Shown here: piece by piece, positions 1 through 40,785 of the stretch
Layout: every line of letters starts with the position of its first letter
Numbering within the stretch: position 1 is the stretch's first letter
Source: a virus
Length of the DNA stretch: 40,785 bases
IMG/VR virus record: IMGVR_UViG_3300048553_000029
Span: 1-40,785 of that record
Strand: one strand, 5' to 3'
Translations under genes and position numbers: made by a program
Notes under the pieces: generated by a model
Told to the model about the DNA's origin: nothing
The model's input: only the letters and a program-made list of their open reading frames with translations
Database searches by the model: none

Positions 1-276
1 AACCTTGACGGAATCCATCTCAGCGCCAGCGTGCCAAGCTTTTATGATTTGCTCTGAATCCTGGCAGTTGCGTTCCCACTTGTTATTGGGGCTGAGCGCT
101 GCAATAACGCCGATGGCCTGGCCCAGATTCAGTGGCTCGTAAGCATGGATCAGCTTGACGGCCAGCTCATGAGCTCGTTTGTACCAGCGCGTACCCTCGA
201 ACAGGTCGGATACGCTGGCGAGCTGTAGCATCCCTTTGATGTGGCGGGCATTTGCCCGAGGTTTGGTGCGGGGCAT
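1..276 (-). CDS. Early-region hypothetical protein, cut at the left window edge
   Basis: An open frame starts at the ATG at 276 and runs off the left edge after 92 codons. The sequence is not low-complexity. It has a basic start, a segment with WYKRAHELAV, and the motif VIAALSPNNKWERN followed by an acidic/amide stretch. I recall a similar 'I-A-A-L-S-P-x-x-x-W-E-R-N' signature in uncharacterised proteins of many phages, but I cannot assign a function. It is the fifth gene after the early promoter, 30 bases below the stop of the preceding gene. A purine-rich AAGGA lies unusually close (2 nt) to the ATG. The C-terminus lies outside the window. Confidence 0.75.
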   Translation of the reverse strand, partial: MPRTKPRANARHIKGMLQLASVSDLFEGTRWYKRAHELAVKLIHAYEPLNLGQAIGVIAALSPNNKWERNCQDSEQIIKAWHAGAEMDSVKV

Positions 277-306
277 TGTCCTTTAGTTTGGTTTTGGTTG
301 GTGGAA

Positions 307-489
307 TTAGTAGCGGTAGGCACGGGTAACCGGGCTTGACCAAGTATCGCGCTGGTGTTGCGTGATCAGGCCATCCTCGTTGAGAGTGTCACAAAAGTTG
401 AGCCAACTCTCGTGCTGAGCTATGTAGTCACCCCTATACATCTGGCCGATGCACTCGCGCCATTCGGCTATGGCTTGTGAACGTGTCAC
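307..489 (-). CDS. Small hypothetical early protein (60 aa), GTG start
   Basis: A 60-aa protein with a mixed, soluble-looking composition and several Trp, Gln and His residues. Its first codon is GTG, and the upstream stop overlaps it (GTGA), the coupling style used through the early block. The only internal ATG, at codon 17, would leave a much shorter protein. No domain is recognised. By position it belongs to the host-takeover gene set that follows the early promoter in T7-like phages, which is inference only. Confidence 0.6.
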   Translation of the reverse strand: MTRSQAIAEWRECIGQMYRGDYIAQHESWLNFCDTLNEDGLITQHQRDTWSSPVTRAYRY

Positions 490-677
490 GCAAAGACCTC
501 CATATGTGGGTAGAGTTTGCCATCCTCAATGAATGAGATGGTGATAATGTCACCGCCGACCATTGCTGACCAATCGGTGGCAGCTTCGACGGCTTCATCA
601 AGAGTCTCAAACCTCTCATCGTCTTGGTAATCGTCATAGGACATTACCCAGAGGCGACGGAATCGAATGTAGGTCAT
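486..677 (-). CDS. Small acidic hypothetical early protein (63 aa)
   Basis: The frame starts at the ATG at 677, two bases after the stop of the 42-aa gene upstream, and ends in a GTGA overlap with the next gene. An alternative ATG at 644 gives a 52-aa form starting MSYDDYQDD. The protein alternates an acidic N-terminal half with a beta-like hydrophobic stretch (GGDIITISFIEDGKLYPHM). No known family is recognised. A longer in-frame extension upstream reads through the 42-aa gene and is judged spurious because of the tight packing. Confidence 0.65.
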   Translation of the reverse strand: MTYIRFRRLWVMSYDDYQDDERFETLDEAVEAATDWSAMVGGDIITISFIEDGKLYPHMEVFA

Positions 678-679
678 GG

Positions 680-808
680 TCAATACCCCAAGAGATAGGC
701 GAGGATGATGGCTGCGCTGCCCATGCAAACTAACAGCAGGCTGAGCGGCAAGTGTGTTGTGCTTGCAGCGGCCACGAGTGCGGCGACTGCGATGATGGTG
801 AACAGCAT
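680..808 (-). CDS. Tiny membrane protein with two predicted transmembrane segments (42 aa)
   Basis: Reading the minus strand from 808 gives a 42-codon frame starting MLFTIIAVAALVAAAS and ending AIILAYLLGY. Two hydrophobic segments (about residues 2-16 and 22-40) are split by a short polar turn (STTHLP). The ATG shares one base with the stop of the upstream gene (TGATG) and the stop lies two bases before the next ATG, so it fills the gap exactly. No charged residue is present except one His. A role at the host inner membrane is plausible but unproven. Confidence 0.6.
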   Translation of the reverse strand: MLFTIIAVAALVAAASTTHLPLSLLLVCMGSAAIILAYLLGY

Positions 809-1134
809 CAGCCGATCCTCCGCTTTGGCACAGCATCGACGATGGTGGCTTGGATAGTGTCGAAGTCACAGTGCCAGTCGTAATAGATAGGCTTGACAGC
901 CTGCCCATCGACCTTGCGGACCACATAGATAGCCTGCCTGCGCTCCAGTCTTGACACAACGGACTTGGTGGCCCAGCTGTTGTGACTCTTAAGCGTGGCG
1001 TTGTTGATCTCGAACAGGCGAGAGCCTGGATTGTTTTTGATGTAAGAGAGAACAGCGCGGTCCTCAAGTTTGGCAGCCAGTCGGCAAGCCATAGAGATGA
1101 TGGGGTAGCGGAGACCCCGTAACCTTGCGACCAT
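808..1134 (-). CDS. Winged-helix-like protein, first gene after the early promoter
   Basis: A 108-aa frame from the ATG at 1134; an internal ATG at 1092 would give 94 aa starting MACRLAAKLEDRAVL. Neither start has a convincing ribosome site. The body looks like a winged helix-turn-helix: an initial helix (LEDRAVLSYIKNN), a second around FEINNATLKSH, a recognition-type helix (SWATKSVVSRLERRQA), then a beta wing (IYVVRKVDGQAVKPIYYD). A hairpin (GGGGT/ACCCC, 1102-1118) lies between the two starts. It is the first gene below the sigma-70-like promoter at 1185-1212, so it may bind DNA and act on early transcription; that is inference. Confidence 0.7.
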   Translation of the reverse strand: MVARLRGLRYPIISMACRLAAKLEDRAVLSYIKNNPGSRLFEINNATLKSHNSWATKSVVSRLERRQAIYVVRKVDGQAVKPIYYDWHCDFDTIQATIVDAVPKRRIG

Positions 1135-1184
1135 GAGATGAAAGCGGTGGTGCGGTTGTTGCCAGGGGTTGCTGGCTTGACCCT

Positions 1185-1212
1185 ATCTTACCAGATCTGG
1201 GTCAGGTGTCAA
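1185..1212 (-). promoter_or_regulatory. Sigma-70-type early promoter with a palindrome in its spacer
   Basis: On the minus strand TTGACA (1212-1207, a perfect -35) is followed after 16 bases by TAAGAT (1190-1185, -10-like). The ten bases next to the -10 box are the perfect palindrome CCAGATCTGG (1191-1200), a possible operator. TGACCC and GGGTCA form a second inverted repeat around the -10 box. All early genes lie downstream in the right orientation, matching the host-polymerase promoters at the left end of T7-like genomes. Confidence 0.75.
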
Positions 1213-1432
1213 GCGATTGGTCTGAGGCCGTTCGCTCTAGCGATGAGTGGGTTGCCTGCCTTCGCGGCGGCTCCTCTCGATCGGTGACCCTATTGTTGCC
1301 GATGATCGGCCGATTTGGGTGCTGCCTTGTGCCACCTGTTCGAGTGGCCACAGATGCAGAGCATATATATAAGAGAGGGGCCAAGCTGGTGGGGCCGGCC
1401 GGATCGCGCCATGGCTGGCATAGGGGGGGGGG

Positions 1433-1452
1433 CCTCGCGATTTGAACCGAGG
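1433..1452 (-). other. tRNA T-arm-like element
   Basis: The minus strand reads CCTCG, then GGTTCAAATC, then CGAGG after one further base: a five-pair stem around a TΨC-loop-like sequence. No matching anticodon arm, D arm or acceptor stem could be found around it, so this is not a tRNA gene. It could be chance, a tRNA relic or half of an attachment site. Confidence 0.25.
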
Positions 1453-1534
1453 GGGGCCATGGGGGTGCTGTCGCCCGCTGCTGTCAGCGTATGGACTTTA
1501 TAAATTTGTGCCAAAATTTACGCCCTTTGAGAGG

Positions 1535-1582
1535 CCCTCTAGGGAATCGTAGGTGTCTATGCACCTGCGAGGAGCTAGAGGG
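1535..1582. repeat. Nested inverted repeat (cruciform/hairpin)
   Basis: CCCTCTAG at 1535-1542 pairs perfectly with CTAGAGGG at 1575-1582. Inside it, AGGTG (1551-1555) pairs with CACCT (1562-1566), and flanking bases extend that inner stem to about eight pairs with one wobble. It lies about 25 bases below the last late gene. No T run follows on the minus strand, so it is not a standard terminator. Confidence 0.6.
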
Positions 1583-1606
1583 GTCTTGTAGGGGCTGCTA
1601 GGGGCC

Positions 1607-1807
1607 TTAGAGATCGAATTGATCTTCTAGAACGATGCGCTGTAGGTAGTCAATCAAATCCATAAGCATCATTTGCTCATCTGGATCACCTCCAGCCCAA
1701 TGCTCTTTGTGGGTTTTGACAGAGATCAACAGCTGACGAACAGCAGTAATGGGCAAGTTAAGCTGGTATAAGTAGTTTTTCTCACTCATTTTGCTGTCAA
1801 CTCTCAT
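1607..1807 (-). CDS. Small hypothetical protein at the end of the late region (66 aa)
   Basis: The frame starts at ATG 1807 (alternative ATG 1789, MSEKNYLYQLNL, 60 aa) and lies nine bases after the stop of the 56-aa gene. The sequence is helical-looking, with a possible amphipathic helix (VRQLLISVKTHKEHW) and an acidic, Met- and Leu-rich C-terminal half. No family is recognised. It is the last gene before the non-coding genome-end stretch. Confidence 0.6.
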   Translation of the reverse strand: MRVDSKMSEKNYLYQLNLPITAVRQLLISVKTHKEHWAGGDPDEQMMLMDLIDYLQRIVLEDQFDL

Positions 1808-1815
1808 AGAAGAAC

Positions 1816-1986
1816 TCAGAAGATGTCAGATTCAGTGATCTTTGCGTCACTGTTAGGGAAAGGAGGCATGATGGGACGTTGATTAATGTGGGCACATGCC
1901 AGTTCATAGAAGGGTGAGTCAGTCTTTCCTGCCTCTAGGAGGACTTGCTTAAGCCTGACCCAACGTTGGTAAGTGGAGTTGTCCAT
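1816..1986 (-). CDS. Small hypothetical protein overlapping the end of thyX (56 aa)
   Basis: Starting at the ATG at 1986, inside the last codons of thyX and in another frame, 56 codons run to a TGA at 1816-1818. The product begins MDNSTYQRWVRLKQVLLEAG and ends in an acidic tail (SDAKITESDIF). Beyond the thyX stop the frame has normal protein composition, including the motif FYELACAHINQRPIMPPFP. It fills the only gap between thyX and the next gene. The overlap with thyX is 52 bases. Function unknown. Confidence 0.6.
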   Translation of the reverse strand: MDNSTYQRWVRLKQVLLEAGKTDSPFYELACAHINQRPIMPPFPNSDAKITESDIF

Positions 1987-2612
1987 TCCAAAGCACGCGA
2001 AATGATAGGAAATTGGTCAATAAATATAGCCCTAGCCTCTTCTGCAATGGTTTTATGCTCTATCTGTGTGCCATTATCGGTACGCAGATTGATATAATGA
2101 ATCCAAGAACGAACAGTGCCGTTCATATACAGGCGTGTTGGGCAACTAAGTGGTAATACGTTACGGGCACACTCTTTGGCTACACCTTGAGAAAGTAACT
2201 CATGATAAAGATCCTCAGACTCAGCATAGAGATGCGCTATACGGCGATAGAACATCTGTGTATGGTCTTTGTCTAGGTCATTATGACTAGCCTGACGGTT
2301 CTTGTCGTCTTGTCTACGCAGTTGAGGCAGTCTAAGGTTGCCTAGTTCTAGTGTAGAAGCGTAGCGTTGGCTAAACTCTTGAAAGGTAAAGCTACGGTGT
2401 CGTAGGATTTGAGGAGATATTGCCCTAGTTGTATTAACCTCTAACACCATATTAGCCATCTCGAAGATAGACCAGTGTTGATTTCTAATACAATAAGACA
2501 ACAGCCGATCCACGGTCTCGTGGTTCTGTTGATTAGCAGGATTACTTACTCTTGCACAATAAGCAATAGTCTCTTCTGCCTTTGGTGTAACGGAGATGAG
2601 TGAAACAGACAT
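1935..2612 (-). CDS. thyX: FAD-dependent thymidylate synthase ThyX
   Basis: ThyX methylates dUMP to dTMP using methylene-tetrahydrofolate and reduced FAD, supplying thymidine for phage DNA. The 225-aa protein, from ATG 2612, carries the signature RHRSFTFQEFSQRY at residues 71-84, a match to the ThyX motif RHRxxSxxExSxRY with Thr in place of the first Ser. The C-terminal half has the family's second conserved region (ECARNVLP, then NGTVRSWIHYINLR). Length fits the family (about 220-250). A TTG six codons upstream is possible but less likely. With the reductase genes at 31-33 kb it gives the phage its own route to dTTP. It stands apart from that cluster, after the terminase. Confidence 0.95.
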   Translation of the reverse strand: MSVSLISVTPKAEETIAYCARVSNPANQQNHETVDRLLSYCIRNQHWSIFEMANMVLEVNTTRAISPQILRHRSFTFQEFSQRYASTLELGNLRLPQLRRQDDKNRQASHNDLDKDHTQMFYRRIAHLYAESEDLYHELLSQGVAKECARNVLPLSCPTRLYMNGTVRSWIHYINLRTDNGTQIEHKTIAEEARAIFIDQFPIISRALEWTTPLTNVGSGLSKSS

Positions 2613-2632
2613 AAAAGAAGAAATAGACAATA

Positions 2633-2655
2633 CTATATATACTAGTATATACTAG
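2633..2655. repeat. AT-rich palindrome in the thyX leader
   Basis: TATATACTAGTATATA (2636-2651) is a perfect 16-base palindrome, and CTAGTATATA-type units repeat beside it. It lies 24 bases upstream of the thyX ATG. It could be an operator or part of a promoter on either strand. On the plus strand TAGACA (2624-2629) and TATACT (2648-2653), 18 bases apart, resemble a sigma-70 promoter. Confidence 0.45.
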
Positions 2656-2734
2656 CTCCGCATCAACCCCCCTTCGGTGGGTTTCTTTGGTCTTCACTTT
2701 CAGTCGCTGTCGCTCCTTCAAGTTCAGAACCCTA

Positions 2735-2750
2735 CCCCCTATAGTCCCCC
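2735..2750 (-). promoter_or_regulatory. Possible phage-polymerase promoter core (CTATAGGG)
   Basis: The minus strand reads GGGGGACTATAGGGGG. The CTATAGGG core equals positions -5 to +3 of T7 promoters, but the upstream recognition bases do not match T7. The position just after the large terminase gene resembles that of T7 phiOR. The specificity of this phage's RNA polymerase is unknown. Confidence 0.25.
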
Positions 2751-2880
2751 TTCCCTTGTGTCAGACCCCCCAAACCATACCGCCAAGGGGCGTATCTGTG
2801 GTGCGTCAGGGGTCCAATGTGAAACATTAGGGGACGGGAGGACGGAGTATCTATCCTCCCGCTTGTCGTGACGTGGGAGT

Positions 2881-2941
2881 CACCTACCGCTGTTCCACAC
2901 CAGAAGGCACCACACTTCTGGTATTAGGTGGCACCTTTTTT
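2881..2941 (+). terminator. Plus-strand rho-independent terminator facing the end of terL
   Basis: CACCTA (2881-2886) pairs with TAGGTG (2925-2930) around an inner stem CCAGAAG/CTTCTGG (2900-2921). AGGT-GGC-ACCT then leads into six T residues (2936-2941). The T run exists only on the plus strand, although no plus-strand gene is seen. Confidence 0.5.
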
Positions 2942-2942
2942 C

Positions 2943-4682
2943 TTAACGATCAGAAACCCAGTTGTAGACACCAGTTTCAGACACATCTGTGTCTTCAAAG
3001 GTTTTGCCTGCTACAAGCATGTCAGTAGCCATCTGTGGGTCGTTCATGAAGGCGGTCAGCATTTTGTTCCAGGTCTGACGCTTTTGCTCAATCTGAGCCT
3101 GTTTAGCGGAGACAGCAAGGACATCCTGGAAGTATTTAACACCAAGACAAAGGCAGTCAGCACGGTCATCGTGACGGACAGCACCACGTTCACGGCACAT
3201 CCTAGTGAGCTGGTACATCAGCATTCTAGGCAGTCGTTCCTCTGGTGCATCATCAGGATTAGATTTATAATCCCAGGTAACCAAACGCTGGTCAATGACA
3301 ATACGGTGCTGGTTAAGCACGGGTTCTAGTGTGTCAATAATCCTGTCTTCCTTACGGGTAGTAGCACGCATTTCTTCAAATGACATGCCCACCTTCATTT
3401 CTTGCGCGTGTTTCTTCATCAGTTCCATGATGGCGCCGTCACCAAAGTTGCTTTCTATGAGGCACATTTTGGCGTTAAAGCGCTTGCCACGCCGCAGTAT
3501 TTCTCTTAGCGTAACATCCGAGTAACCATCTTGCGTAGCAAAGATGTCACGAACAAAAATATAACCATTTAGTTGACTAAGGATAATGGCGACTGTCTCG
3601 TCTTTACCTCGACCCGACGGGTCAACAGCGATAATCGTCTCGCCGTACGGTACATACTCGCCCGTCGATTTTGGTCTATGCCATCTGTCACCAGGCAAAG
3701 CAACAGCAGGAAGATCAAGAACAGTCTCCTTGTCGGCACCCCATACAATGTCACTGGGGCCTTTTTCCAAATCAAGGGGAAGCACCGAGAAGTCACTGAG
3801 CTTAAGAGGGAACTTAAGGGCATCACTCAAGCTGGTGTCCAGCATGAATTGTAATTGAAAATTTGAACGCGACATACTCTGTTCGCGTTCCATCAAATTT
3901 ATTTCTGAGAAGCGTGTGTCGGTGGGTAACCACTTAACAGCCTCTAACCCTTTTGTTTCTATGTCATGATCTAGCTGTGGAGCAAGAACACCCTCGTAAC
4001 CGACCATATCTTTGGGGTAACGAGCAGGCCACACAAAGGGTTTGTAATTACGTTCTCGTAAGGTACGATAGATCGTAAACGTAGTTTGAGGGGTTCCTAG
4101 GAAAATAATTCGACTGCTATCCTTTGGTGTCAGAACCGATTCACCTTCGGTAACTAACTGTAAAAGCTTTTCTCTTTGGAAGTCAGAGCTAGAGTTAGCA
4201 GGAACTTCCACGTCATCAAATACTAGAACGTCAGCCCTAGAACCAGTCAGCTGACCCGTAATGCCGACTGACTTTACGGAAGGAGCCTGAGCCGGTCTAC
4301 AACCTGCAACATCGAACGATATACGAGACCAACGCTGGTCATCATCCACAGGACGGAGATGAGCAAGCCAATCAAACTCCAGGATACATTTTTGGCAGAA
4401 GATAGTGAAGTCGTCAGCTCTCTGCTTAGACGCAGATACAACAAGGATTTTTTTATCACGGTCATTCCATAGCGTCCATAGAACGAACGCTGCGGAGATC
4501 CAGCTTTTACCAAGTCCACGGAAGGCTTGGATTTGCAAACGCTTTGGTCCATTTTGTAAGTGATCAGCAATGGCAAGCTGTGCGCGGGTAGGACAAGGCA
4601 GGTCGAGCGATTTCCATACCGCAGTTAGGAACAAAGGAAAACTAGCCCCTAAACGGGCCTCTGGGGTCTGATTGTTAGGCAT
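2943..4682 (-). CDS. terL: Terminase large subunit, T7 gp19-like
   Basis: The DNA packaging motor ATPase and nuclease. The 579-aa protein starts MPNNQTPEARLG at ATG 4682; T7 gp19 is of similar length. Visible motifs: Walker A-like FRGLGKSW near residue 55, Walker B RADVLVFDDVEVP, coupling motif IIFLGTPQTT, and nuclease acidic residues in IIAVDPSGRGKDETVA, LIESNFGDGAIMELM and DDRADCLCLGVKYF. A terminator precedes it and the structured stretch 2613-2942 follows. TerS lies 2.4 kb upstream, separated by lysis-associated and basic-protein genes, a wider gap than in T7. Confidence 0.95.
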   Translation of the reverse strand: MPNNQTPEARLGASFPLFLTAVWKSLDLPCPTRAQLAIADHLQNGPKRLQIQAFRGLGKSWISAAFVLWTLWNDRDKKILVVSASKQRADDFTIFCQKCILEFDWLAHLRPVDDDQRWSRISFDVAGCRPAQAPSVKSVGITGQLTGSRADVLVFDDVEVPANSSSDFQREKLLQLVTEGESVLTPKDSSRIIFLGTPQTTFTIYRTLRERNYKPFVWPARYPKDMVGYEGVLAPQLDHDIETKGLEAVKWLPTDTRFSEINLMEREQSMSRSNFQLQFMLDTSLSDALKFPLKLSDFSVLPLDLEKGPSDIVWGADKETVLDLPAVALPGDRWHRPKSTGEYVPYGETIIAVDPSGRGKDETVAIILSQLNGYIFVRDIFATQDGYSDVTLREILRRGKRFNAKMCLIESNFGDGAIMELMKKHAQEMKVGMSFEEMRATTRKEDRIIDTLEPVLNQHRIVIDQRLVTWDYKSNPDDAPEERLPRMLMYQLTRMCRERGAVRHDDRADCLCLGVKYFQDVLAVSAKQAQIEQKRQTWNKMLTAFMNDPQMATDMLVAGKTFEDTDVSETGVYNWVSDR

Positions 4683-4701
4683 TGGATACAGAGTACCTAT
4701 T

Positions 4702-4731
4702 AAATAAAAAGGGGGCCTTGTAGGACCCCCT
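4702..4731 (-). terminator. Rho-independent terminator upstream of terL
   Basis: On the minus strand AGGGGG-T-CC pairs with GGCCCCCT around a TACAA loop (eight pairs and one bulged base), followed by TTTTTATTT. It sits between the basic-protein island and terL, so it may reduce terminase expression relative to upstream late genes. Confidence 0.8.
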
Positions 4732-4739
4732 AGACGCCT

Positions 4740-4994
4740 CTAAGAGCATTTCCAACGACGCAGAGCCAGTGCTTTGCGTGTTGGCTTACCGCTTGGTTTT
4801 TTCATTGGTCCCTTGACGCCCTTCATGCGAGCGCAGAATGAGTTCTTACGGGAACCACCACCAGGCTGTGGCGCTTTAAGATTAGAGCCAGTTGCTCGGT
4901 TGTAACGAGCACGCCCTTTTGCGGTAAGGCCACCCTTACGGCTTTTTTCTCCACGTTTTAGAGAAAGGCTGGGTGTCTTACGGCGTTTTTTCAT
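4740..4994 (-). CDS. Basic cyanophage protein, DUF6321-like (84 aa)
   Basis: By hand count 28 of 84 residues are Lys or Arg and only one is acidic. The layout (a basic start, GGLTAKGRARYNRATGSNLK, a Gly/Pro linker, SFCARMKGVKGPMKKP, then KPTRKALALRRWKC) matches a family I recall from marine cyanophages as DUF6321. The start overlaps the stop of the 28-aa Cys/Lys peptide (ATGA), suggesting coupled translation. Function is unknown; nucleic-acid binding is the simple inference from charge. Confidence 0.8.
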   Translation of the reverse strand: MKKRRKTPSLSLKRGEKSRKGGLTAKGRARYNRATGSNLKAPQPGGGSRKNSFCARMKGVKGPMKKPSGKPTRKALALRRWKCS

Positions 4995-5077
4995 TTCTTG
5001 TAGCCCTTACCTTTTTTCTTGCACCGACCGGCTTTTTTGCAAGACATAGGGGAAGTGCAAGACTTACAAAGTTTCAT
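4991..5077 (-). CDS. Cys/Lys-rich micropeptide (28 aa)
   Basis: From ATG 5077 the minus strand encodes MKLCKSCTSPMSCKKAGRC followed by a Lys-rich tail, with the stop overlapping the next start (ATGA). It has four Cys (4, 7, 13, 19; spacing 2, 5, 5), 11 Lys/Arg and no acidic residue. The ATG lies two bases after the stop of the 270-aa protein, so it exactly fills the gap. The Cys pattern could bind zinc, and similar 'CxxC...C..AGxC' peptides are familiar from cyanophages; this is recollection, not a search result. Confidence 0.6.
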   Translation of the reverse strand: MKLCKSCTSPMSCKKAGRCKKKGKGYKK

Positions 5078-5079
5078 AA

Positions 5080-5892
5080 TTACTTAGTGGTGTATTTTTT
5101 ACCTTTGAACATAAAGGTTTTTTTGCCGGATTTTTTAGCAGCGGCATATGCTTTATCGAAGGCTTGAGCAACGGTGCCCACCTTTTTAGGTCCAACTTTC
5201 TTGGGTCCAACTTTTAGGCGACTACGAACAGTACCGTCTTTGTCACGGGTATTGTACTTGTTGACAGAAGACTCAAGCTTGGCCTGGCGAGCAGCAGCTG
5301 CACGAGCACCAGGGCCACTCATAGTGGCGTCAGCAGCAGGACGAGCCCGCAGGGTTTCGTATGCTACACCAGCAGGAGTAATAGCACGACCACCGCGAGC
5401 AAGACGAGCAGCCACACCAGCAGCTCGGGTTCCTCCACGAATAGCCCTAGAGGGCGCCTCGCGTCCAGCAGCAGGGCGAGACCCACGATAGCTACCAGTA
5501 CCACGACGGACGGTGCGACGACGACCGAAGGCGCTAGGAGTACCGCCAGGAGGACGATTAGAGCTTGTAGCTTGACGGCTGCCAATAACTCCGCTAACAC
5601 GGCGATTCGGCCCTTGGACAGGAGCCTGCCGAGGACCTTGTGCGCCACGAGGAGGACCTGATACGGAGCGAGTTTTTACACCGGTACCCCTCTTTGCATT
5701 ACGAGTTTTAGACACGGTGTTTGCCACACGCTTGCTTTTGGTAGTGGCAGTTTTGGTACCGGACTTAGTACCACGTTGAAGACGGGCCTTGGTGCCAGTC
5801 TTTTGAGTGCGTTCACGCATTGCTTTTGCTGCACGAGCCCGTTGTTGAGCGCGTTGTTTGCGCTGTGCAGCAGTGGATTTATAGCGAGCCAT
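5080..5892 (-). CDS. Very basic, histone-tail-like protein (270 aa)
   Basis: By hand count 69 of 270 residues are Lys or Arg against 8 acidic, a net charge near +61. Residues 1-170 are low-complexity Arg/Lys/Ala/Gly/Thr. A hydrophobic helix-like patch lies near 155-185 (RAAGVAARLARGGRAITPAG). The C-terminus has the direct repeat VGPKKVGPKKVG and a compact segment VAQAFDKAYAAAKKSGKKTF. The start shares a base with the upstream stop (TGATG). A DNA-condensing or packaged virion protein is plausible but not shown. An opposite frame in the same region is hydrophobic and is treated as a shadow. Confidence 0.75.
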   Translation of the reverse strand: MARYKSTAAQRKQRAQQRARAAKAMRERTQKTGTKARLQRGTKSGTKTATTKSKRVANTVSKTRNAKRGTGVKTRSVSGPPRGAQGPRQAPVQGPNRRVSGVIGSRQATSSNRPPGGTPSAFGRRRTVRRGTGSYRGSRPAAGREAPSRAIRGGTRAAGVAARLARGGRAITPAGVAYETLRARPAADATMSGPGARAAAARQAKLESSVNKYNTRDKDGTVRSRLKVGPKKVGPKKVGTVAQAFDKAYAAAKKSGKKTFMFKGKKYTTK

Positions 5893-6152
5893 CAGCGAGA
5901 AGCCAGACCCATGGAGGTGCTGGTGGTAGCGCTAGAAGTAGCGATGGCAGTGTTGATCAGATCAATCAGATCAGCCACGGTGTAGTCGCCAGTAGCAGCG
6001 TTAGCAGCAGCCTGGGTCAGACCAGTCAGGGTAGCAGCAGTTACCTTGTTAGGACCAGCCAGGTGAACGCCTTTGATTGCTTTTTTGTTGATAAATTGAC
6101 GGGCTCCGGTCAGATCACCGTAAGCAGAACCGCCTGCAGGGTTAGTAGCCAT
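5892..6152 (-). CDS. Small Ala/Thr-rich hypothetical protein (86 aa)
   Basis: An 86-aa protein beginning MATNPAGGSAYGDLTGARQF. The middle (residues 25-50) is Ala/Thr/Leu-rich and the C-terminal half contains a clear helix (VADLIDLINTAIATS). It lies two bases after the HNH gene's stop and shares one base with the next start. Its composition differs from the basic proteins on both sides. A minor virion protein is possible; I do not recognise the family. Confidence 0.65.
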   Translation of the reverse strand: MATNPAGGSAYGDLTGARQFINKKAIKGVHLAGPNKVTAATLTGLTQAAANAATGDYTVADLIDLINTAIATSSATTSTSMGLASR

Positions 6153-6154
6153 GA

Positions 6155-6472
6155 TTAAACAGTTGTCCAGGAAAGAACTTTGAAGAAATTTTCAGTCGAA
6201 AAAGATTCTTGACCGACCCACCAGCTAAGCCAGTGGGACGATCCTTTGCTTTGATTGCATTTCATACAAGCGCACACTACATTGTTTGTAATGTCGTGAC
6301 CTCCTTTTGCTTTAGGACGAACGTGATCCAGGGTTAGACAGTCTGTGGAGCCACAATAGACACACCGGTTACCCCAGTGGTCTTTGATTGCAGCACGCCA
6401 CATACGTTTCGCTTCAGCAGAAGTCATAGCTTGAAGGAAGTAAAGGTATTCGGAAGGGGCTTTGAGAGGCAT
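6155..6472 (-). CDS. HNH endonuclease
   Basis: A 105-aa protein with a complete HNH/ββα-metal motif: CVYC (C37, C40), LDHVRPKAKGGHD (H50), NN at 63-64, and CMKC (C69, C72). The cysteine pairs hold a structural zinc and the H-N-H residues hold the catalytic metal. The start is ATG 6472. It lies between TerS and TerL. Two readings fit: a homing endonuclease, or a packaging-associated HNH nuclease like those beside terminases in other tailed phages. No intron or intein was seen nearby. Confidence 0.9.
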   Translation of the reverse strand: MPLKAPSEYLYFLQAMTSAEAKRMWRAAIKDHWGNRCVYCGSTDCLTLDHVRPKAKGGHDITNNVVCACMKCNQSKGSSHWLSWWVGQESFSTENFFKVLSWTTV

Positions 6473-6488
6473 AATGCTCTACGGTGGT

Positions 6489-6638
6489 TTACTTCTTAGC
6501 TTTTTTTCCTCGCTTTTTGGGGAATCCAGCTTTCATGTTGGCATAAGCCTTAGCCGTAATAGTAGACTTAGACTTAGGCCGCGATTTGCCGGCTTTTTTT
6601 CGCTTGTTGATGTTGCAATACAGGCCGCATTTTGCCAT
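6489..6638 (-). CDS. Small Lys-rich protein, MAKxGLYxNIN type (49 aa)
   Basis: The start at ATG 6638 gives MAKCGLYCNINKRKKAGKS and a Lys-rich tail: 18 of 49 residues are Lys or Arg, with no acidic residue. A purine-rich AAAAGG lies about eight bases upstream, which supports this start over the longer in-frame reading. The N-terminal 'MAK-x-GLY-x-NIN' pattern is familiar from small proteins of many cyanophages. Function unknown. It lies four bases after the stop of the 86-aa basic protein. Confidence 0.75.
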   Translation of the reverse strand: MAKCGLYCNINKRKKAGKSRPKSKSTITAKAYANMKAGFPKKRGKKAKK

Positions 6639-6642
6639 GGTA

Positions 6643-6903
6643 TTACCTTTTGGTACTTTTGCCATTGTGGCCGTTGCGGGCACGGTTCTTACGAGGTGAT
6701 TCGAGAACCATACGGCCAGATTTAGTATGAGAAAGGTCTTTGCCTCCCTTACCCGCGATGCCTAGCTGTCTACGTTTTGTCCAACGAGCTTCGGAAGCTT
6801 TTTTGACAGCTGGCTTTTTGTTGTACTTACGCTGGTAGGCACGTCGTTTGGCCGCGCTGGCCGGCTTACGAGCGTAAAACTTTGATGTTCTGCTTTGTGC
6901 CAT
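6643..6903 (-). CDS. Basic protein of a cyanophage-conserved type (86 aa)
   Basis: Starts MAQSRTSKFYARKPASAAKR and ends with a basic, Asn/Gly-rich tail (KNRARNGHNGKSTKR). By hand count 28 of 86 residues are Lys or Arg and three are acidic. I recall similar sequences with 'KFY', 'YNKKPA' and 'SHTKSG' blocks in other cyanophages. The start immediately follows the stop of the membrane/coiled-coil gene. Nucleic-acid binding is inferred only from charge. Confidence 0.75.
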   Translation of the reverse strand: MAQSRTSKFYARKPASAAKRRAYQRKYNKKPAVKKASEARWTKRRQLGIAGKGGKDLSHTKSGRMVLESPRKNRARNGHNGKSTKR

Positions 6904-7098
6904 CTACTTATCAGTGAAGAATACTTTGTTTTCAAGCCGCTCAATTCGAGCTGTGCTAGTTCCCACTTTTTCAATGAGCACCTCTACGGATTTAGCAATG
7001 TTATGAAGAGTGACCATGTGCCAACCAAATAACCCTAGGGCTGCGCTAGCAAGAACATTGCGAATAATTTCTGTATTACCGGATCGTTCGTTGGACAT
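6904..7098 (-). CDS. Small membrane protein with coiled coil, Rz/spanin-position candidate (64 aa)
   Basis: A polar N-terminus (MSNERSGNTEII) leads into one hydrophobic segment, roughly residues 13-33 (NVLASAALGLFGWHMVTLHNIA), then an amphipathic helix with heptad character (VEVLIEKVGTSTARIERLE). It overlaps the end of terS by 23 bases. T7 has its Rz-type spanin (gp18.5) in this position, and the membrane-anchor-plus-coil layout fits either an inner-membrane spanin or a holin-like accessory. It is much shorter than T7 gp18.5. Confidence 0.7.
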   Translation of the reverse strand: MSNERSGNTEIIRNVLASAALGLFGWHMVTLHNIAKSVEVLIEKVGTSTARIERLENKVFFTDK

Positions 7099-7306
7099 CC
7101 TCTAGCTCCACTTCAGGTAAAGTAGCAAACAGTTCGGCCAGAGGAGATCCTGTCACAGGCAAGCCAGTAATGTTGTTCTTAGCTAACCAGTCGGCAGCAG
7201 CCTTCAGGTCTTGGGTCGTTGCGACACCAGATTTAATTCGATCGATGAGTTCAAGAGTGATAAGCCCGTGAAGCTCATTAAATTGATCTTCCGTGGCTCT
7301 ATTCAT
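7076..7306 (-). CDS. terS: Terminase small subunit, T7 gp18-like
   Basis: A 76-aa helical protein from ATG 7306 (TAATG overlap with the upstream stop; a GTG four codons earlier is less likely). It reads MNRATEDQFNELHGLITLEL, then IKSGVATTQDLKAAADWLAKNNI, a pattern shared with small DNA-packaging proteins of T7-like cyanophages. Size is close to T7 gp18 (about 90 aa). It should recognise phage DNA and load TerL. Its place after the endolysin and before the spanin candidate matches T7 order. Confidence 0.75.
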   Translation of the reverse strand: MNRATEDQFNELHGLITLELIDRIKSGVATTQDLKAAADWLAKNNITGLPVTGSPLAELFATLPEVELEDVQRTIR

Positions 7307-7593
7307 TATGGCACCCACACAGGATGGTTACCAGAGCGCAGAATCTCTGCACGAACCCAGTAACCAGTTGTATCTGCCGTGTCAGGGCCATAGAATGCTG
7401 GATCGCCGCCAGCAGCTGCATAGAGCTTTGGTTTAGCACACCATTCAAATTGGGTTTCTGAGGACGCATGACGCCACAGAAGCCGACGATGCTCTACGTT
7501 CTGAGCATCCGTAAAACCAGTAGCAAAATCATCATAGGCGTAACCAGTAATGGTAGGCCACTGGTTTTGTTGTGGAAATGGATTGTTAGACAT
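7306..7593 (-). CDS. Hypothetical protein between endolysin and terS (95 aa)
   Basis: A soluble protein rich in Trp, Tyr and Phe, starting MSNNPFPQQNQWPTITGYAY, with a likely beta-rich fold. Its start shares a base with the endolysin stop (TAATG), and its stop shares a base with the terS ATG. No family is recognised. Being locked between lysis and packaging genes, it should be expressed with both. Confidence 0.7.
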   Translation of the reverse strand: MSNNPFPQQNQWPTITGYAYDDFATGFTDAQNVEHRRLLWRHASSETQFEWCAKPKLYAAAGGDPAFYGPDTADTTGYWVRAEILRSGNHPVWVP

Positions 7594-8165
7594 TAATCGT
7601 TACTATTCATCAAGTTGATCAGTTTTTGTGCATAGACCGGATCAGTGGCATAACCTTCAGACTTCAACAGAAGCGCACACTCTTCTCGCGTTGAAGCACG
7701 GTTGACACCTTGATAACCACGATAGTCTTTATACCACTGTGTCACCAGATGATTAACACAGTCGTAAGGCGTGGCAAAGTCTTGGAACTCGTCAACAATA
7801 GTCACAGGACCATTGCCGTAGTCTTCCCAAGTTGTTTTTTTAGTGCCAGGACCTTTGATACCAAAGTAATTATTTTTGCCACTCAGAGCGGAACCCCACG
7901 CGGATTCGAGCGCCCATTGAGCAGCAACGCATTCAGGGAACTTAGCGCCTGCAGCTGTTGCGGCTGCTTTGATTCCGTCCCAAGTGTTTTCAATTACGTC
8001 GGGGCTTGAGACGGACTCTGAGGCGGTGCTACGCCAGAGTTGGATCCACTCGGCGTCATCAGATAAAAGAGCAGGCTCCAGAGCGGACTCCAGAGCCTGG
8101 ATGGCTTTCTTCTGATGATCTAGTCCTTTGTAGTGCTTGACTACATCCAGAAGAGAAATGGTCAT
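7593..8165 (-). CDS. Endolysin, GH73-like glucosaminidase
   Basis: A 190-aa protein with an N-terminal helical part (residues 1-55) and a FlgJ/GH73-type peptidoglycan hydrolase domain (about 60-188). Key features: AAQWALESAWG with the probable catalytic Glu87, KNNYFGIKG, a DEFQDFATPYDCVNHLV stretch, and the closing GYATDPVYAQKLINLM. Such enzymes cut the glycan after N-acetylglucosamine. There is no signal peptide, so release needs a holin, and a holin-like gene overlaps its start (ATGA). It takes the lytic role that T7 gives to its amidase gp3.5. Confidence 0.88.
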   Translation of the reverse strand: MTISLLDVVKHYKGLDHQKKAIQALESALEPALLSDDAEWIQLWRSTASESVSSPDVIENTWDGIKAAATAAGAKFPECVAAQWALESAWGSALSGKNNYFGIKGPGTKKTTWEDYGNGPVTIVDEFQDFATPYDCVNHLVTQWYKDYRGYQGVNRASTREECALLLKSEGYATDPVYAQKLINLMNSND

Positions 8166-8353
8166 GATTCAGAAGGAGGTAATTGCTTTTGAGCTTCTTC
8201 GGGGAACAGGCCGTTTTTGATAAATTCTACAGCCTTGTCATCCAAGGTATTGTCCGTGGCTTGGGCAATCTTGGACAGCACCTTAACAATCAGGCGCTTA
8301 ACGTGAACAGAACCAAGAAAAGTGAACAGGATTGGACGAATGATTTCAATCAT
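8162..8353 (-). CDS. Small holin-like protein next to the endolysin (63 aa)
   Basis: Residues 1-15 (IEIIRPILFTFLGS) are hydrophobic, followed by VKRLIVKVLSKIAQ and the stretch TDNTLDDKAVEFIKNG, a pattern I recall from small proteins encoded beside phage endolysins. The C-terminus is polar (EEAQKQLPPSES). Both ends overlap neighbours by ATGA. The hydrophobic part is short for a classical holin, so a membrane-associated lysis helper is an alternative. Confidence 0.6.
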   Translation of the reverse strand: MIEIIRPILFTFLGSVHVKRLIVKVLSKIAQATDNTLDDKAVEFIKNGLFPEEAQKQLPPSES

Positions 8354-8790
8354 AATTCAGGCCAAGGTGTAAGGTTATTTTTGATAATGTATTCAAGTTC
8401 TTCAGTAGAAGCTGCAACAGTAATTTCTGCCTCACGGGTATCACATACCGTCCGTACCGCAGCACGGTAGGTAGTAACACTTTCAGGAATAGCAGTGCCT
8501 ACTTCAGACTTGCGAACAACGTACCAGTCAGTGTTAGCCAACATGTTGCCAGCATTTGTTTTTTGTTGTTCAATAAAGCTAGTTTTAAGGTCATCAACAT
8601 CCCGTGGGTTGCTGTGACTAAAATAAAAACGTGAATCAAAAGGTGGCGGGTCAGGTACCCACATGACACCCATTGCAGTTAACTCTTCAGGGGTAGCAGC
8701 CTGCAACCAGTTTCCAGGGTATTGAGCGCCATCGGCAGTGGTAAATGGTCTGCCTTGCCGCAGTTTGCGGCTACCAAGCATATAAGGCAT
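8350..8790 (-). CDS. Tail-fibre assembly-like protein (146 aa)
   Basis: The C-terminal half (about residues 80-140) contains LANTDWYVVRKSEVGTAIP followed by a TYRAAVRTV block, typical of the small chaperone-like domain beside phage tail fibres. The N-terminal half (LRQGRPFTTADGAQYPGNWL, then a proline-rich WVPDPPPFD) may be a distinct module. The 88-aa protein at 12730-12996 carries the same DWYV...TYR domain, so the two are paralogues flanking the adhesin genes. It may help fold or attach the fibre encoded just upstream. Confidence 0.75.
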   Translation of the reverse strand: MPYMLGSRKLRQGRPFTTADGAQYPGNWLQAATPEELTAMGVMWVPDPPPFDSRFYFSHSNPRDVDDLKTSFIEQQKTNAGNMLANTDWYVVRKSEVGTAIPESVTTYRAAVRTVCDTREAEITVAASTEELEYIIKNNLTPWPEL

Positions 8791-8796
8791 AGTTAA

Positions 8797-11160
8797 TTAT
8801 CGTGCGGTAGCGGGTGGAGCGTTTTCGCCCCCGAATGGATTTTCAGCCCAAGCCATATATATTACCGTTTTGTTTACATTTGGCGCATTTTGTGAGTTTG
8901 AAGTGCCTCTAATTTTGAAGCCATTGGAAAGAAAATCTACTGCTTCGTTTGAATGAGTAGATTCTGCGGCATCGCTTGCAGCATATAATCTTATACCGGT
9001 AGAGAGATTTGCTGGTGCCCGAGTGCTATCTGCAAGCTTCCAACTAACAGAAGTGGTCTCGTCTATATTCTTCAAAATTATTAGAGCCGGCTTAAACCCT
9101 AAGTACACAAATGGGCCGTTGCTATTTACGTTAGTTTCATAACTGCCAAATTTTGAAAACCCTTCCACAGAGTGCCAGCAGTAGGCAATATATTTCTTAG
9201 TGTTGCCATTGGATTGCGTTGAATTTCCAAGTGTGAACACGCTTGACCCTGGTGCCACGTCGTTGAAAACATCGCCAAGATCTTGTCTTGCAACATCGCT
9301 GTTTAGATGCAGAAAGAATTGTTCTGGATTAGTTGAGTCAACTCCTTTGTTGTAAACAATCCAATTAACCGCAGTGTCTCGGTCTTTGAGGATTATAAAT
9401 TCAGGCGTTACACCCAACCCATGGCCAACAGTTGCGCCATTTGTAGCGTTGCCTGTATAGCTGACAATGCTAAAACCAGCATCAGTGTTGACGCTTACGC
9501 TGCTTGTAATCGTGCCATCAGTGTTTGAAACAGCAGTGCCACCTGCTTTCCAGCACCAGGCAACGTAGGTTTGACCAGACGCATTAACTTGTGCTCCAGT
9601 TCCTAATCTAAAACCATCAGAATTAAATTGTTTTATATTAACGCTGCTAGTATCTTCACCAATTGTAAGGTTTGAATAGAGAATTTTGCTTCCACCTCTA
9701 ACGCTATCAAACAAGCCATGATCTAAAGTGGAGCTACGGCGTTTAATCCAGACAAAATCAGGTTGGAAACTTTCAGTTGTTGTTATATCTCTATCATCAT
9801 TACCATCGCCATCCCAGATAATAGCTTCAAAATGATCCTTGCCATTCTTAATCGTTGGCTCAGGCAGGTTGTTGCTGTCTAACGCATTATATCCATTTGG
9901 TTTAGTATAAATAAACGGGCGCTGACCAAAATTATAGTTTTGGGCGGGTGTATTTATATTTGAAAAGAATGGGACATAAAGCGCATCAGGCATCCCAGTG
10001 TTAGCAGAGTTAGTGGTTGTTCCTGCTTCAATTTCAGATTGCGTAGCACTGTTTGCCCAAGTGCCATTTATACTATACCAAAGGGTACCGCTATCAGCAT
10101 CAAAAGCTACGCCAATAATGTCGCCTGACGATGCAGCGGAAGAATAACCACTACTAGAGCTGCCATTGTTGTACAGAGAGCCATTGACACGGAACGCATA
10201 TTCGCCAGTCTGGCTTGAATAAGTAGGAGTTGCTCGGTGGTTTGAACTTACGCCAATCATTCCGTCAGCTGCACCAACTTCCATTTCCCAGTACCACTTG
10301 CCAGATTGAATTGGGAAAGTTCCGTAAGCACCCTGCCAAGTTCCGCTGCTAGTAGTCCCGACTTCTAGGTTGGCCTTTGTAAATGCACTGACTGTAGTTC
10401 CTACAGGGTTAGCAGTGCCGTAATTACTCGTTGGCGTATCTTCGTAGTCAATATCATTATCAAAGTTGCTGCTGCTGATTGCAGTAGTTTCAAAACCACT
10501 TGCGGTGAAGTCGTTACCGTTGCCGCTTGAGTCATGACCAATGCCATTGGTTTGACTAGAATCAAAAGTTAATTTGAAGCCATTCGTGCCATAAGAACCT
10601 GAGTAATCTTGTGGCACCCATACACCGTCTTCGTTGTATTTGCCAAAGTCATCAGCGTCAAGCTCTTGACCATCAACAAGATAAACTTGTGCTATTTGAC
10701 CAACCCATCCATAAGATGAAGCTTGCGCGGGATATAATGTACCAATTACAAATGCATCATTAGATGGATTTATTAAACTTGATGGTGAGTCTGATACAGC
10801 TTCACCATTAATCCAATATTGGCCTGTTGTATTAGCGACAACGTGATACCAAGAAGAAGGGTCTCTAAATCTGGCAGCAGAGTAATAAGAGGGCAAGGAT
10901 GAGCTGAGTTGGTCTGTATAAAAACCAAATCCATTGCCGTTAGTATTTAAACCTAATATGTATCCAGACGTTCTGTTAGTTTGAAGAAAAGCCTTTTTCA
11001 CCCAAGCCGAAAATGTGTAGGTGCTTGTTGATGTGCCTGTAGGACCAGTTAAATACTGCGAACCACTAAACCGCAAACTCTGATCAATAGTGTCGCCAAG
11101 GTCTGCAGACGGCCCTTGACCGGCAGACCCCGCGAGCATTGGATTACCAAATAAACTCAT
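8797..11160 (-). CDS. Large tail/adhesin protein with LamG-, SPRY- and repeat-like domains (787 aa)
   Basis: Residues about 25-190 look like a concanavalin/LamG fold (YTFSAWVKKAF, WYHVVANTTGQYWINGE, then VWVPQDYSGSYGTNGF). About 255-415 is SPRY-like (GKWYWEMEVGAADGMIGV, GDIIGVAFDADSGTLWYSI). About 440-780 holds repeated units with 'PDFVWIKRR', 'PEFIILKDRD', 'PALIILKNID' and 'AWCWKAGG/AYCWHSVEG', a DUF7483-like repeat. Both first domain types commonly bind carbohydrate or surface ligands, so host-surface recognition is the best inference. The start overlaps the upstream stop (ATGA). The protein is larger than the gp17-like fibre itself. Confidence 0.8.
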   Translation of the reverse strand: MSLFGNPMLAGSAGQGPSADLGDTIDQSLRFSGSQYLTGPTGTSTSTYTFSAWVKKAFLQTNRTSGYILGLNTNGNGFGFYTDQLSSSLPSYYSAARFRDPSSWYHVVANTTGQYWINGEAVSDSPSSLINPSNDAFVIGTLYPAQASSYGWVGQIAQVYLVDGQELDADDFGKYNEDGVWVPQDYSGSYGTNGFKLTFDSSQTNGIGHDSSGNGNDFTASGFETTAISSSNFDNDIDYEDTPTSNYGTANPVGTTVSAFTKANLEVGTTSSGTWQGAYGTFPIQSGKWYWEMEVGAADGMIGVSSNHRATPTYSSQTGEYAFRVNGSLYNNGSSSSGYSSAASSGDIIGVAFDADSGTLWYSINGTWANSATQSEIEAGTTTNSANTGMPDALYVPFFSNINTPAQNYNFGQRPFIYTKPNGYNALDSNNLPEPTIKNGKDHFEAIIWDGDGNDDRDITTTESFQPDFVWIKRRSSTLDHGLFDSVRGGSKILYSNLTIGEDTSSVNIKQFNSDGFRLGTGAQVNASGQTYVAWCWKAGGTAVSNTDGTITSSVSVNTDAGFSIVSYTGNATNGATVGHGLGVTPEFIILKDRDTAVNWIVYNKGVDSTNPEQFFLHLNSDVARQDLGDVFNDVAPGSSVFTLGNSTQSNGNTKKYIAYCWHSVEGFSKFGSYETNVNSNGPFVYLGFKPALIILKNIDETTSVSWKLADSTRAPANLSTGIRLYAASDAAESTHSNEAVDFLSNGFKIRGTSNSQNAPNVNKTVIYMAWAENPFGGENAPPATAR

Positions 11161-11606
11161 GATGCATAGCTCAGGGTAGTGACGACATGAATCTCTGTTG
11201 CGGACCTAACCACATAATCCAGACGATCCACCGCACCCCCGGCTGTGCTTAGCACCGGTGCACCAGCTGCACCACCAATAAATTTCCAAGCAGAGTTCCA
11301 ACCACCGATGGTGCGACCACCAGTGGTGTCTTGTTCAATAAAGATAGAACCAGTTTGACCAGCAACAACATTGCTAGGAGCTGCAACAGCAGTCACATTT
11401 CCAGTAAGACGGAAGTTCTGATTGTTGTTAGCTAAGTCCCAAGTAACGCTGCCGCTAATGTCTGAGCGGGTAGGTACGGTAAGGTTTGCTTTGGTAGCTG
11501 TTACTAGACCACTTGTGTTAAATGTAGTGTTGCCGTTGAGGTCTAGGTCAAAGGCATTAGAGCTAGCGTCAAGGTGACGCATAGCATTTGTTTTAATACT
11601 GCTCAT
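11157..11606 (-). CDS. Small tail-fibre-like protein (149 aa)
   Basis: Beta-rich, starting MSSIKTNAMRHLDASSNAFD, with a modular pattern (DLDLNGNTTFNTSG, then TWDLANNNQNFRLTGN, SIFIEQDTTGGRTIGGW) typical of short phage fibre or baseplate-distal proteins. A strong ribosome site (GGAGG, six bases from the ATG) directly follows the stop of the glycine-rich protein upstream. The stop overlaps the LamG protein start. Probably a structural part or adaptor of the adhesin complex. Confidence 0.7.
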   Translation of the reverse strand: MSSIKTNAMRHLDASSNAFDLDLNGNTTFNTSGLVTATKANLTVPTRSDISGSVTWDLANNNQNFRLTGNVTAVAAPSNVVAGQTGSIFIEQDTTGGRTIGGWNSAWKFIGGAAGAPVLSTAGGAVDRLDYVVRSATEIHVVTTLSYAS

Positions 11607-11612
11607 GTTATG

Positions 11613-11617
11613 CCTCC
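11613..11617 (-). promoter_or_regulatory. Strong Shine-Dalgarno site
   Basis: GGAGG lies immediately after the stop codon of the glycine-rich adhesin and six bases before the ATG at 11606. Few genes in this window have such a site, so this small fibre protein may be made at a high rate. Confidence 0.75.
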
Positions 11618-12730
11618 TTATGTACTAAACGTAACGGTTTCAGATGTTGAAGTTGTAACAGTAATGACTGACACTTTATCGTCGCCATCAGTGCTAGTGG
11701 TTTGAGTTACACCACTACTAAATGTAGCCGTATAAGTATTTGGATACCTGAGGATAACAACACCAGATCCACCAGCTCCACTTGGCTGGCTTTGAGCAGT
11801 ACCGTTAAGCCAGCTCAGACCACCGCCACCGCTACCAGTATTTGCTGTTCCGTCTTGCACGTTGCCAGGAGAACCAGCGTCACCGCCACCGCCTGAGCCA
11901 CCCGTACCAGATGTGCCGCTGTAGTAAACACCGCCACCACCGCCACCAGCTCGGGTTACTGCAGTGCCTGTAATTGAAGAAGAAATGCCGTTGCCACCGT
12001 TACCACCAACATTGGCTGCAGTAGCGTCAGTGCCTACAGAACCAGCACCGCCACCGCCGCCACAAGCGTAGTTACCTGCTGCTGAACCTTGGCCACCGTC
12101 AAAGCCTTGCCCTGAAGTTCCAGCGCCAGGAGTTCCAGTGCCGCCAGAGCCACCACCAGAACCACCTGCTAAACCTGCGGTGTTGCTACCACCACCACGG
12201 GCGCCACCACCGCCGCCAGTAGATGTAATTGTGTGAAATACAGAATTAGACCCTGAATTTCCTGAAGAAGTACCATTGTCACTTTTACTTGCGCCACCAG
12301 CACCAACGGTAACTGTGTACTGAGTGCCAGTGGTCAACACAATGCCGGTTTCTACGGCTGAAAGTCCGCCAGAAATATTGCCTGAGCCATAGCTAGTTCT
12401 ATAACCACCTGCACCACCACCAGAGCCACTACCGCCACCGCCGCCTGCAGAAGCGCCACCGCCTCCTCCGCCAATAACTAAGAAATCAATAAGAGGATTA
12501 GGTTGAGGTGTATCTCCAACATTTCGCCATTGAGGAACGAAATCAGTTGAAGACCAAAACTCCAATTGGCCAGTCGTAGTGTTAAACCGAACCTGACCAG
12601 CTGAACCACTAGCAGGACGGTCAGCAGTTGAACCCGAAGGCAGAATAATTCCAGCAGTACCGTTACCGCCTTCAGCGGGTGCATCTATTTCTGTATAACC
12701 GGATGTTGATCCGTTAATTCTAATTCCCAT
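11618..12730 (-). CDS. Glycine-rich tail adhesin, copy B (370 aa)
   Basis: An N-terminal attachment part (residues 1-85) contains the module 'RPASGSAGQVRFNTTTGQLE' with an EFWS...QWRNV ending. Residues about 85-315 are a Gly/Ser/Ala domain full of GGGGG and GGAGG motifs, resembling the polyglycine-helix receptor-binding domains of some phage adhesins. The C-terminus returns to beta structure (GVVILRYPNTYTATFSSGV). It is a clear paralogue of the 372-aa protein at 12999-14117. A receptor-binding role is inference. The start shares a base with the upstream stop (TAATG). Confidence 0.8.
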   Translation of the reverse strand: MGIRINGSTSGYTEIDAPAEGGNGTAGIILPSGSTADRPASGSAGQVRFNTTTGQLEFWSSTDFVPQWRNVGDTPQPNPLIDFLVIGGGGGGASAGGGGGSGSGGGAGGYRTSYGSGNISGGLSAVETGIVLTTGTQYTVTVGAGGASKSDNGTSSGNSGSNSVFHTITSTGGGGGARGGGSNTAGLAGGSGGGSGGTGTPGAGTSGQGFDGGQGSAAGNYACGGGGGAGSVGTDATAANVGGNGGNGISSSITGTAVTRAGGGGGGVYYSGTSGTGGSGGGGDAGSPGNVQDGTANTGSGGGGLSWLNGTAQSQPSGAGGSGVVILRYPNTYTATFSSGVTQTTSTDGDDKVSVITVTTSTSETVTFST

Positions 12731-12996
12731 TATTCAACCTCCTCTGGCCAAGCAGGCCAACTATTTTTAGTGCTGAGAACTGCAAAGTAGGCGTCTTCAG
12801 TAGTGACACCGTTAAATAATGCACACCTTTGATCAGATACACTGCGAACGGCATCTCGGTATGTAGAAACATTTGCTGGAATGTCAACGTTTTTTTCAGC
12901 TTGACGAGTCACATACCAATCTGTTGATGACAACAATGAATGTGCCTCTTGTTTAATTGTTTTTACTTGATCAGCAACGAATTCAATAATGTTCAT
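12730..12996 (-). CDS. Tail-fibre assembly-like domain protein (88 aa)
   Basis: From ATG 12996 (MNIIEFVADQVKTIKQEAHS) the protein contains SSTDWYVTRQAEKNVDIP and a VSTYRDAVRSVSDQR block, the same domain as in the C-terminal half of the protein at 8350-8790. It lies between the two glycine-rich adhesin paralogues, three bases after one stop and sharing a base with the next start. Likely a chaperone or attachment factor for the fibres. Confidence 0.75.
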   Translation of the reverse strand: MNIIEFVADQVKTIKQEAHSLLSSTDWYVTRQAEKNVDIPANVSTYRDAVRSVSDQRCALFNGVTTEDAYFAVLSTKNSWPAWPEEVE

Positions 12997-12998
12997 AA

Positions 12999-14117
12999 TT
13001 ATGCGAGTGCAAAGGTTACAGTTCCAGTTCCCGCAGTACACTCATAAATAGTAGTATTGTCAGCAGGGACAGCGGTAGATGTAAAAGTCACACCAGCTGA
13101 GAATGTTGCGGTGTAAGAATCTGGAATGCGAATAATTACTACTCCGTCTGCACCAGCACCACCATCGAGTTCATCGGCTACTGAGTCATAGCCGCCTCCA
13201 CCACCACCACCTGAGCCTGGGGTTGAACCAATACGTTCTGCGTATTGTCCAGCAGCTTGCCTAAAACCACCACGACCACCAGTTCCGTTAGAGCCACCTT
13301 TACCTTGGGCTGCAACAGTAGTATTGGTGTAAGTACCGCCACCACCACCAGCGGCATAAATAACAGCAGTACCATTAATGTCATTTGACACACCAGGACC
13401 ACCATCACCACCGGTGTCGTAAGAGACAAGGGCACCACTGGCATCAACACCAACACCACCGGCACCACCACCGCCAGCGCCAGCGTAGTTGGGGTTACTT
13501 GCAGGACCGCCACCATTATTACCTTGTCCAGTAGTACCAGATCCAACTAGGCCGCCTGTTCCATAATTACCGTATCCACTAGCACCACCACCGGATCCAC
13601 CGTCTTTACCGTGGGCTTCAGCAATAGTGTAGTTAGCCATCTGGCCACCGCCGCCTCCACCACCGCCAATAGCGGTCAGGGTACCGAGAACACTATTCGC
13701 GCCATTATTACCCGCATATCGGGTGGTGCTATTTCCAACTGTCCGTGCTCCACCAGCACCAATAGTAACTGTATAAGCAGTATTCAAGCTAAAAGTTGAA
13801 GTATCGTTAGATGCCGCTAGATAACCACCGGCACCACCGCCACCGCCGCATACCCAAGAATAAGCAGTAGAACCACCAGCTCCACCTCCTCCAACAACCA
13901 AATAGCGTACAGAGAAAGCAGGCAATTCTCCTTCCTTAACTTTTCTCCATTGAGCTGGACTGCTAGTAGTTGACCAAAATTCCATTTCACCGTTGTCCGT
14001 GTTAAACCGGATTTCACCAGCATCAGCACTAGCTGGCCTGTTTGCTGTATTTCCTGAAGGAATTTGGACGGATTGAGTGCCGCCAAATTCACCTTGACCA
14101 TTAATAGTAAAAGCCAT
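12999..14117 (-). CDS. Glycine-rich tail adhesin, copy A (372 aa)
   Basis: The N-terminal part has RPASADAGEIRFNTDNGEME with an EFWS...QWRKV ending, then LPAFSVRYLVVGGGGAGG leads into about 230 residues of Gly-rich blocks. It ends GVVIIRIPDSYTATFSAGV plus a short beta tail. Domain order matches copy B exactly. The start at ATG 14117 lies two bases after the gp17-like fibre stop; an upstream ATG overlapping the fibre gene is less likely. One reading frame in the shadow is Val/Leu-rich and is an artefact of GGT/GGC-rich codons. Confidence 0.8.
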   Translation of the reverse strand: MAFTINGQGEFGGTQSVQIPSGNTANRPASADAGEIRFNTDNGEMEFWSTTSSPAQWRKVKEGELPAFSVRYLVVGGGGAGGSTAYSWVCGGGGGAGGYLAASNDTSTFSLNTAYTVTIGAGGARTVGNSTTRYAGNNGANSVLGTLTAIGGGGGGGGQMANYTIAEAHGKDGGSGGGASGYGNYGTGGLVGSGTTGQGNNGGGPASNPNYAGAGGGGAGGVGVDASGALVSYDTGGDGGPGVSNDINGTAVIYAAGGGGGTYTNTTVAAQGKGGSNGTGGRGGFRQAAGQYAERIGSTPGSGGGGGGGYDSVADELDGGAGADGVVIIRIPDSYTATFSAGVTFTSTAVPADNTTIYECTAGTGTVTFALA

Positions 14118-14119
14118 AA

Positions 14120-15439
14120 TTAAACAATCACCCAAGTTGAACCAGAAGGAACGGTGACAGTTGCACCGCTATTGATAGTCAGAGGACCAGCACTAACAAC
14201 GTTCTTACCAGTGCTAATCGTGTAGCTAGTGGTAACAGTGTTGTCATGTTCTAGAGCCCAACCATCTGTGCCACCACCAGTAGCACCACCACCAATTGCA
14301 CCCCACGCAGACCCATAGCCTTCAAAGCTAGAAGTTGTGGTGTTGTAGCGGATCATGCCTGAAGCAGGTGATCCATCACGTTGTGCAGTAGTACCAACAG
14401 GAAGCGTGGCAGAACCAGTAGTAGAAGTACGGGGAACCTTCTCAGTGTCAAGCTCAGCAATCGCTGCTTGAACGTTGGTAGCAGACACGTCACCAGTAGC
14501 GGTAGACGTGATGTTTGCTGCATCACCAGGGACGTAAGCAATAACCCAAGCAGAACCTGTGTACACCTTCATCACGTTGGATGTAGTGTTGTAGTACAGG
14601 TCACCACCAGTCAAAGGATCACCGTCGTTATCAACAGTTGGATCGCTTGCTTTGGCACCTAGATAGGTATCATCAAAGTTATCAAATGCAGCAAGTGCAG
14701 CAGCCGCAGAGGATGCAGCAGCAGTTGCACTGCCAGATGCTGCTTGTGCTGAAGCACTTGCATTACCTTCTGAAGTAGAAGCAGCAGCAGCTGAACCTTG
14801 AGCATTGGTTTCGCTAGTAGATGCATTACCTGCTGAAACTAAAGCAGCACTTGCTTGCGTAGTTGCAGTATTAGCTTGTGTGGTGGCGATAGAAGCTTGT
14901 GCGCCTGCGGTTGTCGCACTGGTACCTGCAGCAGTTTCAGACGCCAAAGCAGCCGCAGCACTTGCAGCAGCAGCTGAGGCATAACCACCAGCAAGACCAA
15001 CAGTGCTATCTACATAGGCTTTAGTCGATGCGTCAGCGTTAGCCGTGGGTGTACCAAGGTTGACGATCTTGTTGGTCTGCATGTCCAGATCACCGGACAT
15101 TGACCCTCCACTAGCATCAACACTCCGCTCTTCACGCTCTTGGGCAGAGTACACCAGTTGCAGGTTGTTGTTGTTCAGGTCCTGTGCGCGGATAGCAGAA
15201 CCCGAAACAAACGTAGCTTGAGGAGAGCTAATGTCCGTATCACGGAAGATACGAATCGTCTGACCAGAGGTAGGAAATGGAGCTACCGTAAAGCGAATCT
15301 GGGTGTCGTTGTCAAAAGAGAAGTCGGTGGTTACAACATCATCAACAGACACCTTGATGTCAGTACGCTCAAGGTATGGGAAAGTAATTGAAAAAGGGCC
15401 GGCCGTACCGTTACCCGGAATAGTAGTGTCAGTTGCCAT
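14120..15439 (-). CDS. Tail fibre, T7 gp17-like N-terminus (439 aa)
   Basis: Residues 1-130 match the T7 gp17 tail-attachment domain: GPFSITFPYLERTDIKVSVD, FPTSGQTIRIFRDTD, then AIRAQDLNNNNLQLVYSAQE. About 130-235 is a long Ala/Ser/Thr-rich coiled or collagen-like shaft (ASAAAASAAAALASETAAG type). The C-terminal third has a 'GDLYYNTTSNVMKVYTGSAW' module and a short beta end. It lacks a large receptor-binding tip, which fits a design in which the following adhesin proteins carry host recognition (inference). It binds the tail at the portal/tube junction in T7. Confidence 0.9.
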   Translation of the reverse strand: MATDTTIPGNGTAGPFSITFPYLERTDIKVSVDDVVTTDFSFDNDTQIRFTVAPFPTSGQTIRIFRDTDISSPQATFVSGSAIRAQDLNNNNLQLVYSAQEREERSVDASGGSMSGDLDMQTNKIVNLGTPTANADASTKAYVDSTVGLAGGYASAAAASAAAALASETAAGTSATTAGAQASIATTQANTATTQASAALVSAGNASTSETNAQGSAAAASTSEGNASASAQAASGSATAAASSAAAALAAFDNFDDTYLGAKASDPTVDNDGDPLTGGDLYYNTTSNVMKVYTGSAWVIAYVPGDAANITSTATGDVSATNVQAAIAELDTEKVPRTSTTGSATLPVGTTAQRDGSPASGMIRYNTTTSSFEGYGSAWGAIGGGATGGGTDGWALEHDNTVTTSYTISTGKNVVSAGPLTINSGATVTVPSGSTWVIV

Positions 15440-15459
15440 GTTTTTCTAGTTGGGTACGG

Positions 15460-18400
15460 TTATTCGATACCGGCGTATTGTTTAATAACGTCAATCTCTG
15501 CTTGACTAAAATCACCACGGAGCTGTCTTTGTCGCTTGTACTTTTCAGCAGCAACCAGTTCTTTATAAGACGGATCTTGCTGCATCAGTTTATTAAGAGC
15601 AGTACGCTTATACTTGCTGATCTCGCGAGTGATCATACGGATGTGTGGAGGGCTAGACTCATCATCGTTAAAGAAGGTCTCCATATCAACTGGACGACCA
15701 CGATATGCTTCTTCCATTTTCTTCCACTCTGGATCTCGCATAATCTTCTCAAGCCGCTTGGTAAGTCCGCTCTTGGCCAGGATCTTGGCTAGTTGCTCAC
15801 GATGCCTTGGTTCCAACTTAACACCAAAGTTGCCGGTCTTCAGCAATTCATTGGATGGATACCCAATCTGGCTTAGTTTCTGAGCAACAAAGTTATCGTT
15901 GACGTTCTGGATGCGAATGGGGCTAACAGCATTAAACAGTCCGCCACCAGCGCTGTGGAGTTTATCGCCACTGATCCAAGAGGTGACAGAAGGCAGATCA
16001 TTGCCATAGCCAGGAGCTGCGGCAATCAACATACGATCCAGCTCACCACGCAGTTCCTTCATATAGGGGTCTACAGAATTAGCAAAAGCTCTACGCAGAC
16101 CAGAAGCAGGAACATAGTTGTTAGCCATATTCAATGCCATACGAAAACCACTGGGGTCATTCATGTTCTTAGGAGAGAAGATTTCTCCAAGCTCAGATAG
16201 ACCAGCCAAGAAACTCTTGTCGGTGTAGCCAGCTGTAATCGAGTAAACCAGCTGCTGCATAGCACGGCTAGCTCCTTCTGCTCCGCCCATTTTGCTCAGG
16301 CGTACAATGTCTGCGGTGACAGACAGGAAAGAGTTGATAGGTTCAAAGCTTGCATAAGAAACCCACACACCACCAATCTTAATCGACATAGGTGGACGGC
16401 CTTCTGCTTGCCAAGCTTTTCTTTCGTTTGCGTCTGGAGGATAGTTGCCTGTAACATCAGTAAACATAGCTACTGTCGTTAGCAAGCCCATAGTCATAAG
16501 CCCTGTTGCATAGCGGCCCTCAAGCTCAGCCATCAACATACGGTCGCCGTTTTTCTTGGCTGCTATGTAAGTCTTATCCATCTGACGGATAATTTGGTTA
16601 GCGCCAGGCAGATGTTCTAGGCCGTAGCCCAAAAGGTTACCAGGGGTACGAATAAACGGCAGGAACAAACGACCAGAGCCCAAAGGCAGTTGATCAACAA
16701 AGTTAGATAGGGCATTGACAATCGCACCAGGATCTTGCTGGAACGTAGCCCGCTCTGCATAGTTAAGAAGATCTTTGTCAAGAATACGGCCAGTACCTGG
16801 ATCAATACCTTGAGAGAACTTTTTAACATACGAATCCATCAACGCATCAACGGATTCATCATCAACTGCGTGCATGATGGCTTCATACTTAGCTTTGGAG
16901 TAAAGCCTGTATCGAGCAGATAGACTCTTAAAGAAGTCATCACTTGCCATCAGAGCACGGCTAGGCCAGCTCACCCATGGGTTGTTTTGGAAACGATAGC
17001 TGTTTCTCAAAAACCCAACAGCCATTTTTTCAGACGGGGTGGTGGCAGCAAGTTCCATTTGACGCAGCATGGCTTGCGTTTCAAAATCTTGTACCGCAAA
17101 CTTCGCATTAAAATTAACCGAAGTACCCGTCTTGTAAGTTTGTTTAGCAATCTTCCAAGCATCGCCAAGTCCAGAGAAAAGTGAGTTAGCCCCCGCAAGA
17201 GCTGACGCACGAACCGATTTGTCATTAGTAACAACACCACGCAGATACGCAGACAACGGCCGCTCAACGAGCGAATAAGAGTTACCAACTGCGTTACGGA
17301 AGTGAGTGATAGGACCAGACAGAATCGACTGATACATGGCCGTGGTAGCCTGTTTAGCGCCTTGAACAATGGCAGCAGTAACAAACTTAACTTGATTGGT
17401 AGGATCACCACCAGCCAACACCATCATATTAATTAGACGGTCGGCTTCTGCTTGAGCAGCAGGGTCACCACTACGCAACTTATTCTTCAGACTGACAGCC
17501 CATTCACGCACTTCTTTGATGCTTAGCTCAAAGTTGTCACGGTTAGCTGCCTCGTCGATTGGCATACCAATACGACGTTTAAAGATCTCCAGGGTAGAGC
17601 CTGTTTTGTACGCAGTAAATTTATGGAACTCCAAAAGAGATACCAAACGATCAATACTACGATCAAGCAAGTTACCAGGAGGGGCGCCGGCTTGGCGCAG
17701 TTCTGTTGCTTCTTTAGCTAACTGGTGAATCTGTTCGGCAGTATCACCAATCAAAGCTTTAGTAACAAGGATGCCACTCTTAGACAGAAGTTTGTCCGAT
17801 TTTGAATCAGGATCGAGCAAACCGTTGTCTTTCATCATCTGCTTCAGCTCATCAGCTGGAGCTTCTGGTTTAAGAGCAGACCTAAAATCTTCTAGCTTGT
17901 CAGCAGCATGGCGCAAGATGTCAGCCACAGGAACTTTCAACCTGGCTGCCATGGCTTGCAAGTCCATGTCTTTGCTGTATTGACGGATAAGCTGCTCAGC
18001 TTCTGGCCGATAAGCCATGATCTTGTACTGAGCATCCGTCATCATGTGGGCACCGCCCGACTCCAACGGAGTGTATTCTTTAGGAAACGGCGCACCTGAA
18101 TCAGGGTTCTCTGCTTTGAGTTGTTGCTCAACAGCAGTTTGAGGTTTTGCAGGAGTGTTGATTGCTGCAACATCTTGCTGGTCAGCACCCTTCAAATCAT
18201 CAGGGTTGTAACCTCGTGACAGGTTTTCATCAATCTCAGCTTTGTGGAGACGAATATCCTCAAGGGTTGACATTGCTGCCTTGTATCGAGGATCTTCTGG
18301 TTTAACACCAGCACGCTGCAAGTTAGCCATCTTGACGACAACATCATTTTCAGCACGAGTCAGGTCGTCAAGCTGCTCTTGATAAATGTCGTCAAAGCGA

Positions 18401-19488
18401 TCAGCTTCTTCGGCAACTGCTTTGGTGTGCTGAGCATCCACCTCTTTCATCTTCTTCTGGCTTTCTTTCAAACCAGTTTCCAATGCTTGCTCTTTTGTCG
18501 CACCGTTTTTAATAGCGCGTTGAGCTGCCTTACGGCCAAAACTTAGCCAAAGGAAACCATCAGCAATAGAGCCGATGACACCACCTTCTAGCGAGCCTTT
18601 AACCTTGGCTGTAAACGGATCGTCATCTTCCTCACTACGCAATGCCGTCAAGAACGAATCATGTAGCGGATGATCTTCAGGAATAAAGCTGTTAACCATC
18701 GCCGAGAAGTTTCCATCCTCGGGTGTGGTTGTAATAAAGTCAGCAATAGCGCCAGGAATCACACCTTCGCGCAATGCTTGCTTGATGTTTTTAGGACCAC
18801 CCTTCACACCAAGACGCAGGAATCCAGGACCCCGCACCATCAGTTGACGAGTGATAACAATGATTTCAGCAAGCTTAGCTGCCATCTTGCCTACTTCTGT
18901 CTTGGGCTTCTTAGTACCAAACGAATAGGCAGCAGCTACATAGCGATCAGAAAAAGGATCTTCTGTGGGTTTGGTTTCTAAACCACGAACAGAAGTCAGT
19001 CCTTTCTTAACTACATCGCCAAGAAGGTCAGCTGTGTTGAGAGTATCTTCGACAGTGCCAACAACGGCTCCTGTGCCAACTCGAACAGCTTCAGCAGCAA
19101 CAGTACTAGCAGGGTCTTGGTATAGCTGCTCTTCAAATTGTTCAGCCTGTTCACGGCCTTCCTCTCGAAGAGCTTCCCTGTTTTCAACAATTTGTTCTCG
19201 TGTGAGTTGATCACCTTGGAAGGTATCATCAACAAAATCTCGAATACCAACAGCGGCATTCTCAAGAAAGCCAGAAAGACCCTCAGCAGGGCCTGAGAGA
19301 TTGTCTAAAGGGTTGACGGTGGTAGTAGCATCTTCACCCTCTTTAGGCATCTCTGTGGCGCTTTCAGCAACCTCTCCTGCTTCTTTAGCAAGGCGGAGTT
19401 CTTCAGCAGCACGATTCTTGCTTTCTTCTTCTTGTCTTTTACGATAATTTTCTTCTAGGTACTCAGGATCATAAACCGCTCTAGGCAT
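15460..19488 (-). CDS. Internal virion (ejection) protein, T7 gp16-like (1342 aa)
   Basis: The largest gene, in the gp16 position. The N-terminal 400 residues are charged and helical (EENYRKRQEEESKNRAAEEL, AEEADRFDDIYQEQLDDLTR). The middle (about 690-960) contains the region with GPITHFRNAVGNSYSLVERP and WVSWPSRALMASDDFFKSL. Hydrophobic helices appear near YATGLMTMGLLTTVAMF. In T7 gp16 enters the cell and forms the DNA-transit channel. No transglycosylase motif is visible at its N-terminus, unlike T7 gp16. The start at ATG 19488 is preferred over a TTG two codons upstream. Confidence 0.85.
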   Translation of the reverse strand: MPRAVYDPEYLEENYRKRQEEESKNRAAEELRLAKEAGEVAESATEMPKEGEDATTTVNPLDNLSGPAEGLSGFLENAAVGIRDFVDDTFQGDQLTREQIVENREALREEGREQAEQFEEQLYQDPASTVAAEAVRVGTGAVVGTVEDTLNTADLLGDVVKKGLTSVRGLETKPTEDPFSDRYVAAAYSFGTKKPKTEVGKMAAKLAEIIVITRQLMVRGPGFLRLGVKGGPKNIKQALREGVIPGAIADFITTTPEDGNFSAMVNSFIPEDHPLHDSFLTALRSEEDDDPFTAKVKGSLEGGVIGSIADGFLWLSFGRKAAQRAIKNGATKEQALETGLKESQKKMKEVDAQHTKAVAEEADRFDDIYQEQLDDLTRAENDVVVKMANLQRAGVKPEDPRYKAAMSTLEDIRLHKAEIDENLSRGYNPDDLKGADQQDVAAINTPAKPQTAVEQQLKAENPDSGAPFPKEYTPLESGGAHMMTDAQYKIMAYRPEAEQLIRQYSKDMDLQAMAARLKVPVADILRHAADKLEDFRSALKPEAPADELKQMMKDNGLLDPDSKSDKLLSKSGILVTKALIGDTAEQIHQLAKEATELRQAGAPPGNLLDRSIDRLVSLLEFHKFTAYKTGSTLEIFKRRIGMPIDEAANRDNFELSIKEVREWAVSLKNKLRSGDPAAQAEADRLINMMVLAGGDPTNQVKFVTAAIVQGAKQATTAMYQSILSGPITHFRNAVGNSYSLVERPLSAYLRGVVTNDKSVRASALAGANSLFSGLGDAWKIAKQTYKTGTSVNFNAKFAVQDFETQAMLRQMELAATTPSEKMAVGFLRNSYRFQNNPWVSWPSRALMASDDFFKSLSARYRLYSKAKYEAIMHAVDDESVDALMDSYVKKFSQGIDPGTGRILDKDLLNYAERATFQQDPGAIVNALSNFVDQLPLGSGRLFLPFIRTPGNLLGYGLEHLPGANQIIRQMDKTYIAAKKNGDRMLMAELEGRYATGLMTMGLLTTVAMFTDVTGNYPPDANERKAWQAEGRPPMSIKIGGVWVSYASFEPINSFLSVTADIVRLSKMGGAEGASRAMQQLVYSITAGYTDKSFLAGLSELGEIFSPKNMNDPSGFRMALNMANNYVPASGLRRAFANSVDPYMKELRGELDRMLIAAAPGYGNDLPSVTSWISGDKLHSAGGGLFNAVSPIRIQNVNDNFVAQKLSQIGYPSNELLKTGNFGVKLEPRHREQLAKILAKSGLTKRLEKIMRDPEWKKMEEAYRGRPVDMETFFNDDESSPPHIRMITREISKYKRTALNKLMQQDPSYKELVAAEKYKRQRQLRGDFSQAEIDVIKQYAGIE

Positions 19489-19521
19489 AGTCAAAAGGCC
19501 CGCAGGCTAAATGGAATAAGG

Positions 19522-19547
19522 AAAAAGAGGGCCAGCGCACCAGCCCT
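19522..19547 (-). terminator. Rho-independent terminator after the gp15-like gene
   Basis: On the minus strand AGGGCTGG and CTGGCCCT form an eight-pair stem (two wobbles) around TGCG, followed by CTTTTTCC. The hairpin overlaps the gp15-like stop codon. It would lower transcription into the gp16-like and fibre genes. Confidence 0.7.
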
Positions 19548-22158
19548 ACCTACCTCTACGAAGAGCTACAAGAGCTCGTTGTGCATCAGGTAAAAATTCT
19601 CGGTACTTTCCGCTCTTGTAAACGGACCAAGCATTAAATCCCTGTAGCTTGAAAACATAACGCATAGCCATGGCGTTAATAGTTGGATCATTAAGTTGAT
19701 CATTAGAGACCAAGCCTAGGGCTGCTCTACGCTCAGGACCCATATCACCCAACATATTAATCTGCCACAACCCATAGGAATCATCACCAGTTGAAGCATC
19801 ATCGTTGTGAGCTTCTGGATCGCCACTAGACTCAGCAAGAGCAATGGCTAAAAGCTTAACAGCATCTCTGTCGTTAAAGCCTTGGTTGAAAGCTAGCTGT
19901 AGAATCTCTGTATCGCCCATTGGCGTAATTGAGCCTCTGGGCGTTTCTACTTTGAATGTGCCGGCCTCCTTTGCAGCAAGTCGTTCAGAACGTTGTTGAG
20001 CTTGTGCCACTCCTGCTGCACCTGCTGCCTGTGACAACTCATCATCAGAGTTGTAGAGACGATTAGCTGCACCAGGAGCCAGCCGCATCGCTGTGCCTTC
20101 ACGCTCTGCAGCTTCTTTAAGATAGGGGGTGGGATTGATGCCATAGTGTTCTGCTTGCAGTTTCAGAAAGGTAGCCATTGGCATGTGTGCTGGCTTGATT
20201 CGTGGATCACGAGCCCTGCCAGTCAGTTGCTGATTATCGCGGAACCTTTCTAAATTAGCTTTGACTTCGTTCTCTGTCAACAGAATGCTATTTTCTGGAT
20301 GATCGTAACGATTGTCTAATTGATCAACACGAACATTACTATTATCGTAAACAGGCTCACCATCAGCGTTCTTACGAATCGTCATGGCCTCTTTAGTGCT
20401 TTTACGAGGCTTTCCTTTAGAATCGTAATATTCTAAAAAGACTCGTTTAGAGATTTTTTCTAACTCTTTAGACAGCTCATCCTGTGTTGGATAAACACCC
20501 TTAGTGTTTTTGTACTGTTCTCTATATTCAAACAGCTGATCTTCAACTGCTTGTTGATAAGCATAATAAGCTTCAGGGTTTTGGCTTGGTTTACCAGTAA
20601 TATCAAAGGAAACCTCACCAGCCTCAGCCAATACTTGCTGAGTAGAATCCCTTACTTGCCTACCATAAGTCTTTTCATATTCTTTACGTTCTCTATCAAC
20701 TGCTTGTCCACGCAGGTTTTCTTTCAAGCTATCAGGAATCTCTAACGCATCAATCATTTCAAGCGTCATGTCATCACGAGCAAGAGCTGTATTGTAAATA
20801 GCATACTCTTGAGGCAGAAGGCGCTCGGTCTTGTCTTTAGCTAAGAAGATGCGTGATTCGGCATTATCATACTTAGCAATGCGCTCAAGCAATATCTTTT
20901 CTTGTTGAGCATATTGAGATGAGTCTGTAGTCGAGGCTCTTAATTCTGTCAGCTCAGCAATCAAATCATTAACTTCACGAGCTTCTTGCTGGCGAATATA
21001 CGATTGCTCTTGACGACCCTTTTGGCGGAGCCTGGCGCGTGCTGCGCGGAATTGATCCGCATTAAGCTTGCCTAGGTTACCACTCTTAGGATCGCCTTCA
21101 ATTTTCGTAAGCCGTTCTAAACGCTGCAATGCAGCTTCTGCTTCTTCTGGAGGTAAAGATTCCGCAGACGAAATCATACCTTCTAGTGCCAGTTTGGCGG
21201 CTTTACCTTTACTAAGACCAGCCAGTGTTTGCAAGTCTTTAACAGCCTGCTGATAGGTATTGCCTAGTTCTTGATCTGTAATGTTCTCAGTAGTTGCAGC
21301 AACCCTAAGACCACTAAGAATGTTATATTCGTTGGTCTCACGCTCGTTAGCAATAACTTGACTAACAGTGTTGGATTTGATTTGTGACTTTGCGGCCTGG
21401 AATGTAGGGGCAAAGTTCTCAGCCAAGACAACAGGGTTGAGACGAGAGATACCCCGAGATTCAAACAGTTCTTCTGAGCCTACAGCCAGAGCTGCTTCAA
21501 TCTCGTACTCGTCACCAGACTGAGCAATCTCTGCTGGTGATTTCCTTGTGCCATCTGGAAGAACAACAATAGGATCAGTCCGTGTCATGAAGGAGGTAAG
21601 GAAAGGCTGAACCTCAAGGGCTGCCTTCTTTGCCATACCAACCGCACGACCATAAGCACGCCAACCTGAAACAGCTGGGCTGCTCTTACGGATCTGCAGG
21701 CTGAGCTCTTTGTTGCCCTCTTCTTCTAGACTATTGGCAACTTCACCATCAGCTTCGGCTGCGTTAGCAAGCACCTCAGCTTCTTTCTTGTGTTCAGTAT
21801 AAACAGACTCAGGAAACTGAGCACGTCCGTTCATGATTTCCGCAAGGCCAGCATTGTATTCTGCTTTGTTGCGACGCTCGGTACGGTCTTCTAAATCTTT
21901 CTGAAGGGTAGAGCTAAACTTTGCTAACGCATCTAGGTTCTGCTTACCACGCTCTTCAAACTGCGAACCAATCTGTTGCAGCTGGTTACGGTACTGTTCT
22001 TCAGACCGGTTCAGCTGTTTGCCATAGTCAGCAGCAGCACGTTCACGCTTACGGGCAGCAGAGTCTTCTTGTTTTTGAATTTGAGAGGAAGGATCATAAG
22101 CCGTAGCAGCCTTAAAGCCTCTAGGACCTTGATACCCAGTAAGTTGAATGTCTGCCAT
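19546..22158 (-). CDS. Internal virion protein, gp15-like, with C-terminal muramidase-like domain (870 aa)
   Basis: Residues 1-700 are charged and helical (DSAARKRERAAADYGKQLN, NELTELRAS-type segments) as in T7-family gp15 core proteins. The last 125 residues look like a soluble lytic transglycosylase/lysozyme fold: ILQLAFNQGFNDRDAVKLLA, IALAESSGDPEAH with a probable catalytic Glu, DDSYGLWQINMLGDMGPERR, then FNAWSVYKSGKYREFL. In T7 this activity is on gp16. It would open peptidoglycan locally during DNA entry. The start shares a base with the gp14-like stop. Confidence 0.85.
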   Translation of the reverse strand: MADIQLTGYQGPRGFKAATAYDPSSQIQKQEDSAARKRERAAADYGKQLNRSEEQYRNQLQQIGSQFEERGKQNLDALAKFSSTLQKDLEDRTERRNKAEYNAGLAEIMNGRAQFPESVYTEHKKEAEVLANAAEADGEVANSLEEEGNKELSLQIRKSSPAVSGWRAYGRAVGMAKKAALEVQPFLTSFMTRTDPIVVLPDGTRKSPAEIAQSGDEYEIEAALAVGSEELFESRGISRLNPVVLAENFAPTFQAAKSQIKSNTVSQVIANERETNEYNILSGLRVAATTENITDQELGNTYQQAVKDLQTLAGLSKGKAAKLALEGMISSAESLPPEEAEAALQRLERLTKIEGDPKSGNLGKLNADQFRAARARLRQKGRQEQSYIRQQEAREVNDLIAELTELRASTTDSSQYAQQEKILLERIAKYDNAESRIFLAKDKTERLLPQEYAIYNTALARDDMTLEMIDALEIPDSLKENLRGQAVDRERKEYEKTYGRQVRDSTQQVLAEAGEVSFDITGKPSQNPEAYYAYQQAVEDQLFEYREQYKNTKGVYPTQDELSKELEKISKRVFLEYYDSKGKPRKSTKEAMTIRKNADGEPVYDNSNVRVDQLDNRYDHPENSILLTENEVKANLERFRDNQQLTGRARDPRIKPAHMPMATFLKLQAEHYGINPTPYLKEAAEREGTAMRLAPGAANRLYNSDDELSQAAGAAGVAQAQQRSERLAAKEAGTFKVETPRGSITPMGDTEILQLAFNQGFNDRDAVKLLAIALAESSGDPEAHNDDASTGDDSYGLWQINMLGDMGPERRAALGLVSNDQLNDPTINAMAMRYVFKLQGFNAWSVYKSGKYREFLPDAQRALVALRRGR

Positions 22159-22919
22159 TAGTTACCGGCGGGTTTAGTTTGTGTGTTATTACCACCAGAG
22201 GTATCACCTGCTGCTGGAGCTTTGGTTGAAAGATATGCAGAACCACCTGCAAGGGCACTCTGACCCAGACCTAGAACAAGGCTCGTAGCAGACGGCCCCA
22301 TAGGGCGAACTGGGTTGAGAGGATCCATAGGCCGTGCGACAATACTTTGGACAGGTTGAAACATCCTACGGCTAGCTGCCGCAGCATTAGCAGAGCGCTG
22401 ATCCAATGAAATTCTTTCAGCTTCTAGTTCATACGCATCGGCTGCGTATCCAAGGTTGGTACCCAAACGTGCAAGGTCGCGGCCATAGTCACGTTCAGCA
22501 TCAGACACAAGATTAGAAATACTCTGACCAGTACGGCCAGCAGCAAGGGTTGTGCCCATCTTCTTCATCTTCTTGATCCAAAGATCTTGCGCTGTCGCTG
22601 CTGCCTTCTCACGCTCACCTTGTAGCCTTAGCTGTTCGTAACGATACGCACGGTTGGCAGCATTACGATTCTGTTCTAGCTGCTCTTCATAGGCTTGCTG
22701 GCTTGCATTATACGCACGCATTTGGCCTGCATACTCTGCATCAGCATTAGCTTTCTGAATAGCGTAGTTACGGTTCTGGACTTGAATCTGATAATCACGA
22801 GCTGCCTGGGCAGACTCATGCTGGTATGCCGCTTGCTGTTGTTGCGTCTGGTATCCAGCAATAGTCTGAACACCACCAATAACAGCTGTAGCAATACCTA
22901 AAGTAATAGGTTCACACAT
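22158..22919 (-). CDS. Internal virion protein, T7 gp14-like (253 aa)
   Basis: A hydrophobic Gly/Ile/Val start (MCEPITLGIATAVIGGVQTI) is followed by a long Gln/Ala/Arg-rich helical region (residues 22-120) and a Pro/Gly-rich C-terminus ending NTQTKPAGN. This organisation and its place between gp13- and gp15-like genes fit T7 gp14, which is ejected and forms the outer-membrane part of the DNA channel. It overlaps the gp13-like stop by eight bases. Assignment rests on order and composition. Confidence 0.8.
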   Translation of the reverse strand: MCEPITLGIATAVIGGVQTIAGYQTQQQQAAYQHESAQAARDYQIQVQNRNYAIQKANADAEYAGQMRAYNASQQAYEEQLEQNRNAANRAYRYEQLRLQGEREKAAATAQDLWIKKMKKMGTTLAAGRTGQSISNLVSDAERDYGRDLARLGTNLGYAADAYELEAERISLDQRSANAAAASRRMFQPVQSIVARPMDPLNPVRPMGPSATSLVLGLGQSALAGGSAYLSTKAPAAGDTSGGNNTQTKPAGN

Positions 22920-23367
22920 GGTTAGTTAATTTAGCAAACTCTACATAGGTTAATTTTTGTGGCCCAACTGTCACATAGCTCAGCTTCTTAAACCCCAACA
23001 TGTGGAGAAGCTTCATGTGCATATGGTTCCTTGGATCAGCGATGTTGTGAAGTACGGAATAGGAGGTTTGTTGATCGACCCACTTCTTGGCCTCCTTAAA
23101 AAATAGCTTTGGATATGGGCGGACGTGATCGGTGGTCAACATCCAGATTGCTCCACAATGGGCATCTGTTCTGGATACCCCAGCCATGCCGCAGAGCTTA
23201 TCTTTAACAAGAAAAGCAATAGGATCTTCTAGTTGGTCAAAAGATTTGGGTAGGACCTGATAAGGATTGTGGCCCCACCCAAGAATTTCACGCAGATCGT
23301 CCGTCTGTAGGTGTGCAGCTAAATAGGAAGCATCCTCTAATGTAGCTGGACGGATTTCATGGATCAT
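22912..23367 (-). CDS. gp13-like protein with acetyltransferase-like fold (151 aa)
   Basis: It begins MIHEIRPATLEDASYLAAHL, the usual start of a GNAT fold, and continues with AFLVKDKLCGMAGVSRT, IWMLTTDHVRPYPKLFFKEA and LHMLGFKKLSYVTVG, a typical GNAT ending. T7 gp13, in the same gene position and of similar length, has the same organisation and is needed for virion morphogenesis. Whether it binds acetyl-CoA is not clear, because no canonical Q/RxxGxG/A loop is seen. The start overlaps the gp12-like stop (ATGA). Confidence 0.8.
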   Translation of the reverse strand: MIHEIRPATLEDASYLAAHLQTDDLREILGWGHNPYQVLPKSFDQLEDPIAFLVKDKLCGMAGVSRTDAHCGAIWMLTTDHVRPYPKLFFKEAKKWVDQQTSYSVLHNIADPRNHMHMKLLHMLGFKKLSYVTVGPQKLTYVEFAKLTNHV

Positions 23368-26045
23368 ACTGCTCTGATACCTTTGTTGTTATAAGTGCCT
23401 TCCCAGATTAGCGTTACAAGAGCGAGAGGAAAAGGAGAGTTGCAGATAATTTTAAGATCTACATCACGGCCCTTAGCCATAACTGGAATGATGTTTTCGG
23501 CAGACCGAATCATCGGTGGTGTGTTTGCGGTACTTGAGTTGGCTTGAATCTGTGGCAGAGTCAATGTGAAAGTAGATCGTCCAGGGACATCAAGACTGAT
23601 CTCATAAGGACCAGATTCATGACTATACAGACGAACACGGTGAATTGTTGGAACGTTAATCTCGTCTGCTTGCTTATCTTTCTTAACATAGAAACCAGGC
23701 AAACGTGCTTCAGAGGTAATGCGATAGCCCAAGGCATATTGCACAGCTGATTGATCACCTTCGACAGCGACATAGTACTGCTGTCCTGGTGCCCCCGCTG
23801 CATCAAACTGCATCGTGGGGAACTGTGTAAATGAGTTGTCGTTTGGATCGATGGTTACCAGACAAGGTTGAGCAGCTGCAATGTCACAACCATCTTTAAA
23901 AAAGATACGGGTTTCGTCAGATGCAGGCACATAGGTTTTGGCTGGATTGTAATCAAACAAATCCATCCGCAGGTCTACATATTGATTGTCAAAGAAGATT
24001 GCACCGCCAGGGCTTTCTGTCATCAGACCAATATGGATCAGCACAGAACCACTATCAGTCTTGAGCACACCAAAGACTTCATCCTCATGGAAATCCACCA
24101 GCTCTACTTCGCCTGGGAATGTCCACTTGAACCAAGACGCAATCAAACGCTCAGTGTCTTGGGTGTAATACCTAAACAAATACAGTTCTTCTTTTTCTTG
24201 TACGCTTCTAAAAGCAAACAAGGAAGCACTGACGCTGTTGCTGGTCTGATCGATGCCAGTAGGAATGTAAGACGGAATGAGTTTGCTTAGCTCTTTCCGC
24301 AAAGGGTTGGCCCCTTCTGAGATGGTGAGCTCGTTGACTGCGATAGAGGTGTTGTTTTCCTCCACCACAACCACAGTGTTGCCAAGGTCAACCGGCTTGA
24401 CGTTAACGCTATGGCTAAAGCTAGACATCAAGTTAAGTTCAGCAGTGGTAGGCGAGAACGCTTCGGTTCGCGTCTGCAGCACATACTGAGAGTTGTCTGC
24501 AAACATCAGCAAACCATTGGTACGCTGCAACGCATGACGAAACTCAATCCGAGTGACAGAACCTGCGGACAGGTCAATAGGGTCACTGTCAATTGTAGTA
24601 ATTACAGTCTGAGGATAAAACTTAAGAAACTCTGCAGCCTGAGAACAGACAACGTTTTCACTACTCATCAAGACAAGTCGGTTCTTAAAGAACGACATGC
24701 CTGTAATAGAGTTACCTACAAAAGTAGGGTCTTTGGCTGTCTCTGCATCACCAACGGTACGGCCTTCCCAGTACTGGTTTGCCCAGGTGCTACCGCTAAT
24801 TGTCTGTGTACCTACGGTGTTGATGGTAAATGTATCACCCTCATTATTAGATACAACATCAGCTGCTGTATAGTCTTGACCAGCACGCACAATCTTGATG
24901 CCAGTGATCTGACGGTTGGCATTGATTGATGTTACTTGTAGGCGCAGGTTTTTACCAGTACCACCATAGACAGGAAAGCTTTGGCCAATGTGCCAACGAG
25001 CGTTTCCGTTGCTAGTCACAGAAGCCGTCAAGGGAATGCCGTTGACAGACGTGGATAGAACGTAAGAGTTCGCAGCAGATTCACTCAGCTCACGGAAGGT
25101 GTAGCTACCGTCAGCCTCACGAATGATGGCATGAGGCATAGTTGAGGCATCAACACCAAGGTTAGTGCCAGGGCCTACCGTCTCTTGCCACACACCGGCA
25201 CCTTCGCCAGATCCTGTTTCGGTTTCAAATTTTAGAAAATAATCATCACCAGTAGAATCACCACTGGCAGCAATGCGAACAATCTTGCCATGCACAAACT
25301 GAGCAGGCAGATCTTCGACGCCATCAATCGTGCCTTTATATGCTTCGAGACCAGTACCGGAGACACTACCAGATGCCTTCAACGAAAAGTCCGCACCATT
25401 CGTACGCTCGATATAGATGTAGTTGGCGACCCCGATCGCGTTGTAATTTGCATTACCGTTGATTGAGGTAACCAACGCATCAACGATAGTGTTTGTGTTA
25501 AGACGACTACCACTGGAGGTTGGAGACTGGTAAACAAAAGGAACACCATCGATTGTAATCTTGTACTCGGTGTCGTACGCAATCGTTGTCAGTTCGGCCC
25601 AACCGAATGGTGTCTGTGTTGGTGATGTTGCAGTTCCGTTGGCAACTAGAATGTTTCTATTAAGAACAAAGATAAAATCGTTAATCTGTAGAACTTCTAG
25701 TTCCGTTTTAGAATCATGGGTTGCATAAGTAGTAGCACTAGACGACAACGCATTGACTGTCTGTGCAATACCACTCTGAGCATCCCAAAGCTTTACACCA
25801 CCTGTTTTGCTAATCTGTAGCAAAAGTTTTTCGTCAAGTCCTTTACAAATAAAGAACCATGATCCATCAGCGTAAGGGCTGTCTAACTTGCGAACGTGTT
25901 TGGCGCCTGGTCTTTTCAGCAGACCAAAGGTTGGGTCAGGGTAGTAATTATCACACTCTCGGAATTGGCCCGGAAGCATAAGAGAATCAGGCTGTTGAGA
26001 TACCCCACCAACCAGGCCAATGATTTTTTGTGAGATAGCAGCCAT
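23364..26045 (-). CDS. Tail tubular protein B, T7 gp12-like (893 aa)
   Basis: Starts MAAISQKIIGLVGGVSQQPD with the 'GGVSQQP' signature of T7-family gp12, followed by LMLPGQFRECDNYYPDPTFG and LLKRPGAKHVRKL. The rest is beta-rich, including FKNRLVLMSSENVVCSQAAE, SDPIDLSAGSVTRIEF and LLMFADNSQYVLQTRTEAF, all typical of the nozzle protein. Its length is about 100 residues greater than T7 gp12. It forms the tail tip that contacts the outer membrane. Start at ATG 26045, three bases from the gp11-like stop. Confidence 0.92.
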   Translation of the reverse strand: MAAISQKIIGLVGGVSQQPDSLMLPGQFRECDNYYPDPTFGLLKRPGAKHVRKLDSPYADGSWFFICKGLDEKLLLQISKTGGVKLWDAQSGIAQTVNALSSSATTYATHDSKTELEVLQINDFIFVLNRNILVANGTATSPTQTPFGWAELTTIAYDTEYKITIDGVPFVYQSPTSSGSRLNTNTIVDALVTSINGNANYNAIGVANYIYIERTNGADFSLKASGSVSGTGLEAYKGTIDGVEDLPAQFVHGKIVRIAASGDSTGDDYFLKFETETGSGEGAGVWQETVGPGTNLGVDASTMPHAIIREADGSYTFRELSESAANSYVLSTSVNGIPLTASVTSNGNARWHIGQSFPVYGGTGKNLRLQVTSINANRQITGIKIVRAGQDYTAADVVSNNEGDTFTINTVGTQTISGSTWANQYWEGRTVGDAETAKDPTFVGNSITGMSFFKNRLVLMSSENVVCSQAAEFLKFYPQTVITTIDSDPIDLSAGSVTRIEFRHALQRTNGLLMFADNSQYVLQTRTEAFSPTTAELNLMSSFSHSVNVKPVDLGNTVVVVEENNTSIAVNELTISEGANPLRKELSKLIPSYIPTGIDQTSNSVSASLFAFRSVQEKEELYLFRYYTQDTERLIASWFKWTFPGEVELVDFHEDEVFGVLKTDSGSVLIHIGLMTESPGGAIFFDNQYVDLRMDLFDYNPAKTYVPASDETRIFFKDGCDIAAAQPCLVTIDPNDNSFTQFPTMQFDAAGAPGQQYYVAVEGDQSAVQYALGYRITSEARLPGFYVKKDKQADEINVPTIHRVRLYSHESGPYEISLDVPGRSTFTLTLPQIQANSSTANTPPMIRSAENIIPVMAKGRDVDLKIICNSPFPLALVTLIWEGTYNNKGIRAV

Positions 26046-26048
26046 GAT

Positions 26049-26648
26049 TTATCGAGAGATAGCGCGGAAAGGAGTGTAGCTAATGTATGTATTCTGACCG
26101 TTTTCTTGGCCAAAGATATTTACCTCAGAGGTAGAAGTATCGTAAGCCAAACAATTAGCTCGCAGGATAGCTTCGTCTTGAGCATTGAAGGTAACCATCT
26201 CTTGTGAGCCTAGGACTCGCCCAGCAAACACACGAGCTGCTCGTTGCGTAATGTAGTCTTGGAAAACATGGGGCATGTCTTCAAAAGCTACTTTCCATAC
26301 TACATCACATTTGATTGTTGCACCAGCTGTAAATGTGTATGTATGATTAATTTTGTCGTAAAGTTTACCATTCCGTAATACGGTCTGGTACTTTTGAGAA
26401 TTGGCAAACTTGTTGTCAGACAGCTGGAGTACGTTGGTAGGAACCACAATATCTCCACTTGCATCAGCGACAAAAGGGTACGCCACCTCGGTGTTGAAGT
26501 GCCAGCCTTCGCCTTGGACTTCACCTTCTACTGCTTCTAGGATATTCAAAGCAATAGCAATCTCTGGGTTAGCAACATCGAGGGCCACCACGGGGGCTTG
26601 CCCGATACCGCTAAGCATTTGGTTAACAGCTTGAAGTTGAGTTGTCAT
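26049..26648 (-). CDS. Tail tubular protein A, T7 gp11-like (199 aa)
   Basis: Start at ATG 26648 gives MTTQLQAVNQMLSGIGQAPV, the classic gp11 opening, then IALNILEAVEGEVQGEGWHF and a C-terminal EDMPHVFQDYITQRAARVFA. Length is almost that of T7 gp11 (196). It forms the gatekeeper ring between portal and nozzle. A longer in-frame extension upstream reads through the capsid terminator and is rejected. The ATG lies 15 bases below the terminator's T run. Confidence 0.93.
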   Translation of the reverse strand: MTTQLQAVNQMLSGIGQAPVVALDVANPEIAIALNILEAVEGEVQGEGWHFNTEVAYPFVADASGDIVVPTNVLQLSDNKFANSQKYQTVLRNGKLYDKINHTYTFTAGATIKCDVVWKVAFEDMPHVFQDYITQRAARVFAGRVLGSQEMVTFNAQDEAILRANCLAYDTSTSEVNIFGQENGQNTYISYTPFRAISR

Positions 26649-26662
26649 TTTATTCGGGCAAG

Positions 26663-26691
26663 AAAAAAGGACCACCCCGAAGGATGGCCCT
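26663..26691 (-). terminator. Rho-independent terminator after the capsid gene
   Basis: On the minus strand AGGGCCATCC and GGGTGGTCCT form a ten-pair stem (two wobbles) closed by a TTCG tetraloop and followed by TTTTTTC. T7 has its late terminator Tphi directly after the capsid gene, so position and role agree. CTATAGGG overlaps the foot of the stem, probably by chance. Confidence 0.9.
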
Positions 26692-26727
26692 ATAGCGACG
26701 ATAGATATTAAATGATGGAAGTGGCCA

Positions 26728-27723
26728 TCAAACGTTGCGGAAAGCACCAGCAACGGACACGCGGACGGCACCAGCACCGTAGGCCAAGCGGCCGACGATA
26801 ACATCGCCTTGGTAGATCACCTTAGTGTCTGCCCCGGTGGTTTGAACAGAAGGACCAATAGCTTCCACAACGCCAGCAGCGTCACGGTGGAAGATAAGGC
26901 CGCAGCTGTTAGTGAAGTCGGTACGAACACCATAGCTGTTGTTCTCACCAGTCACAGCAGCTGCGTCGATCAGCTCGCCAGAAGCGGAGCCGTAACGGGT
27001 CAGGAAGGGGATGTTGTTGGACTTGTAGATCTTGATACCAGCGATCTCATAGAGGCCCTCACCGGAGTTCATAGAACCCTGGCTGTTGCCCAGGTCGCGG
27101 TTCAAGATGTTCGTGTCTACTTGTGAGATCAGCGCATAGTATTGTCGGGGGGACAACACGGCGACACGTCCGTCCTGGGGTGCTGCAACCTCGTCGAGAC
27201 GAGCTGCGGCTTCGAAGAAGCCATCCACCAGTGCTTGAGCGTTGTACTCGTTACCAGAACCGAGGTTCACCTCGAAGCCACCGGGCTCACCAGTCACAGC
27301 GGCGGTATCGCCAGCTGCTTGGTCAAGCACACGGAAGATACGACGGTCATAAAATTCTGCGAGGCTCTGGCCAATCTGACGCGAGATCGGGCCGCGAATA
27401 TCGTACTGAGCCAGAACTTCGTCAAGGTTGTCCACAAACGCGGAGGCGACGAGCAAATCGTCCATCGCGATGGTGGTCTCTGCCACCGGAGGATCACCCG
27501 AACCCAAGATCGCAGTGCCGGCCGTATGATAGCCTGCGCTGACACGTCCTGTATGGATGAATTGTGCCTCTTTGCCATTTGTCAGGCTCCGGTTCATCAC
27601 CAGACCCTTAGCAATCGTGCTGTTACGGAAGGCCTCATAGACCTCACCGGTAAACAGCTTCAAATAAAGAGCTTTAGTATCGCCAGCCTTATTAGCCTGG
27701 CCTAGTTGAGTAAGAGTTGCCAT
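26728..27723 (-). CDS. Major capsid protein, T7 gp10-like (331 aa)
   Basis: Starts MATLTQLGQANKAGDTKALY and LKLFTGEVYEAFRNSTIAKG; then RSLTNGKEAQFIHTGRVSAG and AMDDLLVASAFVDNLDEVLA, the N-arm and E-loop regions of T7-like HK97-fold capsids. The A-domain part contains RVAVLSPRQYYALISQVDTN. Length fits T7 gp10A (345). Its codon use is more GC-rich and regular than that of neighbours, as expected for the most highly made protein. It stands alone between a 173-base leader and a terminator. No gp10B-style extension was identified. Confidence 0.96.
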   Translation of the reverse strand: MATLTQLGQANKAGDTKALYLKLFTGEVYEAFRNSTIAKGLVMNRSLTNGKEAQFIHTGRVSAGYHTAGTAILGSGDPPVAETTIAMDDLLVASAFVDNLDEVLAQYDIRGPISRQIGQSLAEFYDRRIFRVLDQAAGDTAAVTGEPGGFEVNLGSGNEYNAQALVDGFFEAAARLDEVAAPQDGRVAVLSPRQYYALISQVDTNILNRDLGNSQGSMNSGEGLYEIAGIKIYKSNNIPFLTRYGSASGELIDAAAVTGENNSYGVRTDFTNSCGLIFHRDAAGVVEAIGPSVQTTGADTKVIYQGDVIVGRLAYGAGAVRVSVAGAFRNV

Positions 27724-27896
27724 TTTAATTAATGAACTAGATATTTACAATAGGGTTCCCGGGAAAAGTATTTAGTTGTGGGTTCGCTTTCACCAAGGGT
27801 ATCCACCGCAGCGGGCCAAGGTTCCAGTCATGACTGGGTTTTTAACGAGGTTATCCCATCCTCAATAGACAGGGGGACATTGCAGTCCCCACGATC
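27724..27896 (-). promoter_or_regulatory. Capsid gene leader with two inverted repeats
   Basis: No gene is seen. GGGGAC/GTCCCC (27873-27890, six-base loop) lies seven bases below the scaffold stop, without a T run, so it could be an RNase III type processing hairpin. CCAGTCATGACTGG (27824-27837) is a perfect 14-base palindrome. T7 carries a strong phage promoter in this place, but none could be identified by sequence. Confidence 0.45.
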
Positions 27897-28733
27897 TTAC
27901 AGAAGATCGCCGCTTGCAGCCAGCTTTTCTTGAACATCAAGACGATAGCCTGGATCATTGCGATAGCGAGGGTCACTAATAGCACGAGCCAGTTCGGCTT
28001 GGCTACGGTAACCTTGGACACTACTGCGAATAGATTTGCCAGACACACGAGCACCCTCAAACCCAACAGCATCTTTGTAGCGCTGGGTCAAAGAATTAAC
28101 AGCAAAGAAGATAGCATCTTTGTTACCACTGTTAATCACATTGTCATAAGCTGCCACTTCATCTGGACTCAGATTGTCAGCAGCCCATGCCAGGGTTTCG
28201 TTGTAAGCCTGATCTCCGCCTGCTGCGGTCATGATTGCGCTTGCATCTGCATCAGACAGGGCACCTGGCTCAGGGGCCAGGTCCTTCTGCATCTGTAGAT
28301 AAGCATCAATCAGCTGCTCAGACGGCATCTCCTTTAGCTTTTGAACTGTCTCAGGTTTGAGTTGGTTCTCGTTACTAAAGTACTCATCTGACGCATCGCG
28401 GATGAACTGAACAGTATCATCCAGCGGAGTGCTTTCTTCGGAGGTTTGGGCCTCAGCTTCAGGCTGATCAGTCGTCTCAGTAGGACTGTCTTCCTTCTGG
28501 CCAAGCTTCTTCTCAAGTTCCTTGTAGGCATTTTCGAGATCTTCAGCAGATTTGAATTTACCAGCGTACCGAAGTTCTGATTCTTCAGCAGCTTTGGCGC
28601 GATCATAAGTATCTTGCTGACGAGCTTCCTCATCATTGATAACCTTTTCACCAAGCTCAATAAGACGAGCCTCTTCGGCTTGCCTAGCTTCTGTAGCCTG
28701 TGGATCGGTAGCGTCAAAAGTAATCTCTGCCAT
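27897..28733 (-). CDS. Scaffolding protein, T7 gp9-like (278 aa)
   Basis: A very acidic, helical protein (MAEITFDATDPQATEARQAE, SAEDLENAYKELEKKLGQ, then an acid/Thr/Glu/Pro-rich 85-105) with a more basic C-terminus (YRSQAELARAISDPRYRNDP, GYRLDVQEKLAASGDLL). The SAEDLENAYKELEKKLG segment is typical of phage scaffold proteins. It directs procapsid assembly and leaves before DNA entry. Position between portal and capsid matches T7 gp9. Confidence 0.9.
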   Translation of the reverse strand: MAEITFDATDPQATEARQAEEARLIELGEKVINDEEARQQDTYDRAKAAEESELRYAGKFKSAEDLENAYKELEKKLGQKEDSPTETTDQPEAEAQTSEESTPLDDTVQFIRDASDEYFSNENQLKPETVQKLKEMPSEQLIDAYLQMQKDLAPEPGALSDADASAIMTAAGGDQAYNETLAWAADNLSPDEVAAYDNVINSGNKDAIFFAVNSLTQRYKDAVGFEGARVSGKSIRSSVQGYRSQAELARAISDPRYRNDPGYRLDVQEKLAASGDLL

Positions 28734-28744
28734 AGGTTTGTGGA

Positions 28745-28915
28745 TCAGTGGGTGGTGAGAGAGACCATGCCAAGGCCAGGAGTAGTGACCTTTTTCTTGG
28801 CGAGGGGTTTGTTATGAACAGAAGGCTTGACGGCCTTCTTACGGGTAGAGAGTTCAGTAGGGGATGCGCTAGGCAGGGGGCTGGGCTCCACCGGACGCTT
28901 GTTCTTGGATTCCAT
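28745..28915 (-). CDS. Small Lys/Pro-rich protein between portal and scaffold (56 aa)
   Basis: From ATG 28915 (MESKNKRPVEPSPLPSASPT) a basic, disordered-looking protein with repeated Lys-Pro segments (KKAVKPSVHNKPLAKKK) and a short hydrophobic end. It overlaps the portal stop by 47 bases in another frame and ends 11 bases before the scaffold ATG. The first 16 codons also encode the portal C-terminus, so part of the composition may be constrained. Function unknown. Confidence 0.55.
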   Translation of the reverse strand: MESKNKRPVEPSPLPSASPTELSTRKKAVKPSVHNKPLAKKKVTTPGLGMVSLTTH

Positions 28916-30509
28916 CGACAGTATTTTGTACGGCTTCGAGAGCATCAGGGTTCTTAGATGGATCCAGCATAGGAGCCTTAGCCAACTGGCCTGCCTGTTG
29001 TACCATCGAAGCTTGCATTTGCTGTTGTTGTGCCTGCTGCATTTCCTGTTGCCGTTGCTCAGCAGTCTTGATCAGTTCAACTGGATCAATACCTTGGGCA
29101 GCAGCAAGACGCTTGATAGCCTCTTCAGGATTTACATACTTAACCAAAGCCTCAGGCCCAAGAGCTTGAGCAATGGTCTGCATGAATTGCATCAGTGATT
29201 CCCTGTCTTGGCCGCGACCGATACCTTCGATACCAGCGATGACCGTGGGGAACACAACACCTTTGGGTAGTTTAGGCAACACGCCAGAGCGTTGAAGCGT
29301 AAACAGTTTTCTTTGCAAATAGGGACGAAGCAGTTCGGTCGTCAGGTTACCGTAGATGCCACCTAATTGCTCGTTTAATTCTTGTGAAACGTAACGAATT
29401 TCTTCGGCTGTTGTACGCTCTGACTGGCGCACGGTCAACACAAGGAATGCTTCGCTCAACCTTTGATTGAGCTGAGTAATCATTTGGTAGGCGGTTGAGA
29501 AGTCTGCTTGCTTCTGGACCTGAACTGCAGACACATCATCAGGGCGGCCCTGAATGATTGCACCATTTCCCGCCTTCGCCAGAATAGAAGGCTTGACGGT
29601 TGCAGAAGGAGATACCAAAAACACCACCTTACTGGCAGCAGCAGAGCCTTCGACCATAGCTTGCATGAGTCCTTCGAGTGACTTAAGATCACCCAAGTAC
29701 TCTTCGATTCTGCCTCTTCCGTAATCTTCACCATCGCAAACATTAAAGCGAAGGGGCAAAAATGGGCAGATAGATTTAGGCGATTTGCCGTAACTATCTT
29801 CAATGATTTCACCGTCTACTTCTTGACGCCAACGCCACTGACCATCCTTGAGCTTGGCCCAAGTGTAGACAGCAGCTTCATCCTCACCCACAGTCACATC
29901 AACAGCTGGCATTGATGTATTGTCATCAACACTGTTGACAGTGCGCTTGGGCTTCTGGAATTGTTCAGGAAGGAATTGACGATTAATAGATTCAACAGTA
30001 ACGATCTCGGTGGGCTGACCCTCTCCATCACGGACGACCACATAACGGTCAAGAGGATACAGTTTTACACCACTCGAACCCATGTAGACCAGCACATTGC
30101 CGGTTACAATTAGATGCTTCATTGCCTGGTGTAGGACCACACGGTCCTGTGATTCAGCAATGTGTTGCATGATAACCCGCTCCATTTTGGAGAGGCTCAA
30201 GTCAATCTCTGATTTGATCGTAGCATCTAACTCAGGGTCAGAGGCGAGCTTCCCGTCATTAATCTGTAGCTTAAAAAATGTAGCCGTCACAGGGAACAAA
30301 CTCAACATGAGCTTACTCGCCATGACGTTACATCCTTTGGCTCCGATTGACTGCCAGGGTGTAGGAAGCTTCTGCCCATTGGTAACGCCCGTTGTAGGCG
30401 TCAGGAGATAGGGCAGAGAGAGCTTCGCACAATCCCTAGCAGTGTCAAGAAAGATCGTTCTGTCGCTTGCTAGTCGAGCGTAGCGTGATGCGGCAGATTG
30501 ATTTTCCAT
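28869..30509 (-). CDS. Portal (head-tail connector) protein, T7 gp8-like (546 aa)
   Basis: The dodecameric portal through which DNA enters and leaves. Features of T7-like portals: SRYARLASDRTIFLDTARDC, TPWQSIGAKGCNVMASKLML, GRIEEYLGDLKSLEGLMQAM, and RQSERTTAEEIRYVSQELNE followed by LGGIYGNLTTELL. The C-terminus is a Gln/Met-rich helix (QQEMQQAQQQQMQASMVQQ). Length is close to T7 gp8 (536). The start shares a base with the stop of the proline-rich protein. Confidence 0.95.
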   Translation of the reverse strand: MENQSAASRYARLASDRTIFLDTARDCAKLSLPYLLTPTTGVTNGQKLPTPWQSIGAKGCNVMASKLMLSLFPVTATFFKLQINDGKLASDPELDATIKSEIDLSLSKMERVIMQHIAESQDRVVLHQAMKHLIVTGNVLVYMGSSGVKLYPLDRYVVVRDGEGQPTEIVTVESINRQFLPEQFQKPKRTVNSVDDNTSMPAVDVTVGEDEAAVYTWAKLKDGQWRWRQEVDGEIIEDSYGKSPKSICPFLPLRFNVCDGEDYGRGRIEEYLGDLKSLEGLMQAMVEGSAAASKVVFLVSPSATVKPSILAKAGNGAIIQGRPDDVSAVQVQKQADFSTAYQMITQLNQRLSEAFLVLTVRQSERTTAEEIRYVSQELNEQLGGIYGNLTTELLRPYLQRKLFTLQRSGVLPKLPKGVVFPTVIAGIEGIGRGQDRESLMQFMQTIAQALGPEALVKYVNPEEAIKRLAAAQGIDPVELIKTAEQRQQEMQQAQQQQMQASMVQQAGQLAKAPMLDPSKNPDALEAVQNTVDGIQEQASGGAQPPA

Positions 30510-30787
30510 TATTGAGATGCTCCAGGAACATTAATACCAGTTGCCTGGCCAGTGATAGTAGGAATAGGAGCACGCGGCCGACGCATTGCTGCAGCGCCTT
30601 TGCCATCATCTTGGGGACCACGGACAGAAGCAGAACGTTTGATGGTTGCAACTTTCTGACCAGCTGACTCAGGAGGAGGCAGAGGTGCCGGGGGCGGAGC
30701 CGGCGGCGGCGGTGGTGGGGGCGGGGGAGGTGCCGGGGGTGCCGGGGGTGGAGCTTCCACCTTCGGCCTTCTAGGGGCTAAGCACAT
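30509..30787 (-). CDS. Proline-rich small virion protein, gp7.3-position (92 aa)
   Basis: Residues 12-40 are almost all Pro and Ala, including a run of ten Pro, followed by a basic segment (VATIKRSASVRGPQDDGKG) and a short C-terminus ending INVPGASQ. T7 gp7.3, a small virion protein needed for tail assembly and adsorption, lies at this place before the portal; cyanopodoviruses I recall have proline-rich versions beginning MCxAP. Assignment rests on position and character. Confidence 0.7.
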   Translation of the reverse strand: MCLAPRRPKVEAPPPAPPAPPPPPPPPPPAPPPAPLPPPESAGQKVATIKRSASVRGPQDDGKGAAAMRRPRAPIPTITGQATGINVPGASQ

Positions 30788-30789
30788 TG

Positions 30790-31002
30790 TTATTCGAGTT
30801 TAGATTTTAGAAACCTGACAATGTGAATACAACCAGACCGAAAGGCCAGGTCACGTTCAGAGATGTTGCTGTCAGGAAAAACATCTGGGTACATCTCATC
30901 CAACTCCTTGATTAGAGTTTTGAGATTTACCTTCCCCCCTACTACACGAGCAAGGGGAACATCAACGGAGTAAACATCATCATCCATACTGTGGTAGGTC
31001 AT
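30790..31002 (-). CDS. Small hypothetical protein after the reductase genes (70 aa)
   Basis: ATG 31002 gives MTYHSMDDDVYSVDVPLARV and overlaps the end of the reductase beta gene by 23 bases; ATG 30987 would give a 65-aa form with an 8-base overlap. It contains GGKVNLKTLIKELDEMYPDV and a C-terminal basic helix (IHIVRFLKSKLE). No family recognised. It sits at the boundary of the nucleotide-metabolism and morphogenesis genes. Confidence 0.65.
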   Translation of the reverse strand: MTYHSMDDDVYSVDVPLARVVGGKVNLKTLIKELDEMYPDVFPDSNISERDLAFRSGCIHIVRFLKSKLE

Positions 31003-31708
31003 TATTAGAGGCTTCGAAGAACGCAGGCATACGGCTGCGCTGTGTGTCCTTTAGCCCCGGAGCCTTGCCCCGAGCATAAAGACTGTCGGACTGTTTAATC
31101 CAGAAGTCTTTGTTGAGGTATTTGTTCTCGTCCATACCAAGACTATCCATTACCCAAGCGACTGTGGCTCGGCGCAAACGATTGAGGCTTGATGTGGACT
31201 TGAGGCCCAGCTCGGAACATACCATCGTATGGATCGCAACGTGGCACTGTTCGTCTCTTGACACGTCGGCTGCCGTCGAGCGGAGGCCGATGTCTCCGTT
31301 GAATCGGAAGAAGGGGAGGATGACGAAGAAGACACTGCGTTCGAGAATAGCGGCTTTAAGAATAGGATGCTCAGGCGCATCGAGCCATGCTCTCAAAATA
31401 TGTTTGGCTTCGTCTTCATATTTTTCTTCCGCACCATGCGCCTTAATGACATAATTAAGGGCAAGGTCATGGTTCTCTTCATCCTTTTGATTGGACAAAA
31501 GAGCTTCGCGCAACCCTGGAGTGTTTGGCAGTTCGCGGTCTAATCCTTGTTGGAGAAACTCGCGTACGGGAAGTTCGAGGTGGCGGAGTCCGAGTGCTCT
31601 TTTCAGAGCATCTTCAGACCCCTCAACTACCTCCCCCTTCTGAACTGCTAAAGGCGTCCACTTGCGCTTCCGACTAATAACTTGATCGTAGGGTGATAGC
31701 TGTGTCAT
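30980..31708 (-). CDS. nrdB: Ribonucleotide reductase, class I beta-like small subunit (242 aa)
   Basis: A ferritin-like four-helix protein with carboxylate/histidine metal ligands: E77xxH80 (KDEENHD), E123 (ILERSVFF) and E153xxH156 (SRDEQCHVAIH). This is the class I reductase radical-generating subunit pattern, in a shortened protein (E. coli NrdB has 376 residues). The residue four after the first His, where E. coli has radical Tyr122, is Leu84, with a Tyr at 86. The start at 31708 overlaps the alpha stop (ATGA), so the subunits are coupled. Annotators often leave such proteins as hypothetical. Confidence 0.85.
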   Translation of the reverse strand: MTQLSPYDQVISRKRKWTPLAVQKGEVVEGSEDALKRALGLRHLELPVREFLQQGLDRELPNTPGLREALLSNQKDEENHDLALNYVIKAHGAEEKYEDEAKHILRAWLDAPEHPILKAAILERSVFFVILPFFRFNGDIGLRSTAADVSRDEQCHVAIHTMVCSELGLKSTSSLNRLRRATVAWVMDSLGMDENKYLNKDFWIKQSDSLYARGKAPGLKDTQRSRMPAFFEASNNDLPQYG

Positions 31709-33120
31709 TCTCCGCAGGGAATACAAATGTTGTCTTCTTTTAGGTTAGGGGTGGAACTGCTATCTGGATCAAGCTCTTCCTCGAACTTAAACATTTCGTG
31801 GAAGTCATCATCCAATGCGGCAAAGGCATCATCCTTTGCTTGGGTATCAGGTTGCACCTGCAGACTGTAGTAGAGACTGGTCTGTGGCGACCTCAACCAT
31901 TCTTGTAGGAAACGCTCGTCATAGGTACACACATCACTCCAAGAGTTGAAGGAGTACCCGTGGAAAAGGTTTGTCTTAGTCAGCATCGTTACGATGCCAT
32001 CGGCAACTCGCTTGTATGCTTTCCAACCTACCTCTGATGCAATCTCACAGTCGGGTGGATAGTCGAAGCTTTGAGTACCGAACGTGCCGGAGTCACGGTC
32101 AACCTGCCGAGAGATAGGAGGTGCAATCTCAGGGGTGGTGGTGAAGCCACGCAGGTCAACGTTCTGATAGCTGCAGCTGGCTGTCGGTGCAATGGCAAAG
32201 GCACGATCCATGTCCATTGCGCGAGCTTCGATAGCTGCAAGCTCAATGCCTAGCCCAATGTTAGAAGCAAGGCGATAAGCCACAGACTCATTAGGTTGGT
32301 TGTTGTTGTAAGCATCAAGTGCTTCACCAAACTCAGCGTATGTGACTTTGTTTTGTGCCAGGAAATTTGCTAGGCCAAGCATTCCAAGGCCAACCTGACG
32401 GTCAATGGTGGGGCTCAAGTATTCACCACTCTTGTCAACACCAGTGCGACCATGAAGTTCACACAGACTCCGCATCCCATCACGGAAAGCAATGGATACT
32501 TCTTCTGGCTTACAAGCCGCAAGGTTGATGTGCTGCAAGAGGCAGGTGCCACGGCTCTTGAGATACACCTCAAGGCAAACATTGCTACGGATGCGCTCAC
32601 CGTTCTGGTCATACTTGATCTTCGATAGCCAGAGATCACCCTTCTTGATGGCGTCAAGAGTGGCACGGATCAGTTCGGGGTGGGCTTCTTCAAGGAAGTT
32701 AGGGTCTACGTTGAGACACTTCTTCATCCAAGGCAGCTGATCACGGGTAGCTGTGACAAACTCAAGAGCGTCCTTGTGCCAGTAATCGAGGTGAGCCACT
32801 GTCGCGCCGTTCTTGTACACTCCACCGCGCCTTAAGGTCTGGTTAAGAGCTGAGTAGAGGTAGGCGAAAGAGACAGGACCGCTTGCCGTAAGACCCTTTC
32901 CGTTCTCAGCGCCACGGGGACGGAGATCAGAAAGATGAATAGCAACACCAGCTCCGTGGCGTAGCGCGAAAGAGGCAAAGCGCCAAGAGGCTTCGATGCC
33001 TTCGGGTCCCTCCATGCTGTCCGACACGTTAAAGATCGTGCAGCTGACTGGCAAACGGGACTCCGGGTTGTCAATCCAATTTTGAACACGGCCGGTACGA
33101 ACAATTTTTTCAGGTTTCAT
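31705..33120 (-). CDS. nrdA: Ribonucleotide reductase, compact class I alpha-like large subunit (471 aa)
   Basis: Reduces ribonucleotides to deoxyribonucleotides. Active-site elements: the redox Cys pair C27 (PVSCTIFN) and C193 (RGTCLLQHINLA), the radical motif NVCLE (N180, C182, E184), and a substrate loop IAPTASCSYQN. A Tyr-Tyr pair (LYYSLQ, 417-418) and a C-terminal CIPC (466-469) are class I features, used for radical transfer from a beta subunit and for re-reduction. There is no ATP-cone, and the protein is far shorter than the usual 700 or more residues. Cyanopodovirus reductases have been called class II, but the Tyr pair and adjacent beta gene favour class I. Confidence 0.92.
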   Translation of the reverse strand: MKPEKIVRTGRVQNWIDNPESRLPVSCTIFNVSDSMEGPEGIEASWRFASFALRHGAGVAIHLSDLRPRGAENGKGLTASGPVSFAYLYSALNQTLRRGGVYKNGATVAHLDYWHKDALEFVTATRDQLPWMKKCLNVDPNFLEEAHPELIRATLDAIKKGDLWLSKIKYDQNGERIRSNVCLEVYLKSRGTCLLQHINLAACKPEEVSIAFRDGMRSLCELHGRTGVDKSGEYLSPTIDRQVGLGMLGLANFLAQNKVTYAEFGEALDAYNNNQPNESVAYRLASNIGLGIELAAIEARAMDMDRAFAIAPTASCSYQNVDLRGFTTTPEIAPPISRQVDRDSGTFGTQSFDYPPDCEIASEVGWKAYKRVADGIVTMLTKTNLFHGYSFNSWSDVCTYDERFLQEWLRSPQTSLYYSLQVQPDTQAKDDAFAALDDDFHEMFKFEEELDPDSSSTPNLKEDNICIPCGE

Positions 33121-33508
33121 CTGCAACAAGGTCAGTGAGAACAGGTGGTTGATAGTTCTTCCCCTTCAGTATCTTACCATCGTCACGGCGTAGGGGCTTG
33201 CCATCAACGAGTTTGCTCATATTTGATTCATAAACACGGCGCATGGCTGTGTCCAAATCCCAACCGCGAGCAGCGGCATATTGAAAACAGACGAACACCA
33301 AGTCAGCCAGCTCTTTCAGCTGGTGTTCCTTGTTCTCTAAACGAGAGATGTTGTTGTCTGAAAACTCAAGATCAAATGCTTCATCAAATTCGTTGAGCTC
33401 TTCAACGATTAGACGATGCTGCATTTCATGGACGCATTCGTCCTGGGTGTTGACCAGTTGACCCATAGCCACTCGAAATTCGATGGCCTGTTGCATTAGC
33501 GATGTCAT
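33110..33508 (-). CDS. MazG-like all-alpha NTP pyrophosphohydrolase (132 aa)
   Basis: Start at ATG 33508 overlaps the upstream stop (ATGA). Motifs of the all-alpha NTP-PPase superfamily are present: RLIVEELNEFDEAFD (ExxE) and KELADLVFVCFQYAA (ExxD), then the C-terminal block SKLVDGKPLRRDDGKILKG seen in phosphoribosyl-ATP-pyrophosphatase-like phage proteins. Such enzymes hydrolyse nucleoside triphosphates and in cyanophages are proposed to adjust nucleotide pools or alarmone signals; the substrate here is unknown. It overlaps the reductase alpha start by 11 bases. Confidence 0.85.
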   Translation of the reverse strand: MTSLMQQAIEFRVAMGQLVNTQDECVHEMQHRLIVEELNEFDEAFDLEFSDNNISRLENKEHQLKELADLVFVCFQYAAARGWDLDTAMRRVYESNMSKLVDGKPLRRDDGKILKGKNYQPPVLTDLVADET

Positions 33509-33909
33509 TGTTGGTGCAGTTGCTGGAGCTTGCGGTTGACATAAGCATGGACCTTTAGCCAATCATCGAGTTCAGATTCCCCCGACTTGTGGCCAGCACG
33601 ACAAATGTATTTTACACAGTTGCCTGCCAAATAGTCAAGCTCTTGATCGACAATGAAATCCCAGATCTCAATCGTCCCCCTCTTGTAGTGGGCCGGATTG
33701 CTTTTGGAAGTTTCCTTTGAAGAGCTCTCGGTAGGCTGGGTTTCTTCTGATGGCGAAGAGTTCTGCTTCCCGTAGAACACGTCCCAGGGGTCCTGGCTTT
33801 CTTGATAGTAGGTCAAAGTAGATTCGTAATCGAAAAAGGATTCTATGTCTTCGTAGTTCAACTTGGACAAGAAGTTCCTGGAGGGCGACTTGAGCATAGA
33901 AGAACACAC
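33505..33909 (-). CDS. DUF3310-domain protein (134 aa)
   Basis: The C-terminal 60 residues (KRGTIEIWDFIVDQELDYLA, then GNCVKYICRAGHKSGESELD and a DWLKVHAYVNRKL helix) match the DUF3310 domain also found in T7 gp1.7, a nucleotide kinase. The N-terminal 70 residues are acidic and Ser-rich and probably disordered. The first codon is GTG; ATG 33897 (130 aa) is an alternative. It lies in the nucleotide cluster, coupled to the MazG-like gene by ATGA. A nucleotide-metabolism role is inferred. Confidence 0.8.
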   Translation of the reverse strand: MCSSMLKSPSRNFLSKLNYEDIESFFDYESTLTYYQESQDPWDVFYGKQNSSPSEETQPTESSSKETSKSNPAHYKRGTIEIWDFIVDQELDYLAGNCVKYICRAGHKSGESELDDWLKVHAYVNRKLQQLHQQ

Positions 33910-33982
33910 GAGGATCTACAACGTAGATAAAGAAGGCAATACCTATGCAGCTCCAAACTCCTATGGCGGTGTAGTTGGCCAT
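33668..33982 (-). CDS. Possible overlapping membrane protein (104 aa), uncertain
   Basis: A frame starting inside the end of nblA begins MANYTAIGVWSCIGIAFFIY, with one strong transmembrane segment, and continues through the start of the DUF3310 gene in another frame. About 50 bases (33910-33960) belong to it alone. After residue 45 the composition becomes Arg/Leu-rich, as expected for a shadow of the other frame. The gap between nblA and the DUF3310 gene makes a short membrane protein possible, but there is no ribosome site and the C-terminal part is doubtful. Confidence 0.3.
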   Translation of the reverse strand: MANYTAIGVWSCIGIAFFIYVVDPRVFFYAQVALQELLVQVELRRHRILFRLRIYFDLLSRKPGPLGRVLREAELFAIRRNPAYRELFKGNFQKQSGPLQEGDD

Positions 33983-34158
33983 TGTTTTATCAGGTTAGAA
34001 AGATTATTAGACAGAATAAAATTCTGCTTTTGCAACTGCATGTATAGATCAAGCAGATCTTGCTTGTCTATTTGTGTTGCGAGATCTTCTATCCTTCGGA
34101 GTTTGAACTGTTGCTCCAGGGTCAGCTCGACAACTGGGGGTGGAGGGAAGGGTTCCAT
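33961..34158 (-). CDS. nblA: NblA-like phycobilisome degradation protein (65 aa)
   Basis: NblA is a small two-helix adaptor that binds phycobiliproteins and hands them to the Clp protease during bleaching. This 65-aa protein has the family signature ELTLEQQFKL (residues 11-20), then IDKQDLLDLYMQLQKQNFIL and a final NLIKQW, which line up with cyanobacterial NblA ('LSxEQQFxL', 'xRxxxxELxxExxRQ', 'xxLIxQ'). Length and spacing fit. The N-terminus has four consecutive prolines. It overlaps the exonuclease end by 37 bases and precedes nucleotide genes. Phage-coded nblA is known from Microcystis phages and reported from marine cyanophage sequence. Confidence 0.85.
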   Translation of the reverse strand: MEPFPPPPVVELTLEQQFKLRRIEDLATQIDKQDLLDLYMQLQKQNFILSNNLSNLIKQWPTTPP

Positions 34159-34886
34159 AGGATAGGTTCTTTGGTTGTTGAGTTGTACTCGCCTGGTCGC
34201 AGAATCCTTGCCAGCCTTGCGTTACGCAAAGCATCATCGATAGTCAACCCCGCCTTTTCATAAGACGTTACGATTGCTTCCCACGGATCTTCTGCCTTAG
34301 CCAAGATTTTTTCTGCGCCCTTGCTACCAACGCCAGGTACGCCTTTGTATCCATCGACTGGATCACCGGTAAGGCATTGAGTCCAGAACCAGTAATCAGC
34401 CTCTTCAGTAGTGACCTGTAATAATTCGTTGCCATTGAATAAGTTGCAAGATATTTGCTTCAGGTCTTTGTCAGGAGATACAAGGATAAAATCGCTAGGA
34501 TCACAATGGCATTCCAGACCCAATGCGTCATCAGCTTCGAGGTTTTCATAACGAATAGTTTTGTAATTGGCATTGCACCATTCCAAAAGCCGCTTGTAAC
34601 CTACTGGTTTTCGCTTGGTGCGCTTGCCTTTGTATTCAGGGTCGATGGTCTTTCTGAAGTTCTTACTGCTAGAGAAGAACAACAGCACACGTTCTGTGTT
34701 AAATCTTTTCTTGAGACAATCAATGTCATAGTTAAATGATCTGATCACCTCTTTGAAATTAGAAGCGATGGTTACAAGATCATCGCCCCAATCTAGTTCT
34801 GTCTCGTTTACCTGGCAACTACGGTAAGCATAGAAGTCTGCGTCAATCCGCAGCTCCGGCTCAGTGACAGTCGGCCCAGGTCGCAC
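34122..34886 (-). CDS. 5'-3' exonuclease, T7 gp6-like (254 aa)
   Basis: A FEN-family nuclease that removes RNA primers and degrades DNA. Landmarks: LRIDADFYAYRSCQ (first metal Asp), FRKTIDPEYKGKRTKRKPVG, RYENLEADDALG, FILVSPDKDLKQI and GDPVDGYKGVPGVGSKGAEK, the helix-hairpin region, ending ILRPGEYNSTTKEPILWNP as in T7 gp6. No ATG lies close before the domain. GTG 34886, with GGAAG nine bases upstream, is preferred. ATG 34976 would add a Ser/Lys/Arg-rich tail that looks like a shadow of the polymerase C-terminus. Confidence 0.88.
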   Translation of the reverse strand: MRPGPTVTEPELRIDADFYAYRSCQVNETELDWGDDLVTIASNFKEVIRSFNYDIDCLKKRFNTERVLLFFSSSKNFRKTIDPEYKGKRTKRKPVGYKRLLEWCNANYKTIRYENLEADDALGLECHCDPSDFILVSPDKDLKQISCNLFNGNELLQVTTEEADYWFWTQCLTGDPVDGYKGVPGVGSKGAEKILAKAEDPWEAIVTSYEKAGLTIDDALRNARLARILRPGEYNSTTKEPILWNPSLHPQLSS

Positions 34887-36642
34887 CGTCTTTTGCTTCC
34901 GCTGCGAGCGGGACTTTGAGCCCGAGTTGCTCGCCCGCTTGGACGATTGACCATTCGAGTTGGAACTTGGCATCATTCAGAATGTGTGGTGCTACGGATA
35001 GCTGGATTTCGTCGTGGATCCATCCAAGCCATTGGAAGTCGTCGCCCCATTTATACCCCAGTTCAATGAACTGTGCAAAGGCGATGTTGTTCCACAGCTT
35101 ACAGCAGATGGCTCCAGCACTTTGGAGTAAGTAGTTGGTAGCTGCGTGTCGCTTTCCTTGTAAACGTATTGGTCTGCCATCGAGAGCGACCAACACGTCA
35201 GAATCAGCCCGACGGTTGATATGCGCGAGAAGTGGTTCCAACCCAGGAATAGCCGCCAAAAATTTTTCCCGGATTTCTTTGCCGAGTTTTCTGGCATGGA
35301 CATCATCTAAGGTGTTGTCAAGGGACAGGGCTAACTTTTTATCGGAAGCCCCGTAGATAAACCCATAAGTAAGGGTCTTCACTTCTTTCCTTGTACAACC
35401 CACACGGTCTGCATTCTGTTGATGGATGTCTCCGTTGATTACAACGTCAGCGAAAGCACCATTATCGAAATAAGACAAATAATGCCCAAGCATCCTAAGC
35501 TCCAAGCCGGAAGCATCTGCACCCAACTGGATCCGATCATGACCAGGATTAAATAGTTCGCGGCAACGAGGATCCGAACTCGTCTGGCCCAGATTTGGTC
35601 GGCTGTGCGCGTTTCTCCCTGTGTTCGTAGCCAGTTGGCAGGTGTGGTGAATCCTTCCCTCCTTGGTGACCATCTTGAGCCAGGCGTTTGTGCCGTCGCT
35701 GAGTTGTCCAAGGGCTTTCTGAAGTTCCAGAATCCGTGCGAAGGTTCTAGCTTCTTCAGTGTCGATGGCTTTAAGTACTCCTTCATCGATCTTCGGGTTC
35801 CCGGTATCTGTGAACTGTTCTGGTTTCCAACCACGCCAGGTAGCAAAAGCAAAAGCAATGTGCTGCCTGCTGGTGGGGTTGAACTCCTTCAGCTTAGTAA
35901 ATTCAGCACCCTCAATGTAGCCCTTTGTCTTGTTGTTGCGCTTGGGGGTCATACTCCCACCGTCCACATACGGGAACGTCTCTCGCATGTGGTCAGCAAG
36001 TTGATCCATCTCTGTTCGGAGAGTGGATTCAAGCTTCTGTGCTTTCTCAACATTAAAGGGCCAGCCAGACCACTCTTGTAGAGACATGATTTTTGCAGTC
36101 TCATGCTCGATGTGGATGGCGCAGTCGTACAGGCGGATCTCCTTGTAGAAGGTCTGCAGCAGCGACTCACAAACATGCACGTCCTGTTCGCAATAGTCTT
36201 CCATCTCAACGGACCACTCAGACCAATCGGTTGACTTACCGAACTGTCCCTTGTAGTTGCCGAGACGATAGCCCCATGCTTCTAGACTGTGCCTGCCATA
36301 CAGTTGACCAGCCATGCCAGGTGGCCGCTTCCTGATGTCCTCTGAGAGGATATTGGTGCGGAACATCCGTGACAGGATGAGGGTGTCAAATGTCTTTCCT
36401 GAGTACTCAAAGAAAGGAAACAAGTGCTTGATCACTGGGAGGTCAAACCCCAGGATGTTGTGGCCAACCAACACATCAGCCTCAGCCAATAGGTTGATGC
36501 CTGTGGTGATTGATTCTGTGTTACCAACGTCGTTGTACCTGTTCACCTGGCCGGTTTCGAGGTCCTTGGTAACAATGCAGTGGATACAGCTCAAGCCTTT
36601 ACGCGGAAGGCCGTCTGTTTCAATGTCGAACAGTAGCTTCAT
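34861..36642 (-). CDS. Family A DNA polymerase, T7 gp5-like (593 aa)
   Basis: The replicative polymerase with proofreading. Exonuclease motifs: FDIETDGL (D6, E8), LVGHNILGFDLPVI and YCEQDVHVCES. Polymerase motifs: A, LGADASGLELRMLGHY; B, RKEVKTLTYGFIYGAS; C, WLGWIHDEIQLSV. It is about 110 residues shorter than T7 gp5. Between FPYVDGG and FNPTSRQ only some 30 residues occur where T7 has the thioredoxin-binding loop. The start overlaps the zinc-ribbon stop (ATGA). Confidence 0.96.
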   Translation of the reverse strand: MKLLFDIETDGLPRKGLSCIHCIVTKDLETGQVNRYNDVGNTESITTGINLLAEADVLVGHNILGFDLPVIKHLFPFFEYSGKTFDTLILSRMFRTNILSEDIRKRPPGMAGQLYGRHSLEAWGYRLGNYKGQFGKSTDWSEWSVEMEDYCEQDVHVCESLLQTFYKEIRLYDCAIHIEHETAKIMSLQEWSGWPFNVEKAQKLESTLRTEMDQLADHMRETFPYVDGGSMTPKRNNKTKGYIEGAEFTKLKEFNPTSRQHIAFAFATWRGWKPEQFTDTGNPKIDEGVLKAIDTEEARTFARILELQKALGQLSDGTNAWLKMVTKEGRIHHTCQLATNTGRNAHSRPNLGQTSSDPRCRELFNPGHDRIQLGADASGLELRMLGHYLSYFDNGAFADVVINGDIHQQNADRVGCTRKEVKTLTYGFIYGASDKKLALSLDNTLDDVHARKLGKEIREKFLAAIPGLEPLLAHINRRADSDVLVALDGRPIRLQGKRHAATNYLLQSAGAICCKLWNNIAFAQFIELGYKWGDDFQWLGWIHDEIQLSVAPHILNDAKFQLEWSIVQAGEQLGLKVPLAAEAKDGATWADCH

Positions 36643-36827
36643 AGTGACCAGTTGCCAGGTTCTTCACGATCAAGCTTGGCTTGCGTAACGAAGTCAGGCT
36701 TGCCACATTCTGTGCAGAAGTATCCATCAGGATCCATCTCAGAATAAAAGAATGTGGTGGATCCACAGGAACAAAAGCCTCTCTGTTCATCTATGTCAAA
36801 AGGGAAGTCCTCGGTCATCGGTGTCAT
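36639..36827 (-). CDS. Small zinc-ribbon protein (62 aa)
   Basis: Two Cys pairs, CSC (residues 19-21) and FCTECGKP, hold a probable zinc ribbon, flanked by an acidic N-terminus (TEDFPFDIDEQ) and a C-terminal EEPGNWSL. The start overlaps the primase-helicase end by 32 bases (ATG 36827, or 36818 in the same frame), and the stop overlaps the polymerase ATG. Zinc ribbons in this place may bind nucleic acid or a replication protein. The first pair has only one residue between cysteines, a slight departure from the usual CxxC. Confidence 0.75.
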   Translation of the reverse strand: MTPMTEDFPFDIDEQRGFCSCGSTTFFYSEMDPDGYFCTECGKPDFVTQAKLDREEPGNWSL

Positions 36828-38412
36828 CAGCGGGTGTGTTGAACTCTGCTGTCAAATCTTCGACCATTCTACCTGTGTTTTCTTGGTATGACACCACCGT
36901 AGCCTTGCCACATTTGCCATTGAAACGATTTTTTAAGCATCGAACAACGGTTGCAGTTTGACCAGAGGATACGGAGCGTTCGAGCGAAAGTACAAGGTCA
37001 CTGAGTTGCACAATGCTGTGACTTCCCCTGAGTTGTCCCAGGCTTACAGCAAGGCCATCCTCGTGTCCTTTGTCGCCCTGTGGCCTACGCAGGTGGCTGA
37101 TAAGAATCATGCCAACACTGGTCTCTTCCACAAAACTCCGTAGCTTTGTCATGGTGACATCGATAAGCTTGCGCTCATCATGACTGTCATTGCCTGACAT
37201 CAAGATAGAAAGGTGATCAAGGATTATCCATCGAACCCCTTTCGCCTGTACTGCGAACCGACAATCGCTGAGGATTGCATCTGGATCAACCGATCCAAAA
37301 CCGTCACGAAGAAATACCTGGCCCGTACCAATGGATTGATCGAACGCTTGCTTGAAATCTTCGTCAGGTAGTTCATTGTTCAGATGAAGTGGGCGGTTGG
37401 CCTTAATCGACATCAGCCGGAGGGCTGTGCGTTGTAGACCTTCCTCCATGGCAATGTAGAGAACCTTGAACCCTTGGTCAACCAGACTCTGAGCAACTTC
37501 ACCACATACGGTGCTTTTGCCCACGCCTGAGCCTGCGGTGAGGGTCACCAGCTCAGACAGCCTCAGACCACCAACCATGTTGTTCAGCCCAACGTAGGGC
37601 CAGTCAGCGTCTTTGCCGTGGAGAGGCTTACGAACCAGATCAAACAGGTCGCTCGCATCAACAACGGTCTTTGGCGAGTATGGCTTCTTTTGCCAGAATG
37701 CCTGGCGGATGGCTTCTGCATCCTTGGCCACTATGGCCTCGTTGGCATCCTTGTACTCAGACAGCCGGGCAATGAATACCTTGGCGTGGTTGAACAGCTG
37801 AGCACATTCCTGTGCTGCAAGCTGGCCAGCATCGTCTGAGTCGAACAGCAGAACAATTTCGTCGTATCTATCAACGAACTTGTATTGGTGCTGGAGGCTA
37901 CGCTTGGCCGACTTTGCTCCGTTGTCAAGGCTGACGACGGGCCAGTTGGGCCGAGCTTGCCAGACACTCATGGCGTCTAGCTCACCTTCAGTAATTACAA
38001 GGGTCTTGTTGTTACCCTTGGCGCCACCAAACAGCTGTTGTCCAAACAGTTGGTGGTCTTCATTCTTGCCGGACCAGGAAAACTCCTTGTCAACATTGCG
38101 AGCCTTGAAGGCTACAAGCTGGCCCCCACTGTTGTAGTAGGGAAAGCGCAGAGTTTTGGTGTAAGCATCATAGCGGACATTGAACTTTTTACAAGTGTCC
38201 TCTAGGATTGCTCTTCCTTTGAGGGGTATGATGTCCCCGGTGAAGTCCATGGTGCGTTGCGGCTTGTGAAAAGAAACTGAACCATCGCCATGCTCATAAT
38301 GGCCACAAGAGAAGCAGTGAGCATGATTGTCGCTATAGCGAGCAAGGGCATCACTACTTCCACAGGCAGAGCATGGCTCATGGCGTACAAACTCACTGTC
38401 GGAGTCAATCAT
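36796..38412 (-). CDS. Primase-helicase, T7 gp4-like (538 aa)
   Basis: It primes lagging strands and unwinds the fork. An N-terminal zinc finger (C14, C17, C33, C36), TOPRIM residues in LVITEGELDAMSVW and VLLFDSDDAGQLAA, and a RecA-type hexameric helicase with Walker A LTAGSGVGKSTVCGE, Walker B RWIILDHLSIL, MILISHLRR and QLRGSHSIVQLSDLVLSLER. The C-terminus (ADDTDDRGLPF) is acidic and ends in Phe, like T7 gp4, whose tail contacts gp5. The start overlaps the 35-aa peptide stop (ATGA). Confidence 0.96.
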   Translation of the reverse strand: MIDSDSEFVRHEPCSACGSSDALARYSDNHAHCFSCGHYEHGDGSVSFHKPQRTMDFTGDIIPLKGRAILEDTCKKFNVRYDAYTKTLRFPYYNSGGQLVAFKARNVDKEFSWSGKNEDHQLFGQQLFGGAKGNNKTLVITEGELDAMSVWQARPNWPVVSLDNGAKSAKRSLQHQYKFVDRYDEIVLLFDSDDAGQLAAQECAQLFNHAKVFIARLSEYKDANEAIVAKDAEAIRQAFWQKKPYSPKTVVDASDLFDLVRKPLHGKDADWPYVGLNNMVGGLRLSELVTLTAGSGVGKSTVCGEVAQSLVDQGFKVLYIAMEEGLQRTALRLMSIKANRPLHLNNELPDEDFKQAFDQSIGTGQVFLRDGFGSVDPDAILSDCRFAVQAKGVRWIILDHLSILMSGNDSHDERKLIDVTMTKLRSFVEETSVGMILISHLRRPQGDKGHEDGLAVSLGQLRGSHSIVQLSDLVLSLERSVSSGQTATVVRCLKNRFNGKCGKATVVSYQENTGRMVEDLTAEFNTPADDTDDRGLPF

Positions 38413-38516
38413 CGGCGACCCTGGCCACGGTAGGCTTTACCGTTTTTCTTGGGTCGCTTGCTCTTTTTCTTTTTACCAATGAACACCTTACCAGCAAGTG
38501 ATTTGGTGATTTTCAT
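38409..38516 (-). CDS. Basic micropeptide between endonuclease I and primase (35 aa)
   Basis: The minus strand from ATG 38516 encodes MKITKSLAGKVFIGKKKKSK and a further RPKKNGKAYRGQGRR. By hand count 15 of 35 residues are Lys or Arg and none is acidic. Both ends overlap neighbours by ATGA, exactly filling the gap of about 100 bases, so translation is probably coupled to the endonuclease and the primase-helicase. T7 has its amidase (gp3.5) here. Nucleic-acid binding is inferred from charge only. Confidence 0.65.
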   Translation of the reverse strand: MKITKSLAGKVFIGKKKKSKRPKKNGKAYRGQGRR

Positions 38517-38869
38517 TCGAGCCAGTCAGAGGGAATGTTACGCTCATGGCACCAAGGGAAACCGTTTTTAGTTGCCCACATGCCATAAGTCGTTTTAGAT
38601 TGTTTAGTCAATGTGTTATGTGGAGACTGAAAGACTAAACGGATGTCCAGATCTGGATGCTGCTTTTTGACGGCAAGCATTTTTCTTCTGTCTTCCGGTT
38701 TGAAATAGCCCTTAGCCTCCAGAATAACTCCATTGGGTAGTATGAAGTCTGGTTTGTAAACGGCTTCGATCTTGTAATCAAGTTTGAGGGATTCATATTC
38801 AAAGGCGAATCCATTCAGGTCTAACCACTTAGCTAACCGTTCCTCCAGACGAGAACGGTAGCCGGCCAT
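38513..38869 (-). CDS. Endonuclease I / Holliday junction resolvase, T7 gp3-like (118 aa)
   Basis: It cuts branched DNA before packaging and degrades host DNA. The core follows T7 gp3: MAGYRSRLEERLAKWLDLNG, FEYESLKLDYKI, then YKPDFILPNGVILEAKGYF with catalytic Asp, Glu and Lys, and KMLAVKKQHPDLDIRLVFQS. It lacks the long basic C-terminus of T7 gp3 (149 residues). The start shares a base with the SSB stop (TAATG). Confidence 0.93.
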   Translation of the reverse strand: MAGYRSRLEERLAKWLDLNGFAFEYESLKLDYKIEAVYKPDFILPNGVILEAKGYFKPEDRRKMLAVKKQHPDLDIRLVFQSPHNTLTKQSKTTYGMWATKNGFPWCHERNIPSDWLE

Positions 38870-39429
38870 TAGAACGGAATGTCGTCGTCAGAGTCTTGAG
38901 TTTCGTTGGGAACATAAGCAGGAGATGAGGCTTTGAAACCATCAACCTTGCCAAAGATCTTGGCAACGTCTTCGGTGTCCAGATCTCCAGAGTCAGAGCC
39001 ACCGGGGCCAACAAGCTTGATGACTTGGGCACCTTTGACTTTGAGGCTCAGTCCAACTTTGGAAGCCATGGTGTATGGCTTCAGATCGATGATCAGGCGG
39101 ACCTTAGTACCTTTCCAGATAGGGGTCTCCAGATCAACGGGTTGTCCCTCGGTGTCAATCCAGGGGAACATCGGCTTACCCTGCTCACCGCCATAGCTGT
39201 ATTTGATGAAGCCAGACTCATCCCATTTGGGAAGTTCTTTGGTGAATCGTTTGCCTGCCATTTGGTTCTCACCCCATGACATAGCATTCTCATACGTCTC
39301 ATCAAACTTGCCAAGCGTTTCCTTGTCAACAGAAAAGGAGAAGCAGCAGTTGTTGTATTTGCCAGATGGTTTGAGGGCATTTACATAGCCCTCCAGTGTG
39401 GTGTCAACGATGAAGCGGGATTCAGACAT
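38869..39429 (-). CDS. Single-stranded DNA-binding protein, T7 gp2.5-like (186 aa)
   Basis: Start at ATG 39429 gives MSESRFIVDTTLEGYVNALK; an upstream in-frame ATG reads through the small gene before it. The OB-fold-like body includes CCFSFSVDKETLG, FIKYSYGGEQGKPMFPWID and SLKVKGAQVIKLVGPGG. The C-terminus (NETQDSDDDIPF) is an acidic tail ending in Phe, the feature by which T7 gp2.5 contacts the polymerase. Its place just before endonuclease I matches T7. Confidence 0.88.
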   Translation of the reverse strand: MSESRFIVDTTLEGYVNALKPSGKYNNCCFSFSVDKETLGKFDETYENAMSWGENQMAGKRFTKELPKWDESGFIKYSYGGEQGKPMFPWIDTEGQPVDLETPIWKGTKVRLIIDLKPYTMASKVGLSLKVKGAQVIKLVGPGGSDSGDLDTEDVAKIFGKVDGFKASSPAYVPNETQDSDDDIPF

Positions 39430-39586
39430 CGTAAAGCAGCTCGGTGTAGTCAGCAATGAGCGTTCGACGCTCGTGTTCAACAAGGCAATCATAGACCTCC
39501 CAGACAGAATTGTCAAGCTGTGGATCATAGAGCCTTTCGGCTAGGTCCCACAAACGGGAGTCTAGATAATCATCCTTCTTCGTCAT
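39422..39586 (-). CDS. Small acidic hypothetical protein (54 aa)
   Basis: From ATG 39586 the product starts MTKKDDYLDSRLWDLAERLY and ends in an acidic/aromatic segment (LIADYTELLYDV). Helical, rich in Leu, Asp and Tyr. It overlaps the previous gene by 17 bases and the SSB start by 8. A longer in-frame form from 39652 has a Ser/Arg-rich extension that looks like a shadow. Function unknown. Confidence 0.6.
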   Translation of the reverse strand: MTKKDDYLDSRLWDLAERLYDPQLDNSVWEVYDCLVEHERRTLIADYTELLYDV

Positions 39587-39851
39587 CGGAGGTGTCCGCA
39601 AGTGTGCTGAAAGCCTCGTCGTACGCCTCCAGACACTCCACGACATTGCCACCGTTTAGGGCAGCAACCATGAAGGCACAGTTAGACAGCTCTTCTACCA
39701 TGTAGGTGAAGAAGTCCAGATCTGTGTCAAAGCGTTCGACCTCTGCTTCGTATTCTTCGTAGATGTTTTCAATGACACTCTGCTGCATACCGAAGTACTC
39801 AGCGTAGCGTTCAAGGTTGGCAGTCAAGCCATGGTAACTGGTGGTGGTCAT
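39570..39851 (-). CDS. Acidic hypothetical protein after RNA polymerase (93 aa)
   Basis: Starts MTTTSYHGLTANLERYAEYF and is mainly acidic helices (YEEYEAEVERFDTDLDFFTY, LEAYDEAFSTLADTSDDEEG). The start shares one base with the RNA polymerase stop (TGATG). No family recognised. Small acidic proteins next to the polymerase in T7-like phages often modulate host or phage enzymes, which is only an analogy. Confidence 0.7.
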   Translation of the reverse strand: MTTTSYHGLTANLERYAEYFGMQQSVIENIYEEYEAEVERFDTDLDFFTYMVEELSNCAFMVAALNGGNVVECLEAYDEAFSTLADTSDDEEG

Positions 39852-40785
39852 CAGCAGAAAAAATAGGAACTTGCTTGAACATCGTTGATGTCCAGTGTGT
39901 TCTTCATGATGGACTCGTCAAAGTCAACGCCAACTTCTTTGGCCCAGTTTTCGAGCACAGGTTCGGAGTAGATCTTGACGAACTCATCACGAATCTTCTT
40001 ACCCATTTCATCCATATCGCATGACCGACCCAAGACACAATCATGAATCACTGTAAAGGGTTTTTCCCAATCAGCAAACGTGTTGTGAATCAGGGCAGCA
40101 TCGATCGAATGTACCAGATTGGGACTGGCTGCTGTCTTTGACTTTTGTAGATCAACCTGACGCTCTTCATAGGGTTTGAGTAACTCTGTTCTGAGTCGTT
40201 GACCCAAGAGTTTGGTGTTGACCATTTCACAGTCGTTCTTGCGGTACTCCTGTACAACAGGAAAACCAGAAGGGGTAGTCCAAGTAATAAATTGTTTGCC
40301 TTGTTTGATGGCTTCTCCTGCTGCCTTCTGAATAAAATCCATAGACGCACAAGGACCAGCAAACACCTCTCTCACTGCATAGCGATAGATGGCTTTGACA
40401 ATTGCTTGGAGTTCCCCCTTCTCAAGTTCGACACCCTTTAGTTCTTGACGAATGTAATCTCGTGCGGAGTTCTCCGTCACCCCATATGGCGTGGTCATCA
40501 CCGTTCTCTTGCAAGTTTTCCTTGTAATCAATTGGTGAAGATGTCCAGGAAGAATCTCCTTCGCCTTGTCGGCAACAATGGCATACCCGTCAGACGGTTT
40601 CGTTGTGGGGACAACGTTGACCATTGCTGCTGCTGTCTTGTCCAGTGCAATCGCACTAAGATGCTGTAGACCAGAACAAGTAGCATCAACTGAGATAGGA
40701 TGGGATGAGTGAGACTTGCTCTTAACAATGACACATTCATAGAACTCGATGGCTGAAGAAATAAAAGACCAAGGCTCTTCGGCTA
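39851..40785 (-). CDS. T7-type RNA polymerase, C-terminal part, cut at the right window edge
   Basis: The last 310 residues of a single-subunit RNA polymerase. The frame continues upstream of the internal ATG at 40624 to the edge. Catalytic elements match T7: VDATCSGLQHLSA (T7 Asp537 region), TCKRTVMTTPYG (Lys631, Tyr639), SPNLVHSIDA, and VIHDCVLG (His811-Asp812). T7 ends in the FAFA 'foot'; this protein ends SSYFFC. T7's polymerase has 883 residues, so about 570 are missing at the N-terminus. It would drive the replication and late genes that follow on this strand. Confidence 0.95.
   Translation of the reverse strand, partial: AEEPWSFISSAIEFYECVIVKSKSHSSHPISVDATCSGLQHLSAIALDKTAAAMVNVVPTTKPSDGYAIVADKAKEILPGHLHQLITRKTCKRTVMTTPYGVTENSARDYIRQELKGVELEKGELQAIVKAIYRYAVREVFAGPCASMDFIQKAAGEAIKQGKQFITWTTPSGFPVVQEYRKNDCEMVNTKLLGQRLRTELLKPYEERQVDLQKSKTAASPNLVHSIDAALIHNTFADWEKPFTVIHDCVLGRSCDMDEMGKKIRDEFVKIYSEPVLENWAKEVGVDFDESIMKNTLDINDVQASSYFFC

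Follow-up and report, generated by a model that had tools for sequence, protein, structure and literature searches.

Cyanobacterial NblA, the dimer of which is a four-helix bundle, binds phycobiliproteins and ClpC (PMC7966870). In the freshwater cyanophage Ma-LMM01, nblA is transcribed early, together with nrdA (PMC4103541). For marine phages, nblA was predicted in 14 cyanopodovirus strains by Nadel et al., 2019, and an nblA from marine viral metagenomes led to loss of phycobilin when expressed in S. elongatus PCC 7942 (both as given in PMC9602691); Nadel et al., 2025 (Nature) is cited for NblA being encoded by many oceanic cyanophages (PMC12892361). The presence and general effect of nblA in T7-like cyanophages are already known, and the gene described here is in itself an ordinary one. 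The 2025 study is also said to include removal of the gene from a T7-like cyanophage, and nblA is reportedly of high prevalence among such phages.

The stretch of DNA analysed here in its entirety, referred to below as the window, is a virus record of 40,785 bases with its T7-like genes on the minus strand. By its profile matches it is a T7-like cyanophage (Autographiviridae-type), encoding a single-subunit RNA polymerase (RNA_pol, 2.8e-46), a primase/helicase (Helic-prim_T7_N, 5.2e-6), a head-tail connector (Head-tail_con, 7.6e-75) and endonuclease I (Phage_endo_I, 2.1e-38), along with a family A DNA polymerase, an exonuclease and a terminase. No phage matched the right half of the window in a Megablast search, so the species has no close isolate. 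The record, a fragment of 40.8 kb, gave no match to psbA (PF00124) or to hli (PF00504). The G+C content of the window is 48%; that of the P-SSP7 and P-GSP1 loci is 40% and 41%, and that of several Synechococcus-phage loci 50-56%. Two adjacent glycine-rich proteins at 11618-12730 and 12999-14135, both matching phrog_2295, have the look of tandem paralogues in the tail-fibre region, and a ThyX thymidylate synthase and an HNH endonuclease, at 1935-2630 and 6155-6472, lie among or past the late genes. The region around nblA is arranged as follows:

31705-33129, minus strand: ribonucleotide reductase, large-subunit type (Ribonuc_red_lgC, 5.5e-22; phrog_367, 6.2e-45)
33110-33562, minus strand: MazG-like nucleotide pyrophosphohydrolase, start uncertain (phrog_671, E = 4.5e-31)
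33505-33909, minus strand: DUF3310 protein, nucleotide kinase-like in PHROGs, start uncertain (PF11753, E = 5.9e-11; phrog_236)
33668-33982, minus strand: 104-aa putative membrane-anchored protein (homologues in relatives; hydrophobic N-terminal stretch)
33961-34158, minus strand: nblA, NblA-family phycobilisome proteolysis adaptor, 65 aa (PF04485, PDB matches, two-helix model, conserved locus)
34122-34976, minus strand: T7-like 5'-3' exonuclease (phrog_107, E = 1.2e-59; Pfam 5_3_exonuc_N)
34861-36642, minus strand: family A DNA polymerase, one intact 593-aa ORF (DNA_pol_A, 2e-30)

The exonuclease gene and nblA share 37 nt, at the 3' end of the former and the start of the latter, and the end of nblA is overlapped by 22 nt by the 104-aa ORF. 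The latter also shares about 240 nt, in a different frame, with the DUF3310 ORF, the start of which is uncertain.

The 65-aa product of 33961-34158 is MEPFPPPPVVELTLEQQFKLRRIEDLATQIDKQDLLDLYMQLQKQNFILSNNLSNLIKQWPTTPP; its frame is open on the minus strand, while the plus-strand reading of the same positions contains a stop. A sequence-only reading of this DNA had taken the protein for NblA by its length and the signature TLEQQFKL, and the identification is borne out. TLEQQFKL occupies residues 13-20, the length agrees with the 60-65 aa or so of the family, and the N-terminal L-x-x-EQ-x-F motif is present (ELTLEQQF, residues 11-18). The profile search proposed in that reading gave a significant match to Pfam NblA (PF04485; E = 6e-8; 33.5 bits, the curated cut-off being 25), which spans residues 11-59 of the protein and positions 1-49 of the 50 in the profile, and which is the sole NblA match when the whole record is searched. 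Using the single sequence as query, four PDB entries were matched up to E = 1, all of them NblA (3cs5 at 2e-5, with 2q8v, 2qdo and 1ojh); a profile built from 29 phage homologues recovered these four entries again (1e-7 to 8e-5) and added one designed protein at an insignificant E = 0.3. The structure prediction likewise gave a two-helix protein: in the AlphaFold2 model, for which the alignment consisted of the window and IMG/VR loci only, helices at 14-27 and 32-59 are separated by a short loop (mean pLDDT 85.7). A Foldseek search of the PDB with this model returned no matches, a result that is uninformative for so short a protein.

Q16 is invariant in the 29 phage homologues, L12, T13 and E15 are conserved in at least 90% of them, and 23 of the 29 match Pfam NblA at E <= 0.01. 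When aligned through 1ojh, L56 and K58 of the window protein fall at places equivalent to L51 and K53 of Anabaena NblA, which we take to be the C-terminal phycobiliprotein-binding residues, and both are conserved in the phage homologues. A protein identical to that of the window is encoded in two further contigs. Across the phage nblA relatives the median dN/dS is 0.147 (codon-level, over 245 non-independent pairs), so the ORF belongs to a family that is a real, selected gene; by this codon-level measure the family is under purifying selection and a chance ORF is excluded. The claim that a T7-like phage here encodes an NblA homologue is thus upheld as well.

Where the sequence-only reading went astray was in regarding as unusual a T7-like phage with nblA placed between exonuclease and nucleotide-synthesis genes. 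The gene had already been published for 14 cyanopodovirus strains, a homologue is present in 37 phage records, all of cyanophages or uncultured marine phages, and the order exonuclease-nblA-DUF3310-MazG-ribonucleotide reductase is common to the window and to T7-like cyanophage isolates. Among the isolates inspected, the same nblA locus is found in S-TIP37, KBS-P-1A, S-CBP1, S-CBP3, S-CBP4, S-B28, P-SSP7, NATL1A-7 and S-SRP01; in T7-like isolates the gene is mostly unannotated or termed "hypothetical". Judged by gene order, the exonuclease/DUF3310 placement is the standard T7-like cyanophage nblA locus. In S-RIP1 (L055, 4884-5293) homology to nblA extends across two frames, suggesting a frameshift that is either real or a sequencing error.

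The DNA polymerase of the window, at 593 aa, is encoded in one frame, whereas among the other T7-like cyanophages with nblA it is almost always two-frame or split. The isolates nearest to it by this protein are Syn5, P60, S-CBP42, S-CBP2, SS120-1 and S-TIP28 (the best at about 53% identity), and nblA was not detected in these six. An uncultured lineage (L138-L212 and L058-L062) has polymerases 71-77% identical to that of the window, and the phage collection holds no isolate that close. A tblastn search of IMG/VR with the window polymerase gave 461 confirmed stretches, of which the best 80 were kept. On a polymerase tree of 109 rows, nblA is present in 7 of the 47 single-ORF rows and in 60 of the 62 two-frame rows, the latter figure being inflated since many of those contigs had been fetched by nblA itself. 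The fair sample is that of relatives fetched by polymerase alone, in which 68 loci contain the exonuclease and continue for 400 bases or more beyond it. Four of these carry nblA, two being from the window's own population and two being L157 and L158. Directly after the exonuclease, 64 of the loci have just a putative membrane protein of about 100 aa, L157 and L158 have nblA alone, and the two from the window's population have both; the approximately 100-aa protein is thus found in 66 of the 68, and no locus is without both genes. nblA is rare in the uncultured single-polymerase lineage to which the window belongs, a modest new point that depends on the IMG/VR sample. This lineage offers a natural comparison for the worth of nblA to a phage, with close relatives that have it, that are without it, or that have another gene in its slot.

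For the 104-aa protein, 36 distinct homologues were found among the matches listed, and there was no Pfam, PDB or phage-isolate match. Its most hydrophobic 19-residue stretch starts at residue 4, and the family as a whole (about 90-104 aa; for example L140, 6488-6793) combines a hydrophobic segment in the N-terminal part with a C-terminal block, G[PA][VL]GR...NP.Y..FF, that is conserved; the structure model of the 104-aa protein is helical, at low confidence. The 101-aa gene of L140 overlaps the exonuclease gene, as nblA does in the window. It would be a rather far-fetched reading that these proteins are substitutes for or partners of NblA, forming a second undescribed phage factor that acts on the host photosynthetic apparatus; if this were true, the window phage, carrying both genes, would be an intermediate between the nblA state and the state with the approximately 100-aa protein.

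The nblA gene looks like an old phage gene, unevenly retained or lost, rather than a fresh capture from a host. In the NblA tree the T7-like phage NblAs lie apart from the cyanobacterial ones (support 96/90). The alternative that survives best, though we judge it unlikely, is a recent capture of the gene, in which recombination at the exonuclease brought it into an nblA-less genome from either a host or a split-polymerase phage. It would account for the presence of nblA in only two populations among the 68 sampled loci, and for the DNA alignment of the window to its nearest nblA-less relative, L140, which ends at the nblA start codon. However, the slot that holds nblA is identical in both polymerase clades, and the nearest polymerase relative with nblA, L157, is without the 104-aa gene, so nblA was not simply inserted into the majority arrangement. 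Together with the NblAs of L016 and L157/L158, that of the window also branches close to the base of the phage NblAs, outside the host and split-clade groups, a weakly supported position in a tree of 58 alignment columns, which cannot decide between vertical descent and exchange among phages. The NblAs of single-polymerase phages as one clade are neither rejected nor supported (p-AU 0.21), and the distribution of nblA on the tree requires at least four changes, with gain and loss indistinguishable. As to a host source, a single genome among 151 sampled picocyanobacteria exceeds the NblA cut-off, its match (L293) aligning poorly with phage NblA, and on this sample a host origin of the gene was rejected. 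On the preferred reading of an old phage gene, nblA would have been lost several times, being retained in the window's population and missing from most of the sister lineage, and the approximately 100-aa gene would have arrived beside it in the window's lineage before most members lost nblA.

Several other sequences with NblA-like products were seen. L294 encodes a divergent protein resembling NblA that scores under the cut-off; it may be the product of the divergent nblA-like gene noted in published work. In L046, L047 and L048 (two Prochlorococcus genomes and one Flavobacteriales MAG) nblA adjoins a two-frame T7-like DNA polymerase; with the split polymerase beside nblA, these were rejected as host genes and taken as phage contigs in host assemblies. 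The divergent NblAs of L028-L032, 47% identical to that of the window, are nearer to cyanobacterial NblAs in the tree (on a long branch), and the L032 contig, at 125,842 bp, is too long for a T7-like phage.

Taken as a whole, the ORF is very probably a working nblA of the kind found in T7-like cyanophages, one that initiates phycobilisome degradation and has long resided at this locus in marine members of that group. Phycobilisome breakdown through Clp, as first proposed, is its likely function by family. The gene is probably translated together with the exonuclease, within a block for replication and nucleotide metabolism. Its product would dimerise as two-helix hairpins that bind to ClpC, a chaperone, and to the phycobiliproteins of the host; phycobilisomes would then begin to be degraded in the infected cell, so that less light would be harvested and amino acids would be released. 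The position of nblA between replication and nucleotide genes would fit an early timing similar to that in Ma-LMM01. It is plausible that antenna breakdown coincides with DNA synthesis and that it releases amino acids; the phage might profit from these, from reduced light damage and from a faster infection.

It is improbable, though conceivable, that the protein is instead an NblA-family general Clp adaptor, with the main job of directing ClpC at other proteins, of the host or of the phage, and not of phycobilisome breakdown. What speaks for this is the presence of same-locus homologues in the Prochlorococcus-infecting phages P-SSP7, P-GSP1 (host MED4), P-SSP3 (MIT9312) and NATL1A-7, the hosts of which have chlorophyll-binding antennae in place of phycobilisomes (PMC7439483). 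Since such phages carry the homologue too, it is unsafe to deduce from nblA, as the earlier reading did, that the host has phycobilisomes. Several phage homologues, including that of P-SSP7, miss the Pfam NblA cut-off, and because some of these belong to Prochlorococcus-infecting phages the NblA family may also act on other substrates. The window protein, however, scores best of the members scanned with NblA models, which derive from phycobilisome-bearing cyanobacteria, and the lowest scores are those of the Prochlorococcus-phage versions, which is what one would expect had only those drifted in function; the nblA from marine viral metagenomes, moreover, does cause phycobilin loss (PMC9602691). 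With the Prochlorococcus-phage NblAs below the Pfam cut-off and that of the window above it, a phycobilisome-bearing host is still likely for the window phage. That the ORF is non-functional, either a chance frame or a decaying remnant, is scarcely credible, for although it is short, overlaps its neighbours, goes unannotated or "hypothetical" in most isolates and appears frameshifted in S-RIP1, it has a significant family match, an intact frame, a conserved locus, an identical protein in two further contigs and strong purifying selection across its relatives.

Cyanobacterial NblAs (PF04485; 3cs5, 2q8v, 2qdo, 1ojh) are like the window protein in length, in the L-[ST]-[LVF]-EQ-[QE]-F motif, in two-helix architecture and, by alignment, in the C-terminal L..K motif; unlike them, the phage NblAs are rich in proline at the N-terminus, have a conserved Trp close to the C-terminus, and form the separate tree group mentioned above. 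The NblAs of the freshwater cyanophages Ma-LMM01, MaMV-DC and PaV-LD belong to the same family, with published phycobilin loss upon expression, but freshwater phage and marine cyanopodovirus nblA fall in separate clusters (PMC9602691), and the context in Ma-LMM01, where nblA overlaps nrdA, differs from that in the window (PMC4103541). The NblAs of T7-like marine cyanophages (such as S-TIP37, S-RIP2/KBS-P-1A and S-CBP4; phrog_27006) are 47-60% identical to that of the window and share its PPPP-x-ELTxEQ N-terminus and its locus; the window phage differs from these phages in its single-ORF DNA polymerase, in being without detected psbA or hli, and in the 104-aa gene that follows nblA. Indeed, the usual carriers of nblA are split-polymerase, psbA-carrying T7-like cyanophages, and the window has neither trait, its polymerase being intact and psbA and hli not having been found in the fragment. 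The group of Syn5, P60, S-TIP28, S-CBP2 and SS120-1, in contrast, has a single-ORF polymerase like that of the window, with 50-53% identity to it, but is without detectable nblA. With a record in which no psbA or hli was found, the window adds nblA to a large uncultured lineage of T7-like cyanophages in which the gene is rare.
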